Assembly (NCBI GenBank): GCA_013297775.1
Contig: JAAFIL010000026.1
Coordinates: 1 to 49,527, forward strand
Origin: Bacteroidota bacterium
GTDB lineage: Bacteria > Bacteroidota > Bacteroidia > B-17B0 > Aurantibacillaceae
DNA: 49,527 nt
Direction of reading: 5' to 3'
Positions 1-49,527 of this stretch are shown here, one piece after another. The position numbers and the translations under genes were made by a program. Position 1 is the first letter of the stretch. Every line of letters begins with the position of its first letter. The notes under the pieces are model-generated. The model did no database searches. It worked only from the letters and a program-made list of their open reading frames with translations, and was not told the DNA's origin.

Positions 1-127
1 AGTATTTCTAACGAATTAGAATTAAAAAAATTTCGTCTAAGATTGGACTCTTTTAAATGTACAAATGGTATTATTTAGGATTGTAGGTTTTTGTTCGAGA
101 TAAGATTAAATACTAAATCATTTGGCG

Positions 128-982
128 TTAAGCAACATTGGGTTTAACCTTTAATTTAAACGATCGCCAAATCATATAAATGCCCAAGAGTATAAACGGA
201 ATGCTTAACAATTGCCCCATGTTATACGTTAATTGGTTTTCAAAGGCTTCTTGATTTTCCTTTAAAAATTCATCTAAAAACCGTTCAACAAATAACAATA
301 CACACAGCAACCCAAACATGAAGCCTGGCCCGAATGCTTGGCGTTTATGTTTCCAAAGCCAATACATAACTATTGCCAAAAAAAAGCAATAAATAGCTTC
401 GTATAATTGTGCTGGATGGCGCGGCAAATCATCGGTTTGCTTAAAAACAAATGCCCACGGTACATCGGTTACTTTACCAATAATTTCGCTATTAATAAGA
501 TTGCCAATACGAATAAAAAAAGCCGCCAAAGGAACCACAACAACTAATCGGTCAAATAACCACAAGGCATTTTCTTTGGTTTTACGACAATATAAAATCA
601 TCGCTATAATAATACCAACAGCCCCACCATGGCTGGCCAACCCCCCTTCGTAAACTTTTAATAAATTTAAAGGATGCGATAAATACCCTTCTTGTATTAG
701 CAAACCTGTAACACTGTCGTACTCATCGAACAAAGGCCCATAAAATAAACAATGCCCTAAGCGTGCGCCCAACACCGTTCCTAAAATAATATATAAGGTA
801 AGCGAGTCTAATGCTTTTTCGGTTCGCCCCTCCGCTTTAAAAATACGGTTCATAATAAAATGACTAGCCAAGAAGGCTAAAGCCCACATTAAACCATACC
901 AACGCACGGGCCAATTTATACCAGGTATAGTAAAAATGTTAGGATTGGGATCCCATTGAATGTATAAAAGCGAAGACAACAT
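128..982 (-). CDS. lgt: Prolipoprotein diacylglyceryl transferase
   Basis: Inner-membrane enzyme that moves diacylglycerol from phosphatidylglycerol to the lipobox cysteine of prelipoproteins, the first step of lipoprotein maturation. From this start the protein has 284 residues, normal for Lgt, with about seven hydrophobic segments. Family motifs visible are IQWDPNPNIF and WYGLMW near the N-terminus, GARLGHCLFY, GGLASHGG, RIGNLINSE (the Lgt signature) and RHPAQLYEA. The open frame extends upstream to 1114, but those 44 extra residues have no counterpart in Lgt, and a perfect -7 box (TACATTTG, 997-1004) lies inside that extension. The ATG at 982 is therefore chosen. lspA, the next enzyme of the pathway, is in this window (13588-14280) but not adjacent. 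The GNAT gene at 1130 is divergent. Confidence 0.95.
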   Translation of the reverse strand: MLSSLLYIQWDPNPNIFTIPGINWPVRWYGLMWALAFLASHFIMNRIFKAEGRTEKALDSLTLYIILGTVLGARLGHCLFYGPLFDEYDSVTGLLIQEGYLSHPLNLLKVYEGGLASHGGAVGIIIAMILYCRKTKENALWLFDRLVVVVPLAAFFIRIGNLINSEIIGKVTDVPWAFVFKQTDDLPRHPAQLYEAIYCFFLAIVMYWLWKHKRQAFGPGFMFGLLCVLLFVERFLDEFLKENQEAFENQLTYNMGQLLSIPFILLGIYMIWRSFKLKVKPNVA

Positions 983-996
983 TTTAAAAATAGTTA

Positions 997-1004
997 CAAA
1001 TGTA
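997..1004 (-). promoter_or_regulatory. -7 promoter box of lgt
   Basis: On the minus strand this reads TACATTTG, an exact match to the Bacteroidota -7 consensus TAnnTTTG. It lies 14 nt upstream of the chosen lgt ATG. No good -33 TTG was seen. It helps decide the lgt start, because a start at 1114 would lie upstream of it. Confidence 0.5.
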
Positions 1005-1129
1005 AGCATTAAGCCCACGCTTACTGGATAATTTTTATAAACAGCTTCCAAATAGATTATTGCTTTAATACCTTTATATTTAACTATAAATAGAAAGCAG
1101 ATTTTATCTGCCATTTAATCAAAAATAAA

Positions 1130-1687
1130 ATGATGTCTTTTAACTTGCAACCTCTGCTAAACGATGAATGGGTGGTGTTGCGCCCGTTGGTTAGTACCGA
1201 TTTTGAACTGTTGTATGCCGTTGCCGCCGATCCACTTATTTGGGAACAGCATCCTAATAAAAACCGTTACCAACGCGAAGTGTTTGAAACGTATTTTAAG
1301 GGGGCGATTGACTCGAAAGGAGCTTTACTCATTTTAGAGGCGAAAACCCAAGCCATTATTGGTTGCTCGCGGTTTTATGATGTGGCCCCTACTCAAAAAA
1401 GTTTACACATTGGGTACACCTTTTTAAAGCGAAGCCATTGGGGTGGCATGTATAACACGTCTGCAAAAACGTTGATGCTTAACCATGCCTTCGGGTTTGT
1501 AGATTGTGTTTTGTTTCACATTGGTGCTGGCAACTTACGCTCGCAAATAGCCATTACCCGTTTAGGGGGCAAAAAAATAGCGGAACTCGAAGTGGCGTAT
1601 TATGGCGAACCCGAAAAACTTAACTTTGTATATGAAATTCAAAAATCAGTTTGGTTAACCCGTAATTTCGAGACAAAAGGTCTTTAG
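1130..1687 (+). CDS. GNAT family N-acetyltransferase (RimJ/RimL-like)
   Basis: A 185-residue protein with the layout of GNAT acetyltransferases of the RimJ/RimL type, which transfer acetyl from acetyl-CoA to an amine. It opens with NEWVVLRPL followed by FELLYAVAADPLIWEQHP, the typical beta1-alpha1 start of the 'RL RPL..D...L' group. A central strand (ALLILEAKTQAIIGCSRFYDV) leads to HIGYTFLKRSHWGGMYN, where the acetyl-CoA pyrophosphate loop is expected. LFHIGAGNLRSQIAITRLGGKK matches the conserved 'N.RS..a..klGf' region. The substrate cannot be told from sequence. The gene stands alone, divergent from lgt with a 147-bp gap. A second methionine directly follows the first, so the start could be one codon later. 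Confidence 0.85.
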   Translation: MMSFNLQPLLNDEWVVLRPLVSTDFELLYAVAADPLIWEQHPNKNRYQREVFETYFKGAIDSKGALLILEAKTQAIIGCSRFYDVAPTQKSLHIGYTFLKRSHWGGMYNTSAKTLMLNHAFGFVDCVLFHIGAGNLRSQIAITRLGGKKIAELEVAYYGEPEKLNFVYEIQKSVWLTRNFETKGL

Positions 1688-1770
1688 AATAAACCTATAA
1701 CTCGATTAAATAGTAGTTTATATGGAAATAGTACGCAAAGGCGCAGAGTTCGCAAAGGATGAAATTAAAC
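1682..1770 (+). repeat. Dispersed repeat, family D copy 1
   Basis: The stretch CTTTAGAATAAA..CTATAACT.GATTAAATA, then ACGCAAAG.GCGCAGAG..CGCAAAGG and GAAATTAAA, recurs at 23474-23565 in the same order. The GCGCAGAG-CGCAAAGG core is flanked by similar AT-rich sequence in both copies, so the shared unit is about 90 bp. No ORF is supported in it. It lies directly behind the GNAT stop codon. Confidence 0.6.
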
Positions 1771-1898
1771 TTAACTCATGAACTAATCTATGCGTTAAGT
1801 TAGATGCAATAGCTAGTTGAATGGCTCAGTTTTAATTAGACTCCATTTTGAGAAAGCTTACTTTAAAATACTCTCAAAAGCAAATGTATTTTATCTAG

Positions 1899-2927
1899 TT
1901 AATATTTAACTACTTTTTTGGTTAATACACCTTGATTTGTTTTTAATTTAAAGAAATAAATGCCAGTACTTAATTCGTTTAAATGGCACGAAGCCGTGTT
2001 CGTATTGGTGTATGCCTTACGGTGTACTAATTGGCCTAATTGGTTGTAAACTTCTAGTTCAAACGCGTTAATGGATGGGTTTGTAAACTCAAGCATAACT
2101 AAATCTGTTGCTGGATTGGGGTATAACTGCACATCGCTGGCACTTAAATTATACTCTTTTAAACCAATAGGAATGGCACTAGCGTTAATGGACATACCCG
2201 CAGTAACAGTAGGAGAACTACCGGCCGTAACAATTCTTTGATAGCTAACATTAACAATTGGAAATTTTTCGGAGGCGTGGTAGTATTGGAAATTAGTAGC
2301 ATTGATGGTAGCTGTTGCAATTAATAGAGAGGCTGTTAAACTTTGTGTAGCGCGCACTTGTAATACATTCGATAAAGTAATTCCGCCAGGTAAAATAAGG
2401 GTTCCATTGCCGCTTGCACTAACGGTTTGGTTGCCTGTTGCATTGGCGGTTAAGGCACCCAAGGTAACCGACCCTGCAATGGGGTCTATTACATTGTATC
2501 CAAATGCAATTGGCCACACCGCAACAATGGCACTGTTGCTAAAGTTAAACCCACCGCCCGAAAACGATTGGCCTAAAAGTTCGAACTGGGTGGGTGTGGT
2601 TTTATAATACGTGTAAACGCTCCCTGAATTGCCTACTTCAACTAAATTGCAACCTGCATAATTGCTGGCACTTGCTACTGCGGCTGCCGTTGTAAACGAA
2701 TAAGGGATTTCTACATTACTACCTACACGTTTGGTGGCAGCCGAAAAATTCCATACTTGGGCAGCACCCGTAGATTTTGGTATTATTGCTACTGAGTCGT
2801 AAGCTACATTGGTATAAGTATTGCCAGCAACGGGTTCGTTGGCTAATTTGGTTAAGGTTAATTGAGCATTTACGTTTAAACCAGCTATGCCAATAAAAGC
2901 AGTAAAAAGAAAGTAAAGTTTTTTCAT
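1899..2927 (-). CDS. Secreted T9SS type A sorting-domain protein
   Basis: A 342-residue protein with an N-terminal signal peptide (KKLYFLFTAFIGIAGLNVNA, predicted cleavage before QLTL). A Thr/Ala/Asn-rich beta-strand-like middle follows. The C-terminal 75 residues form a T9SS type A sorting domain: LYPNPATD, then LEVYNQLGQLVH, then LSTGIYFFKLKTNQG and a final KKVVKY. Such proteins cross the outer membrane through the Bacteroidota-specific type IX system and are released or anchored after the domain is removed. The middle resembles no enzyme family I recognise; it is probably a surface or secreted protein of unknown role. A good promoter (2948-2978) precedes it. Confidence 0.85.
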   Translation of the reverse strand: MKKLYFLFTAFIGIAGLNVNAQLTLTKLANEPVAGNTYTNVAYDSVAIIPKSTGAAQVWNFSAATKRVGSNVEIPYSFTTAAAVASASNYAGCNLVEVGNSGSVYTYYKTTPTQFELLGQSFSGGGFNFSNSAIVAVWPIAFGYNVIDPIAGSVTLGALTANATGNQTVSASGNGTLILPGGITLSNVLQVRATQSLTASLLIATATINATNFQYYHASEKFPIVNVSYQRIVTAGSSPTVTAGMSINASAIPIGLKEYNLSASDVQLYPNPATDLVMLEFTNPSINAFELEVYNQLGQLVHRKAYTNTNTASCHLNELSTGIYFFKLKTNQGVLTKKVVKY

Positions 2928-2947
2928 GTAAAAGTATTAAGGTTAAA

Positions 2948-2978
2948 CAAATGTAATTTTTCCTTTTGTTAAAACCAA
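2948..2978 (-). promoter_or_regulatory. Bacteroidota promoter of the T9SS protein gene
   Basis: On the minus strand a -33 element TTG (2976-2978) is followed after 20 nt by TACATTTG (2948-2955), an exact TAnnTTTG -7 box. It lies about 20 nt upstream of the ATG at 2927. This is the most complete two-part promoter in the window. Confidence 0.6.
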
Positions 2979-3033
2979 TCTTTCTGCACCGAATATAAAC
3001 CGTTACACTAAATTTTGAGAAGTTGTTTCTTTA

Positions 3034-3200
3034 AACCTAGATTATGCAATAGGAATCTATTACGAGTCGAAATCTCTTCAAAACAGTAAACTTCGTCACT
3101 TTTTCTTCTTCACCATAGCAACACTATGCCTCAGTCGAAAAAGTGCCTGTTTTATTGGGCTTTCACCTCTCACTACGATTCCTATTACATAATCTAGGTT
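3034..3200 (+). repeat. 167-bp palindromic element, family P copy 1
   Basis: Terminal arms 3034-3057 and 3177-3200 are inverted repeats of 24 bp with one mismatch (AACCTAGATTATG...). Nested inside are further complementary pairs: AAAACAG (3080-3086) with CTGTTTT (3147-3153), CACTTTTTC (3097-3105) with GAAAAAGTG (3137-3145), and an apical CATAG (3114-3118) with CTATG (3124-3128). The whole unit can fold into one long hairpin. A second copy is at 23626-23788. No coding potential is seen. Confidence 0.8.
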
Positions 3201-3223
3201 AAATTAAAGTGACACCTCTTTTT

Positions 3224-3490
3224 GCGTGAGGGATATTTCGACTTCGCTCAATATAAATTTAGCAACAGCCCAATGCGGGGTTTGGCGTGGTTTTGTGCAA
3301 GTGAGGAGGCGACTTTAGAAGCCACCGCAGCGACTTCGGCAAGCTCAGCGCAGGCTGCAACAAAAGCCGCCAAAGCCGCATTGGCTAGAGCCGAAAGCCC
3401 GACCCCGACTTCAATCGTAAATAGATTGTTTTAACTACATAACTCGTTTATGATTAAGCCTAACATTAGAAATGAATAAGGGGACACGCC
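3224..3490 (+). repeat. Structured dispersed repeat, family R copy 1 (possible ncRNA)
   Basis: It begins with GCGTGAGGGAT and ends with GGGGACACGCC, so the termini (GCGTG / CACGC) can pair. In between come CAGCCC, a GC-rich centre with AAAGCCGCCAAAG..., AATTGGCTAGAG-like and AGCCCGACCCC blocks. Two more copies lie at 17954-18174 and 21648-21909. The conserved ends and blocks with a variable interior suggest a structured RNA or mobile repeat. Rfam's Flavo-1 motif of Bacteroidota is a candidate identity from memory only. The 70-codon open frame inside it is judged spurious. Confidence 0.6.
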
Positions 3491-3557
3491 AAAAAACACG
3501 AAGCAGGCTATTAATTTGATGTGAACATTTGTGTATGAGTTATTCGGTAACAGGACA

Positions 3558-4037
3558 TCATTTTTTATAAATAAGAGCCACGGCATAAGCGTTAACGCCC
3601 TCTTCGCGACCCACATACCCTAATTTTTCGTTGGTGGTTGCTTTAATGGAGATTTCGTTTTCGGTAACTTTCATAATAGGGGCTAACACCGCTTGCATGG
3701 TTTTAATGTGTGGATTAATTTTTGGAGCTTCTAAACTCAAGGTGGCATCTACGTTTCCGATGGCATATCCATTTTCATCGAGTAATTGCACTACCTCGGC
3801 TAATAATACTTTGCTATCGGCACCTTTGTATTTGGGATTGGTGTTGGGGAAATGAAACCCAATGTCTCTGAGGTTAGCAGCACCTAACAAGGCATCGCAT
3901 ATAGCGTGTAGCAACACATCTGCGTCGCTGTGCCCTACGCAACCTTTGTCAAACTCTAAGCGAATGCCTCCTAACCAAAGTGCTCTCCCTTCTCCTAGGG
4001 GATGCACGTCGTAACCAAATCCAACACGTATATTCAT
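3558..4037 (-). CDS. ispF: 2-C-methyl-D-erythritol 2,4-cyclodiphosphate synthase
   Basis: Enzyme of the MEP isoprenoid pathway. It cyclises 4-diphosphocytidyl-2-C-methyl-erythritol 2-phosphate with release of CMP, as a homotrimer with a metal at each active site. At 159 residues it has full family length. The metal ligands are in GYDVHPLGEG (Asp and His) and GHSDADVLLHA (His). DIGFHFP and SIKATTNEKLGYVGR, both conserved in IspF, are also present. It is the last gene of pgk / lipoprotein / ispF: the lipoprotein stop codon lies one base upstream of the ispF ATG, so translation is probably coupled. Confidence 0.96.
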   Translation of the reverse strand: MNIRVGFGYDVHPLGEGRALWLGGIRLEFDKGCVGHSDADVLLHAICDALLGAANLRDIGFHFPNTNPKYKGADSKVLLAEVVQLLDENGYAIGNVDATLSLEAPKINPHIKTMQAVLAPIMKVTENEISIKATTNEKLGYVGREEGVNAYAVALIYKK

Positions 4038-4038
4038 T

Positions 4039-4233
4039 TTATTTTTTTAAGTAACAATCTGTATCGCTCGAAGACAAACTTTTGCAATACCGTTTGGCTT
4101 GCCCCTTTGTGCCTTCTTTTTCGCCGGCATTATACGTTTTAAAACTATTTTTACACTCGCAGGTGTAGGTTTTTTTGCAAGCACTTGTAAGCGTGATGAG
4201 GCTGGCGACTATAAGTATAAATATATATTTCAT
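4039..4233 (-). CDS. Small Cys-rich putative lipoprotein
   Basis: A 64-residue protein starting with a short lipoprotein signal peptide that ends in the lipobox LTSAC, so lipidation at Cys19 is predicted. The mature part is about 45 residues, polar and Lys/Ser-rich, with four more cysteines (TCEC, YCK, CYLK) that could form disulfides. Its ATG overlaps the pgk stop codon (ATGA) and its stop lies one base before ispF. This spacing is the best evidence that the short frame is a real gene. The function is unknown; similar small lipoproteins with a C-x-C motif are common in Bacteroidota. Confidence 0.75.
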   Translation of the reverse strand: MKYIFILIVASLITLTSACKKTYTCECKNSFKTYNAGEKEGTKGQAKRYCKSLSSSDTDCYLKK

Positions 4234-5426
4234 GCGTTTTCGATGGCACTTACGCCCGGTAAATTTCCTTGTTCGATGTACTCTAATAAGGCACCGCCGC
4301 CTGTGCTTACATAGCTTACTTGTGTGGATAAGTTGTATTTATTAATAGCGGCCACACTATCGCCGCCGCCTATTAATGAATATGCCCCTTGTTGAGTGGC
4401 TTCTACAATAGCGTAGGCGGCTTGTTGGGTACCATTTTCAAAATTACTCATTTCAAAAACGCCCATAGGACCATTCCATAAAATGGTTTTACTGTTTTTA
4501 ATAACGTCGCCATATATTTTTACACTCTCGGGGCCAATGTCTAAGCCCATCCACGCATCGGGTATTTGATTGATAACAACCGTTTGAATGGCGGCATCGT
4601 TAGCAAAGTTATCGGCAATAACGGCATCAACGGGTAAATGCAATTGAACGCCTTTTGCTTTGGCTTTTTCAATGAGTTCGCGGGCGGTGTCTAATCGGTC
4701 GTCTTCACATAACGATTTACCAATTTGTCCGCCGAGGGCCTTTATGAAGGTAAAGGCCATGCCACCACCAATTAAAATATGATTGGCACGATTCATGAGT
4801 TGTTCGATGATTAAAATTTTATCGCTCACTTTTGCGCCACCAATAATAGCGGTAAATGGTTTTTCGGCATGGGTTAGCACTTTAGTAATGCTGGCTATTT
4901 CGTTAGCCATTACATACCCAAAACATTTCTTCGAGGGTTCAAAAAACTGAGCCATTACCGCCGTAGAGGCGTGGGCGCGGTGGGCGGTGCCAAACGCATC
5001 GTTTACATAAACAGTACCGTGTTGACTTAGGGTTTTTGCAAAGGACTCGTTTCCTTTTTCTTCTTCTTTATAAAATCGTAGATTTTCGAGGAGCAATACT
5101 TCGCCTGGTTTTAAGGCGGCTGATTGAGCTAATGCTTCGGGGCTAATGCAATCGTTGATAAATTGAATGGGTACGCCCAGTAATTGACTAATGCTACTTA
5201 CAATGTGGCGCAACGAATATTTATCGTTAGGTCCTTCTTTAGGCCGACCCAAATGGCTCATCAACACAAGGCTACCACCATCTTTCAAAATTTTTTTCAA
5301 AGTTGGAATAGCGGCTTTAATACGCGTTAAATCACTCACTTCCAATTGGTCGTTGAGAGGCACGTTAAAATCAACACGAACTACTGCGCATTGATTGGCA
5401 AAATTTATGGAGTCAACCGTTTTCAT
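4230..5426 (-). CDS. pgk: Phosphoglycerate kinase
   Basis: Cytosolic glycolytic enzyme that transfers phosphate from 1,3-bisphosphoglycerate to ADP. At 398 residues it has the normal bacterial length. Motifs in order are RVDFNVPL, SHLGRP, RFYKEEEKG, VNDAFGTAHRAHAS, GGAKVSDK, GGGMAFTF, LWNGPMGVFE and the nucleotide loop GGGDSVAA. The substrate arginines and the catalytic hinge motifs are all present. A -7 box (TATATTTG, 5441-5448) precedes it. It is the first gene of a compact operon with a small lipoprotein and ispF. The product of Pgk's neighbouring glycolytic steps (glyceraldehyde 3-phosphate and pyruvate) feeds the MEP pathway, which may explain the pairing; this last point is inference. 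Confidence 0.97.
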   Translation of the reverse strand: MKTVDSINFANQCAVVRVDFNVPLNDQLEVSDLTRIKAAIPTLKKILKDGGSLVLMSHLGRPKEGPNDKYSLRHIVSSISQLLGVPIQFINDCISPEALAQSAALKPGEVLLLENLRFYKEEEKGNESFAKTLSQHGTVYVNDAFGTAHRAHASTAVMAQFFEPSKKCFGYVMANEIASITKVLTHAEKPFTAIIGGAKVSDKILIIEQLMNRANHILIGGGMAFTFIKALGGQIGKSLCEDDRLDTARELIEKAKAKGVQLHLPVDAVIADNFANDAAIQTVVINQIPDAWMGLDIGPESVKIYGDVIKNSKTILWNGPMGVFEMSNFENGTQQAAYAIVEATQQGAYSLIGGGDSVAAINKYNLSTQVSYVSTGGGALLEYIEQGNLPGVSAIENA

Positions 5427-5440
5427 AATAGATTAGAACG

Positions 5441-5448
5441 CAAATATA
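5441..5448 (-). promoter_or_regulatory. -7 promoter box of the pgk operon
   Basis: Minus strand TATATTTG, an exact TAnnTTTG match, 14 nt upstream of the pgk ATG. The -33 position holds only T-rich sequence without a clear TTG. Confidence 0.45.
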
Positions 5449-5498
5449 AAGCAATTGAAATGGGTTCATTAAAAAGAAATGCACAAAAACCTAACGAA

Positions 5499-5942
5499 TT
5501 AAAACCGTCCCTTTGCCACTACCATGCAGGTAAACCTACTAATGCAGCACAGTTCGTTGGCTTCGTTAAATAATTTAATTTCCCAAATGTGAAGTTTACC
5601 ACTAATGTTAATGGGTTTGCACACGCCTTTTACATAGCCACTTAGCACGGCTTTAATATGATTGGCATTAATTTCGATGCCTACGCCAATAAATAACTCG
5701 CGGTTAACGCAACACCAAGTGGCCACGCTGCCCATAGTTTCGGCCAAGGCAACCGATGCGCCACCATGTAACAAGCCAAAAGGTTGTTTGGTTTTTTCGT
5801 TAACGGGCATGGTGGCTACTAAAAAGTTGTTACCCATTTCGGTAAACACAATGCCCATGTTTTGGCCCAAGGAGCCTTGGTTTAAAGTATTTAAGGCCTC
5901 AAGGTTTAATGTACCTTGCCAAATTGAAGAAAGAGTTTCCAT
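5499..5942 (-). CDS. Hotdog-fold thioesterase (PaaI/MenI-like)
   Basis: A 147-residue single-domain hotdog protein that should hydrolyse an acyl-CoA thioester. The motif QPFGLLHGGASVALAETMGSVA is the family core: the HGG turn, then the Glu of the central helix that acts as general base. The segment VGIEINANHIKAV matches the strand that follows in the PaaI and YbgC-like dihydroxynaphthoyl-CoA thioesterase (MenI) group. A menaquinone role is plausible for a Bacteroidota cell, but no other men gene is nearby, so the substrate is open. A -7 box TATCTTTG lies at 5951-5958. Confidence 0.85.
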   Translation of the reverse strand: METLSSIWQGTLNLEALNTLNQGSLGQNMGIVFTEMGNNFLVATMPVNEKTKQPFGLLHGGASVALAETMGSVATWCCVNRELFIGVGIEINANHIKAVLSGYVKGVCKPINISGKLHIWEIKLFNEANELCCISRFTCMVVAKGRF

Positions 5943-5950
5943 AAGATTTA

Positions 5951-5958
5951 CAAAGATA
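5951..5958 (-). promoter_or_regulatory. -7 promoter box of the thioesterase gene
   Basis: Minus strand TATCTTTG (TAnnTTTG), 8 nt upstream of the ATG at 5942, which implies a very short leader. No -33 TTG is evident. Confidence 0.4.
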
Positions 5959-6001
5959 CACGTTTGCTTGTGGAGGTCTTTATAAATTTGAAAGCTATCT
6001 C

Positions 6002-6031
6002 TTGTTTTTTAATTAAATTTCTTTACATTTA
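6002..6031 (+). promoter_or_regulatory. Probable promoter of the second T9SS-type gene
   Basis: TTG (6002-6004), a 19-nt spacer, then TACATTTA (6024-6031), which differs from TAnnTTTG at the last base only. The ATG at 6038 is 6 nt further on, so the transcript could be nearly leaderless. Confidence 0.4.
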
Positions 6032-6037
6032 TTCTAC

Positions 6038-7096
6038 ATGCGAAAACATAAATGGTTTATACTTTGTGTATGTTGTGTATTTAGCCTTTCGTTGTATGGG
6101 CAAATGGTTTGTAATGCCTCGGGCGATGTGTTTGTGTTTACCTCTTACGATGGGGGCAATTTAACGATTGATGTGGACATGAATATTGCGGGGATTAAAA
6201 TTGGAGTTCGCTCGTATGAACGCACGAGCGTTACTATTGTGGGTACTTACTCGGCTAATGTAGATACTGTAATTATTAGAGGCTTTAATAGCGGCAACAA
6301 TCATTGTCCGCCAGCAGTTACTACCAATACCGTTGTGCAAGCGGCGCCCGCTACTGTAAAAATTTATAACAACGGTAGCTTTTCGCCTTACTATAATTAT
6401 ACGTGTGGTGGATTAACGGCTACTAATGCCATCATCTCTTTTTTTACGAATGGTGCGGCTTCGCGTTTAAGAGGTTATACGGGGTTTTATGGGTGTTGGT
6501 GTAACCCGCAAAAGCTTAGTATTTCGGCTTTGTATTGTTGCAAAGGGGCTTACAGTTGTTTCACGGCATTGCCATTAACGCTTGTAGATTTTAATGCCTT
6601 TAAGAAAAGTGCAACCGCTACACAATTAACGTGGAGGGTTGAAGATGAAACGGAATTGGTGCATTACGATGTGCAGTATAGTGAGGATGCGGAGCGGTTT
6701 GTAACTTTTCAATCGGCGTTAGTAAAGGCACAAAAAGCAAGCCCAACCGTTTATTCGGTTACACATACTCATTTTTTTGTGGGAAATAAAAATAGATACT
6801 ACCGCTTAAAATATAATTACGCCAACGGTTCGCATACTTACTCTGATATTATAAGTGAAACAGATGTAACGGAACAAGTACCCGTTCTTGTAAATACATA
6901 TACCTCTAAAACACTTCATTTTACGGGCATTGTAGGCGAGCAAACAATTGAGGTGAGCAATTATAATCAGCAGTTGTGTTTAAAAAGTACCCTTTCGGTG
7001 GATAGGCCGTTTGTTAATGTGGAACAGTTGCCCTCTGGCTTTTATTTTATAAAACACATTGGCAGTGGGCAGTTTTATAAGTTTATAAAAGAGTAG
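6038..7096 (+). CDS. Secreted protein with probable T9SS C-terminal region
   Basis: A 352-residue protein with a signal peptide (core FILCVCCVFSLSLYG, cleavage near QMVC). The first half is Gly/Asn/Thr-rich with eight to ten cysteines (e.g. CGG, CWCNP, CCKGAYSC), suggesting a disulfide-bonded beta structure. From about residue 190 comes LTLVDFNAFKKSATATQLTWRVEDETELVHYDVQYSEDAERF, the linker-type module ('L..F.a......v.L.W.t..E.n...F.ve.S.dg..f') often found just before T9SS sorting domains. The C-terminus (LPSGFYFIKHIGSGQFYKFIKE) matches the last strands of a type A sorting domain, although the usual YPNP motif is missing. Function unknown. It is convergent with the Hsp70 operon, 3 bp away. 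Confidence 0.75.
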   Translation: MRKHKWFILCVCCVFSLSLYGQMVCNASGDVFVFTSYDGGNLTIDVDMNIAGIKIGVRSYERTSVTIVGTYSANVDTVIIRGFNSGNNHCPPAVTTNTVVQAAPATVKIYNNGSFSPYYNYTCGGLTATNAIISFFTNGAASRLRGYTGFYGCWCNPQKLSISALYCCKGAYSCFTALPLTLVDFNAFKKSATATQLTWRVEDETELVHYDVQYSEDAERFVTFQSALVKAQKASPTVYSVTHTHFFVGNKNRYYRLKYNYANGSHTYSDIISETDVTEQVPVLVNTYTSKTLHFTGIVGEQTIEVSNYNQQLCLKSTLSVDRPFVNVEQLPSGFYFIKHIGSGQFYKFIKE

Positions 7097-7099
7097 GGT

Positions 7100-8710
7100 T
7101 TAATTAATTTGTAATTTTTCAAATTCTTTAACGCTTCCTGTTTTTTCAGCGTTTATAGAATCTTTGTAAATAGAACTCCCAATATTTTTATAACGAAGAT
7201 TTACCGTTATGTCATCTGTATTTTCTATGTAAATCTCATTTATTTTCGACTTTTGTTTTTGCTTTTTTTGGATGGATTTGAAAAACAAAAACCGACTATT
7301 AAAATAGGCGTAATAATTTAAAGGTGTTTCTTCAAAATAGCCAGGGATAGGGAGTAATTTGAATTGACCCGATCCTGTTTTACTTAATGTAATATGAGAT
7401 TTTGAATTCATCCAATGGCGTCCGAAATAAAAACTAAGGTCAATAGTATCTTTAGAAGTCAATACCAACGAGTCTTTAGCGGGTAAAGCTTTTAACAAAA
7501 TGCTATCACCAAAGTGTTGAAACAACAATACGTCGTAAGTAGATGCGTTTATAAAACGCGTTTTAAACAAGCCGCTATCTGGCGTTGTGTAATTAAAATT
7601 GGGGAATAAAGGATTTTCGTTTTTTTGTAAAACAACTTTTCCACCAACTTTATTGGCGTTTAATAATGTATCTTTTTTTAGTTCGTATAGTATAAAGTGC
7701 CTATAATCTTTAAAACTGACAGTGGTGTAGTTATTTAATACGGATTGAAAATTTCCTAAAGAATTTATGGAGTCAAATGAGGAAGACTTGGGCCCCGAAC
7801 AAGTATTAGCCATGCGCACAACAAGCACCAATGCTATAACAATGAACCAAATTATTCTAAACGAATCGGTTCCTTCGCTACTTGTATTTGAATTGTTTTG
7901 AGTGCCACGAACAAAAATAGCATGGTTATTTTTAATGATGCGTTGCAAATTTTCATCATCTATATTTAAACGCATGAGTTCGCCACTTATTTTTAGGTGA
8001 ACTGCATTTTCGCCATACTTACCATTGTGGCTAGAACTCAAGAGGTTAACAAGTACCAATGCAAAGGAATTTCTTAACTCAACGAAATCGTTGGGCAAGC
8101 GATTTAAAAATACGATTAACTTATTTTTATAAATAAATTCCATTTGGGTTTCTAATGCCCGTCCATTTAATAATCCGGCATCTAGTTTTTCTAAAAGTTG
8201 ATTTAAAATTTCTAGAATAGTACTCAGGGGTTTATAAATAGTTTCAAAAACGATTTGACGAAACTCTGAACTTAACAACTCTAATAAAACTAAAGCATGA
8301 CCCGCATCTATATATAATTTTTTATTCAAGTAAGTTTTATAGAAAACGTTTAACGCATCTGTTAAAAGTGTTTCAAATAGTGTTTGATGGTGCGGTGTTT
8401 CAACTATTTTCGAAAGTGCCGTAATGCTTTTGATGTCGGGAAATTGTTGTGGATTTTCAAAAAAAAGTAAAACCGATTTGTGCGAATAAATTTGATGGTG
8501 TACAAAAAAGCTATCGTTATCTTTTAAATCTTCTAACTGTTTTAAGATCGCATCTTTAGAGTAGGACTTTCCGTTTATGGTTAAATCAACAGTTCCATAT
8601 AAATTAAACTCGGCTAAAAATCGTTTTTTTAAGCGCGCAATATCTAAATCTGCTGGCTCGGTATTATCTTTAAAATAATCGAGTATATAAAGTGGCGATT
8701 GATAAGACAT
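7100..8710 (-). CDS. Membrane protein of the Hsp70 cassette, unknown function
   Basis: A 536-residue protein that I do not recognise. Residues 1-280 look soluble and mostly helical, Leu/Asn-rich. A single hydrophobic segment lies at about 284-301 (IIWFIVIALVLVVRM). The C-terminal 235 residues are polar and strand-rich, with Lys/Asp/Ser loops and three 'K.DSL/KDT' segments. With one membrane span the two halves would sit on opposite sides of the inner membrane. The start lies 5 bp after the Hsp70 stop, so it belongs to the same operon. It may recruit the Hsp70 to the membrane or sense an envelope signal; this is inference from position only. Base composition is like the neighbours. Confidence 0.75.
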   Translation of the reverse strand: MSYQSPLYILDYFKDNTEPADLDIARLKKRFLAEFNLYGTVDLTINGKSYSKDAILKQLEDLKDNDSFFVHHQIYSHKSVLLFFENPQQFPDIKSITALSKIVETPHHQTLFETLLTDALNVFYKTYLNKKLYIDAGHALVLLELLSSEFRQIVFETIYKPLSTILEILNQLLEKLDAGLLNGRALETQMEFIYKNKLIVFLNRLPNDFVELRNSFALVLVNLLSSSHNGKYGENAVHLKISGELMRLNIDDENLQRIIKNNHAIFVRGTQNNSNTSSEGTDSFRIIWFIVIALVLVVRMANTCSGPKSSSFDSINSLGNFQSVLNNYTTVSFKDYRHFILYELKKDTLLNANKVGGKVVLQKNENPLFPNFNYTTPDSGLFKTRFINASTYDVLLFQHFGDSILLKALPAKDSLVLTSKDTIDLSFYFGRHWMNSKSHITLSKTGSGQFKLLPIPGYFEETPLNYYAYFNSRFLFFKSIQKKQKQKSKINEIYIENTDDITVNLRYKNIGSSIYKDSINAEKTGSVKEFEKLQIN

Positions 8711-8715
8711 AATAG

Positions 8716-11241
8716 TTACCCAAGCCCCGTCCCTTTAATTTTAACTTCCGAAACGGCATGATGTGTATTGGCTAATACTTGATTAAATACGCCACGTAAT
8801 TCTTCATAGTTTTTTCTTTCTAAAGCTTTATCGCCCATTTCGGCAAAGCGTTTGGTTAAGCTAGGGTCTTTAAAATGATCGCTACTTAAATGGATATAAT
8901 GCAAGTAATAAGAAGTGAGTAAGGTAGGTGTAAAAAATATCATTTTATTTAACAGGCGATTCAGTGTTTTTAATTGACCTTGCACCAAAAAAGAACTTTT
9001 AGTAGTGGCCATTGCATTAGCCTCGTTGCTTTTGAGTTGTTCAAACTCGGTTTTTAAGTTAGCGGGCACATCGTCAAAAGTTTCGATCCAATAATTAATG
9101 GTATTACGGTTTTCGTAATATTCGGCTTTAACTTTAACCGATAAACTCGTGTTGTCGTTACTAAAATAACTTTGTGCTAATTTGCGTTTATATTCTTCTA
9201 ATTGGTATTTCTCATCCGATAAACTTTTTTCGTTTAGCTGCATGGCTTTGGCATACAACTCGTTTAGCTTTTCGAGTATGAGGTGTAATTCTTGCGCCTT
9301 TTCATAATCTTCTTGCTGTGTGGCCTTCATAATTTCCACATCCATTTCGTTCTTCATCTCTTTAATCTCTTCGCGCAATTTACTAACGCTAACGTATTTT
9401 TCGCTCGGACTAAACACTTCGGCTACTTCGTAATCTATTAATAATAAATTCGCTTTCACCGATACATCGCGGCTTTCCGAAACTTCAATTTTGATTTCAA
9501 TATCACTGCCTTTAATTAAATCGGCGGTTAATTGTTTGCCATTAATTTCGATTAAGCCAATAATTTGATTGGTGCTGGGATGCGCTTTATGATTGCCTTC
9601 TAAGACATTAATAATCAATTGATCGTCGCTTTTAGCTTTAATGGTGCGCGATACTTCTTTATAAATTGTTTTTGAAATGGGTAAAATACTGTTGCGTTCA
9701 AATACTAATTCGCAGCGGGTCGTATTGTTATGCACGTCATCTACCTCTATGCAAATATCTTCGGGAAGTGGTTGCCCACTTAAACTAAACAAGCCTTGTG
9801 TAATATCAAGCAACTGTTGTAAGGTTGGTAGTTCTTCGTGTTGCTCAGTATATACTTTAAAGGTAAAAGCATTCAACGTATTTTTACGCAGCAATACAAA
9901 CTCACCTATTTTAGCTTGTAAGGGTTTAAACCCACTGTCATAGCCTCCATCGGCGCGCGTGATGCGGTAGAAATAAGTACCTTGTAAGGCTTGGCACATA
10001 CCAGTAATGTATTCTTCGCTATCTTTTGAATGTTTGTTATACGCCAGTTTAATTTGAGGTAAGTTGCTTACAGGATTTGTTAATGTTGGCGTTTCGCTAA
10101 CGTTTATGTCAGTTACAACAGGTGTTGCTTTCACTTTTGAAGCAGCGTAATAGGCCGCCCCCACAGCCACAGCGGTAGTTGGGTCGGCACTGTAATTGGT
10201 CTTAATACCAGTTTGTTCTTCAACCATACGACGCACATAAGGAATGTAGGTGCTGCCACCAATCATAATAATTTCATCCACATCATTAGCTAACATGGCA
10301 TTGGCGTTTAACACCTCTTCAATTAACTGAATGCTTCGGCTTACTTTTTCGGCAATGCAGGCGTTTAACTCTTGGTCTGTTACTTTAAAATACACCTCGT
10401 GTTCGTTGCCACTAAGTGTAGTAAATGTAAACTCTACTTCTACTGAACTGCTCACGCTTAATTCTTTTTTAGCTTCTTCGGCTTTAAGCATTAAAATAAA
10501 AAATAGTTTTTCGTAAGGACCGTTTTGTTTGGGTAGTTCTTCTTTTAATTCGGTTAAACCCGTTTGTGCCATTAATTTAGGCACCATCACCTCCATCATA
10601 AAACTGTAATCAAAATCTACGCCGCCCAAAAAATTATCGCCACGGTGATCTACAATTTTTAATTCGTTTTCTTTTATGCTTACCAAAGCCACATCAAACG
10701 TGCCTCCACCTAAGTCGTAAACCAACCAATGTTTACCGTTTTGTGTAGCCTCTTCTTCGTTCGCGCTATTAAAAAAAGCTAACGAGGCAGCAATGGGTTC
10801 TTGCAACAACACTACTTCTTTAAAGCCAGCTTCGTAACCCGCTTTTTTAGTGGCATTACTTTGCATGGTGTCGAAGCTCGCTGGAATAGTAATAACGGCA
10901 CTATCAATGGCTTCGGAGGTGTGAATGAAATTTTTTAGTTCTTTTAAAACCAAAGCCGATAACTCAATGGGCGAATAGAAGGTACTGTTGCTTGGTACAA
11001 AGTAGTTTTCGCCTGTTCCCATTTTGCGTTTAAAACTGCTAAATACATTTAACGGATCTTTTACCAACCACTCGCGCGCCTTATCGCCCACAATGATGCG
11101 CTCGCCTCTAAACGCCACACAACTCGGCAGCGTTTCTTTAAACCCAACGGGGTTTTTAAACACCTCCACATTTTTACCATTAAAACGAGCAATTAACGAA
11201 TTGGTGGTTCCTAAGTCTATACCAAAATTGATGGTTTGCAT
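8716..11241 (-). CDS. Unusual Hsp70-family chaperone with inserted domain
   Basis: An 841-residue protein. Residues 1-370 form a full Hsp70 ATPase domain: GIDLGTTNS, AVITIPASF, QEPIAASLAF, VYDLGGGTFD, LGGVDFD and IMIGGSTYIPYVRR. The usual hydrophobic interdomain linker (DVLLLD type) is not visible. Instead about 125 residues (395-520) with no Hsp70 counterpart intervene. Residues 519-605 then match the substrate-binding beta domain (LPISKTIYKEV, INVLEGNHK, GLIEINGKQL, DIEIKIEVSESRDVSVKA). A charged helix at 622-690 contains a stretch (KATQQEDYEKAQELHLILEK) reminiscent of UVR motifs, followed by a 150-residue tail without an EEVD-like end. It is longer than DnaK (about 640 residues) and clearly not the housekeeping DnaK. 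It is the middle gene of a three-gene operon, 8 bp after the small gene upstream and 5 bp before the membrane-protein gene. Confidence 0.9.
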   Translation of the reverse strand: MQTINFGIDLGTTNSLIARFNGKNVEVFKNPVGFKETLPSCVAFRGERIIVGDKAREWLVKDPLNVFSSFKRKMGTGENYFVPSNSTFYSPIELSALVLKELKNFIHTSEAIDSAVITIPASFDTMQSNATKKAGYEAGFKEVVLLQEPIAASLAFFNSANEEEATQNGKHWLVYDLGGGTFDVALVSIKENELKIVDHRGDNFLGGVDFDYSFMMEVMVPKLMAQTGLTELKEELPKQNGPYEKLFFILMLKAEEAKKELSVSSSVEVEFTFTTLSGNEHEVYFKVTDQELNACIAEKVSRSIQLIEEVLNANAMLANDVDEIIMIGGSTYIPYVRRMVEEQTGIKTNYSADPTTAVAVGAAYYAASKVKATPVVTDINVSETPTLTNPVSNLPQIKLAYNKHSKDSEEYITGMCQALQGTYFYRITRADGGYDSGFKPLQAKIGEFVLLRKNTLNAFTFKVYTEQHEELPTLQQLLDITQGLFSLSGQPLPEDICIEVDDVHNNTTRCELVFERNSILPISKTIYKEVSRTIKAKSDDQLIINVLEGNHKAHPSTNQIIGLIEINGKQLTADLIKGSDIEIKIEVSESRDVSVKANLLLIDYEVAEVFSPSEKYVSVSKLREEIKEMKNEMDVEIMKATQQEDYEKAQELHLILEKLNELYAKAMQLNEKSLSDEKYQLEEYKRKLAQSYFSNDNTSLSVKVKAEYYENRNTINYWIETFDDVPANLKTEFEQLKSNEANAMATTKSSFLVQGQLKTLNRLLNKMIFFTPTLLTSYYLHYIHLSSDHFKDPSLTKRFAEMGDKALERKNYEELRGVFNQVLANTHHAVSEVKIKGTGLG

Positions 11242-11249
11242 ATCTTCTT

Positions 11250-11549
11250 TTATTGATTTTCGACAATCACCACACCTTTTTGTAACAGTTGATTGTGATG
11301 AAAAACGATAGGTTTTATAACTTGTGTAACAACCAGTTGTTGCGTGGCCTCGCCAACAATATTGGCTTCTAAATCGGTTCGCGTATCGGTGTATTTTTCG
11401 TGCAAAGGATTTTGAATGGTATAATCCATATCGCTAAAGGCTTGATGGATGCGTGAAAGAAAACGGGCGTAGCTTTCTTGCTTGTTTTCTTTTGTCAATT
11501 TTTGTTCCATCAAAAACAACTGATTTAAAATGTCGAGGTGTTGTTTCAT
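11250..11549 (-). CDS. Small protein preceding the unusual Hsp70
   Basis: A 99-residue protein: an N-terminal helix rich in Leu/Lys/Glu (residues 1-40), a proline turn (NPLHEKYTDTRTDLEA), then strand-like NIVGEATQQLVVTQVIKPIVF and LLQKGVVIVE. The helix-then-beta plan and the ending '..VIKP....LLQKGVVIVE' faintly recall the C-terminal beta domain of GrpE nucleotide-exchange factors. The similarity is too weak to name it so. Its stop lies 8 bp before the Hsp70 ATG, so it is co-transcribed and a good candidate for a dedicated co-chaperone. It is probably the first gene of the operon, with 301 bp to the next gene upstream. Confidence 0.75.
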   Translation of the reverse strand: MKQHLDILNQLFLMEQKLTKENKQESYARFLSRIHQAFSDMDYTIQNPLHEKYTDTRTDLEANIVGEATQQLVVTQVIKPIVFHHNQLLQKGVVIVENQ

Positions 11550-11735
11550 AAATTTATTTTATAACATGCGTTCATGGATGTTTTATTACTTAGTTTCTTC
11601 TTTTTGTTTTCATTAGTTCCTTATGGAGGCTTAAAATAAGTTCTTGAAAGTAAATATTTTTAAGCGATGAAAAAAATTTGAGTCGTTAAAATACGATTGA
11701 GCAAGCCAAGTATTTGCTACAATTTTTAGGAAACA

Positions 11736-11762
11736 AAAATGACGGTAACCAACCGTCATTTT
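11736..11762 (-). terminator. Rho-independent terminator downstream of the 148-residue protein gene
   Basis: AAAATGACGGT (11736-11746) and ACCGTCATTTT (11752-11762) form a perfect 11-bp stem with a 5-nt loop. On the minus strand the stem ends in a T-run (ATTTTTG), so it terminates the gene at 11851-12297. The rest of the 11550-11850 gap is AT-rich and shows nothing else. Confidence 0.75.
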
Positions 11763-11850
11763 CTTAACAAAGCAAAAACTGTTTAACCCTTAATTATACA
11801 ATCGTCTGCTTATTTTTTTATAGAATCTCAAATCCCTTTACGCACCAAAA

Positions 11851-12288
11851 TTAATTCATTTTGAACGCAGGTATTTTTCCTTCCTTCATTAATTGTAAAC
11901 TTTTGCGTTTGTGTTCTTCAAAATTACCAAATGCTAAGGCATCTAACATTTCTGCACGGGTCATATCCGGATTACCAAATTGCATACGAATTTCGTCTGC
12001 ACAACGGTCCACGTATTTCTCAAATTTATTCGGTGCCCAAACGTATTCTTTTTTGGGAGCATCTTTTTTTATGGCAAACTCTTTCGGCAAAATGCCTTCA
12101 ATTTTGGCTTTAATTTCTAAGCCTTCGTAAACTTTTGGCAATTGACGGTTATCGAACATGAAAGGCTTACTTACCATTATCACATGTTTTTTACGTTTAG
12201 GATCTATCATAGATAAACCCTCAATACGCAACCCTTTTTTCTTAAGGGTGCCGTACTTCGTTTCAAAGTGTTTTAAAATTTCAAACAT
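11851..12288 (-). CDS. Conserved-looking hypothetical protein
   Basis: A 145-residue soluble protein starting MFEILKHFETKYG. It is basic and Lys-rich, with the segments MIDPKRKKHVIMVSKPFMFDNRQLP, EYVWAPNKFEKYVDRCADEIR and DMTRAEMLDALAFGNFEEHKRK. No catalytic motif or membrane span is visible, and I do not recognise the family. An in-frame ATG three codons upstream (12297) is an alternative start. A -7 box TACCTTTG at 12311-12318 serves either. It is a single-gene unit closed by the terminator at 11736-11762, which supports its being expressed. Confidence 0.7.
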   Translation of the reverse strand: MFEILKHFETKYGTLKKKGLRIEGLSMIDPKRKKHVIMVSKPFMFDNRQLPKVYEGLEIKAKIEGILPKEFAIKKDAPKKEYVWAPNKFEKYVDRCADEIRMQFGNPDMTRAEMLDALAFGNFEEHKRKSLQLMKEGKIPAFKMN

Positions 12289-12310
12289 AATAAACAAGCT
12301 AACTTATTAA

Positions 12311-12318
12311 CAAAGGTA
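12311..12318 (-). promoter_or_regulatory. -7 promoter box of the 148-residue protein gene
   Basis: Minus strand TACCTTTG, an exact TAnnTTTG match, 13-22 nt upstream of the two possible ATGs. Confidence 0.4.
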
Positions 12319-12537
12319 GGGATAATATGTGTTAATAACTCTGAATTTAGACGAATTTTTATTTTTTGCGAAAGGCTCTAACTTAAAGCGGTGTCTTTAT
12401 AACGTTGATAATGTGTTAATTGCGTGTTTGTTTTTTGTTAAGTTATTGATTTTTAACAAGTTATTTATCTATTTACTTGTTTACAAAAGTTTTGGCTAAT
12501 TAATCACCCCATGCTTTAACAATTAGTAGTTCTTAAT

Positions 12538-13554
12538 TTAATTTGGATTTAATACGATGTCTTTGAGCGCACTTACCCATTTGGCATCTGCATTTAGGCT
12601 GTTTACAAGGGTTACGCTTTGCCCACCATGTTCTTTAAAAATTTCGTCGTATTCAGTTCCTATTTCGTGAATGGTTTCTAAACAATCGGCCACAAAAGCA
12701 GGCGAAAAAATAAGAATGTTTTTAGCCCCTGTTTTGGCTAACTCTTCAACTACCTTATCGCTAAATGGCTTCAGCCACTTATTATCGAGGCGACTTTGAA
12801 AAGCCGTTGAATACTTTCCTTCGGGAATTTGAAGGGCTTTTACTATTTGGCGTGTTGTTTCGAAACTATTAGCGCGGTAACAAAAACGGTTATCGTTGTT
12901 AATGGTATCGCAGCAATGTCCCATGGCGCAATGCCCACCGCCATAATGCTTCGATCCTTTGCGGATGTGTCGTTCGGGTAAGCCATGGTAACTGAACACC
13001 ACATGGTCAAATTGACTAATATCGTGTTTACGTGCCTCTATTAAAAGTGCTTCTAAAAAACGAGGATGATCGTAAAATTTACTAATCACATTTAAGTTGG
13101 GTATAACTTCCCAAGTTTTGAGTTCATCAAGCACTGCTTCGATTGTGCTTCCCGTGCTACTGCTGGCGTATTGCGGGTATAGGGGAACGATGTGTATTTT
13201 TTCGGGTTGGGCTTTACGAATGGCTTCGAGGGCTTTTTTAATGCTGGGTTGTTGGTAACGCATGGCTAACTCCACTAAATAGTTCGGCCCAACTTCTGCT
13301 TGTAATTTTTCTTGGAGTGCAATGCTGTTGAGCAATAAGGGCGATCCCTCTTTCGTCCAAATGTGTTTGTATAAGCCCGCACTTTTAAAACTGCGAAACG
13401 GAACAATGATGAGGTTTACTAAAATAAACCGAAGAATAGGATTGACATCAATAACTCGCTTATCGTTTAAAAATTGAGTTAGGTATTTGCCTACTTTGGG
13501 CGGCGTGGGAGCGTCTGGGGTTCCGAGATTGATAAGGAGAATGGTTTCTTTCAT
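12538..13554 (-). CDS. hemH: Ferrochelatase
   Basis: Inserts Fe2+ into protoporphyrin IX in the last step of haem synthesis. At 338 residues it has normal length. The N-terminus ETILLINLGTPDAPTPPKVGKYLTQFLNDKRVID is diagnostic. FSYHGLPERHIRKG carries the catalytic His. CYRANSFETTRQI, FQSRLDNKWLKPFSD and FSPAFVADCLETIHEIG (with the conserved Glu of the proton or metal path) follow. A Cys-rich insertion (GGGHCAMGHCCDTI) precedes the CYR motif, similar to insertions with extra cysteines in other bacterial ferrochelatases. No cluster claim is made. It reads toward 12538 downstream of lspA on the same strand, 33 bp apart, so co-transcription is likely. Confidence 0.96.
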   Translation of the reverse strand: MKETILLINLGTPDAPTPPKVGKYLTQFLNDKRVIDVNPILRFILVNLIIVPFRSFKSAGLYKHIWTKEGSPLLLNSIALQEKLQAEVGPNYLVELAMRYQQPSIKKALEAIRKAQPEKIHIVPLYPQYASSSTGSTIEAVLDELKTWEVIPNLNVISKFYDHPRFLEALLIEARKHDISQFDHVVFSYHGLPERHIRKGSKHYGGGHCAMGHCCDTINNDNRFCYRANSFETTRQIVKALQIPEGKYSTAFQSRLDNKWLKPFSDKVVEELAKTGAKNILIFSPAFVADCLETIHEIGTEYDEIFKEHGGQSVTLVNSLNADAKWVSALKDIVLNPN

Positions 13555-13587
13555 GTTTATACGACTTCACTAAATGAACAAGCCAAT

Positions 13588-14280
13588 TTAATTTGTGTTC
13601 AAATTATTTTCGCTGGTTGCCGAATTTTGTTCTTCTACAACAGGTGGTGTTGGTTTAGTAACCTTGCTAAACGATTTATTAAATAAAATGATAATACCAA
13701 TACCGCCCGAAATAGCCGCGTCGGCAAAATTAAAAATGGGTCTAAAAAATTGAAACTCCTCGCCGCCCCAAATTGGAAACCATGTTGGGAAATGTCCATT
13801 TATTAAAGGGAAGTAAAACATATCTACCACATGGCCATGCAAAAAGCCAGCATAGCCGCCCTCAGCAGGTAAAAATTCAGCTATGTCATTAATACTACTT
13901 TGCCCAAACAATAAACCATAAAACATACTGTCTAAAATATTTCCAACAGCTCCCGCTAAAATTAGCGATACTGCAAAAATAAAACCCTTTGCTTCGCCTT
14001 GCTTAATAATATAACGGATGTAAAATAAACCAACAATACATGCAATAATACGAAAGACACTCAAAATAAGTTTACCATAATCGCCACCAAACTCGTAACC
14101 AAACGCCATCCCAGGGTTTTCGGTAAAGTATAGCATAACGCCATCGTTTAAACGCGCCACTTCGCCAAAGTGGTAATGTGTTTTGATGTAAATTTTTATA
14201 AACTGATCTATTAAAAGCACTAAAAACACGGTAATTAGTGGTAAGCGGTAAACACTTAGAATATGACGTAATTTATTCAT
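13588..14280 (-). CDS. lspA: Lipoprotein signal peptidase (signal peptidase II)
   Basis: Inner-membrane aspartyl protease that cuts the signal peptide of lipidated prolipoproteins. Four hydrophobic segments are visible. The two catalytic aspartates sit in GNILDSMFYG and FNFADAAISGG, the latter being the hallmark 'FN.AD' motif. ENPGMAFGYEFGG matches the conserved 'N.G.AFG' loop. At 230 residues it is longer than E. coli LspA (about 165) because of a periplasmic insertion between the aspartates (about residues 120-170) and a polar C-terminal tail, both common in Bacteroidota. A -7 box TATCTTTG precedes it at 14295-14302. hemH follows after 33 bp. Confidence 0.95.
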   Translation of the reverse strand: MNKLRHILSVYRLPLITVFLVLLIDQFIKIYIKTHYHFGEVARLNDGVMLYFTENPGMAFGYEFGGDYGKLILSVFRIIACIVGLFYIRYIIKQGEAKGFIFAVSLILAGAVGNILDSMFYGLLFGQSSINDIAEFLPAEGGYAGFLHGHVVDMFYFPLINGHFPTWFPIWGGEEFQFFRPIFNFADAAISGGIGIIILFNKSFSKVTKPTPPVVEEQNSATSENNLNTN

Positions 14281-14294
14281 TTTGCAAACGTCGG

Positions 14295-14302
14295 CAAAGA
14301 TA
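14295..14302 (-). promoter_or_regulatory. -7 promoter box of lspA
   Basis: Minus strand TATCTTTG, an exact TAnnTTTG match, 14 nt upstream of the lspA ATG. Confidence 0.45.
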
Positions 14303-14394
14303 CAGTTTTATTTTAATGCCTCGGGTTGTAGTTAACTCTAATTGTTATTATTCGTAAAAAGTGGGAGTTGTGTTTATTAAATTAAAAATAAATA

Positions 14395-15312
14395 CTAATC
14401 TAATTTCAATTTACCACTTCCAATAACCACACCATCGCAGGTAATTTCGATTTGATAGTTACCGGGTAAAAAATCGCCTTGTCCTTCGCAATAGGTTACC
14501 GCCGTCATTTCGGCATTGGCATAATTAACGGTTTCTTTTCCCGCAAAATAACCGCTCGATTTGCCAAACGTAAAACGATAACCATCGTCGTAACCTTTGG
14601 CTAGTTCTTTTCCGTCGGGTGTCATAATGCGCACATACACTGTTTTTTCGCCAGCTTTAGCAATTTTATTTTCGCCCAAACTAAATTGAACTTTTATTTT
14701 TTCGACCCGCTTCGCACGGTCGGTTTCTACTTCTTTTTTGCCACCACTTTTAAATTTAACGCCTTTAGCCGACACGTTAAAGCAGGTTAAAATACTGCCT
14801 TTGGCAATGGTTCCTTTTAGTTCTTCTTTTTCTTTTTTTAATTCATCGCCCTTCGATTTTTCAACATCCAATTCTTTCAGTACTTGTTTTTTTTCGGCTA
14901 CTAAAGTTTGGTTTAACACCCCCAAGCTATCAATGGTTTTCACATAGCCCTTCATAATGCTTCGTAGGGTTTCGGTTTCTTTTCTAAGTTTAGAAATAAT
15001 ATACGCATCGCCTTTGTGCTTTTCGGCTTCTTTAATAAGTTCGGCAATTTTAAGTTTTTTTTCCTCAATGTCTGTTTGAAGGGCTTTATCAGAAGTTTCT
15101 AAGGTTTCGTATTCTTTTTGCAAGGCCAGCAAATCGCTCTTTACGTTATCGCGTTCTATAACCACTTCTTTGGTAACCACCACCTGTTGGGCTACTCTCT
15201 CTTTTTCTTTAGATAATAGCCATATTGTGTAAGCATTAGTGCCTACTAAAAGGGCAATAATCACCCAAAATATACCGTATCTTTTTTTAGAAGATTGCTC
15301 GTTTTCTGTCAT
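14395..15312 (-). CDS. Membrane-anchored coiled-coil protein
   Basis: A 305-residue protein with one N-terminal membrane span (FWVIIALLVGTNAYTIWLL, about residues 14-32) after a short positive cytoplasmic tail. A long charged heptad-type region follows at about 35-170, rich in Lys/Glu/Leu. The last 130 residues form a strand-rich globular part (CFNVSAKGVKFKSGGKKEVETDRAKRVEKIKVQFSL, then VYVRIMTPDGKELAKG and NYQIEITCDGVVIGSGKLKLD). The type II anchor would place the coiled coil in the periplasm. Function unknown; it resembles envelope scaffold proteins only in layout. It is divergent from the ComF-family gene. A -7 box TAATTTTG lies at 15318-15325, immediately upstream of the ATG. Confidence 0.75.
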   Translation of the reverse strand: MTENEQSSKKRYGIFWVIIALLVGTNAYTIWLLSKEKERVAQQVVVTKEVVIERDNVKSDLLALQKEYETLETSDKALQTDIEEKKLKIAELIKEAEKHKGDAYIISKLRKETETLRSIMKGYVKTIDSLGVLNQTLVAEKKQVLKELDVEKSKGDELKKEKEELKGTIAKGSILTCFNVSAKGVKFKSGGKKEVETDRAKRVEKIKVQFSLGENKIAKAGEKTVYVRIMTPDGKELAKGYDDGYRFTFGKSSGYFAGKETVNYANAEMTAVTYCEGQGDFLPGNYQIEITCDGVVIGSGKLKLD

Positions 15313-15317
15313 AAGAT

Positions 15318-15325
15318 CAAAATTA
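15318..15325 (-). promoter_or_regulatory. -7 promoter box of the coiled-coil protein gene
   Basis: Minus strand TAATTTTG, a TAnnTTTG match, 5 nt upstream of the ATG. A transcript from here would have almost no leader. Confidence 0.35.
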
Positions 15326-15351
15326 CAAAGGAAAAAGTGTACTTTAGGGGC

Positions 15352-16056
15352 ATGTTGCAGCCACTTATTAACGACTTCCTGTCATTAATTTATCCAAACC
15401 AATGTCCGGCTTGCCAAAATTTACTTTTTGGACACGAGTCGTGGTTGTGTAATGCTTGTATGTTGAGCCTCCCGCAATTAAGCGCATATTCGCATAGGCA
15501 GCAGCAATTAGCCAATACCTTTAACGGTCGCATTCCGTTGGAGGCGGTTAGTACCTATTATTTGTTTGAGAAAAATAGCCGTGTTCAAGCGGTGTTACAC
15601 AGCATCAAATACCGCCAACATGCACCTTTGGCTGTTTTTTTAGGCGAAAGGTATGCGGCTCAACTCGAACAAGAAGGTTTTTTTGAGGGGATAGATTTTA
15701 TCATTCCTGTTCCGCTTCACCAAAAACGATTAAAACAACGTGGCTTTAATCAAAGCGAACGTTTAGCAAAAGGCTTATCCAATTACACGGGCATTGCCAT
15801 AGATAATAACAGTTTAGTGCGAAGCCGAGAAAGTACAACGCAAACGCGTAAACAACAATTTGCCCGATGGGAAAATGTGGCCTCTATTTTTGAGTTAACA
15901 CCAACTGCACAGGCTCGGTTAGAAGGCAAACATATTTTAGTTATAGACGATGTGATTACCACGGGTGCTACGCTCGAAGCGGTTTACGAACCCTTATCAA
16001 AAATTCCAAATTTACGAATTAGTATTGCGGCATTGGCGTATGCGGTAAAAACGTGA
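15352..16056 (+). CDS. ComF family phosphoribosyltransferase-like protein
   Basis: A 234-residue ComF/GntX-type protein. It has an N-terminal zinc-finger-like motif (CPACQNLL...CNAC) and a phosphoribosyltransferase domain. IPVPLHQKRLKQRGFNQSERLAKGL is the ComF signature, and HILVIDDVITTGATLEA is the PRPP-binding loop. Family members are linked to DNA uptake and recombination, but the biochemical activity is not settled. The open frame begins at 15295; the start at 15352 is preferred because the family begins a few residues before the Cys motif and the extra residues overlap the divergent gene. It stands alone. Confidence 0.9.
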   Translation: MLQPLINDFLSLIYPNQCPACQNLLFGHESWLCNACMLSLPQLSAYSHRQQQLANTFNGRIPLEAVSTYYLFEKNSRVQAVLHSIKYRQHAPLAVFLGERYAAQLEQEGFFEGIDFIIPVPLHQKRLKQRGFNQSERLAKGLSNYTGIAIDNNSLVRSRESTTQTRKQQFARWENVASIFELTPTAQARLEGKHILVIDDVITTGATLEAVYEPLSKIPNLRISIAALAYAVKT

Positions 16057-16250
16057 GTATTAAATTGCGTTTTATTAGTAGATCTTTTTCATCATTCAAT
16101 TAAACACATCGCTGGAACGCTTGTCAATGGTTGTGCTGGCGTGTTTTCATAAAATACCAAAATGTTTTGAGCGTAGATAATTCATGCTCAATTGTGCATC
16201 ACATTGCGCTTGAATAAACTGAATAAACGTTGTTGAACGCTGAAAGAGGG

Positions 16251-17777
16251 CTAATGTTTAAAATGCCTAGTTCCTGTAAACACCATGCTTACTTGGTGCG
16301 CATCACAATAAGCCACGCTATCTTTATCTTTTATAGATCCTCCTGGTTGAATAACAGCCGTAATGCCCGCTTTGTGCGCTAACTCTACACAATCGGGAAA
16401 TGGAAAAAACGCATCGCTGGCCATAACCGCACCTTTTAAATCGAAGCCAAAGCTAAGGGCTTTACCAATGGCTTGTTTGAGCGCATCTACCCGCGAGGTT
16501 TGCCCTGTGCCACTAGCCAATAACTGACCATTTTTAGCCAAAACAATAGTATTGGATTTGGTGTGTTTCACTAATTTATTCGCAAACAGTAAATCATTTA
16601 TTTCGGTGGCCGAGGGATGGCTTTGCGTAACCGTTGTTAATTGCTCGGCCGTTTCGGTTTTTAAATCTTTATCTTGCTCAATAACGCCATTTAAAAGCGT
16701 TCTAAAGGTTGTTTGGCCTAAAGCCACAGGTTTTTGCACTAATAAAATACGGTTTGGTTTCGATTTTAAAAGTTCGAGGGCTTGGGGTTCATAATTGGGG
16801 GCAATAACTACTTCGCAAAATAATTTGTTAACCTCGGTGGCGGTTTCTAAATCAATGCTACGGTTGGCAATTAAAATGCCACCAAATGCCGACACGGGGT
16901 CGCCAGCCAAGGCATCGGTATAAGCCTGCGCAATGGTAGCGCGCGAAGCCACACCGCAAGCATTGTTGTGTTTTAAAATAGCAAACGTTGGATCTGTAAA
17001 ATCAGCTATTAAGTTAACCGCCGCGTCTATATCTAATAAATTATTATACGATAATTCTTTGCCATTTAATTTATCAAAAATAGCTTCTAGGTTGCCATAA
17101 AAAACACCCTTTTGATGCGGGTTTTCGCCATAGCGTAAGGTTTGTCCATTAGCAATGCTTTGCTTAAAATGTGGTAACTCGGCGGTTTGATTGAAGTAAT
17201 TAAAAATGGCGGTGTCGTAATGCGAGGAGGTGGCAAACGCTTTGGCAGCAAACAACGCACGATCTTCTAATGCACTCAAGCCTTTTTTCGTTTCTAAAAG
17301 CGATAGCAAATGCTCATAATCGTGGCGCGATGAAACAATAAGCACATCGTTATAATTTTTAGCGGCCGCCCTAATTAGTGAAATGCCGCCAATGTCAATT
17401 TTCTCAATGCACGCTTGATGCGATGCGCCACTGGCTAAAGTGGCTTCAAAAGGATACAAATCTACAATCACTAAATCTATATCCGGAATGTGGTGTTGCG
17501 CTTTTTCGTGTTGGTCGCTGGGGTTATCTCTACGATTAAGAATGCCTCCAAAAATGGCGGGGTGCAAGGTTTTTACACGTCCACCAAATATTTCGGGATA
17601 AGACGTAATGCTATCTACTGCTGTAACAGGAATACCTAAATTTTCGATAAACGTTTGCGTGCCGCCCGTGCTGTATAAGGTTACGTTCAAGGCGTGTAAT
17701 AGTCGAATGATTGGTTCTAACTCATCTTTGTAATACACAGAAATAAGCGCACTTTTAATGGATTTATCTAAACTCAT
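16251..17777 (-). CDS. purH: Bifunctional AICAR transformylase / IMP cyclohydrolase
   Basis: Catalyses the last two steps of IMP synthesis. The N-terminal MGS-like cyclohydrolase domain (residues 1 to about 190) shows ALISVYYKDELEPI, LYSTGGT, ITSYPEIFGGRVKTLHPAIFGGIL and IDIGGISLIRAAAKN. The transformylase domain shows LRYGENPHQKG, ILKHNNACGVA and the C-terminal SVAYCDAHQVSMVFTGTRHFKH with the catalytic-region residues. At 508 residues it has the expected size. The open frame extends 13 codons upstream to 17816, but PurH starts near MSLDKSIKSALISV, and a -7 box (TATCTTTG, 17797-17804) lies within the extension, so 17777 is chosen. Confidence 0.96.
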   Translation of the reverse strand: MSLDKSIKSALISVYYKDELEPIIRLLHALNVTLYSTGGTQTFIENLGIPVTAVDSITSYPEIFGGRVKTLHPAIFGGILNRRDNPSDQHEKAQHHIPDIDLVIVDLYPFEATLASGASHQACIEKIDIGGISLIRAAAKNYNDVLIVSSRHDYEHLLSLLETKKGLSALEDRALFAAKAFATSSHYDTAIFNYFNQTAELPHFKQSIANGQTLRYGENPHQKGVFYGNLEAIFDKLNGKELSYNNLLDIDAAVNLIADFTDPTFAILKHNNACGVASRATIAQAYTDALAGDPVSAFGGILIANRSIDLETATEVNKLFCEVVIAPNYEPQALELLKSKPNRILLVQKPVALGQTTFRTLLNGVIEQDKDLKTETAEQLTTVTQSHPSATEINDLLFANKLVKHTKSNTIVLAKNGQLLASGTGQTSRVDALKQAIGKALSFGFDLKGAVMASDAFFPFPDCVELAHKAGITAVIQPGGSIKDKDSVAYCDAHQVSMVFTGTRHFKH

Positions 17778-17796
17778 AGTTTTTAAAACGAAAGCG

Positions 17797-17804
17797 CAAA
17801 GATA
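17797..17804 (-). promoter_or_regulatory. -7 promoter box of purH
   Basis: Minus strand TATCTTTG (exact TAnnTTTG), 19 nt upstream of the chosen ATG. It supports the shorter reading of purH. Confidence 0.45.
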
Positions 17805-17953
17805 ATTAAAAATCAATCGGTGAATTTTGGAGCTTGGTATTATTGAATAATTCTATAGAACTGTTTGTACATTTCTTAAAATCTAACGTTTGAAAATTAG
17901 TTCTAATTTTTCATTTGAATCAAGATGAACTTTTAATTTAACAGGAACTCTTT

Positions 17954-18174
17954 ACGTGAGGGATGGAAACGGCAGCCCAATGCAGGCTTTGGCGTGGTTT
18001 TGCACGAGCGAGGCGGCTGAGGCACGAAGACCCCGTAGCCGTTGCAAAAGCCGCCAAAGACCAATTGGCTAGAGTTGACAGCCCGACCCCATCACAATTT
18101 AAAAGTTTTTAATTTAAAATGAATAAGGTGTAACTGGATAAACCAAAATTGAAAGTGGAACTGGGGGCACGCCC
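17954..18174 (+). repeat. Structured dispersed repeat, family R copy 2 (possible ncRNA)
   Basis: Starts ACGTGAGGGAT and ends GGGGGCACGCCC, with terminal pairing as in copy 1. It shares CAGCCCAATGC, GGCTTTGGCGTGGTTTTG, GCCGCCAAAG, AATTGGCTAGAG and AGCCCGACCCC with copy 1, but lacks the TTCGACTTCGCTCAATATAA block. With GCGAGGCGGCTGAGGCACGA it matches copy 3. It fills most of the 434-bp gap between purH and the adaptor gene; the rest is AT-rich without features. Confidence 0.6.
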
Positions 18175-18250
18175 AAAAAATAATAAGTAGATGAATGTAA
18201 CGTTTCTCTTTCTTGAAATTTGGTATTAACAGCCAACAGATGCTAATAAC

Positions 18251-19339
18251 TTATGAACCTTGCTTAGTAGCCGAGGCGTTGGGCATTAAAATTTTATCTT
18301 CTTTTTTTAAACCCTCTAATACTTCTATATTGATGCCATCGCTAATGCCTGTTTTTAAATACCGTTTTTCGGTTTTGTTATTGAGGCTCAATTCAACAAA
18401 CGGTTTATCGCCATCAAACTGCAATAAACTTTCTGAAATAGCTAAGGCCTTATCGTTGCGTGCTAAAATAATATCGGCGTTGGCGCTGTAGCCGGCTCTT
18501 AAAAACGAATTACCAATAGAGGTATTGTCAACCTTAGCACGAATAATGAATTGAATGGCTCCGTTTTCGGAAACGCCTTTGGGTGAAATGTATTCGAGCA
18601 AAGCCGAAAACTTAGTTTTATCAATGGCACCCACTGTTAATTCAATAGCGTTTCCCACTTTAACTTTACCCACTTCGCTTTCATCGAGCTTGCCTTCAAA
18701 AATCATTTCGCCCATGTTGGCTACACTAGCAATAGTAGTGCCTTCGTTAAACGTATTACTTTCTATTATTTGCGAGCCTTCTTTAATGGGCACATCTAAT
18801 ACCATGCCCGAAATGGTTGATTTTACAAAGGTGTTAGAACTACTTTGTGAGGCTTTGGCAACTCCTTCTTTAATAATTTGTAATTGATCTTTAGCCGCAT
18901 TGAGTTCTTCTTGTGTGGTTTTTAAACGCAAATCCAATGGTAAAAATTCTTGTTTTGAAATAATAGCTTGGTCTAATAAAATTTTATTGCGATCAAATTC
19001 TAATTTGGCATTGTCGTAATTAATTTGTGCTGAGTTGATACGGTTCTCGGCATTAGCCAAGTTCAACATATTAGGAATAATTTTTATCTTGGCAATAACA
19101 TCGCCTTGTTTCACTTGCTGCCCAGCGGCTATGTAAAGTTTTTCAACAATACCACTTACTTGGCTTTTCATGTTCACTTCTTTGCGTGGAATGATAGCCC
19201 CCGTAGCCACCGTTTTTTTGATGATGCTGGTATCGAATACGCTAAAGGTAATTTGTTTTTGTTGTTCGCCCGAACCACAAGCCGATAAGAGGAAAAGACT
19301 TACACAAAAAATACTAAATACTAAAAAACGAATTATCAT
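18251..19339 (-). CDS. Efflux periplasmic adaptor (HlyD/MacA-like lipoprotein)
   Basis: A 362-residue membrane fusion protein. The signal peptide ends in LLSACGSG, so it is a lipoprotein. The layout is a first lipoyl half (VSGIVEKLYIAAGQQVKQGDVIAKI), a helical hairpin (about residues 95-160, NRINSAQINYDNAKLEFDRNK), a second lipoyl half (VKSTISGMVLDVPIKEGSQI), a beta-barrel domain and a membrane-proximal domain ending KRYLKTGISDGINIEVLEGLKKEDKIL. Such adaptors bridge an inner-membrane ABC or RND pump to an outer-membrane channel. No ATPase or outer-membrane factor is adjacent. The FtsX-type permease at 22106-23362 is the only possible partner here, and that link is inference. The start at 19339 is chosen over 19378 because it begins the signal peptide. 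Confidence 0.88.
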   Translation of the reverse strand: MIIRFLVFSIFCVSLFLLSACGSGEQQKQITFSVFDTSIIKKTVATGAIIPRKEVNMKSQVSGIVEKLYIAAGQQVKQGDVIAKIKIIPNMLNLANAENRINSAQINYDNAKLEFDRNKILLDQAIISKQEFLPLDLRLKTTQEELNAAKDQLQIIKEGVAKASQSSSNTFVKSTISGMVLDVPIKEGSQIIESNTFNEGTTIASVANMGEMIFEGKLDESEVGKVKVGNAIELTVGAIDKTKFSALLEYISPKGVSENGAIQFIIRAKVDNTSIGNSFLRAGYSANADIILARNDKALAISESLLQFDGDKPFVELSLNNKTEKRYLKTGISDGINIEVLEGLKKEDKILMPNASATKQGS

Positions 19340-19449
19340 AAAAAAATAACTGTTTAAAGGTAAGGAAATATTCAACAATGCGTTTGTAAAACAATGCTTT
19401 GCTTGGCCGTTTTGCTTCGGTTCTTTTCCTTATTTTTATAACCAATACT

Positions 19450-19866
19450 ATGGAAACATTGGCAACACCTACACCTGAATTACCTATTTCTAAAAAATCG
19501 AAATGGAAAAAAATAAGCCTTTGGATAGGCTTGGGCTTACTTGTAATTTGGTTTATTTACTATTTAATTTGTGGCTTGGCGTATAGCGAAGGAAAGCGAA
19601 GTGGCATTCTTATTAAAGTAAGTCGAAAGGGCTATGTATTTAAAACGTACGAAGGGGAACTTAACTCGGGAGGCATTAGCCAAGGCGATGGCACCATTAT
19701 GCCCAATGCTTTGTTTAAGTTTTCGGTAACAGATGCGACTGTGTTTAAAAAACTCGAAGATTTGCAAGGAAAAAAAGTGGTGCTGGATTACAAACAAGTT
19801 ATGAAAAATTTTTTCTGGCAAGGCGATACCGATTATTTTATTAAGGAGGTAAAGGAGGTAAAATAA
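19450..19866 (+). CDS. Small membrane-anchored protein, conserved type
   Basis: A 138-residue protein with one membrane span (ISLWIGLGLLVIWFIYYLICGL, about residues 20-42). It then shows YSEGKRSGILIKVSRKGYVFKTYEGELNSGG, FKFSVTDATVFKKLEDLQGKKVVLDYKQ and a terminal YFIKEVKEVK. This pattern recurs in short Bacteroidota proteins that databases often label '6-phosphogluconate dehydrogenase'. Nothing in the sequence supports that enzyme: no nucleotide-binding fold is present. The start at 19450 is preferred over 19399. uppP begins one base after its stop and truB overlaps uppP, so the three genes form one operon. Confidence 0.8.
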   Translation: METLATPTPELPISKKSKWKKISLWIGLGLLVIWFIYYLICGLAYSEGKRSGILIKVSRKGYVFKTYEGELNSGGISQGDGTIMPNALFKFSVTDATVFKKLEDLQGKKVVLDYKQVMKNFFWQGDTDYFIKEVKEVK

Positions 19867-19867
19867 A

Positions 19868-20662
19868 ATGACGTATTTAGAAGCCATAGTTATTGCGGTT
19901 GTGGAAGGGTTAAGCGAGTTTTTACCCATCTCTTCTACGGGGCATATCATGATTGCCTCGGGTATTTTAGGCATTGCGCCAACCCCTTTTGTAAAATTAT
20001 TTACGGTGGCCATTCAGTTAGGGGCTATTTTAAGCGTAGTTGTTTTATACTTTAAACGTTTTTTTAAAGATTTTAAATTTTATATCAAATTAGCGGTGGC
20101 CTTTGTGCCTGCTGCCATTGCTGGTATTTTGTTAGGCGATTGGATAGATGCGGCACTCGAAAATTTAATGGGTGTAGCCATTGCTTTGTTTGTGGGAGGT
20201 ATTATTTTATTGTTGGTGGACCAATGGTTTAAACGCCCAACAATTAAGGAAGAGGGCGAGATAGATTTGATGAGGGCTTTAAAAATTGGGATGTTTCAAT
20301 GTTTAGCGTTGTTTCCTGGTGTGAGTAGAAGTGGTGCAACTATTATTGGTGGCATGGCTAATGGCTTATCGCGGCAAATAGCTGCCGAGTTTTCCTTTTT
20401 TTTAGCGGTTCCTACCATGTTTGCGGCAACTGCCAAAAAATTATACGATTTTAATAAAGTGGGAATTAGTTTAACGGGCGAAGAGCTAAAGTTATTGGCT
20501 TTAGGAAACGCAGTTGCCTTTGTAGTGGCCATGCTTGCCATTAAAACATTTATTGGATTGTTAAATAAATACGGCTTCAAAATTTGGGGTATTTATCGCC
20601 TCATTGTTGGTGGCATCTTATTGATTTTATTTTTAATGGGGCATCAATTAACTGTTTTATAA
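19868..20662 (+). CDS. uppP: Undecaprenyl-diphosphatase
   Basis: Integral membrane enzyme (BacA/UppP family) that converts undecaprenyl diphosphate to the monophosphate, recycling the lipid carrier of peptidoglycan and glycan export. The 264 residues contain about eight hydrophobic segments. The active-site motifs are EGLSEFLPISSTGH near the N-terminus and FPGVSRSGATII in the middle. Overexpression of family members gives bacitracin resistance. It lies one base after the small membrane-protein gene, and its stop overlaps the truB start (TAATG). Confidence 0.96.
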   Translation: MTYLEAIVIAVVEGLSEFLPISSTGHIMIASGILGIAPTPFVKLFTVAIQLGAILSVVVLYFKRFFKDFKFYIKLAVAFVPAAIAGILLGDWIDAALENLMGVAIALFVGGIILLLVDQWFKRPTIKEEGEIDLMRALKIGMFQCLALFPGVSRSGATIIGGMANGLSRQIAAEFSFFLAVPTMFAATAKKLYDFNKVGISLTGEELKLLALGNAVAFVVAMLAIKTFIGLLNKYGFKIWGIYRLIVGGILLILFLMGHQLTVL

Positions 20663-21381
20663 TGGCGTATAATTTTCATCAAGGCGAAGTGTTACTTATT
20701 GATAAACCTTTAACGTGGAGTAGTTTTCAGGCGGTTAACAAAATAAAACACAGCATTAAGCAACACCCTTCGTTGCTTGTTAACGAACAAAAAGTAAAAC
20801 CAAAAGTAGGACATGCTGGTACCTTGGATCCGTTAGCTACGGGCTTGTTAATTGTTTGCACAGGAAAAAAAACAAAAGAGATTGCGAATTACATGGGTTT
20901 GGAAAAAGAATACACGGGTACTTTTTTCATAGGTGCAACTACACCGTGTTTTGATTTGGAAAAACCGATTGATGCTACATTCCCTATTGAACACATTGAT
21001 ACTACTTTATTGCAAGAGACGGCCTTATCCTTTGTAGGCGAGCAAATGCAAGTGCCTCCTTTGTTTAGTGCGGTAATGGTAGATGGCAAACGGGCGTATA
21101 ACTTGGCGCGAGAAGGTAAAAACATAGAATTAAAACCTCGGCCCATTGTTATTTCTGTGTTTGAGTTAACAGCAATTGCTTTACCATCTGTTTCTTTTCG
21201 TATTGTGTGTAGCAAGGGAACTTACATTAGGAGCATTGCCCGCGATTTTGGTTTAAGTTTAAACAGTGGGGCACATTTAACGGCTCTGCGCCGCACTCGC
21301 ATTGGTGAATATAGTGTAACAAATGCGGTGGAGCCATTGGCGTTTCAACAACAGTTAATGATGACGGATATACCGTTCTAG
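20662..21381 (+). CDS. truB: tRNA pseudouridine(55) synthase
   Basis: Makes pseudouridine 55 in the T-loop of tRNAs. The 239-residue protein starts in the TruB manner (GEVLLIDKPLTWSSFQAVNKIK). GHAGTLDPLATGLLIVCTGKKTK carries the catalytic Asp, and KEYTGTFFIG and CSKGTYIRSIARDFG are the other conserved motifs. The ATG overlaps the uppP stop by one base (TAATG); the longer frame from 20584 would lie inside uppP and is rejected. A C-terminal PUA domain is absent, which is common in Bacteroidota TruB. Confidence 0.95.
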   Translation: MAYNFHQGEVLLIDKPLTWSSFQAVNKIKHSIKQHPSLLVNEQKVKPKVGHAGTLDPLATGLLIVCTGKKTKEIANYMGLEKEYTGTFFIGATTPCFDLEKPIDATFPIEHIDTTLLQETALSFVGEQMQVPPLFSAVMVDGKRAYNLAREGKNIELKPRPIVISVFELTAIALPSVSFRIVCSKGTYIRSIARDFGLSLNSGAHLTALRRTRIGEYSVTNAVEPLAFQQQLMMTDIPF

Positions 21382-21533
21382 ATTTCAATGGTCAATTTAC
21401 GGTTCAAGAAAAAAAGCTTTGGAATGAATGCGTAACGGGATTAGAGGCCCTTTATCATTCAATAATGTTTGTTCAGTTTATTTAAAAGTAAGACGATGTA
21501 TCTATTGAGAATGAATTATTTCTGCTCAAGATG

Positions 21534-21593
21534 TTTTAACCGAGATTTTAAGAAAGAAGTTATTTAGAATAAAATAGCTAACTCTATAAAACG
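21534..21593 (+). repeat. 60-bp repeat, family E copy 1
   Basis: TTTAACCGAGATTTTAAG... through TTTAGAATAAAATAGCTAAC and CTCT.TAAA. It is about 90% identical, in inverted orientation, to 24058-24117. A more diverged copy in the same orientation is at 23446-23506. The two good copies bracket the permease gene and its repeats. Confidence 0.6.
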
Positions 21594-21647
21594 CTTAACC
21601 CACATTATATAATACCAAGTGAACATAAATTTATGGAGAACCCAACT

Positions 21648-21909
21648 GCGTGAGGGGTATTTCGACTTCGCTCAATATAAACATAGTGACAGCCCCCGAA
21701 GGGCGTTTGCTAATTTTGCCAAAGCGAGGCGGCTGAGGCACGAAGACCCCGCAGCGACTTGGGCAGGCTTAGCGCGGCAGCAGCAAAATAGCAAAACGCA
21801 CAAGGGGCTAAAGCGGATGACCCGACCCCAAAGTAGAACCTGCGTTACCTTAAAACTGATAGTGTAATTATTACACTAAGCCAAGTAAAACTTAATAGGG
21901 GACACGCCC
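21648..21909 (+). repeat. Structured dispersed repeat, family R copy 3 (possible ncRNA)
   Basis: Begins GCGTGAGGGGTAT and ends GGGGACACGCCC, so the ends pair. It shares TTTCGACTTCGCTCAATATAAA with copy 1 and GCGAGGCGGCTGAGGCACGA with copy 2. A perfect hairpin TAGTGTAAT / ATTACACTA (21860-21878) sits near its 3' end. The 82-codon frame through it is treated as spurious. Confidence 0.6.
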
Positions 21910-22003
21910 AAAAATTTCTAATAAACCGTCATTTCAAGAAATCGGATGATCTAGAATAAAATGTTTAACTGTGTAAAAGACTTAAAATCAAAACTTAAAA
22001 ATA

Positions 22004-22073
22004 AGTTAGATGGAATTATGCAATTGTATTACGAAGAATCTTTATTAAACGTTTGCTTCTCACTACAAAATTC
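22004..22073 (+). repeat. Degenerate, shortened family P element
   Basis: AGTTAGATGGAATTATGCAA..TATTACGA matches the left arm of the family P copy at 23626, and TTTATTAAACG..TGCTTCTCACTAC resembles its right half. The central hairpin is missing. It probably is a deletion derivative. It ends about 30 bp before the permease stop codon. Confidence 0.4.
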
Positions 22074-22105
22074 TTTGCGCCGCATTTGGTATAAGTTGCT
22101 ATGGT

Positions 22106-23362
22106 TTATTCGTAGCGTAAAGCCTCAACGGGGCTTATTTTATTGGCCTTGCGAGCGGGAATGAGTCCTGCAAAAGCCCCACTAACTAATAAAATGCTTA
22201 ATGCTCCAAAAACAACCGATAGCTCTACTGTTGGGTTTTGAAACATGGAAGTAGGGTCGGCTTCTATTAACTGATTTATTAATCGAATAACGCCTATGCC
22301 CGCTGCTAACCCTAAAAAGCCACTTACCGAAGTTAAAAATAATGATTCTAACATAATTTGAAACATGATGTGAAAAGGTGTAGCCCCAAGCGCACGTTTA
22401 ACCCCAATTTCTTTGGTGCGTTCGCGCACTACAATCAACATAATGTTGCTAACGCCAATAACCCCTGCGGCTAAAGTACCCGCACCTACAAACCACACCA
22501 ACCATTCGATGCCTATAAACAAGCCGTTCATTTTATTAAATTGAACTTCGGTATTCCAATGACCTATACCTTGGTTATCGGCTGGGGCAATTTTGTGGCG
22601 TTCTTTTAAGAGGCCAATTACTTTTTCTTCGGCTACGCTTGCAGGTACTTTTGTTTTAGAGGTGATGGCAAACCAGCCTACTACATCTCCATAATTAAAG
22701 GCGTTTTGAAAGGTTGTAAATGGGATGTGTATTTTTTGCTCTTGCTCGCGGTATTGTTGCCCCGAACCTTGCGGAATGATAATGCCTATTATTTTAAAGT
22801 TAACGCCATTTATTTTTAAATAGTCGCCTAATGCTGTTTCGGTTTTTGTAAACAACATATCTATAATGCGTGGCCCAACCACACATACTTTACGTTTTTC
22901 TAGAATGTCGTTTTGGTTTAAAAACCGACCTTCTTTTAAGCGAATATTTTCGACCGCAGTTAAGGATGGATAAACACCCATTACCTGAAAATGACCTGTT
23001 TTAACGCCACGGGTAACGTTATTACCACCTTCGTAGCCGCCTAATTGATTTTGTGGCGAAACAACCTCCAGTTCGTTTAATTGCATTAAGAATTTGGTAT
23101 CGGCATTTTTAAAATTGTAGTTACGCCCGGGTTTCATTCCTTTGTAAGGTTTGGTGGTGGTTTGTGTCCAAACAAAAAAACTATTTGTTGCCGAGCCTTG
23201 AAATTCTTTGAGTACCCCATGCCGTAATCCGCTGCCGGAGCCTAACATGATTACCAACATAAAAATACCCCAAAACACACCGAACGCCGTCAAAAACGTG
23301 CGCAGTTTATTTTTCTTAATAGTTGCCAGTATTTCTTGCCAACTGTCTTTTTCAAAAATCAC
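22106..23362 (-). CDS. ABC transporter permease, MacB/FtsX type
   Basis: A 418-residue inner-membrane permease. One N-terminal span follows KKNKLRTFLTAFGVFWGIFMLVIML. A large periplasmic MacB_PCD-type domain is next (about residues 45-270), then a C-terminal FtsX domain with three spans, containing GVSNIMLIVVRERTKEIGVKRALGATP and ending GLIPARKANKISPVEALRYE, both diagnostic. The start codon is GTG. MacB-type systems export peptides, lipoproteins or drugs and need a separate ATPase when, as here, the ATPase domain is not fused. None is present next to it, so the gene is an orphan in this window. It sits inside a repeat-rich block (21534-24117). Confidence 0.9.
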   Translation of the reverse strand: MIFEKDSWQEILATIKKNKLRTFLTAFGVFWGIFMLVIMLGSGSGLRHGVLKEFQGSATNSFFVWTQTTTKPYKGMKPGRNYNFKNADTKFLMQLNELEVVSPQNQLGGYEGGNNVTRGVKTGHFQVMGVYPSLTAVENIRLKEGRFLNQNDILEKRKVCVVGPRIIDMLFTKTETALGDYLKINGVNFKIIGIIIPQGSGQQYREQEQKIHIPFTTFQNAFNYGDVVGWFAITSKTKVPASVAEEKVIGLLKERHKIAPADNQGIGHWNTEVQFNKMNGLFIGIEWLVWFVGAGTLAAGVIGVSNIMLIVVRERTKEIGVKRALGATPFHIMFQIMLESLFLTSVSGFLGLAAGIGVIRLINQLIEADPTSMFQNPTVELSVVFGALSILLVSGAFAGLIPARKANKISPVEALRYE

Positions 23363-23445
23363 AAAAGTAAAGTTAAGAAATTAAGCCAAGGCTTGCTGGT
23401 ATTTATAATACTTAAAGTAAAAAGTTGTTTAAATTTTATCTATTA

Positions 23446-23506
23446 GTTTAACCTAGATTTCAGGAGAGTAGGGCTTTAGAATAAAATCTATAACTTGATT
23501 AAATAA
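23446..23506 (+). repeat. Diverged family E repeat, copy 2
   Basis: GTTTAACCTAGATTTCAGG followed by CTTTAGAATAAAAT and TATAACT aligns with the family E copies at 21534 and 24117, with lower identity. Its 3' part overlaps the start of the family D copy at 23474. Confidence 0.4.
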
Positions 23507-23565
23507 TAGGTTTCACTAAAGATAGCACGCAAAGAGGCGCAGAGGGCGCAAAGGCGGAAATTAAA
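23474..23565 (+). repeat. Dispersed repeat, family D copy 2
   Basis: CTTTAGAATAAAATCTATAAC, then GATTAAATA and CACGCAAAGAGGCGCAGAGG, GCGCAAAGGCGGAAATTAAA, matching 1682-1770 over the whole length. No gene is seen in it. Confidence 0.6.
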
Positions 23566-23625
23566 TTTTGAAAAAGGATTTCAGAACAAATCGTTGCCTT
23601 TATTAACTGCTATGAGTTAAGTTGT

Positions 23626-23788
23626 ATGGAATTATGCAATAGAAATCTATTACGAGCCGAAATCCCTTCAAAACAGTAAACTTCGTCACTTTTTCTTCTT
23701 CACCATGGCAACACTATGCCTCAGTCGAAAAAGTGCCTGTTTTATTGGGCTTTCATCGCTCACTACGATTCCTTTTGCATAATTCCAT
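23626..23788 (+). repeat. 163-bp palindromic element, family P copy 2
   Basis: Arms 23626-23647 and 23767-23788 are inverted repeats of 22 bp with two mismatches (ATGGAATTATGCAA...). The interior is nearly identical to copy 1 (3034-3200), including CACTTTTTC / GAAAAAGTG and the apical stem CATGG / CTATG. The outermost bases of both arms differ from copy 1 but still pair with each other. Confidence 0.8.
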
Positions 23789-23828
23789 CTAACTCATTTT
23801 TTAAGCGTTTCTTAATTCCTCTTTCGCC

Positions 23829-23962
23829 CTCGTCCTTGTTTGAGCGTTAGCGGAAACGAGGACGTGCTAAATGGGCGTTTGTAACGCCAGCGCTATCACT
23901 TTGTCTGCGTTACAAACGCAGTTCTAAAACGTCCTCGTTACGCTTCGCTAAACAAGGACGAG
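23829..23962 (+). repeat. 134-bp four-hairpin repeat, family C copy 1
   Basis: The ends CTCGTCCTTGTTT and AAACAAGGACGAG are perfect inverted repeats. Inside are four hairpins: CGTCCT..AGGACG (23831-23864), GGCGTT/AACGCC (23874-23888), CTGCGTT/AACGCAG (23915-23931) and CGTCCT..AGGACG (23940-23960). A second copy in the opposite orientation is at 49406 and runs off the window end. Confidence 0.75.
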
Positions 23963-24057
23963 ATAAAAATATTTCTAATCACTGCGGCAGGTTTTGTTTT
24001 GTGATAGATTTCAACGGTTTATCGCCATCTAACTCATTTTCAAATTTTGATTTTAAA

Positions 24058-24117
24058 CAGTTTACAGAGTTAGCTATTTTATTCTAAAGAACTTCTCTCT
24101 TAAAATCTCGGTTAAAC
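24058..24117 (-). repeat. 60-bp repeat, family E copy 3 (inverted)
   Basis: The reverse complement reads GTTTAACCGAGATTTTAAG..., about 90% identical to 21534-21593. It ends 14 bp before the stop codon of the transaldolase-CBS gene. Confidence 0.6.
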
Positions 24118-24130
24118 TTAATTTGAACGC

Positions 24131-25141
24131 TTACGATGCTAGATCTTGAATGTCAATCATGCCTAATGGTTTGCCATTATCGGTAACCACAATGGTATCT
24201 ACATTGGTTTTTTTGAATAGTAAGTTGGCTTCGTTTAGTAATACGTTGCCTTCAATGGTAATGGGTTCGCGGTATTCTAAATCGCCTAATTTGATATTTA
24301 ACACATCGCGTCCTTTATCTACTAAAAGTTGACGCAGCCCGCCATCGGTAAACACCCCTTTAATACTTCCATCTTTTCGAACAACAGTAATGGCACCAAA
24401 CCCGTATTCTGTCATTTTTATAATGGCTTCGGTTAAGCCTGTGTCTTCGCTAACAATAGGATTAACGCCATTAATGGCCTCTTTCACTTTTACCATCATT
24501 AGGCGCGTATCCATAATAAATTGATCGGTGCCTACGGTTGTAAAATTATTTTCGGTTAATTGCTTTAATATTTTTAAAGGTACAGTAATGGTGTGCACGC
24601 CTATATTAATGGCATTTCTTACATGCTCGGCATGGCGCACACTCGAAAACATGATTTTGGTATCGTAGCCATAAATATCTACGGCATCTACACATTGTTC
24701 TACTAATGCCAATGCGTCGTGACCTTGATCTTGTAAGCGTCCCACTAAAGGGCACACGTAAGTAGCCCCAGCATGCATGGCCATATACGCTTGCTGCAAA
24801 GTATAAACTAGGTGTACGTTTACTAACAAATCTCTATCACGTAAAAGTTTGCAAGCGCGCACTCCTTCGAGCGATACCGGTATTTTAAATACGGTTTTGG
24901 TTTCATCTAAACCTAATGCCAATTGGCGTTCGGCTTCTGCTAAAATTTCTTCGGCTGTATTTCCTAACGCTTCTATTTGAAGCACGGGTGCTATTTTGCT
25001 AAGTTTTAAAATAGTTCCATCAATGTCGGTTATGCCTTCTTTTTGCATAAACGTAGGTGTGGTGGTTAAACCATCTAAAAAACCAAGTTTAAACCCTTCT
25101 TCAATTTCTTTAAGATTGGCACTATCTAAATATAATTCCAT
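24131..25141 (-). CDS. Transaldolase / F6P-aldolase-like protein fused to CBS domains
   Basis: A 336-residue two-part protein. Residues 1 to about 215 align with the short transaldolase / fructose-6-phosphate aldolase (TalC/FSA) barrel: MELYLDSANL with Asp6, GLTTTPT with Thr26, the Schiff-base lysine in VFKIPVSLEG (Lys86), GATYVCPLVGRLQDQG, and ITVPLKILKQL. Residues 225-336 form a CBS pair (GFGAITVVRKDGSIKGVFTDGGLRQLL ... VDTIVVTDNGKPLGMIDIQDL) like that of arabinose-5-phosphate isomerases. CBS pairs usually bind adenine nucleotides and regulate the attached enzyme. The position of the conserved Asn of the 'TTNPS' motif is Thr here (TTTPT), so the reaction may differ from both family activities. 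It probably forms its own transcription unit, 66 bp downstream of the arginase-family gene. Confidence 0.88.
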   Translation of the reverse strand: MELYLDSANLKEIEEGFKLGFLDGLTTTPTFMQKEGITDIDGTILKLSKIAPVLQIEALGNTAEEILAEAERQLALGLDETKTVFKIPVSLEGVRACKLLRDRDLLVNVHLVYTLQQAYMAMHAGATYVCPLVGRLQDQGHDALALVEQCVDAVDIYGYDTKIMFSSVRHAEHVRNAINIGVHTITVPLKILKQLTENNFTTVGTDQFIMDTRLMMVKVKEAINGVNPIVSEDTGLTEAIIKMTEYGFGAITVVRKDGSIKGVFTDGGLRQLLVDKGRDVLNIKLGDLEYREPITIEGNVLLNEANLLFKKTNVDTIVVTDNGKPLGMIDIQDLAS

Positions 25142-25207
25142 AACAAAATTTTAAAACGTAAAGTAAACAAAAAATATTGGATTGACAGACGGACTGTATT
25201 AAAAGTT

Positions 25208-26269
25208 TTAGTTCTTATCGAGTTGACTTAGCCTAACCAAATTGGCAATGCGGTAAAGCAAACGTGCCGCCACATTAGCATCCCAGTCGTTACCATCAGC
25301 ACCAGGTGCTACCTCGTTAATATCGAAGGCAATAATACGTTTACCACTTAAAACTATTTTCTCTAATAAATACAACACCTGATCGGTTTCAAATCCACCG
25401 GCTACGGGTGTTCCGGTGTGCGGACATAGTTTGGGGTCTAAGCCATCTATATCAAAGCTTAAATAAATGGCATCGGGTAATTCGCGTACAATGCGGTTAC
25501 AAATTCTATCCCAGCTATCGCCTCGGTAAAGGGCTTGCTTAATGGCTCTATCAAAAAACGTTTTTACACGCCCGTTGCTATTTTCAATAACGTTTAATTC
25601 TTCTTCGCAATAATCGCGAATGCCAACTTGCACTAGCTTTTCGACTTCGTTTAGTTTTAATGCGTTGTACATAATGGAGGCATGTGAAAACTCGAAGCCT
25701 TCGTAAGCTTGGCGTAAATCGGCGTGGGCATCTATTTGTAAAATGGCAAAGTTGCCAAACTTTTGAGCCAAGGCTTGCATAAGGCCAAGCGGGGTCGAAT
25801 GGTCGCCACCAATAAGCCCTACTGTTTTACCTTCGTTCAAAAGGTGTAAGGCACGTTGTTTCACGGTTTCGTTTAGCCATAAGCAGGCTGTGCGAATGGC
25901 ATCGGCGGTAGCCTTTTGTTCGGGAGCATTTTCGTTGGCGCCATTGGCTAAGGCATCAATGTAGGCCTCTGCGTTGGCGCGCATGGCATCGCTAGTTGAG
26001 CGAATTTCGGTATTGGCTTCATCCATACCAATGCCACGTTGCCAAGCATTTTTTAATAAAGGATCGTGTAAATCTACTTGATAGCTTGCGGCTAGGATAG
26101 CATCGGGACCATTGGCTGTGCCACCACCATAGCTTACGGTTACCTCCCAAGGAACAGGAATAAGTACTGTTTCGCATTCGTTTAAGTTAAATGGCAAGCC
26201 AAACATCCCTGCATTTAATTGCCCAATACTATTAGGGTCAAACTGTTTTATTTTATCTTGCTTTGTCAT
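25208..26269 (-). CDS. Arginase-family hydrolase (agmatinase / formimidoylglutamase-like)
   Basis: A 353-residue ureohydrolase with all manganese ligands in place: GGDHST, QIDAHADLR and SFDIDGLDPKLCPHTGTPVAGG. The family cleaves guanidino or formimino groups from arginine, agmatine or formiminoglutamate. The N-terminus (NECETVLIPVPWEVTVSYGGGTANGPDAILAAS) is of the agmatinase-like type. The insertion at about residues 85-140 lengthens it beyond E. coli SpeB (306 residues). The substrate cannot be fixed: no hut genes or arginine decarboxylase are nearby. It starts 19 bp after the stop of the pseudouridine synthase gene, so the two are probably co-transcribed. Confidence 0.88.
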   Translation of the reverse strand: MTKQDKIKQFDPNSIGQLNAGMFGLPFNLNECETVLIPVPWEVTVSYGGGTANGPDAILAASYQVDLHDPLLKNAWQRGIGMDEANTEIRSTSDAMRANAEAYIDALANGANENAPEQKATADAIRTACLWLNETVKQRALHLLNEGKTVGLIGGDHSTPLGLMQALAQKFGNFAILQIDAHADLRQAYEGFEFSHASIMYNALKLNEVEKLVQVGIRDYCEEELNVIENSNGRVKTFFDRAIKQALYRGDSWDRICNRIVRELPDAIYLSFDIDGLDPKLCPHTGTPVAGGFETDQVLYLLEKIVLSGKRIIAFDINEVAPGADGNDWDANVAARLLYRIANLVRLSQLDKN

Positions 26270-26288
26270 AGATTCGCCCTTGCTGAAT

Positions 26289-27893
26289 TTAACCCCCTAT
26301 CATGCGTAAAAAAGCAACTTCTTTGGCTTCTAGAAAGCGGTATTTGCCGCGAGGTAAATCTTTTTTGGTTAAACCCGCAAAGGATACCCGATCGAGTTTA
26401 AGCACATCGTAGCCTAAATGCTCGAACAAACGACGCACAATGCGATTGCGCCCACTGTGTATTTCAATTCCAATTTCTTTTTTACCTTCTCCTAGGTAAG
26501 CTATTTCATCGGCTTTAATAAATCCATCTTCGAGTTCAACTCCTTCTTGAATTTGTTGTAAATCTTCGGTTTTTAATCCTTTGGTTAAACTTACTTGATA
26601 TACTTTTTTAATATTGTATTTTGGATGCGTGAGGCGTGCGGCAATTTCGCCGTCATTGGTCATTAATAGTAAGCCTGTTGTGTTACGGTCTAAACGGCCA
26701 ACGGGATAGATACGTTCTTTACAAGCGTTTTTAATTAAGTTCATCACCGTTTTACGTTCTTGTGGGTCGTCGGTAGTGGTAATACAATCTTTTGGTTTAT
26801 TGAGTAACAAATACACTTTACGTTCGCCTTTCACTGCTTCGCCGCCGTAGTTAATATCGTCGGTGGGTTTTACTTTATATCCCATTTCGGTAATTACCAC
26901 TCCGTTCACTTTAACGGCACCACTTTGTATGAGGGTATCGGCATCGCGACGAGAGGCTACCCCAGCATTGGATAAAAATTTATTTAACCGCACTAAGCCG
27001 TCATCGTCTTTTTTAATCGGGCGTGCTTTGCCTTTATTGTTTTTAAACGTGGCGTAATCATCCGATTTTTTATAACTGCTGCGTTCTTCAAACTCATCGA
27101 GTTTATAACGCTTCGAACTATCTGTTTCGGTAGAGTCGTTATATTTTCGGGGTTTATAATCGGTTTTACTTTTGTACCCGTCTTTTTTTACATAGCCACC
27201 TTCTTTGCCCGACCCGTAAGGTTTTCGAGAAGGATAATCTGTTTTGCTTTTAAAATTATCTTTGTCTTTATAGCCTTCTTTTTTGAAATCGTCTTTTTTA
27301 CGATAGCTTTTTTCTTCCGACGAATCGTCTCGTTTTTTAGCTACAAGTCCTTCTTTACTTTTAAAACTGGGTTTGCCTTTGTAACCCTCTTTTTTGAAAT
27401 CGTCTTTTTTGTAGCCGTCTTTTTTATATTCGGCTCTAAATGAGTCTTTGTCCCGTGAATCACTTTTGTCTTTAAAGTCGCCTTTGTACTTATCTGATTT
27501 TTCGGTATCGTTACCAAATTTTTTTTCAGCATATTTATCGTTTCGCGCATAAGGCGTTTTTTCAGATGTTTCGGAGCGGTCGCGCTTAAATGCTTTTGGC
27601 TTAAAGCCACTGCCTTTGCTTTTTGGATATGGTTTATAGCCTTCGCTACTTTTTTCGCTACGAATGGCTTTGTTGCGCGAAAAGGATTTTTCCTTCTTAC
27701 TTGGTTTTTTATCGGTTCCTCCTTCGTCTGAGGCACTGCGCGTGGTATATGGTTTTTCGCTACGCGTTGCAGATGCACCCCTGCTGCCTTTATTACTGTA
27801 AGAAGAACGCGTGCCATAGCTACCCGTTGATTTTTTTGCACCACCCGAACGCGAAGATCCAGGTGTGCGTTTGTTATTTCTGTTTTCTGCCAT
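26289..27893 (-). CDS. rluB: RluB-type rRNA pseudouridine synthase with long disordered N-terminal region
   Basis: The last 235 residues are a complete RsuA/RluB-type synthase. An S4 RNA-binding domain (VRLNKFLSNAGVASRRDADTL, from residue 301) is followed by a catalytic domain with YPVGRLDRNTTGLLLMTNDG (catalytic Asp), AARLTHPKYNIKKVYQV and IEIHSGRNRIVRRLFEHLGY. Family members modify 23S or 16S rRNA; RluB (23S position 2605) is the closest type. Residues 1-300 are low-complexity, Lys/Ser/Asp/Tyr/Gly-rich, with repeats such as KKDDFKKEGYK. This region is predicted to be disordered and to bind RNA through its charge. Such tails are common in Bacteroidota homologues, but this one is longer than the enzyme itself. 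A -7 box lies at 27901-27908. Confidence 0.92.
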   Translation of the reverse strand: MAENRNNKRTPGSSRSGGAKKSTGSYGTRSSYSNKGSRGASATRSEKPYTTRSASDEGGTDKKPSKKEKSFSRNKAIRSEKSSEGYKPYPKSKGSGFKPKAFKRDRSETSEKTPYARNDKYAEKKFGNDTEKSDKYKGDFKDKSDSRDKDSFRAEYKKDGYKKDDFKKEGYKGKPSFKSKEGLVAKKRDDSSEEKSYRKKDDFKKEGYKDKDNFKSKTDYPSRKPYGSGKEGGYVKKDGYKSKTDYKPRKYNDSTETDSSKRYKLDEFEERSSYKKSDDYATFKNNKGKARPIKKDDDGLVRLNKFLSNAGVASRRDADTLIQSGAVKVNGVVITEMGYKVKPTDDINYGGEAVKGERKVYLLLNKPKDCITTTDDPQERKTVMNLIKNACKERIYPVGRLDRNTTGLLLMTNDGEIAARLTHPKYNIKKVYQVSLTKGLKTEDLQQIQEGVELEDGFIKADEIAYLGEGKKEIGIEIHSGRNRIVRRLFEHLGYDVLKLDRVSFAGLTKKDLPRGKYRFLEAKEVAFLRMIGG

Positions 27894-27900
27894 TATGCTG

Positions 27901-27908
27901 CAAAGGTA
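27901..27908 (-). promoter_or_regulatory. -7 promoter box of the rluB-like gene
   Basis: Minus strand TACCTTTG (exact TAnnTTTG), 7 nt upstream of the ATG and directly behind the yraN stop codon. It suggests the synthase can be transcribed independently of yraN. Confidence 0.4.
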
Positions 27909-27909
27909 G

Positions 27910-28278
27910 TTACTTTATTAAAGGGAAAAAGGCCGATTCTAAATGTTTTACAGTAAAGCTGTTATTTTCTTTTAAGAGTGTAATAATATCGAACCTTGCG
28001 GGCCATTCTACATTGTTTTGCTCAATATAAAAATGTGCGGCATCTACCAAATGCCTTTGTTTTTTTAGGCTTACAGAGGCTTCGGGGTCGCCGTGCCGTG
28101 TGCTTTGGCGGGTTTTTACTTCTATAAATACAATTTCGTTTAGATGGTGTGCAATAATATCTATTTCCCAATGCCTAAACCGCCAATTGCGTTCCAATAC
28201 ATCGTAACCCTTTTGCTTCAGGTAGCTTACTGCTGCGTCTTCGCCGAAATACCCAAGTTTTTTATTGCTGTTTATCAT
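27910..28278 (-). CDS. YraN family (UPF0102) predicted nuclease-fold protein
   Basis: A 122-residue protein with the UPF0102/YraN fold, related to PD-(D/E)XK nucleases and Holliday junction resolvases. Visible motifs are LGYFGEDAAVSYLKQKGYDVLERNWR, WEIDIIAHHLNEIVFIEVKTRQ (Asp, then Glu-x-Lys, the catalytic core) and KKQRHLVDAAHFYIE. The cellular role is not firmly established. It precedes the pseudouridine synthase on the same strand with a 16-bp gap and is divergent from the DUF4412 gene. Confidence 0.92.
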   Translation of the reverse strand: MINSNKKLGYFGEDAAVSYLKQKGYDVLERNWRFRHWEIDIIAHHLNEIVFIEVKTRQSTRHGDPEASVSLKKQRHLVDAAHFYIEQNNVEWPARFDIITLLKENNSFTVKHLESAFFPLIK

Positions 28279-28334
28279 CTATACATAGCTTATATTGCTA
28301 AATTATTTATTTTTATAGTCTATTATTTATTAAA

Positions 28335-28967
28335 ATGAAAAAAAATATTCTGATTACTGTTTTAGTGAGTGCGTTTTCTGGTTTAATGGCTCAATTTAAT
28401 GGCAGCATTGAGTTTAAATATTTTACTCAAAAAGATACCACTAACAATGTGTATTTAGTAAAAAATCAAATCGTGAAGCTAGATCAGTATGGTCGTAAAA
28501 GTGGAAACATTGAGGGGAGTTTTATTTTTGACTTAACCGCCAAGGGCATTAAATTTGTGAATCCTAAACGTAAGGTGTGGGGCGAACATAAAAGCGAAAC
28601 CTTGCCTTTAATTAAAGGGGTTTGCGAAGTTACTCGCGGTGCAGGAAGTAAAACCCTTCAAGGAATGAAGTGTACAGAATATATAGTTAAAAACACGGAG
28701 GAAAATACTGTCATCACGTATTGGATAACGCAAGGCAAATTTGATTTTTTTATTCCTTTATTAAAGTTGTGGAACCGTAAGGATAAACAAAGTATTTATT
28801 TTAATCAGATTAAAGATTTACCAACTGGCTCTTTGCCTTTATTAAGTGAAGAAAAACAAGTTAGCGATAACAAGGCCATTACCCGTTTAGAAGTTACAAA
28901 AATTAATAAAACGCCTGTGGATGAGGCTAAATTGACCATTCCAGCAGAGTATAAACGCTTTGAGTAA
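28335..28967 (+). CDS. DUF4412-type secreted protein
   Basis: A 210-residue protein with a signal peptide (KKNILITVLVSAFSGLMA, cleavage before QFNGS). The mature part starts with FNGSIEFKYFTQKDTTNNVYLVKNQIVKLDQYG and contains a single domain of alternating strands that fits DUF4412-like proteins of Bacteroidota. Later segments are GSFIFDLTAKGIKFVNPKRKVWGE and GMKCTEYIVKNTEENTVITYWIT, and it ends ITRLEVTKINKTPVDEAKLTIPAEYKRFE. It has no lipobox and no T9SS sorting domain, so it is probably periplasmic. Function unknown. It is convergent with the AAA+ gene. Confidence 0.75.
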   Translation: MKKNILITVLVSAFSGLMAQFNGSIEFKYFTQKDTTNNVYLVKNQIVKLDQYGRKSGNIEGSFIFDLTAKGIKFVNPKRKVWGEHKSETLPLIKGVCEVTRGAGSKTLQGMKCTEYIVKNTEENTVITYWITQGKFDFFIPLLKLWNRKDKQSIYFNQIKDLPTGSLPLLSEEKQVSDNKAITRLEVTKINKTPVDEAKLTIPAEYKRFE

Positions 28968-29182
28968 TTATTTGGGGTAGGCCAATAAACACTATTTTTT
29001 TTCACTATCAACCGACTAAATAATTAAAGAGTTTGTAAGTGCTTATTGTCATTGCCTTTGTGATTAATTTTTAACGGTGAGCTGCCTTGATTTATTTAGG
29101 TGTCGAATAATGTTGTTTCAATTACTTTGCGGTTTGTATTTTCCAAGCCCTTTTGGTGTTTTGTATCAGTTCTGTAACATCT

Positions 29183-29208
29183 AAAGGGGTAACTGATGTT
29201 ACCCTTTT
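29183..29208. terminator. Hairpin between convergent genes, probable bidirectional terminator
   Basis: AAAGGGGTAAC (29183-29193) pairs with GTTACCCTTTT (29198-29208), 11 bp with one G-U pair and a TGAT loop. It lies in the 337-bp gap between the convergent DUF4412 and AAA+ genes. The stem carries A and T runs at its ends, but the following T-run is short, so efficiency is uncertain. Nothing else is seen in the gap. Confidence 0.55.
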
Positions 29209-29304
29209 AATTAAAAAATTAGTCGGTTAGTAGTGATTGTTTTTATTAAAAAATCAAAGTACGAAAATTGGTATCCATTCCACTATTTGTAGTACGCTTA
29301 AATA

Positions 29305-31938
29305 TTACCCATTAGCACTTGTGCCAAAACGAAACCCTAAATTCTGACGGTTGCCGTCTCTTTCAACCACTAAGTGCCTCACATCTTCTAAGGTTAATTC
29401 CATCAATTGCCTTGGGGTGCGCTCGTTGGCAGGTATCGAAGCCAAACGTAAATTTTGCTTCATAATAACGTCGCCAGTCATTTGACGCACCGACCGTGCA
29501 TTCCCGAAAAACTTATCGCGGGTTTCGTACAAATCGTTCAAATAATTTTTGATGTATTCGGTGGCTTCGGTGGTGGGGGTTAACTGTTCTTTTTTAAGTA
29601 GATTAAGTGCAATTTCTAATAATTGATCGGTGTTATAATCTTCAAAGTGAAAGGTTTTATCAAAACGAGATTTGAACCCTGGATTGCTCTCAATAAACAG
29701 ATTCATGTTTTGAGGATAGCCCGCTACAATAACACCAAATTTTCCACGCTCGTCTTCCATACGTTTTAAAATAACTTGAATGGCTTCTTGTCCAAAACCA
29801 TGAGAGCTATCGGCATTGGCCAACGCATACGCTTCATCAATAAATAAAATACCCCCCATGGCATCTTCAATTTTATCGGCGGTTTTAATAGCGGTTTGCC
29901 CAACGTAACCCGCCACCAATCCTTCGCGATCTACCTCTACCACATGCCCGCGCTCTAATAAACCCAGGGCTTTATAAATTTTAGCAACAATGCGAGCAAG
30001 TGTTGTTTTTCCGGTTCCTGGATTTCCTGTAAACACGGCGTGTAACGAAAACCTCGACACAACGTCTTTACCCACTTCGTTATAAAACCGAATCAATTTC
30101 ACCAACTCGCTAATATCTTGTTTTATTTTATCCATTCCGCTTAACTCATTTAACTCAGCTAAAGCGGCTTGAAGTTGTTTGTCGTTTACTTTTAGGTTTA
30201 ACTTCTTTTTTTGATCGCCCATAAAAATATCCAATAAATCATCTAGTTGAATGGTCGCTAATTCTTCTTTGCTTAATGCCTCCATGTTATCGGTATTCAT
30301 TAAGCGTAAGCCCATGTTTATTTTTGCTTCGTTTATAACGCTATACACAAAGCGTGCGTTTCCAAAATGTTCATCGCGCTTGCGGTAGGCTTCGGTTAAT
30401 TGTTCTTTCAAATAAGTATCGGCCTCGGCACTAAACGATACCTCGGTTTTGTTCGCAGCAAAAATAGCAATGTCGTATAACTCTTCGGGCAAGTAATCGT
30501 CGAAGTGAAAGTAATGCGCCACCCGCGATTTTAGTCCGGGATTACTTTCAATAAAGGTTTGCATTTCTTTAGGATATCCCGCACCAATAATGGCAATGTC
30601 GCCTGGTCCGTCGCTCATTTCTTTTAAAAGAATTTCAATCACTTCTTTTCCAAAATCTTTCGAGTCGTCATCGCTGCGTGCTAATGCGTAGGCTTCATCA
30701 ATAAATAAAATACCGCCTCGGGCACTATCAATTGCTTTTTTTGTTTTGGGGGCGGTTTGCCCAATAAACTCGCCCACTAAAGCGGCTCTATCTACTTCCA
30801 CTACATGGCCTTTACTTAACAAGCCCATGCGTTGGTAAATTTTACCCAACATCTTTACAACGGTTGTTTTTCCTGTGCCAGGATTTCCAGTAAAAATACT
30901 GTGTAAGGCTAATTTATCAGAGTCGTTATACCCTTTTTCTTTACGCAATTTGGTAAACTTTAAGTAAGTAATATTTTCTCGAACCGATTTTTTTACACCC
31001 TCTAAACCAATTAACGCATCTAGTTCGGCTAACAATTCTTCTAAGGTTTTTTCTGGAATTTCTTCGACCTTGGTGTCGTCGTTTACCGACCAATTGGCGG
31101 TTGTACCAATCGTTTGTTCGAGAGCCATTAAAAAGGGCGTTTCGCCTTCCACATCTTCTTTCCCACAATTAAAAACAACGGCACCAATCAATACATCGTT
31201 AAATACAACTTCGAGGGTATATTTATCATCGCGCCAAGTGCCGCTCGTTTCGTTGCCCCAGCCGCGTTCAAACACATACGTGTGATTAAGTTTGCCCGCT
31301 TCTACAAATCCCTTTTGAACAATAGTGGCTTTGGGTTGACCCGAGTCGTCGTAATAGTTTAAATAAAATTCGTAGTGATAATCTAACTGACTAAGGTTTT
31401 TGAACTGAACTTCGGCCCAAATGTATTTTGTGTTTTCTTTACTAAATTCATGGAGGTATTTCCGATCTTTAAGGTTTGAGCCGTCTATATTACTACTGTA
31501 CAATTTAATATACTCTAACTTGAGGTAAGGATTATTGTTATTGCTAACGAGGCCTACATCGTTAATGTGAAACGTTTGCTCACCAACCAATACCTCATCT
31601 ATAAAGGCTTGCCACTTATAGCTGCCTTTTTTCCAAAACGAACCTAGTGTTGAATTTCCCCAGCCATCGCGAACAAAAAAAATATTTTCTTCTTTCTTTA
31701 CTTGAACGGTGGAATCGAGGTTGCAAATTTCTTTGTTGTTGGCCAAGTCAATTGCTTTTAAACTTACTTTAGCACTCCAATCTTGTTCATCGAACCACTT
31801 GTTATAAATGGCTAATTCGCAACGTATGTAATCTACTTCGCTTCTGTCGAACGCTGTTCGGTAACGTTTTCCAGAGTTCGCCATCCACTCGTTATTGCTA
31901 TACACATTAAGGCTTTTAAATTTGAATCGTTGCTCCAT
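29305..31938 (-). CDS. Tandem CbbX/SpoVK-like AAA+ ATPase with duplicated N-terminal domain
   Basis: An 877-residue cytosolic protein. Two AAA+ modules of the CbbX/SpoVK type are present. Module one has Walker A GNPGTGKTT (351-359), Walker B GILFIDEAYALA (from 409) and the conserved IIGAGYPKEMQTFIESNPGLKSR. Module two has Walker A at 638-646, Walker B at 696-707 and VIVAGYPQNMNLFIESNPGFKSR. Both carry the HFGNAR / FFGNARSVR arginine-finger region. Residues 1-127 and 135-258 are two copies of one strand-rich domain, sharing '..F.R.GWGN...G.W....Y...v..n.vliG...F'. CbbX-type ATPases remodel protein complexes. The N-terminal domains probably recognise the client, which is unknown. It is transcribed alone. 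Confidence 0.88.
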   Translation of the reverse strand: MEQRFKFKSLNVYSNNEWMANSGKRYRTAFDRSEVDYIRCELAIYNKWFDEQDWSAKVSLKAIDLANNKEICNLDSTVQVKKEENIFFVRDGWGNSTLGSFWKKGSYKWQAFIDEVLVGEQTFHINDVGLVSNNNNPYLKLEYIKLYSSNIDGSNLKDRKYLHEFSKENTKYIWAEVQFKNLSQLDYHYEFYLNYYDDSGQPKATIVQKGFVEAGKLNHTYVFERGWGNETSGTWRDDKYTLEVVFNDVLIGAVVFNCGKEDVEGETPFLMALEQTIGTTANWSVNDDTKVEEIPEKTLEELLAELDALIGLEGVKKSVRENITYLKFTKLRKEKGYNDSDKLALHSIFTGNPGTGKTTVVKMLGKIYQRMGLLSKGHVVEVDRAALVGEFIGQTAPKTKKAIDSARGGILFIDEAYALARSDDDSKDFGKEVIEILLKEMSDGPGDIAIIGAGYPKEMQTFIESNPGLKSRVAHYFHFDDYLPEELYDIAIFAANKTEVSFSAEADTYLKEQLTEAYRKRDEHFGNARFVYSVINEAKINMGLRLMNTDNMEALSKEELATIQLDDLLDIFMGDQKKKLNLKVNDKQLQAALAELNELSGMDKIKQDISELVKLIRFYNEVGKDVVSRFSLHAVFTGNPGTGKTTLARIVAKIYKALGLLERGHVVEVDREGLVAGYVGQTAIKTADKIEDAMGGILFIDEAYALANADSSHGFGQEAIQVILKRMEDERGKFGVIVAGYPQNMNLFIESNPGFKSRFDKTFHFEDYNTDQLLEIALNLLKKEQLTPTTEATEYIKNYLNDLYETRDKFFGNARSVRQMTGDVIMKQNLRLASIPANERTPRQLMELTLEDVRHLVVERDGNRQNLGFRFGTSANG

Positions 31939-32062
31939 TTTATTTTACATTATAGAAATATACTTTAAAATTAAGTACTGGTTTTAATGATAAGTTATAC
32001 TTAAAATTACGTTTAAATTTAATAAAAACTAGTGAAGTACCTTTTATTATTTTGAGTTATGT

Positions 32063-33094
32063 TTATTCGCTTTCGAGCGTCTGCTGCCATTTCCAGGCAC
32101 TTCGCATCATATCTTCGATGGTGTTTTTGGGTACCCAACCTAGTTCGTGTTGTGCCCAAGTATTGTTGGCGTAAATGGCTTCTACATCGCCCAAACGGCG
32201 AGGGCCAATGGTGTAAGTCAATTTTTGCCCACTTACTTTTTCAAATGCGTTTATGGCTTCGAGTACCGAAACGCCGTGTCCGGTTCCTAAATTAAATAAC
32301 GACACGGCTGTTTTATGACGCTGTTTAGATAAGTAGTGTATGGCTAATAAATGAGCTTTGGCAATATCGCTCACGTGAATGTAATCGCGAATGCACGAAC
32401 CATCGCGGGTGCTATAATCGTTTCCAAACACCGTTAACTGATTTTTACCTAAAGCCGTTTGGGTAATGATTGGTACTAAATTATTGGGGCGGTTTAACGG
32501 TAGCTCGCCAATTAAACCCGAATGGTGTGCCCCCACTGGATTGAAATAACGCAACACCACTGCGCTAAACCAAGGGTTGGCATTGGCAAACGCCGCCACC
32601 ATTTCTTCACCAATTTGTTTGGTATGCCCATAAGGCGACTCTGCTTTTTGAACAGGTGTTTGCTCGGTTACAGGTAATTGATGCGTGTTACCATATACCG
32701 AACAAGAAGAAGAAAAAATAAACTGTTTTATTTGCCGCTCTTCGCACAAGCGCAACACATTGTTGAGCGAATTAATATTGTTGTGGTAATAGGCTAATGG
32801 ATTTTTGACACTTTCGGGAACTGATTTGTAAGCTGCAAAATGAATGATGGCATGAATGGTAGAGAGATGATTAGTTTCTTTTTGAAGTGCTATGTAATCG
32901 CATAAATCTAATTCCTTTATCTCAAAAGTAGCCAAGGTAATTTGCTTTATACGTTGATAAGTTTGAGCACTTGAATTGCTGTAATTATCAATTGCTAAAA
33001 CTTTATACCCTTGTTCTTGCAATAGTTCTATTAATGTATGCGAGCCAATGTATCCTGCTGCTCCTGTAACGATGATGGTTTCTTGCGTTTCCAT
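32063..33094 (-). CDS. galE: UDP-glucose 4-epimerase
   Basis: Interconverts UDP-glucose and UDP-galactose with bound NAD. The 343-residue extended SDR shows the Rossmann motif TGAAGYIGSHTLIELL, SSSCSVYG with the catalytic Ser region, and the YxxxK pair in YGHTKQIGE. RYFNPVGAH, NLVPIITQTALG and RDYIHVSDIAKAHLLA are GalE-specific. It is the last gene of the run lipoprotein / glycosyltransferase / rpe / galE, 49 bp after rpe, and fits a role in supplying sugar nucleotides for surface glycans. Confidence 0.95.
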   Translation of the reverse strand: METQETIIVTGAAGYIGSHTLIELLQEQGYKVLAIDNYSNSSAQTYQRIKQITLATFEIKELDLCDYIALQKETNHLSTIHAIIHFAAYKSVPESVKNPLAYYHNNINSLNNVLRLCEERQIKQFIFSSSCSVYGNTHQLPVTEQTPVQKAESPYGHTKQIGEEMVAAFANANPWFSAVVLRYFNPVGAHHSGLIGELPLNRPNNLVPIITQTALGKNQLTVFGNDYSTRDGSCIRDYIHVSDIAKAHLLAIHYLSKQRHKTAVSLFNLGTGHGVSVLEAINAFEKVSGQKLTYTIGPRRLGDVEAIYANNTWAQHELGWVPKNTIEDMMRSAWKWQQTLESE

Positions 33095-33143
33095 TTTAAT
33101 TGGCTCAAAAAGTATAAAATAATTATCTCATTTGCAAAACGAC

Positions 33144-33794
33144 TTACCCTTGTTTTAATTGGGCAATAGCTGCGCTGGGGTTACTGGCTGAAAAAACAGT
33201 GTTGCCCGCTACTAACACATTAGCCCCACACGCTATTAATTTTTGATAGTTATTAAAATCAACCCCACCATCTATTTCAATTAACGCATTGGCTCCTAAA
33301 TTTTCCTTCATAAGATGCAACTGTTCTATTTTACGATAGGTATTTTCGATAAATTTTTGTCCTCCAAAACCTGGGTTCACGCTCATTACACACACCAGGT
33401 CTAACTCGGCTAATACCTCGCTTAATAAACTTACGGGTGTATGCGGATTAAGTGCAACGCCTGCTTTCATACCGGTTTGCTTAATAGCGTGAATGGTTCG
33501 GTGTAAATGAGTGCAGGCTTCAATATGCACCGTGAGTACAGCCGCTCCTGCATCTTTAAACGCTTGTATGTAACGATCCGGATCTACAATCATTAAATGC
33601 ACGTCTAATGGCTTTTTAGCATGTTGTTGTAAACTTTTTAGTACAGGAAATCCGAAGGATATATTAGGTACAAACACGCCATCCATTACATCGACATGAA
33701 ACCAATCGGCAACACTTTTATTAATCAAGTTTATATCGGTTTCTAGCTGACCAAAATTAGCCGATAAAACTGATGGGGCAATTAAATGCGTCAT
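33144..33794 (-). CDS. rpe: Ribulose-phosphate 3-epimerase
   Basis: Pentose-phosphate enzyme that interconverts ribulose 5-phosphate and xylulose 5-phosphate. The 216-residue TIM barrel begins IAPSVLSANFGQLETDI. It carries WFHVDVMDGVFVPNISFG with metal-binding His and Asp, DVHLMIVDPDRY, MSVNPGFGGQKFI and IEIDGGVDFNN with the second catalytic Asp. It lies between the GT-C type glycosyltransferase gene and galE on the same strand (35 and 49 bp gaps). Confidence 0.96.
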   Translation of the reverse strand: MTHLIAPSVLSANFGQLETDINLINKSVADWFHVDVMDGVFVPNISFGFPVLKSLQQHAKKPLDVHLMIVDPDRYIQAFKDAGAAVLTVHIEACTHLHRTIHAIKQTGMKAGVALNPHTPVSLLSEVLAELDLVCVMSVNPGFGGQKFIENTYRKIEQLHLMKENLGANALIEIDGGVDFNNYQKLIACGANVLVAGNTVFSASNPSAAIAQLKQG

Positions 33795-33829
33795 GCGAAT
33801 TGCTTTTAAGTTAATACTTCATTACTATT

Positions 33830-35455
33830 TTAATGCAACTTGAAAATACTTACTCCATTTCTGCTAAATATTCTATTAGTTAAAAATGGAGCCATCTCGG
33901 GTTTTTCTGTGTACTTCGGATTTAATACAACCAAATACTTTACGTTTTTATAGCGTTCGGTGGCTAATCTTTTATAGGCACTATCTGCTGGAATATTATA
34001 ATTGGAGTACCCCCTGAGTTTTAATGTAACTAAACAACGGTTGATTGTAAAATCGCCCATGCAATACACGGTATCCGTTTTAGTTATTCCTAATTTTTGA
34101 AGATTAAACTTTTTACTTGCTATAAAACCATACTCCATTTTTTCAGTATATTGGCTCCACGAGTGAAACAATGCCTCTTCTCTTTGTGTGAAAACAGATG
34201 TGGCGGTTGTAGTGTGGTTATCTATCTCGTATTTTCCTCGCGTATAACTTTTTGTTCGCCATGTGTAAAATATAACAATAATCAATAGTGGAACTAAAAC
34301 TACTTTTGCGCTTAATAAATGGGAATACGAACTCTTTAAAACGATTCGTAAGATAAACAACACCATCAAAGCAACAAGAGAAGCGAGGTTGATGTAATAG
34401 TAATCATGTACATCTAAAACTTGAAAAAATAATAAAATAAAAGAAATAAATAGAAAAATACAAGAGAAGATAACAAGTAACTCTTTTGCGAATTTTTTTG
34501 CTTTTGTAAAAAGTATTGTTAGAAAGAATACGAGTATAAAGAAGTAAAAATATAAGGGGTAACTTTTAGGAAGCGTAGTATAAATGATTTGTCGAAGTAG
34601 ATCTAATAGCTTTGTACCGTCTTCTATTTGCCAAATTGGTAATATCCCAATAAGAAAAAATCCTGTTGGATTGGCTTCGTTATAGGAATTTACGTGGCTA
34701 TACCATATCCACCAAAGTAACACCGGAATAAAGAATACCAATATATTAAGGATACGAATGGATTTGAGGCGAGACAAAAAGGATTGTTGGGAGTCGAATA
34801 GCCAATTTACAAGTAAAAAAGTAATACAAACAAAAAACGATAGCCCCGCCGACATTTTTAATAACCCAGCAAGACTAAATGCAAGAATGGCAAAAATTAA
34901 ATGTTTTTTACGGCGACTCTGTTCCCAACTAAAGAAGAAATAAATAGCTATAAAAGAAAAGCTAAGTGCGTGAATGTCGCTTATTACCGAAACGCCATAA
35001 TACGCTAGGTTAAATGAAGTAAATGCTAAGGCCGTTAAAAGAATGGATAGTAAATAATTGTTTTTCGTAAATAAACAAATAGTTTTGTAAAGGTAAATTA
35101 TCCCCGTGAAAAAGATGATTATTGAAATAAGTCGGAAAATAAACGGTTTGACACCTGTTAATTTCCAAATTAATCCTACAATATACTGTATAATCGGAAA
35201 ATCACTAGCGGCTTTTCCAGTATCATTCCCTCCCAAATTATTCACTACCGGTTCCCAAAAACTTCCTAATCCCTCAGAAAAACAATACGCAAACGAAAAG
35301 CAATCGGCTTGGCGCCAAGCATGAATAGAGGCTGCACCTAATTTAACCGTGGTTAAGTAATTATAGAGCAGCATCTGAACAAGAATGCATAGGCACATTA
35401 CTATAAGCATGGCTTGCGAAGGCTTTTCGGTAAAGTATCGTTGTAATGCTTTCAT
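33830..35455 (-). CDS. GT-C type membrane glycosyltransferase (ArnT/PMT-like)
   Basis: A 541-residue protein with about ten to twelve hydrophobic segments in the first 400 residues and a soluble C-terminal part of about 130 residues. After the first span, SIHAWRQADCFSFAYCFSEG holds the acidic motif of the first periplasmic loop typical of GT39/ArnT-like enzymes that use a polyprenyl-phosphate sugar donor. DFPIIQYIVGLIWKLTG and a loop DVHDYYYINLASL also fit the group. Acceptor and donor are unknown. It starts 15 bp after the stop of the lipoprotein gene and precedes rpe and galE, so a cell-surface glycan or protein glycosylation role is likely. Confidence 0.8.
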   Translation of the reverse strand: MKALQRYFTEKPSQAMLIVMCLCILVQMLLYNYLTTVKLGAASIHAWRQADCFSFAYCFSEGLGSFWEPVVNNLGGNDTGKAASDFPIIQYIVGLIWKLTGVKPFIFRLISIIIFFTGIIYLYKTICLFTKNNYLLSILLTALAFTSFNLAYYGVSVISDIHALSFSFIAIYFFFSWEQSRRKKHLIFAILAFSLAGLLKMSAGLSFFVCITFLLVNWLFDSQQSFLSRLKSIRILNILVFFIPVLLWWIWYSHVNSYNEANPTGFFLIGILPIWQIEDGTKLLDLLRQIIYTTLPKSYPLYFYFFILVFFLTILFTKAKKFAKELLVIFSCIFLFISFILLFFQVLDVHDYYYINLASLVALMVLFILRIVLKSSYSHLLSAKVVLVPLLIIVIFYTWRTKSYTRGKYEIDNHTTTATSVFTQREEALFHSWSQYTEKMEYGFIASKKFNLQKLGITKTDTVYCMGDFTINRCLVTLKLRGYSNYNIPADSAYKRLATERYKNVKYLVVLNPKYTEKPEMAPFLTNRIFSRNGVSIFKLH

Positions 35456-35470
35456 CTGTATTTACCTAAT

Positions 35471-36058
35471 CTAATCTAAAATTGGTGTGGGTAAAATACT
35501 AATCTCTAAATTATCTAGTTTGACCAGTCCTTTTCCTCTCGGCTTCCAAAGGTAAACGTTAAGTTCAGCTTTATCCATTGTATTAATATCTCCAGATATC
35601 TCCATATTATTTTGTACTGTAATCCATTGATTTCGACTTATACTGATTCTTTCATCTAATTTTAAATCTTGATAAAACATTGATTTGTGGTCGCCACTTG
35701 TACATAAAGAAATTACCAAAACGCCATTATCAACTGCTTCCGTTCCCAAAACGTTGGCTTTTATATTTATTTGTAAATCAGTTCCGATTACCGAGTCGGG
35801 TAAAACATAGGTTAGACCAGATCCGTATTGTATAATACTATCCACTTGAGAAAATTTATTATCTCCTAGTGTGTCGGTTATAATTGTTGATTGGTTCAAA
35901 ATTTTAACATCTTTATCAATAAGCGTATCTGTCATGTCGAATTTCAATACAATAGGTTGAATATTTTTTTCGCTTGATTCCTGAACGGAGCATGAAGCCC
36001 CTAGAATAATTATTCCTAGAGCTAATAAACTTAGGCGTGATAACGAACTCTTTTTCAT
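35471..36058 (-). CDS. Putative lipoprotein upstream of the glycosyltransferase
   Basis: A 195-residue protein with a lipoprotein signal peptide ending LGASC (Cys23). The mature part is strand-rich (PIVLKFDMTDTLIDKD, SGLTYVLPDSVIGTDLQINIKANVLG, VLVISLCTSGDHKSMFYQDLKL, AELNVYLWKPRGKGLVKLDNLEISIL). This looks like a carbohydrate-binding-like beta sandwich, but no family is recognised. It is directly upstream of the GT-C gene, so it may take part in the same surface pathway. A near -7 box TATATTTA lies just upstream. Confidence 0.7.
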   Translation of the reverse strand: MKKSSLSRLSLLALGIIILGASCSVQESSEKNIQPIVLKFDMTDTLIDKDVKILNQSTIITDTLGDNKFSQVDSIIQYGSGLTYVLPDSVIGTDLQINIKANVLGTEAVDNGVLVISLCTSGDHKSMFYQDLKLDERISISRNQWITVQNNMEISGDINTMDKAELNVYLWKPRGKGLVKLDNLEISILPTPILD

Positions 36059-36685
36059 AGTTAAATTTTAAGGTTTAAATATACGATTTTCCACTCATAT
36101 CATACCTCGAAGTACAGTTTTAACAGCATACTATTCAAGCTTATTTTTATCGAAAATCCATTTCATAACAAGTCTGTCAATAATAAACCTCTTTCATCAC
36201 TTGTAGTTAGTAATGGCTGAAATTAGAGATAATCTGAGTGTAAATCGTTTTCTTCTATTTTTGTATTTTTCAACCATAACTCTAAATATTTGTTCCAAGT
36301 TAAATCCTACTGATAAAATTTGGAAAATATTAAAAGCTAATTTTACTGGATGTCTATTCAAAAGTTTAAAACTACTATCAGATTTTATTAAAAACGGGTA
36401 AATCAACTAACAGAAATGCTTATTATTTCAGTTTGTCATATCCTTATATTTTTGAGGCTTTATACCAATTCCCAAGATTTTCGAGGGTTTAGAAAAAAGT
36501 ATCTACATTAAAAAGAAAATTAAATACACGAAAAAAGATTTAATAAAACATGGTATTGCAATAAGCGAATCATCAATGGCTTAAATCTGGTTAGAGAAGT
36601 TATAATTAATTATTATAGTCCAATTTATTTATTCTTTTTCATTTGTACTTCTCCAAAAAATCTTTCGTAGTTAAGTAGAGTCTCC
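36059..36685. other. AT-rich region without a supported gene
   Basis: About 630 bp. Short open frames on both strands (minus 36197-36406, plus 36213-36401) cover the same bases, so at most one can be real. The minus frame gives a 69-residue basic peptide that might be a remnant of a longer gene, but nothing identifies it. No repeats or hairpins of note were seen. It probably is decayed sequence continuous with the pseudogene at 36686. Confidence 0.4.
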
Positions 36686-37133
36686 TCATAAACCAACAAA
36701 TCCAATAATACCATACCTTAGAACGAATACACGGGTAACTGTTTTTAACTTTGTATTAAACCAAAGATTAAAAAGTGAGAGGAATAATAAAGGGGCAAAG
36801 ATATCGGGCATTAAAAAACTAACAATGAATGCAAAAGAAATAAAAACAACGCGTTTTGTATTGCCTGATAAAAACACACCCGCCGTTAAATAAAGTAGAA
36901 AATAAGACAGTAAGGACTGAGCTATAATTGGTAACCAAAGCGTCTCGCAAAGGCTTATATGGCGCAAAAACCAACCATAAAAAATAGGGCGATCATACGG
37001 TACTTCGTTGGTAAAACCACTTCCTATATAAGTTCCTGTATCTGGATATATGAGCGGAAAACCATTAATAAACCCTAAGTAACACGAGGCTAAAACTGCT
37101 ACAGCAAATACTAAAATTGAAATCTTTTTTTCT
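36686..37133 (-). pseudogene. Remnant of a multi-span membrane protein gene
   Basis: An open minus-strand frame of about 149 codons without an ATG at its 5' end: it follows an in-frame TGA at about 37134. It reads KISILVFAVAVLASCYLGF, then NGFPLIYPDTGTYIGSGF, PYDRPIFYGWFLRHISL, then three to four hydrophobic segments to a stop at 36686. The 'YPDTGTY...DRP.FYG.F' segment in a periplasmic loop after one span resembles GT-C-like membrane proteins of several hundred residues. The gene therefore seems truncated at both ends; a minus-strand alternative frame continues for about 20 codons past the stop. A TTG start at 36967 would give only 93 residues. Confidence 0.55.
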
Positions 37134-37303
37134 CAAACGAGATTAATAATCTTCAAAGACAAACGCAATTTTTTAATGGTTACAAAGCAATGGAAGTAAT
37201 TAATAAACTATAATTTAACTTTAAATCTGGGGCATTCGTTGCTGTAAACTTTATACCATTATACGTGTAAAAGAGTCCAAAAAATTTAGTGTAAATTTCT
37301 AAT

Positions 37304-38074
37304 TTAGTGTTTTACAAACCGCATTACTGCCTCATAAAATGGTTGTGGTTTTTCGGCATGTACCCAATGACCCGCGTCGGCAATGGTTTCGAGTTTTACA
37401 TGAGTGAACCGCTGTTGAAAATGTTGCCAATCGGTATCGTTAACATAAGGCGAGCGCGCACCACGGATAATTAATGTGGGGGTATTGCTTTTAAAGAAGG
37501 GCACTTCTACACTTACGTTCGCATAATTTTCTGAAATGGCATTGAGGTTAAATCGCCAATCCATGCGGTTGGTTTCTGGATCTTTCCAATAAATATTTTT
37601 TAGTAAAAATTGTTTGGTTCCAAAGTCAGAAATGTAGGTGTTCATGGCTGCTTCGGCTTCTTTACGAGAGCCTATGGTATTAAAATCTACCGCGTGTAAA
37701 GCTTGTAATACATCGTTATGTTGCGGTGGATAAGCCCTTGCCGCCATATCGGCAATAATTAATTGATGAGCGAGTGTTGGGTAAAGGTATTCGGTAAACA
37801 AAACGGTTTTGCCACCCATGCTATGCCCTAACAAAATCGGATTTAGTAATTGATGGGTTTCAATAAATTCTTTTAAATCTTCGGCCATGGCTTCATAAGT
37901 CCATATAGTACTATGCGGCGAGAGCCCATGATTGCGCTGATCAATGGTAAATACTTGAAACCCTTGTTGTGCAAATTGTTTTGCTAACGTATTCCAATTA
38001 TCGCTTTGACCAAATAATCCATGTAAAATAATGAGTGCTTGTCCCTCGCCCAGAGAACGGTAAGCTAACTTCAT
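37304..38074 (-). CDS. Alpha/beta hydrolase (YbfF-like esterase)
   Basis: A 256-residue alpha/beta hydrolase. It contains LIILHGLFGQSDNW (oxyanion region), IDQRNHGLSPHS, the nucleophile elbow LGHSMGGKTVLF (Ser), PTLIIRGARSPYV and IADAGHWVHAEKPQPF (catalytic His). The 'D.RNHG.S' and 'GHSMGGK' motifs are typical of the YbfF / ABHD11 group of small acyl esterases. It begins 6 bp after the pntB stop codon, so it is the last gene of the transhydrogenase operon. A functional link to transhydrogenase is not obvious. Confidence 0.88.
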   Translation of the reverse strand: MKLAYRSLGEGQALIILHGLFGQSDNWNTLAKQFAQQGFQVFTIDQRNHGLSPHSTIWTYEAMAEDLKEFIETHQLLNPILLGHSMGGKTVLFTEYLYPTLAHQLIIADMAARAYPPQHNDVLQALHAVDFNTIGSRKEAEAAMNTYISDFGTKQFLLKNIYWKDPETNRMDWRFNLNAISENYANVSVEVPFFKSNTPTLIIRGARSPYVNDTDWQHFQQRFTHVKLETIADAGHWVHAEKPQPFYEAVMRFVKH

Positions 38075-38080
38075 AGTGTA

Positions 38081-39502
38081 TTAAAGTGTTTTAATTTCGG
38101 CTACTAACTCGGTGAGTGCTTTTTTAGCATCGCCAAAAAACATAGAACATTTTGAATCGTAAAACAGTAAATTATCAATGCCTGCATAACCTGCATTCAT
38201 GCTACGTTTGTTAACAATCACATTCTTAGCTTTATCAACTTCTAAAATAGGCATACCATAAATGGGAGAGGAAGGGTCGGTTTTAGCGGCTGGATTTACC
38301 ACATCGTTTGCACCTACAATAAGTACAACATCGGTTTGTTCAAACTCTGGATTAATTTCATCCATTTCCACTAACTTATCGTATGATACGTTACTTTCTG
38401 CCAACAATACATTCATGTGTCCGGGCATGCGACCTGCTACTGGGTGAATGGCATATTTTACTTCTACTCCTCGTTCTTCTAATAAATTTTCTAGTTCTTT
38501 AATGATGTGTTGGGCTTGCGCTACGGCTAAACCATATCCTGGCACAATAACTACTTTTTTACTGTAATTCATTAATACCGCTAAATCGCTAACTTGTATG
38601 TCTTTAATAGACCCTTTCACATCGGTATTGCTTGCTGCTGCATTACTGCCACCAAAGGCACCAAAAATAACATTGCTTAATGGGCGGTTCATGGCTTTAC
38701 ACATAATGAGGGTTAAGAGTGTGCCCGCGCTTCCAACTAAAATACCACCTGTAAGCATGGCTTTGTTATCGTATAAAAAGCCACCAAAAGCTGCCGCTAA
38801 ACCGGTAAATGAATTTAATAACGAGATAACTACGGGCATATCGGCACCACCAATTGGAATAGTGAATAGAATGCCATATAATAAAGCTAAAGCAAATAAA
38901 CCGTAAGCCATAATCATGTTGCCACCCGCAAACATTAAGTAAGCCCCAAAGCCAAACGTGGCTATCATTACCAATAAATTAATGATATTATATTGAGGCA
39001 AACGGATGGGTTTATTCATGGTGCCGTTTAATTTTAAATAAGCAATAATGCTTCCACTAAAGGATATGCTACCAATAATTAGCCCTAAGAAAATCGCAAT
39101 CAAAGTACCATATTGTGTTGGGAGTTGAATGCCGTCGCGTGCGGCATCTTCGAGTGTATGGTAATGGTGTTTTAATTCTATTAGCGAGATAAGTGCGGCA
39201 CACGCCCCTCCCATTCCATTAAACATACTCACCAACTCGGGCATTTTCGTCATTTGCACTTTTTTAGCGGTCATCCACCCTACAACAGTACCCAAACCAA
39301 TGGCTCCAAAAATTAAACTAAGAATAAGCGGATTAAAAGCATGTTCTACTAAAAAGATTGTGCCTAAAATGGCAATAGTCATACCGACTGCACCAATCAA
39401 GTTTCCTTTGCGTGCTGTTTTTGCATTGCCCATCATTTTAAGACCCACGATAAACGTTACCGACCCAATGAGATAGCAGATTTCTAAGATACTTTGTTTC
39501 AT
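38081..39502 (-). CDS. pntB: NAD(P) transhydrogenase subunit beta
   Basis: Membrane and NADP(H)-binding subunit of the proton-translocating transhydrogenase, which makes NADPH from NADH at the cost of the proton gradient. The 473-residue protein has about nine membrane spans (1-280) and a C-terminal dIII domain: VIVPGYGLAVAQAQH, YAIHPVAGRMPGHMNVLLAE, VLIVGANDVVNPAA, GMPILEVDKAKNVIVNKRSM and GYAGIDNLLFY. All are hallmark NADP-binding segments. It is third in the operon after the two alpha-subunit genes. Confidence 0.96.
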   Translation of the reverse strand: MKQSILEICYLIGSVTFIVGLKMMGNAKTARKGNLIGAVGMTIAILGTIFLVEHAFNPLILSLIFGAIGLGTVVGWMTAKKVQMTKMPELVSMFNGMGGACAALISLIELKHHYHTLEDAARDGIQLPTQYGTLIAIFLGLIIGSISFSGSIIAYLKLNGTMNKPIRLPQYNIINLLVMIATFGFGAYLMFAGGNMIMAYGLFALALLYGILFTIPIGGADMPVVISLLNSFTGLAAAFGGFLYDNKAMLTGGILVGSAGTLLTLIMCKAMNRPLSNVIFGAFGGSNAAASNTDVKGSIKDIQVSDLAVLMNYSKKVVIVPGYGLAVAQAQHIIKELENLLEERGVEVKYAIHPVAGRMPGHMNVLLAESNVSYDKLVEMDEINPEFEQTDVVLIVGANDVVNPAAKTDPSSPIYGMPILEVDKAKNVIVNKRSMNAGYAGIDNLLFYDSKCSMFFGDAKKALTELVAEIKTL

Positions 39503-39609
39503 GTATGAATTTTTATTTTTTGTAGAAGTGATGTACTCATTTTTTGCATTTCTTTTTTAATCTATCAAAACAAAATAATGGGTCTTCTTTCGTTTACTCG
39601 TTTTACGTT

Positions 39610-39915
39610 TTATTTTTTCTTAAACATTTCTAACATGCGATCGGTTACCACAAAGCCACCCACAACATTTAGTGTTCCCAATAACACCGCCAAGAAGCCT
39701 AAAATAAGTGCTAAGTAATCATCTGGATTGATGTGTAACATAACATAAATGGCACCAACAATAACTACGCCGTGTATGGCATTAGCACCACTCATTAAAG
39801 GTGTATGCAATACGGTTGGCACACCGCCAATCACTTCTATTCCTACAAATACAGATAGGATAATAAAGTAAATGATTTCGCGGTGTACAACAAAAAAATT
39901 GAAAATAGATTCCAT
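39610..39915 (-). CDS. pntAB: NAD(P) transhydrogenase subunit alpha, membrane part
   Basis: A 101-residue protein with three to four membrane spans, equal to the C-terminal dII part of E. coli PntA. Typical segments are VGIEVIGGVPTVLHTPLMSGANAIHGVVIVGAI and LGFLAVLLGTLNVVGGFVVTDRMLEMFKKK. Splitting PntA into a soluble and a membrane gene is usual in Bacteroidota and alphaproteobacteria. The open frame extends 17 codons upstream to 39966 and overlaps the preceding gene; the start at 39915 is preferred. Confidence 0.94.
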   Translation of the reverse strand: MESIFNFFVVHREIIYFIILSVFVGIEVIGGVPTVLHTPLMSGANAIHGVVIVGAIYVMLHINPDDYLALILGFLAVLLGTLNVVGGFVVTDRMLEMFKKK

Positions 39916-39937
39916 GATGATTAAATTTTTAGTGTGA

Positions 39938-41035
39938 TTAAATTTTCTTTTCGCCTTTGTAAACAATTAAACTGCCTTTGGTAATTTCTTCTTCGAGCTC
40001 CCATTTAAAGGCGTTGCTATCCGAGAGGTGATACAAAAAGGTTTGTACATTTTTGGCGTATAGGTCGCTGGCGTTCATGGGCAATAAAGAGGGTAAGTTT
40101 CCTTCGCCAATAATTGTAACGCCATTTTTTTGAATGGTTTTATTAAGTTCACTGCCTACTACATTACCGCCTTGCTCAACGGCCATGTCAACAATAACCG
40201 AACCAAAGCGCATACTTTTTACCATTTCTTCGGTAACCAACACGGGGGCCTTACGTCCTGGAATTAAAGCAGTAGTAATAACAATATCGGCTTCTTTAAC
40301 ATGTTTAGCAACCAACTCTTGCTGCATCTTTAAAAACTCTTCGCTAACACCTTTTACATAGCCCCCTTCAATTTTGATAGAAGCGTCGCCTTTTACTACA
40401 ATAAATTTTCCGCCTAACGATTCTACTTGTTCTTTGGTTTCGGGGCGTATATCTGTTACCTCTACTACAGCACCTAAACGCTTGGCAGTAGCAATAGCTT
40501 GTAACCCCGCTACACCTGCACCAAAAATAACCACTTTGCAAGGCTTTATTGTGCCCGCTGCCGTTGTCATCATAGGGAAAATTTTACCAATATGGTCGGC
40601 AGCTAAGATAACCGCTTTGTAGCCGCCCAAATTAGCTTGCGAAGATAGCACATCCATTTTTTGAGCACGCGAAATACGTGGTACGGCATCGAGGCTAAAG
40701 GCCGTAATGCCAGCATTTGCACATTGTGCTACAAGTTCAGGATTTGAACTCGCCCACATCAAACTAATAAGAATGGCTTCTTTTTTAATGCTGGCAATTT
40801 CTTCGGCTGATGGCGCATTTACTTTTACAATAACATCACTGGCATAGGCTTCTTGCTTTGTGCTTATTTTTGCACCCGCATTGGTGTATGCCTCATCGTT
40901 GTAGTAAGAGTTTAATCCAGCACCCGATTCTATTTGAACGGTATAGCCCTTTTTTACCATGTCTTTTACCACATCGGGGGTAAGTGCTACACGATTTTCT
41001 TTAAATTTGGTTTCTTTCGGAACACCAATAATCAT
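39938..41035 (-). CDS. pntAA: NAD(P) transhydrogenase subunit alpha, NAD-binding part
   Basis: A 365-residue soluble dI component that binds NAD(H). It starts IIGVPKETKFKENRVALTPDVV, as in the AlaDH/PNT family. The Rossmann motif is VIFGAGVAGLQAIATAKRLGAVVEVTDIRP, and SVIVDMAVEQGGNVVGSE and TIIGEGNLPSLLPMNASDLYAKN complete the dI signatures. First gene of the operon pntAA / pntAB / pntB / hydrolase. Confidence 0.96.
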   Translation of the reverse strand: MIIGVPKETKFKENRVALTPDVVKDMVKKGYTVQIESGAGLNSYYNDEAYTNAGAKISTKQEAYASDVIVKVNAPSAEEIASIKKEAILISLMWASSNPELVAQCANAGITAFSLDAVPRISRAQKMDVLSSQANLGGYKAVILAADHIGKIFPMMTTAAGTIKPCKVVIFGAGVAGLQAIATAKRLGAVVEVTDIRPETKEQVESLGGKFIVVKGDASIKIEGGYVKGVSEEFLKMQQELVAKHVKEADIVITTALIPGRKAPVLVTEEMVKSMRFGSVIVDMAVEQGGNVVGSELNKTIQKNGVTIIGEGNLPSLLPMNASDLYAKNVQTFLYHLSDSNAFKWELEEEITKGSLIVYKGEKKI

Positions 41036-41308
41036 AGCGTTATATTTTAAACAAATAAAGAAAATTAATGTGAATAAGAAAAGCGGGAGTTTTTAACAAC
41101 AAATAAGCTAAAGACTAGTTGCTTTTGTGTTTTGTTGAATGGAAATAAATTTAGTTTTTAGGTATTGAAATAATTTAAAAGTTGTTGGGTTGTTAAACCC
41201 TAAGGACGGTTGAAGTCTATTGCATAACGTGTTGCAAATTTTAAAAATCAAACTTTTGAAATGAGTTGTGGCCTTAACTCTAAAGTTTTTCTTCCTAAAA
41301 ATTACGAT

Positions 41309-42370
41309 TTAACGATAAAGCACTTCCCTCATTTCGATTAAAACTTCCTCTACTTTTTCTAGATTAGGTTGTTCAGGTAAATTGGATTTTTCATAAAGTT
41401 CATCTATTTGAAAAACTTTTTCATTTGCTAATTCTACCAATTCTTCATAAGAAAAAGCCCTTGAACGGATTTTAAGCAAAAATTCTCGATCAAATCGTCT
41501 AACATTTACTTTGCCTTCTTTGGCTATTTCTTCGGCCATGTTAAGTAACCTAAAGGTGTGCATCATGTTTTTGGAATCGTAATTTTTTCCATGATCGGTG
41601 GTGTTTTCGTAACGCACATCATTCCGTTTTTCTACCCATTCCCAATAGTCTTTATAGTCTTTGCAATATTTAGAGTAACCTTCTTTGTTAAAACTTAAAA
41701 TTGCCAAAGGCTCAATTCCTTTTTCTACCGAACTTAACAAAACGTCATTTGCTTCAATACCCGAACTTATACCCTTCAGGTATCTTGTTGTTAATTGATT
41801 GTTGTGGAAAACGGCATAAACCTCTCGCATGTGTGCAATGTTTACTAATCCACAATGCTCTTGAAGTAATCCCTTTTTTTCTAACCAAGAAGTTAACGTT
41901 ATGGAGCCTTGTTGCTGTATAACGTAACAAAAGTCTAATACAGATTTTCGCTTTTTATCTACTGGGTTAACTATTTTTTTATTGAGTCCTTTTGCTTTTT
42001 TAATTTGTGTTTGAGCATACCCTGCAAATGATTGCTTGCATAATTTTGACAAAAACAACTCTGGCTTTAATAAATCCATAATAGGATGCCTGTACTTTAT
42101 GCAATCGTCGGGTGTATTCAATAGTTCAATAATGTTGGGATTGTTTTTAACCAACAGATCTACAAACCGTTTCAATTCATAGTAAACTTCATCATTTGTT
42201 TCGTTGTTTACTTGTTCTGTATATTCAAGCCCATAATAAATACGTTTTGGTAAAAGAAACACACCCTTCATATCCGTGTCAGATTGAGGGGTGTGTAAGC
42301 CATAAGCTCTACTTCCACTTACACAGTTCAGTAATAACAAATTACTATTCTTTATCTCTGCTATTGTCAT
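41309..42370 (-). CDS. RlaP-type nucleotidyltransferase, RNA-repair associated (second paralogue)
   Basis: A 353-residue protein of the DNA polymerase beta-like nucleotidyltransferase superfamily. The active-site motif is NCVSGSRAYGLHTPQSDTDMKGVFLL: the GSRAYG helix turn followed by the two metal-binding aspartates (SDTD). It fits PF10127 (RlaP, RNA-repair-ligase-associated polymerase-beta protein), known to sit beside RNA ligases. A helical region follows, with FAGYAQTQIKKAKGLNKK, YDSKNMMHTFRLLNMAEEIA and VRRFDREFLLKIRSRAFSYEEL. It begins one base after the stop of the fusion gene upstream (TAGcATG), so it is the third gene of the rtcB operon. The likely activity is adding or removing nucleotides at broken RNA ends; this is family-level inference. 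Confidence 0.85.
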   Translation of the reverse strand: MTIAEIKNSNLLLLNCVSGSRAYGLHTPQSDTDMKGVFLLPKRIYYGLEYTEQVNNETNDEVYYELKRFVDLLVKNNPNIIELLNTPDDCIKYRHPIMDLLKPELFLSKLCKQSFAGYAQTQIKKAKGLNKKIVNPVDKKRKSVLDFCYVIQQQGSITLTSWLEKKGLLQEHCGLVNIAHMREVYAVFHNNQLTTRYLKGISSGIEANDVLLSSVEKGIEPLAILSFNKEGYSKYCKDYKDYWEWVEKRNDVRYENTTDHGKNYDSKNMMHTFRLLNMAEEIAKEGKVNVRRFDREFLLKIRSRAFSYEELVELANEKVFQIDELYEKSNLPEQPNLEKVEEVLIEMREVLYR

Positions 42371-42371
42371 G

Positions 42372-43535
42372 CTAGTAAGTTCTAACGATTTGTTTAAATA
42401 AAAAATCTAAGTCCACTTCTCTTTCCTTTCGGCCAGATAAATTTTCAAAGGCTTTATCAGCTATCTCCAATTCTTTGGTTATAAAGTCATTCAACTCTTT
42501 TTCCGCAGTGTGCATGTACTTTTCTGTTTGACCAGATTTCAACTTTATTAATGTAACTATTTTATCCTTTAAACTTTGGTCAAAAGATAATTCGTTTACC
42601 ATAGTTATAAAAACGATTGGTGGTACAGAATTTTTTTCTAATATCCATTTACAAGCGAGTGTTGCACGAAGCGCATAAAATAGTTTTTTGAGTTTTACTT
42701 CATTTCTACCTTCAATTTCTGAAAAGCTATTTTTAGCCATTCCTAAGTAATGGTGCATGGTTGCTATCGGAGCAAAACACTTTTCTGAATACGCTTTTAG
42801 TAAACTGGCTATATTGTTTTCTTCTCTATAAACAATCGGTGATTGAACGCGCTCTAGTAAAGCACCATTCGATTTCCACATCAATTTGAGGCATTTCTTT
42901 ATGTCCCAGCCAGTAACATCTAGCTCTCCATCTTCTGACATAAATTCTATGGTATCTTTTTTATCGGCTAACGATAAGTACCAATCTAAGTCATGCATGT
43001 AAATCATTCGAACATCGTAATCACTATCTGGAGAAGGAAACCCCCACGCACGGGAGCCTGTTTCGCAAGCGTAAAGAATTTTTACTTGATGTTTTTGCTC
43101 AAGTTCTTTTAGTTGATTTTCTATTTTAGTTTCCATTTTTAATTTTAATTTATGTACTCCGCCTTCGAGAGCCTCAGGCGTCACTTCGAGAGCCTCAGGC
43201 GTCGCTATCTTTTGAATTTCGGTGGCTGAGGCACTCGAAGCCACCGAAGTCAAATCTCTGTATGCTTTTGATAAAGAGGGTAATTGTTCTTGAAATCCAT
43301 TTATTAACGCTTCTTTCTTTTTTCTGCTCCAACCTTGCACTTGCTTTTCTCTATAAAAGGCTTCATCAATTCTTTGAAATTCCTCGAAGTAAATCAACTT
43401 TACCGGAAGTCGCTTTTTTGTGTGCTTTGCACCCTCACCATTTTGGTGCTGATTAAGTCTCAACTCTAAATATTTTGTACTACCCGTGTAGTAACTTCCA
43501 TCAGAACATTCTAGTATGTACATATATCCGTTCAT
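42372..43535 (-). CDS. GIY-YIG nuclease fused to RlaP-type nucleotidyltransferase
   Basis: A 387-residue fusion. Residues 1-94 are a complete small GIY-YIG nuclease of the UvrC/YhbQ-like type: YMYILECSDGSYYTGSTKYLELRLNQHQNG with the catalytic Arg, HTKKRLPVKLIYFEEF, and EAFYREKQVQGWSRKKKEALI with the catalytic Glu. Residues 95-133 are a linker (TSVASSASATEI, IATPEALEVTPEALEGGV) encoded by palindromic repeats. From Met134 (ATG at 43136) a 254-residue RlaP-type domain follows, with CETGSRAWGFPSPDSDYDVRMIYMH (GSRAWG and SDYD metal ligands). The natural GIY-YIG stop is missing. The nucleotidyltransferase could also be made separately from 43136. It is the middle gene of the rtcB operon. A 185-bp repeat-filled gap separates it from rtcB. 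Confidence 0.88.
   Translation of the reverse strand: MNGYMYILECSDGSYYTGSTKYLELRLNQHQNGEGAKHTKKRLPVKLIYFEEFQRIDEAFYREKQVQGWSRKKKEALINGFQEQLPSLSKAYRDLTSVASSASATEIQKIATPEALEVTPEALEGGVHKLKLKMETKIENQLKELEQKHQVKILYACETGSRAWGFPSPDSDYDVRMIYMHDLDWYLSLADKKDTIEFMSEDGELDVTGWDIKKCLKLMWKSNGALLERVQSPIVYREENNIASLLKAYSEKCFAPIATMHHYLGMAKNSFSEIEGRNEVKLKKLFYALRATLACKWILEKNSVPPIVFITMVNELSFDQSLKDKIVTLIKLKSGQTEKYMHTAEKELNDFITKELEIADKAFENLSGRKEREVDLDFLFKQIVRTY
43160..43248. repeat. Three stem-loop repeats inside the fusion gene, family G
   Basis: CGCCT-TCGAGAGCCTC-AGGCG (43160-43180), TCACT-TCGAGAGCCTC-AGGC (43181-43200, poor stem) and, in the other orientation, TTCGGTGGCT-GAGGCACTCGA-AGCCACCGAA (43218-43247, 10-bp stem). 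All share the 11-nt core TCGAGAGCCTC or its complement. Together they encode the linker of the fusion protein. Confidence 0.8.
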
Positions 43536-43568
43536 AGTGTGAAGGTATTAAATATGATTTTAAGTTGC

Positions 43569-43703
43569 GGTGGCTTCGAGGGCCTCAGCCACCATCGGCG
43601 GTGGCTGAGGCTCTCGAAGCCACCATCACTCCGCCTTCGAGAACCTCAGGCGTCGCTTAGAGAGCCCCATGTCGCTTTGGGCAATTCGAGAAACTCATTG
43701 CCC
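43569..43703. repeat. Stem-loop repeat cluster upstream of the GIY-YIG gene, family G
   Basis: Four units with the same 11-nt core. Two are GGTGGCT-core-AGCCACC in opposite orientation (43569-43593 and 43600-43624), together a 25-bp inverted repeat with one mismatch and a 6-nt spacer. One is CGCCT-core-AGGCG (43632-43652). The last is GGGCAAT-TCGAGAAACTC-ATTGCCC (43679-43703). The stems differ but remain complementary. A degenerate core lies between the last two. The cluster ends 18 bp before the rtcB stop codon. Confidence 0.85.
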
Positions 43704-43720
43704 TTATCGAGCATCGTTCC

Positions 43721-45139
43721 TTAATCTTCTCTACTTCCATCATCAGCCATACGCACTATTTTAGGAGTAAATTTAGCTACAACGTCAACTAAATCTTTTT
43801 GCGAGGCCATAACGGTTTCTATGTTCTTATAAGCCATAGGAGCTTCATCTAAACCTGCACCAATTAATGTAACACCATTGTCTTTCAACACTTGTTTCAT
43901 TTCATCTTTCGAGATGTTTTTAATAGCTTGCGTACGGCTCATTTGACGACCAGCTCCATGTGATGCTGAATTAATGGCACTTACTTCGCCTTTTCCTCTT
44001 ACCAAGAAACCGGGAGCAGTCATAGATCCTGGAATAATTCCCATCACCTCTTTTGAGGCAGGAGTAGCACCTTTTCTATGAACGATAACCTCTTCACCAT
44101 TCCATGTTTCTTTCCAAGCAAAATTATGATGGTTCTCAACTTTAGCTAATACTTGGCCGCCAATTGCTTTCGTTAAACGTTGATGTATCACCTCGTGACA
44201 AGCTGACGCGTAATCACCTGCTAAATTCATTGCTAACCAATATTCTTGTCCTTCGGCTGAATTCATATCTAAGTAAGCAAGGTTTGCGGCTTCTTTAGGA
44301 AGTTTACAAACTTGTTTCGCCAACTTAGTATAATACCCTGCAACGGTTGCACCAAATCCTCTTGATCCAGAGTGAGTCAACAATGCCAAGTATTTCCCTT
44401 TTTTGATGTTTAATTTTTCATCATCTTTTTCCAATTCAATCATGCCAAATTCAACAAAGTGATTTCCTCCACCAGATGAACCCAATTGTTCAAGAGCTTT
44501 TCGTTGTAAATTTTTCACAAAGGGAGTCATGTTAAACTCTGATCTATCTAATACAGAATGTTCAGCTCTATATTTACCGTGCCATCCTGCACCTGCACCA
44601 AATTTAGTCCAAGCAATCAATTCTCGTTTATACTTTCCTTCATTTTCTAAAAAATGATTTTCGGGAATATCATAAATGGATAAGGCCATACGGCAACCAA
44701 TATCTACACCAACACCATAAGGTATAACCGCGTTTTTTGTAGCCAATACTCCTCCAATAGGTAAGCCATAACCTTGATGCGCATCAGGCATTAAGGCACC
44801 TGCAACCGTAACTGGTAATTTCATGGCTACTTCCATTTGATGGATAGCACCTTGCTCAATGTTTTCTGCACCAAAAACCGAATAAGTACTCCCTTCTTTT
44901 AAAACAATGGTAACATCTTCATTTGGCTTTCCAATTAATTCTTGAGCAATTGATACAAGCAATTCATCATCTAAAAAGTTTTCGGGGTATTGTACTACTT
45001 TAGTTAAAATGGCCATTACATCTTCTCTTTGCAATTCGCAATAGTTTTGCTCCACCACTTTAATTGCGATACCAATTGCTTTTCCTTCGGGATAACCTAT
45101 TGATTTAAGGTCTTCTCCGTTTATGTTTAATTTATTCAT
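43721..45139 (-). CDS. rtcB: RNA-splicing ligase RtcB
   Basis: GTP- and Mn-dependent ligase that joins RNA 3'-phosphate or 2',3'-cyclic phosphate ends to 5'-OH ends, so it repairs RNA cut by endonuclease toxins. The 472-residue protein carries the whole active site: MPDAHQGYGLPIGGVLAT, GVGVDIGCRMAL (metal-binding Asp and Cys), GGGNHFVEFG, LTHSGSRGFG, HKGATPA and the guanylylation region SHGAGRQMSRTQA. It is the first gene of an operon with two RlaP-type nucleotidyltransferases. No rtcA, rtcR or prfH is nearby. A perfect palindrome 52 nt upstream of the start (45191-45209) may be an operator. Confidence 0.96.
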   Translation of the reverse strand: MNKLNINGEDLKSIGYPEGKAIGIAIKVVEQNYCELQREDVMAILTKVVQYPENFLDDELLVSIAQELIGKPNEDVTIVLKEGSTYSVFGAENIEQGAIHQMEVAMKLPVTVAGALMPDAHQGYGLPIGGVLATKNAVIPYGVGVDIGCRMALSIYDIPENHFLENEGKYKRELIAWTKFGAGAGWHGKYRAEHSVLDRSEFNMTPFVKNLQRKALEQLGSSGGGNHFVEFGMIELEKDDEKLNIKKGKYLALLTHSGSRGFGATVAGYYTKLAKQVCKLPKEAANLAYLDMNSAEGQEYWLAMNLAGDYASACHEVIHQRLTKAIGGQVLAKVENHHNFAWKETWNGEEVIVHRKGATPASKEVMGIIPGSMTAPGFLVRGKGEVSAINSASHGAGRQMSRTQAIKNISKDEMKQVLKDNGVTLIGAGLDEAPMAYKNIETVMASQKDLVDVVAKFTPKIVRMADDGSRED

Positions 45140-45190
45140 TTTACTTAAACTAATTATTATTTATTTAATGGTACAAAGTAAAAACTCTTC

Positions 45191-45209
45191 TACGCAACGT
45201 AATTGCGTA
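45191..45209. promoter_or_regulatory. Palindrome upstream of rtcB, candidate operator
   Basis: TACGCAA (45191-45197) and TTGCGTA (45203-45209) are perfect 7-bp arms with a 5-nt spacer. They lie 52-70 nt upstream of the rtcB ATG, just upstream of TACTTTG, a near match to the -7 box. The size and spacing fit a dimeric repressor or activator site. No regulator gene is adjacent. The rest of the 278-bp gap shows nothing else. Confidence 0.4.
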
Positions 45210-45417
45210 CTTTAAAATTATTTGTTAAAAATGAGTAATACGAGAAAAAAGTTTCTGTTTTGCGCAACAGACGGATAAGTGCCATTTATACATTCAAAAT
45301 GATCCAATCCCCACAACAAACTTTTTAATTTTATTTCTTTAGCGCTACTTGTCTTATCCCCTACTATACCTGCATTTTCAGCCTTAGTTTTTTAAAAATT
45401 TCTTACCAGTTTTTGAA

Positions 45418-48400
45418 TTATTTTACATCCATAACTGGTTTTGTTTTTTCTGCCGCTTGCTGTTCGCTGGTTTCTACGCCTAAAATACGCGTGTTTTGTA
45501 TGCGAATGGCTTTATTTTTTTGTTGAGGCGATCCTGTGTAAATAATGCCTTTCCATGTGTTGTTATCGCAATAGCACTGAAGGGTACTTTCTTCAACCTC
45601 TAAAACGCCGCCGAGCTCTACCGTAATAGTAGCGTAAGGTCCCATTGAAACCGTAGCGTTTTTAAGCCTTAGCGTTACACCTTGAGGCACTACCCATCCA
45701 TTTAATGCGCCAATGCTGCCGGTGTAGGTGGTGGTTGAACCGATTTTAATACCGGGTATAATTGTTTCGCCGCTACTTTTTGGTAAATCTATACTCCACA
45801 TGCCTCTTCCAAAAGTATAGGCGTATATTTTTTGGTTGCATATATCTAATTGCAAATCGTAGGTAATGACCCTCGGAAAATTAAGCCCTACACGTAACCA
45901 TTGTTTCATGGTGTTGGTGCGGTAATAAATGCCTACATCAGTGGCGGCATATATTTCGTAACTGACTCCTTTTCGAGTAAGGATTCGGTTAACGGGTACA
46001 TCGGGTAAGCCTTCCGAAAAATCTATAAAACTTTTACCGCCATTGTTGCTAAATACAATGCGGCGTGTAAAGTTAGGTTGAGAGGGGAAGCTGTAACCGC
46101 TACTGCCAATCCACACTTCGTCGGGGTTACTCGGGTTCATAGCTACACAAGAGGCATTGCCTTTAAGTTGTAAGGTGTTCATGTCTGGTAAATTGCTCCA
46201 ACACGCATTTCCAGTACAAGGGTTGCTTTGGTTTGGATTATTTTTTCCGCCAAGGGTTGTTTTAATAACGGGTATATAAGCACCACTGTTTTTTTGGCAA
46301 CCTTCGGACCAAATGCCAGCGTTATTAAAAAACAAGGCGTAAATGGTTTTTTCATCGGGCGATATATCGAAATCGCTCATAAACGATTGGCCGCAATTGG
46401 CATTCGACACCTCGCCAGCGTTTTCGTTGCGGTAATCGCTAATGGCCTGGAAAGGTGAAGCACAAGGCAGATTAGTTGCCGTGTAAGGTGCCTTGGCTAT
46501 GTAAAGTTCTTCGCCTGTTAAATATAAATCGGCGTTACCCGTTGGCGATTTATAAACCTTTTGCCAAACACTACTCATTTTGCAAGGCATGGTTAAATAG
46601 TTAAACGTTTTTTCGTTGTGTTTGCGCCAGTAAATGGGGTAGCTGTTATAGCACGAGTTAAAATAAACATCGCCATTGGGCAAATACAGTGCGCGGTCGC
46701 CATCGCCGGTAAACGTTACAAAACGCCAGCCTTCGTTTTGGTAAATGTTTTCGGTTTCGTAAGTGAAGTTATCGTGAAAACCGCCCATTGCTTTTTTGCC
46801 GTCTTTTTCCCAAACGCTGCCACCATAAAATTTAGTGTTATTTAATCCTTTGCCATTGTGATTACGAACCTCGAAGGGGGCTTTAACCGATGCCGAAAAT
46901 AAACCCCCATCGCTAGTAATGTAAACCCGTCCATTGGGACCAAAGCACAAGTCGTGCAAATCGTCGTGCATGCCCGGAATGGTGTAAGTTACTTGATTGG
47001 TTTTTAAATCGTATAAGGCACTGCGCGGGCCGCCCCCACCGCCCCAAGCGGCAAAGGCATAGTTATAGCAAATTAAATGAGGCGCAAAGGGCGACACCCG
47101 AATGAAATTTTTATCGAGGTGATTGCCAATGCCCGGATGTTGATCTAAGACTTTAAAATTATTTGGAAAAACTGCGCCTTGTTTTGTGTATTCAAATAGG
47201 GAGGTGTTGTTGGCTGAACTCAGTGTTTCGCCATTTTTAAACTCGCCTACGGTGGTAAGCGAGATAAACACCTTTTGTGGGTGGGCGGGGCTGGTGGCAA
47301 TATTAACGTGCGATGTGGCGGTTAAAATAGCTTGAGTAGCCGACAAGGCTTGTGCGCCGTTGGGCAGAGTGGTGTAATTATTAAAAAAGCCTTTTTGGTT
47401 GGGCTTGTTAGAGCTGAGGGTATCGAACGCTTGCGTGTAAATATTTTTAGTGTGAAGGAGTTGTTGAAACGAGCAGTACAAACTGTTTCGTGTGGGGTCG
47501 CTGTAATCGAAATCAATGCCTAAGGCGGGTTGTTTGTAAGCCGATTGTTTCCAGGTCCATTGGGCTGAACGAGCGGTTTTAGCGGCTGCCTCAACGGAAT
47601 AGAAAACACCGTGGCTGGTTGCTAAAAACACACGGTTAAGGTTGTTGGGGTCTATTAAGATTTTATAAATGCAAGAGGTGATGCGCTGACCCAAAAGGTT
47701 TTCATTAATTAAATTCCCACTAATGTTTTGCCATTGGGTAGTGCCTATTTCAATCCGAAACAGCCCACAAAAGGGGATTCCAAATTCGTGCCCCCAAGCT
47801 TGTTCAATATACGCCAGCATGGTGCCACCTACTGCGGCGTAGAGGTATTTCTTTCTGGTGCGGGGGTCTTTTGCTAGTTTTATGTCGGTAAAACAGAGCA
47901 TAGGAAATTTAGTATCGGTAAAAAAATTGCGCCAGGTTTTGCCGCCGTCTAGGCTTCTAAAAATGCCCGCAATGCCCATGGCGTAAAGGGTGTTGCCGCT
48001 AGGGTCATCGAGGTCCACTTCTACGTGGTCTAAACGCCCCATGTTGTGCGTGTTGCCATCAATGCTTTTGGGGCCTAGCTCTTGCCAATTGGTAAACTTT
48101 AAGGTTTGTGGTTGAGGAGGCGTGGGTGTTGAGGTGAGTGCGGCATAAAGGTGAGTGGCGGGTGGTGTTTCGATGTTGTTAAACTGTTTATAGTAGTGTT
48201 GACAGGCTTCTTCAAAGGGCGTAAAACTCCCGTCGGGGCTGATGTGTTTTAGCCAATACGCTTCTGTGCGTTTCCACTGTTGGTATTTGGAGTCGAAAAG
48301 GGTATCGGGGGTTTGAGTAATAAACGCATGACGCAGTTGCGAGAACGCGTGAATGGGTTGCTGGGCGGTGCTTGTTAAAAGCAAAAGCAGACCTAAGAAG

Positions 48401-48429
48401 GTTATACTGTATTTTAGAAGGTTCTTCAT
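45418..48429 (-). CDS. Large secreted beta-propeller (BNR/Asp-box) protein
   Basis: A 1003-residue protein with a signal peptide (LLKYSITFLGLLLLLTSTA, cleavage near QQP). After a helical region (25-110) comes NWQELGPKSIDGNTHNMGRLDHVEVD, the start of a VPS10/sortilin-like propeller. It has Asp-boxes such as FRSLDGGKTWRNF (158-170) and a degenerate FSNNGGKSFIDF, plus many 'LYAA..GG' type blade strands. The last 100 residues (GSTTTYTGSIGALNGWVVPQGVTLRLKNATVSMGPYATITVELGGVLEVEESTL) look like a right-handed beta-helix, but the T9SS sorting domain usual in such Bacteroidota proteins is absent and the protein ends EKTKPVMDVK. Either it is periplasmic or surface-bound, or the C-terminus has been lost. 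Role unknown; adhesion or binding is possible. Confidence 0.82.
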   Translation of the reverse strand: MKNLLKYSITFLGLLLLLTSTAQQPIHAFSQLRHAFITQTPDTLFDSKYQQWKRTEAYWLKHISPDGSFTPFEEACQHYYKQFNNIETPPATHLYAALTSTPTPPQPQTLKFTNWQELGPKSIDGNTHNMGRLDHVEVDLDDPSGNTLYAMGIAGIFRSLDGGKTWRNFFTDTKFPMLCFTDIKLAKDPRTRKKYLYAAVGGTMLAYIEQAWGHEFGIPFCGLFRIEIGTTQWQNISGNLINENLLGQRITSCIYKILIDPNNLNRVFLATSHGVFYSVEAAAKTARSAQWTWKQSAYKQPALGIDFDYSDPTRNSLYCSFQQLLHTKNIYTQAFDTLSSNKPNQKGFFNNYTTLPNGAQALSATQAILTATSHVNIATSPAHPQKVFISLTTVGEFKNGETLSSANNTSLFEYTKQGAVFPNNFKVLDQHPGIGNHLDKNFIRVSPFAPHLICYNYAFAAWGGGGGPRSALYDLKTNQVTYTIPGMHDDLHDLCFGPNGRVYITSDGGLFSASVKAPFEVRNHNGKGLNNTKFYGGSVWEKDGKKAMGGFHDNFTYETENIYQNEGWRFVTFTGDGDRALYLPNGDVYFNSCYNSYPIYWRKHNEKTFNYLTMPCKMSSVWQKVYKSPTGNADLYLTGEELYIAKAPYTATNLPCASPFQAISDYRNENAGEVSNANCGQSFMSDFDISPDEKTIYALFFNNAGIWSEGCQKNSGAYIPVIKTTLGGKNNPNQSNPCTGNACWSNLPDMNTLQLKGNASCVAMNPSNPDEVWIGSSGYSFPSQPNFTRRIVFSNNGGKSFIDFSEGLPDVPVNRILTRKGVSYEIYAATDVGIYYRTNTMKQWLRVGLNFPRVITYDLQLDICNQKIYAYTFGRGMWSIDLPKSSGETIIPGIKIGSTTTYTGSIGALNGWVVPQGVTLRLKNATVSMGPYATITVELGGVLEVEESTLQCYCDNNTWKGIIYTGSPQQKNKAIRIQNTRILGVETSEQQAAEKTKPVMDVK

Positions 48430-48604
48430 TTATCAATAATTCGTAACATTAAAGTTAGCGATTTTTTTTGCCAGTGAATTTTCGCCTACAAAACCATCTA
48501 TTTAACACGAGATTTAGACCAAAGGAATTAAAATACCTATTAAAAATTTCGGCTTTTGCGTTCTGTTGCTTACTTTTACTATGCTTAATTTAATTTCTCA
48601 TCCC

Positions 48605-49219
48605 ATGAAAAAAGGAATTGTCTTCGTTTTAATTTTAATTGCTTGTGCCATCACCCTTTCGTTTATTAATAGTTCTAATTTTGAGGAGTTGCCTATTAAT
48701 GCCAGCATCCCAGAGGCTGCCAGTAAGATGAAAGATGTAACTGGTAAAGACATTGCACTAAATGATGTAAAAACCGAGAAAGGTCTTTTGGTTATATTTA
48801 GCTGTAATACTTGCCCTTACGTGAAACTCAGCGAAACGCGCATTAAAGAGTATAGCGATTATTGCCTAGCGAATGGCATTGGTTGCGTGCTTGTTAACAG
48901 TAACGAAGCGCAGCGCAGCGAAGATGATAGCTTTGATGCAATGACTAAATATTATGCAAGTCAAAATTTAAAATGTGCCTATTTGGTAGATGAGAAAAGC
49001 AAAGTAGCCAACGCGTTTGGTGCTACCCGAACCCCACAATGTTTTTTATTTAGTGCGAAAGGTTTAATATACAAAGGTGCTATTGATGATAATGTAAAAG
49101 AAGCATCGGGCGTTAAAAGTTTTTATTTGAAAGATGCGTTAAATGCTCTTCTAAAAGGGCAAACGCCAGCTATGCAAGAAACCAAATCTATTGGTTGTAC
49201 CATTAAGCGTTCAGAGTAA
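48605..49219 (+). CDS. Thioredoxin-like (AhpC/TSA-type) envelope protein
   Basis: A 204-residue protein. An N-terminal hydrophobic segment (IVFVLILIACAITLSFI) serves as membrane anchor or signal peptide. The thioredoxin fold follows: GLLVIFSCNTCPYVKLSETRIKEYSDY with a CxxC pair (CNTC) at the usual active site, VLVNSNEAQRSEDDSFDAMTKYY, a cis-proline loop ATRTPQCFLF, and YKGAIDDNV. This group of thioredoxin family proteins with 'CNTCPY' is close to peroxiredoxins in fold and is likely a periplasmic disulfide oxidoreductase. The start at 48605 is chosen because it directly begins the signal segment; the open frame begins 13 codons earlier. The gene is divergent from the propeller protein gene. 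Confidence 0.85.
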   Translation: MKKGIVFVLILIACAITLSFINSSNFEELPINASIPEAASKMKDVTGKDIALNDVKTEKGLLVIFSCNTCPYVKLSETRIKEYSDYCLANGIGCVLVNSNEAQRSEDDSFDAMTKYYASQNLKCAYLVDEKSKVANAFGATRTPQCFLFSAKGLIYKGAIDDNVKEASGVKSFYLKDALNALLKGQTPAMQETKSIGCTIKRSE

Positions 49220-49405
49220 CAAATACTTAGGTTTTACTTTTATACAGTGTGATTGTACGTTTGTAGGCGTTAAATCTTTTTTTCAGGTGTAATTTAATGG
49301 TGAAAAATTTGAATTGGTAATGCTTGTTGTTTTGCTTTGATGTTTGTTGTTTAACGTGGTAAGTTTGTACTAAATTAACGTGAATTAATCACGGATACCC
49401 CTTAT

Positions 49406-49527
49406 CTCGTCCTTGTTTAGCGAAGCGTAACGAGGACGTTTGAGAACTGCGTTTGTAACGCAGATAAAGTAATGGTGTGGGCGTTACAAACGCCCGTTTA
49501 GACCGTCCTCGTTTCCGCTAACGCTCA
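49406..49527 (-). repeat. Four-hairpin repeat, family C copy 2 (cut by the window end)
   Basis: CTCGTCCTTGTTTAGCGAAG, AACGAGGACG, CTGCGTTTGTAACGCAG, GGGCGTTACAAACGCCC and CGTCCTCGTTTCCGCTAACG match the reverse complement of 23829-23962. All hairpin stems are intact, but the last one is cut off by the end of the window. The bases between 49220 and 49405 show nothing. Confidence 0.75.

Follow-up and report, generated by a model that had tools for sequence, protein, structure and literature searches.

Gene layout and architecture of the Hsp70

The window, by which we mean the whole stretch of 49,527 nucleotides analysed here, carries on its minus strand three genes, S, H, and P, arranged head to tail in that order; the open reading frame list confirms the gaps of 8 and 5 bp that a sequence-only reading of this DNA had given. 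S (11250-11549) encodes a 99-aa GrpE-like small protein predicted to be a nucleotide exchange factor, an assignment based on its reading frame, its upstream position in relatives, and a match to the GrpE profile. H (8716-11241) encodes an 841-aa divergent Hsp70 with an inserted domain, as judged from the reading frame, Pfam, the alignment, a structural model, and individual residues, and P (7100-8710) encodes a 536-aa partner protein defined by its reading frame, model, and linkage. Against Pfam, H matches HSP70 with an E-value of 2.8e-68, the best stretch being residues 6-388, and no family reaches its cut-off for S or P. NCBIfam yields only sub-threshold matches for H, to 14 families that include DnaK, HscA, MreB, and a YegD-type chaperone, and no match at all for S or P. 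A scan of the window with what we take to be the Bacteroidota promoter consensus gave 4 matches against 4.15 expected, and these were dismissed as chance. Elsewhere in the window, at 29305-31938, lies a gene for an 877-aa protein with two AAA domains and an AAA_lid_6 domain.

The AlphaFold2 model of H, made from an alignment of 55 sequences, has a mean pLDDT of 88.1 and a pTM of 0.81. In both model and alignment the ATPase (nucleotide-binding) domain takes up residues 1-367 (10141-11241, on the minus strand like all features below) and keeps every catalytic residue tested. It is followed by a connector (residues 368-394; 10060-10140), which the model leaves disordered at residues 375-390, where pLDDT falls below 50, and then by an inserted beta-sandwich domain of about seven strands (residues 395-482; 9796-10059), for which searches of Pfam and of PDB sequences found no relative and whose topology was read from secondary structure. 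A conserved segment (residues 483-493; 9763-9795), located by superposition and alignment, leads into the substrate-binding beta domain, SBD-beta, with eight strands (residues 494-612; 9406-9762; strands at 496-610 in the model). The latter is identified by the model, by superposition, and by profile comparison, hhalign against the substrate-binding domain of DnaK giving an E-value of 4e-4, which supports homology. Thereafter come C-terminal helices that are longer than the lid of a normal Hsp70 (residues 613-824; 8770-9405; mostly helical from 619 to 824 in the model), one of which had been described as a UVR-like charged helix; that label comes from inspection of the letters, and Pfam shows no UVR match for it. 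The protein closes with a tail (residues 825-841; 8719-8769) ending in GTGLG, and such short glycine-rich ends recur among its relatives. In the 62 of 81 loci with the expected start motif, the C-termini (8719-8733 in the window) are GTG[IL] in 31, of an IGF type in 15, of an LGLK type in 9, TG[IL] in 3, G[IM]GI in 2, and something else in 2. The glycine-rich tail is possibly a docking peptide.

Between the end of the ATPase domain (residue 367) and the first SBD-beta strand (residue 496) lie 128 residues, made up of about 27 of connector with a disordered core and about 88 of beta-sandwich. The sequence-only reading had come close with about 125 residues, but had placed the start of SBD-beta at 519 rather than at about 496, and its view that the interdomain linker had been replaced proved half right. 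The insert is there, as a predicted beta-sandwich of about 90 residues, but in the model SBD-beta docks canonically, as in ATP-bound BiP (5e84), and the conserved segment appears to take the place of the linker. VIA-align superposes H residues 1-613 on 5e84 with a Z-score of 46.8 and an rmsd of 2.3 over 456 aligned residues, and superpositions that reach model residues 611-615 have rmsd values of 2.2-2.7 for the BiP and 7kzu rows. Since H superposes on ATP-bound Hsp70s, the insert does not abolish docking; in the model the ATPase domain and SBD-beta adopt the docked arrangement of the ATP state. Superpositions that extend to the lid of open DnaK give rmsd values above 30 against the H model, so the C-terminal helices of H are placed differently.

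In some of the rows for ATPase-domain chains that contain a linker (7rax, 2qwo, and 7nqr), the last aligned H residue is 484-489, whereas other rows stop earlier (455-458); because the superposition rows end so unevenly, we infer the equivalence of residues 483-493 to the linker. In the model this conserved segment just before SBD-beta appears to stand in for it. The segment ends in G-Q-P-L-P ahead of the first SBD-beta strand and is kept in relatives, an apparent invariance that is inflated since QPLP[ENQ]DIC served as a search motif; among the four pattern-free loci, L108 and L110 differ there. A loose DnaK-type linker pattern occurs in 18 of 18 DnaKs against 4 of 55 H relatives, in all four of them inside the insert. 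The region beside the position of the H insert is reported, in the part of one DnaK paper available to us, to be free of insertions (PMC8910936).

A quick tree of the ATPase domain, which came with long-branch warnings, groups 20 H rows in one clade (SH-aLRT 98) and 19 DnaK rows in another (98); E. coli HscA and HscC, both long-branched, fall on the DnaK side (87). The best reading is that H belongs to an Hsp70 lineage distinct from DnaK, HscA, and HscC.

Conservation, linkage, and mobile copies

Relatives of H were collected by scanning contigs with C-terminal regions taken from three H proteins, which yielded 137 relatives; we retained the best 80. Two short motifs led to these 80 loci, one being the QPLP[ENQ]DIC of the linker-like segment; neither motif falls within S, P, the catalytic sites, or the J-domain contacts. 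With the window they make up 81 loci, leaving out L024, whose record is shared with L048, and L107-L110, which have short flanks. By title, nearly all of the best 80 relatives are from Bacteroidota, Spirosoma and Chitinophaga among them, the other titles being an uncultured bacterium (L066), a member of Candidatus Caenarcaniphilales (L090), and perhaps an Algicola sp. (L097).

The sequence-only reading would have been contradicted had the three genes parted in other genomes; they do stay together. S is present at 79 of the 81 loci, on the same strand and no more than 150 bp upstream of H in 72; it is missing at L053 and at L074, the latter cut by the end of its contig. P is present at 73 of the 81, always within 1.5 kb, upstream or downstream and on either strand, so that all four orientations occur. 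Its copy number is one in 55 loci, two in 14, three in 4, and none in 8, counts that omit a P fragment of L075. As the set is present in many other genomes, it is no chance arrangement. Protein distances are also correlated, with rho values of 0.565 for H and S (45 loci), 0.596 for H and P (33 loci), and 0.448 for S and P (34 loci), none of 1000 permutations being as high for any pair; common descent alone may account for this.

Among 24 genomes of the same genus, a DnaK-type match (E 1e-30) was found once in each of 20 and in none of the other 4, and the only full-length H relative was in G025, a genome that belongs to another family. Its locus (L048) holds S and H without P, and next to them a divergent gene (about 3740-6277) that reads as an 845-aa PP2C-phosphatase-like protein with a membrane span. 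As a check free of motifs, we searched 296 genomes sampled from the phylum, and the sample was apparently identical for H, S, and P. H was found at E-values up to 1e-5 in 10 of the 296, as a close relative in 6 and a distant one in 4, and S in exactly the 6 genomes with a close H. P was found in 8, namely 5 of the 6 with S and a close H and 3 others (G042, G061, and G265), which at the thresholds used have neither S nor H. With the window P alone as query only 2 of the 296 genomes were matched, because P is poorly conserved. From this co-occurrence, S and H are tied tightly to each other and P more loosely.

The neighbourhoods of the set bear on whether it serves in phage defence or conflict, with the chaperone acting as a switch, which we consider distinctly unlikely. 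Two mobile copies point that way. The conjugative Pseudomonas plasmid NZ_CP070507.1 (L151:5361-10341) carries P, S, and H, with TPR repeats ahead of the P core, and the Haliscomenobacter plasmid NC_015512.1 (L152:5208-17134) carries a distant relative, an insert-bearing Hsp70, with TerB, a kinase fused to an AAA ATPase, and an S-like domain fused to a membrane coiled coil, beside brxL and pglZ. Two sets of 120 proteins also differ, those encoded near the trio matching 119 PADLOC families and those encoded further away 39, but these figures count families rather than proteins, and one protein can match many. Moreover, no PADLOC model matches S, H, or P (0 families at E 0.1), and in 17 loci the set lies in a housekeeping setting, between neighbours of folC/murF type in 8 and of trpS/dprA type in 9. 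These neighbours were named by reading their sequences, as were the TerB-like genes that follow H in 12 loci. The set on the Pseudomonas plasmid lies near transposase and PAPS-reductase-family genes.

Beyond these loci, distant insert-bearing relatives of H also occur: three of their genomes belong to a different class within the phylum, and a fourth to the same class (L111-L114). Upstream of H, 3 of these 4 loci have an S-like sequence, each running off the stretch read, and the fourth starts inside H. The gene downstream is a kinase or AAA gene in L112 (on inspection of its sequence) and in L113 and L114 (by Pfam), and on inspection is neither in L111. Compared with the trio, the sets of L112-L114 and NC_015512 share the insert architecture and the upstream S-like protein, and a kinase, an AAA protein, or both replace P.

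Partner contacts of H and the nature of S and P

Among the 55 aligned relatives, with positions numbered as in E. coli DnaK, the catalytic residues D8, T11, K70, E171, D194, and T199 are kept in all 55, which together with the Pfam match upholds the canonical ATPase domain that had been noted in H. The J-domain contacts have fared otherwise. N170, which we take to be such a contact, has become Q in 55 of 55; R167 is R in none and V in 38; and Q378 is Y or F in all 55. Two further positions are changed too, T173 being I in 54 and R151 being S in 50. By comparison, all five positions are canonical in 18 of 18 DnaKs of the phylum, and E. coli DnaK, HscA, and HscC keep R167, N170, T173, and Q378, whereas YegD does not. 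The same contact residues are missing from four H relatives that were identified independently of the motif scan, and R167, N170, and Q378 are also gone from five distant relatives. D35 in the HPD motif is described as bonding with R167 and Q378 in DnaK (PMC8215388), and a second paper regards R167 as the central arginine in J action (PMC7289447).

Because the J-contact positions are changed in every relative tested, H is probably not driven by canonical J-proteins, and the start of its cycle by a canonical J-domain is, from its residues, improbable. Changed contact residues are no proof of lost J-protein binding, and the two J-domain proteins encoded elsewhere in the genome of the window could act on H in another way. 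The sequence-only reading had proposed that H couples ATP and substrate differently, on the ground that the linker is interrupted. Altered coupling remains likely, and the stronger reason for it is the loss of these contacts rather than an insert that abolishes docking.

Some positions that would meet GrpE are altered as well. R56 and L257, which we presume to be GrpE contacts of DnaK together with R261, are kept in 0 of 55 relatives, and R261 in only 2. DnaK has what we take to be two salt bridges across its nucleotide cleft. In the relatives the K55-E267 pair persists (E in all 55, K or R in 49 of them) and R56-E264 is lost. The contact residues tell against the view that H still uses ordinary DnaJ and GrpE, its insert merely altering the choice of client. 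The partners for it exist, since the rest of the genome encodes one canonical GrpE and two J-domain matches, beside one further DnaK-type Hsp70 match, and the modelled docking of H is canonical. Nevertheless, with J-contact residues lost in 55 of 55 relatives, three presumed GrpE contacts rarely or never kept, and a private GrpE-like gene retained, we regard it as the least probable of the alternatives. An open reading frame with a J-domain was present in only 2 of 90 scanned loci, both from Edaphocola (L061 and L062, 5338-6237), where it encodes a CbpA-like J-protein and, with a small and perhaps CbpM-like gene, lies divergent from S.

The GrpE-like character ascribed earlier to the 99-residue protein shows in profile comparison only. 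Only 2 of 54 aligned S sequences match Pfam GrpE (PF01025) at all at an E-value of 1, the best at 0.019, and none is above the cut-off; the profile comparison of S with GrpE gives an E-value of 0.0072 at a probability of 5%, against 0.21 for S with P. With E. coli GrpE added, the local E-value is 0.01 for S, 0.0012 for S together with three distant S-like proteins, and 2.5e-4 for those three alone, in which last case the alignment covers the whole GrpE beta-domain; the corresponding global values are 0.17, 6.4e-4, and 6.2e-4. For each of these three profiles, 0 of 60 column shuffles reach the local score. The distant S-like proteins are themselves related to S (hhalign E 4.1e-8, probability 95%, 0 of 60 shuffles), and S is thus tied to GrpE through them. 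The end of the helix and the beta-domain align in register between S and GrpE. At 99 aa, with about 45 residues ahead of the beta part, S has no long dimerising helix. On this comparison of sequences we call S GrpE-like without assigning it to GrpE.

P consists of a helical domain, in most copies accompanied by a membrane span, and matches no known family. Its conserved core is the helical domain of residues 1-275 (7886-8710; alignment and model), which is followed by a single predicted span at about residues 284-301 (7808-7861; hydrophobicity and model), in keeping with the single-span protein already described, and by a beta domain at residues 380-520 (7151-7573; model and comparison), which is probably outside the inner membrane and is absent from short P proteins. 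The model has pLDDT values mostly above 90 over the core of about 275 residues, 78.4 overall, and a pTM of 0.55. We gathered 95 P sequences, of which 79 remained after removal of near-copies and 54 of these entered the alignment. A hydrophobic stretch follows residue 200 in 67 of the 79. Its N-terminal side is the more positively charged one in 45 of these, the two sides are level in 10, and the opposite holds in 12, a balance in favour of a cytoplasmic core. Some P proteins consist of the helical core alone, without span or outer domain. The fold searches, in which Foldseek gave a best E-value of 0.066 and VIA only generic helical repeats (Z up to 9.3), brought up no convincing match to a solved structure and neither exclude a family nor show a new fold; fragments of the VHL beta-domain, in many rows, match part of P over 49-59 columns (probability 0.95-0.99, E about 0.1-0.2), and we take this part to be the C-terminal domain. 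The topology of the first 85 residues had suggested a degenerate J-protein, a candidate to which the profile gave no support: against the J-domain (PF00226), HPD occurs within the first 100 residues in 0 of 54 sequences, and the hhalign E-value is 0.19, with 13 of 60 shuffles as high.

P might instead be a dedicated client, a membrane sensor or effector that S and H exist to fold or hold. That it always lies near S and H where present in the 81 loci, albeit in four orientations and one to three copies, and that it is the least conserved of the three, with 13-27% identity to the window copy, would suit such a role. However, P looks intact in the three genomes of the phylum sample that lack S and H (L198:7318-8652, L199:7122-7970, and L200:7044-8546), and at two of the sites, those of G061 and G265, the neighbours are as in related full-set loci, with S and H missing. 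The P of G265 is an open frame that aligns to its relatives over the whole length, and that of G061 has the size of the short P in L067, so the notion that P is a decaying relic where S and H have been lost was dropped; G042 has a 444-aa P-type protein in a different setting. Since P looks intact in genomes without S and H, it can persist alone, and its persistence in 3 of 296 genomes speaks against strict dependence. Furthermore, the core-only P without a span resembles a docking domain more than it does an effector. We therefore hold the client reading to be unlikely.

A proposed cycle and its place among Hsp70 systems

In the usual account, a J-protein is required to set off the Hsp70 cycle. 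We tentatively favour, while leaning slightly to doubt, the view that the trio is a dedicated machine with a separate Hsp70 lineage, a private exchange factor, a membrane recruiter, and a trigger that is independent of J-proteins. In this machine H, going by its catalytic residues and the model, would bind and hydrolyse ATP and move SBD-beta between docked and undocked positions as usual. S would serve as the private nucleotide exchange factor of H, trimmed down to a short helix plus the GrpE beta-domain. With its single span and its helical domain on the cytoplasmic side, P may bring S and H to the inner membrane, presumably by contacting H, and it is probably the source of the client or of the trigger. 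The cycle would probably fire without a canonical J-domain. Because it adjoins the linker position, the inserted beta-sandwich would be the natural candidate to receive a trigger from P or from the client. A narrower version, that the insert and the membrane-anchored P jointly do the job of the J-domain and that the minimal GrpE-like protein resets the cycle, is one we put forward as doubtful.

The dedicated machine that we favour shares with DnaK/GrpE/DnaJ the ATPase domain, SBD-beta, the catalytic residues, and a GrpE-like gene directly upstream. H differs from DnaK in the inserted beta-sandwich, in not keeping the J-contacts or a VLLLD-type linker, and in its longer C-terminal helices, and the set differs in that S lacks the long dimer helix, no J-protein gene is included, and P is present. 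S and GrpE (PF01025) both adjoin an Hsp70 gene, although S is without the long coiled coil and lies below the family cut-off. Like HscA, which works with HscB, and HscC, which works with DjlB and DjlC, H would be a specialised bacterial Hsp70. According to the part of one article available to us, prokaryotic Hsp70 types are counted as three, DnaK, HscA, and HscC, of which the last two keep J-proteins and dispense with GrpE, and membrane proteins are given as the likely substrates of HscC (PMC8215388). E. coli HscA and HscC keep their J-contacts and, as there described, work without GrpE, whereas the H family reverses this pattern, with an exchange-factor-like gene kept and the J-contacts lost. 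The family offers a natural test of how far an Hsp70 can cycle without J-proteins or an unbroken linker. In GAP1-N2 GTPase systems, mainly from actinobacteria and firmicutes in the accessible text, HSP70 is paired with GrpE (PMC7159879). The trio shares this pairing within an accessory set, but no GTPase or FNIII protein was seen with it. A search of the literature, the coverage of which was partial and poor for subscription journals, found no description of the H, S, and P family.

In E. coli K-12, yegD, which encodes an Hsp70-like protein whose J-contact residues are also changed, lies near yegI (a kinase), pphC (a phosphatase), and yegL, a neighbourhood that recalls the kinase and phosphatase neighbours of some H relatives.
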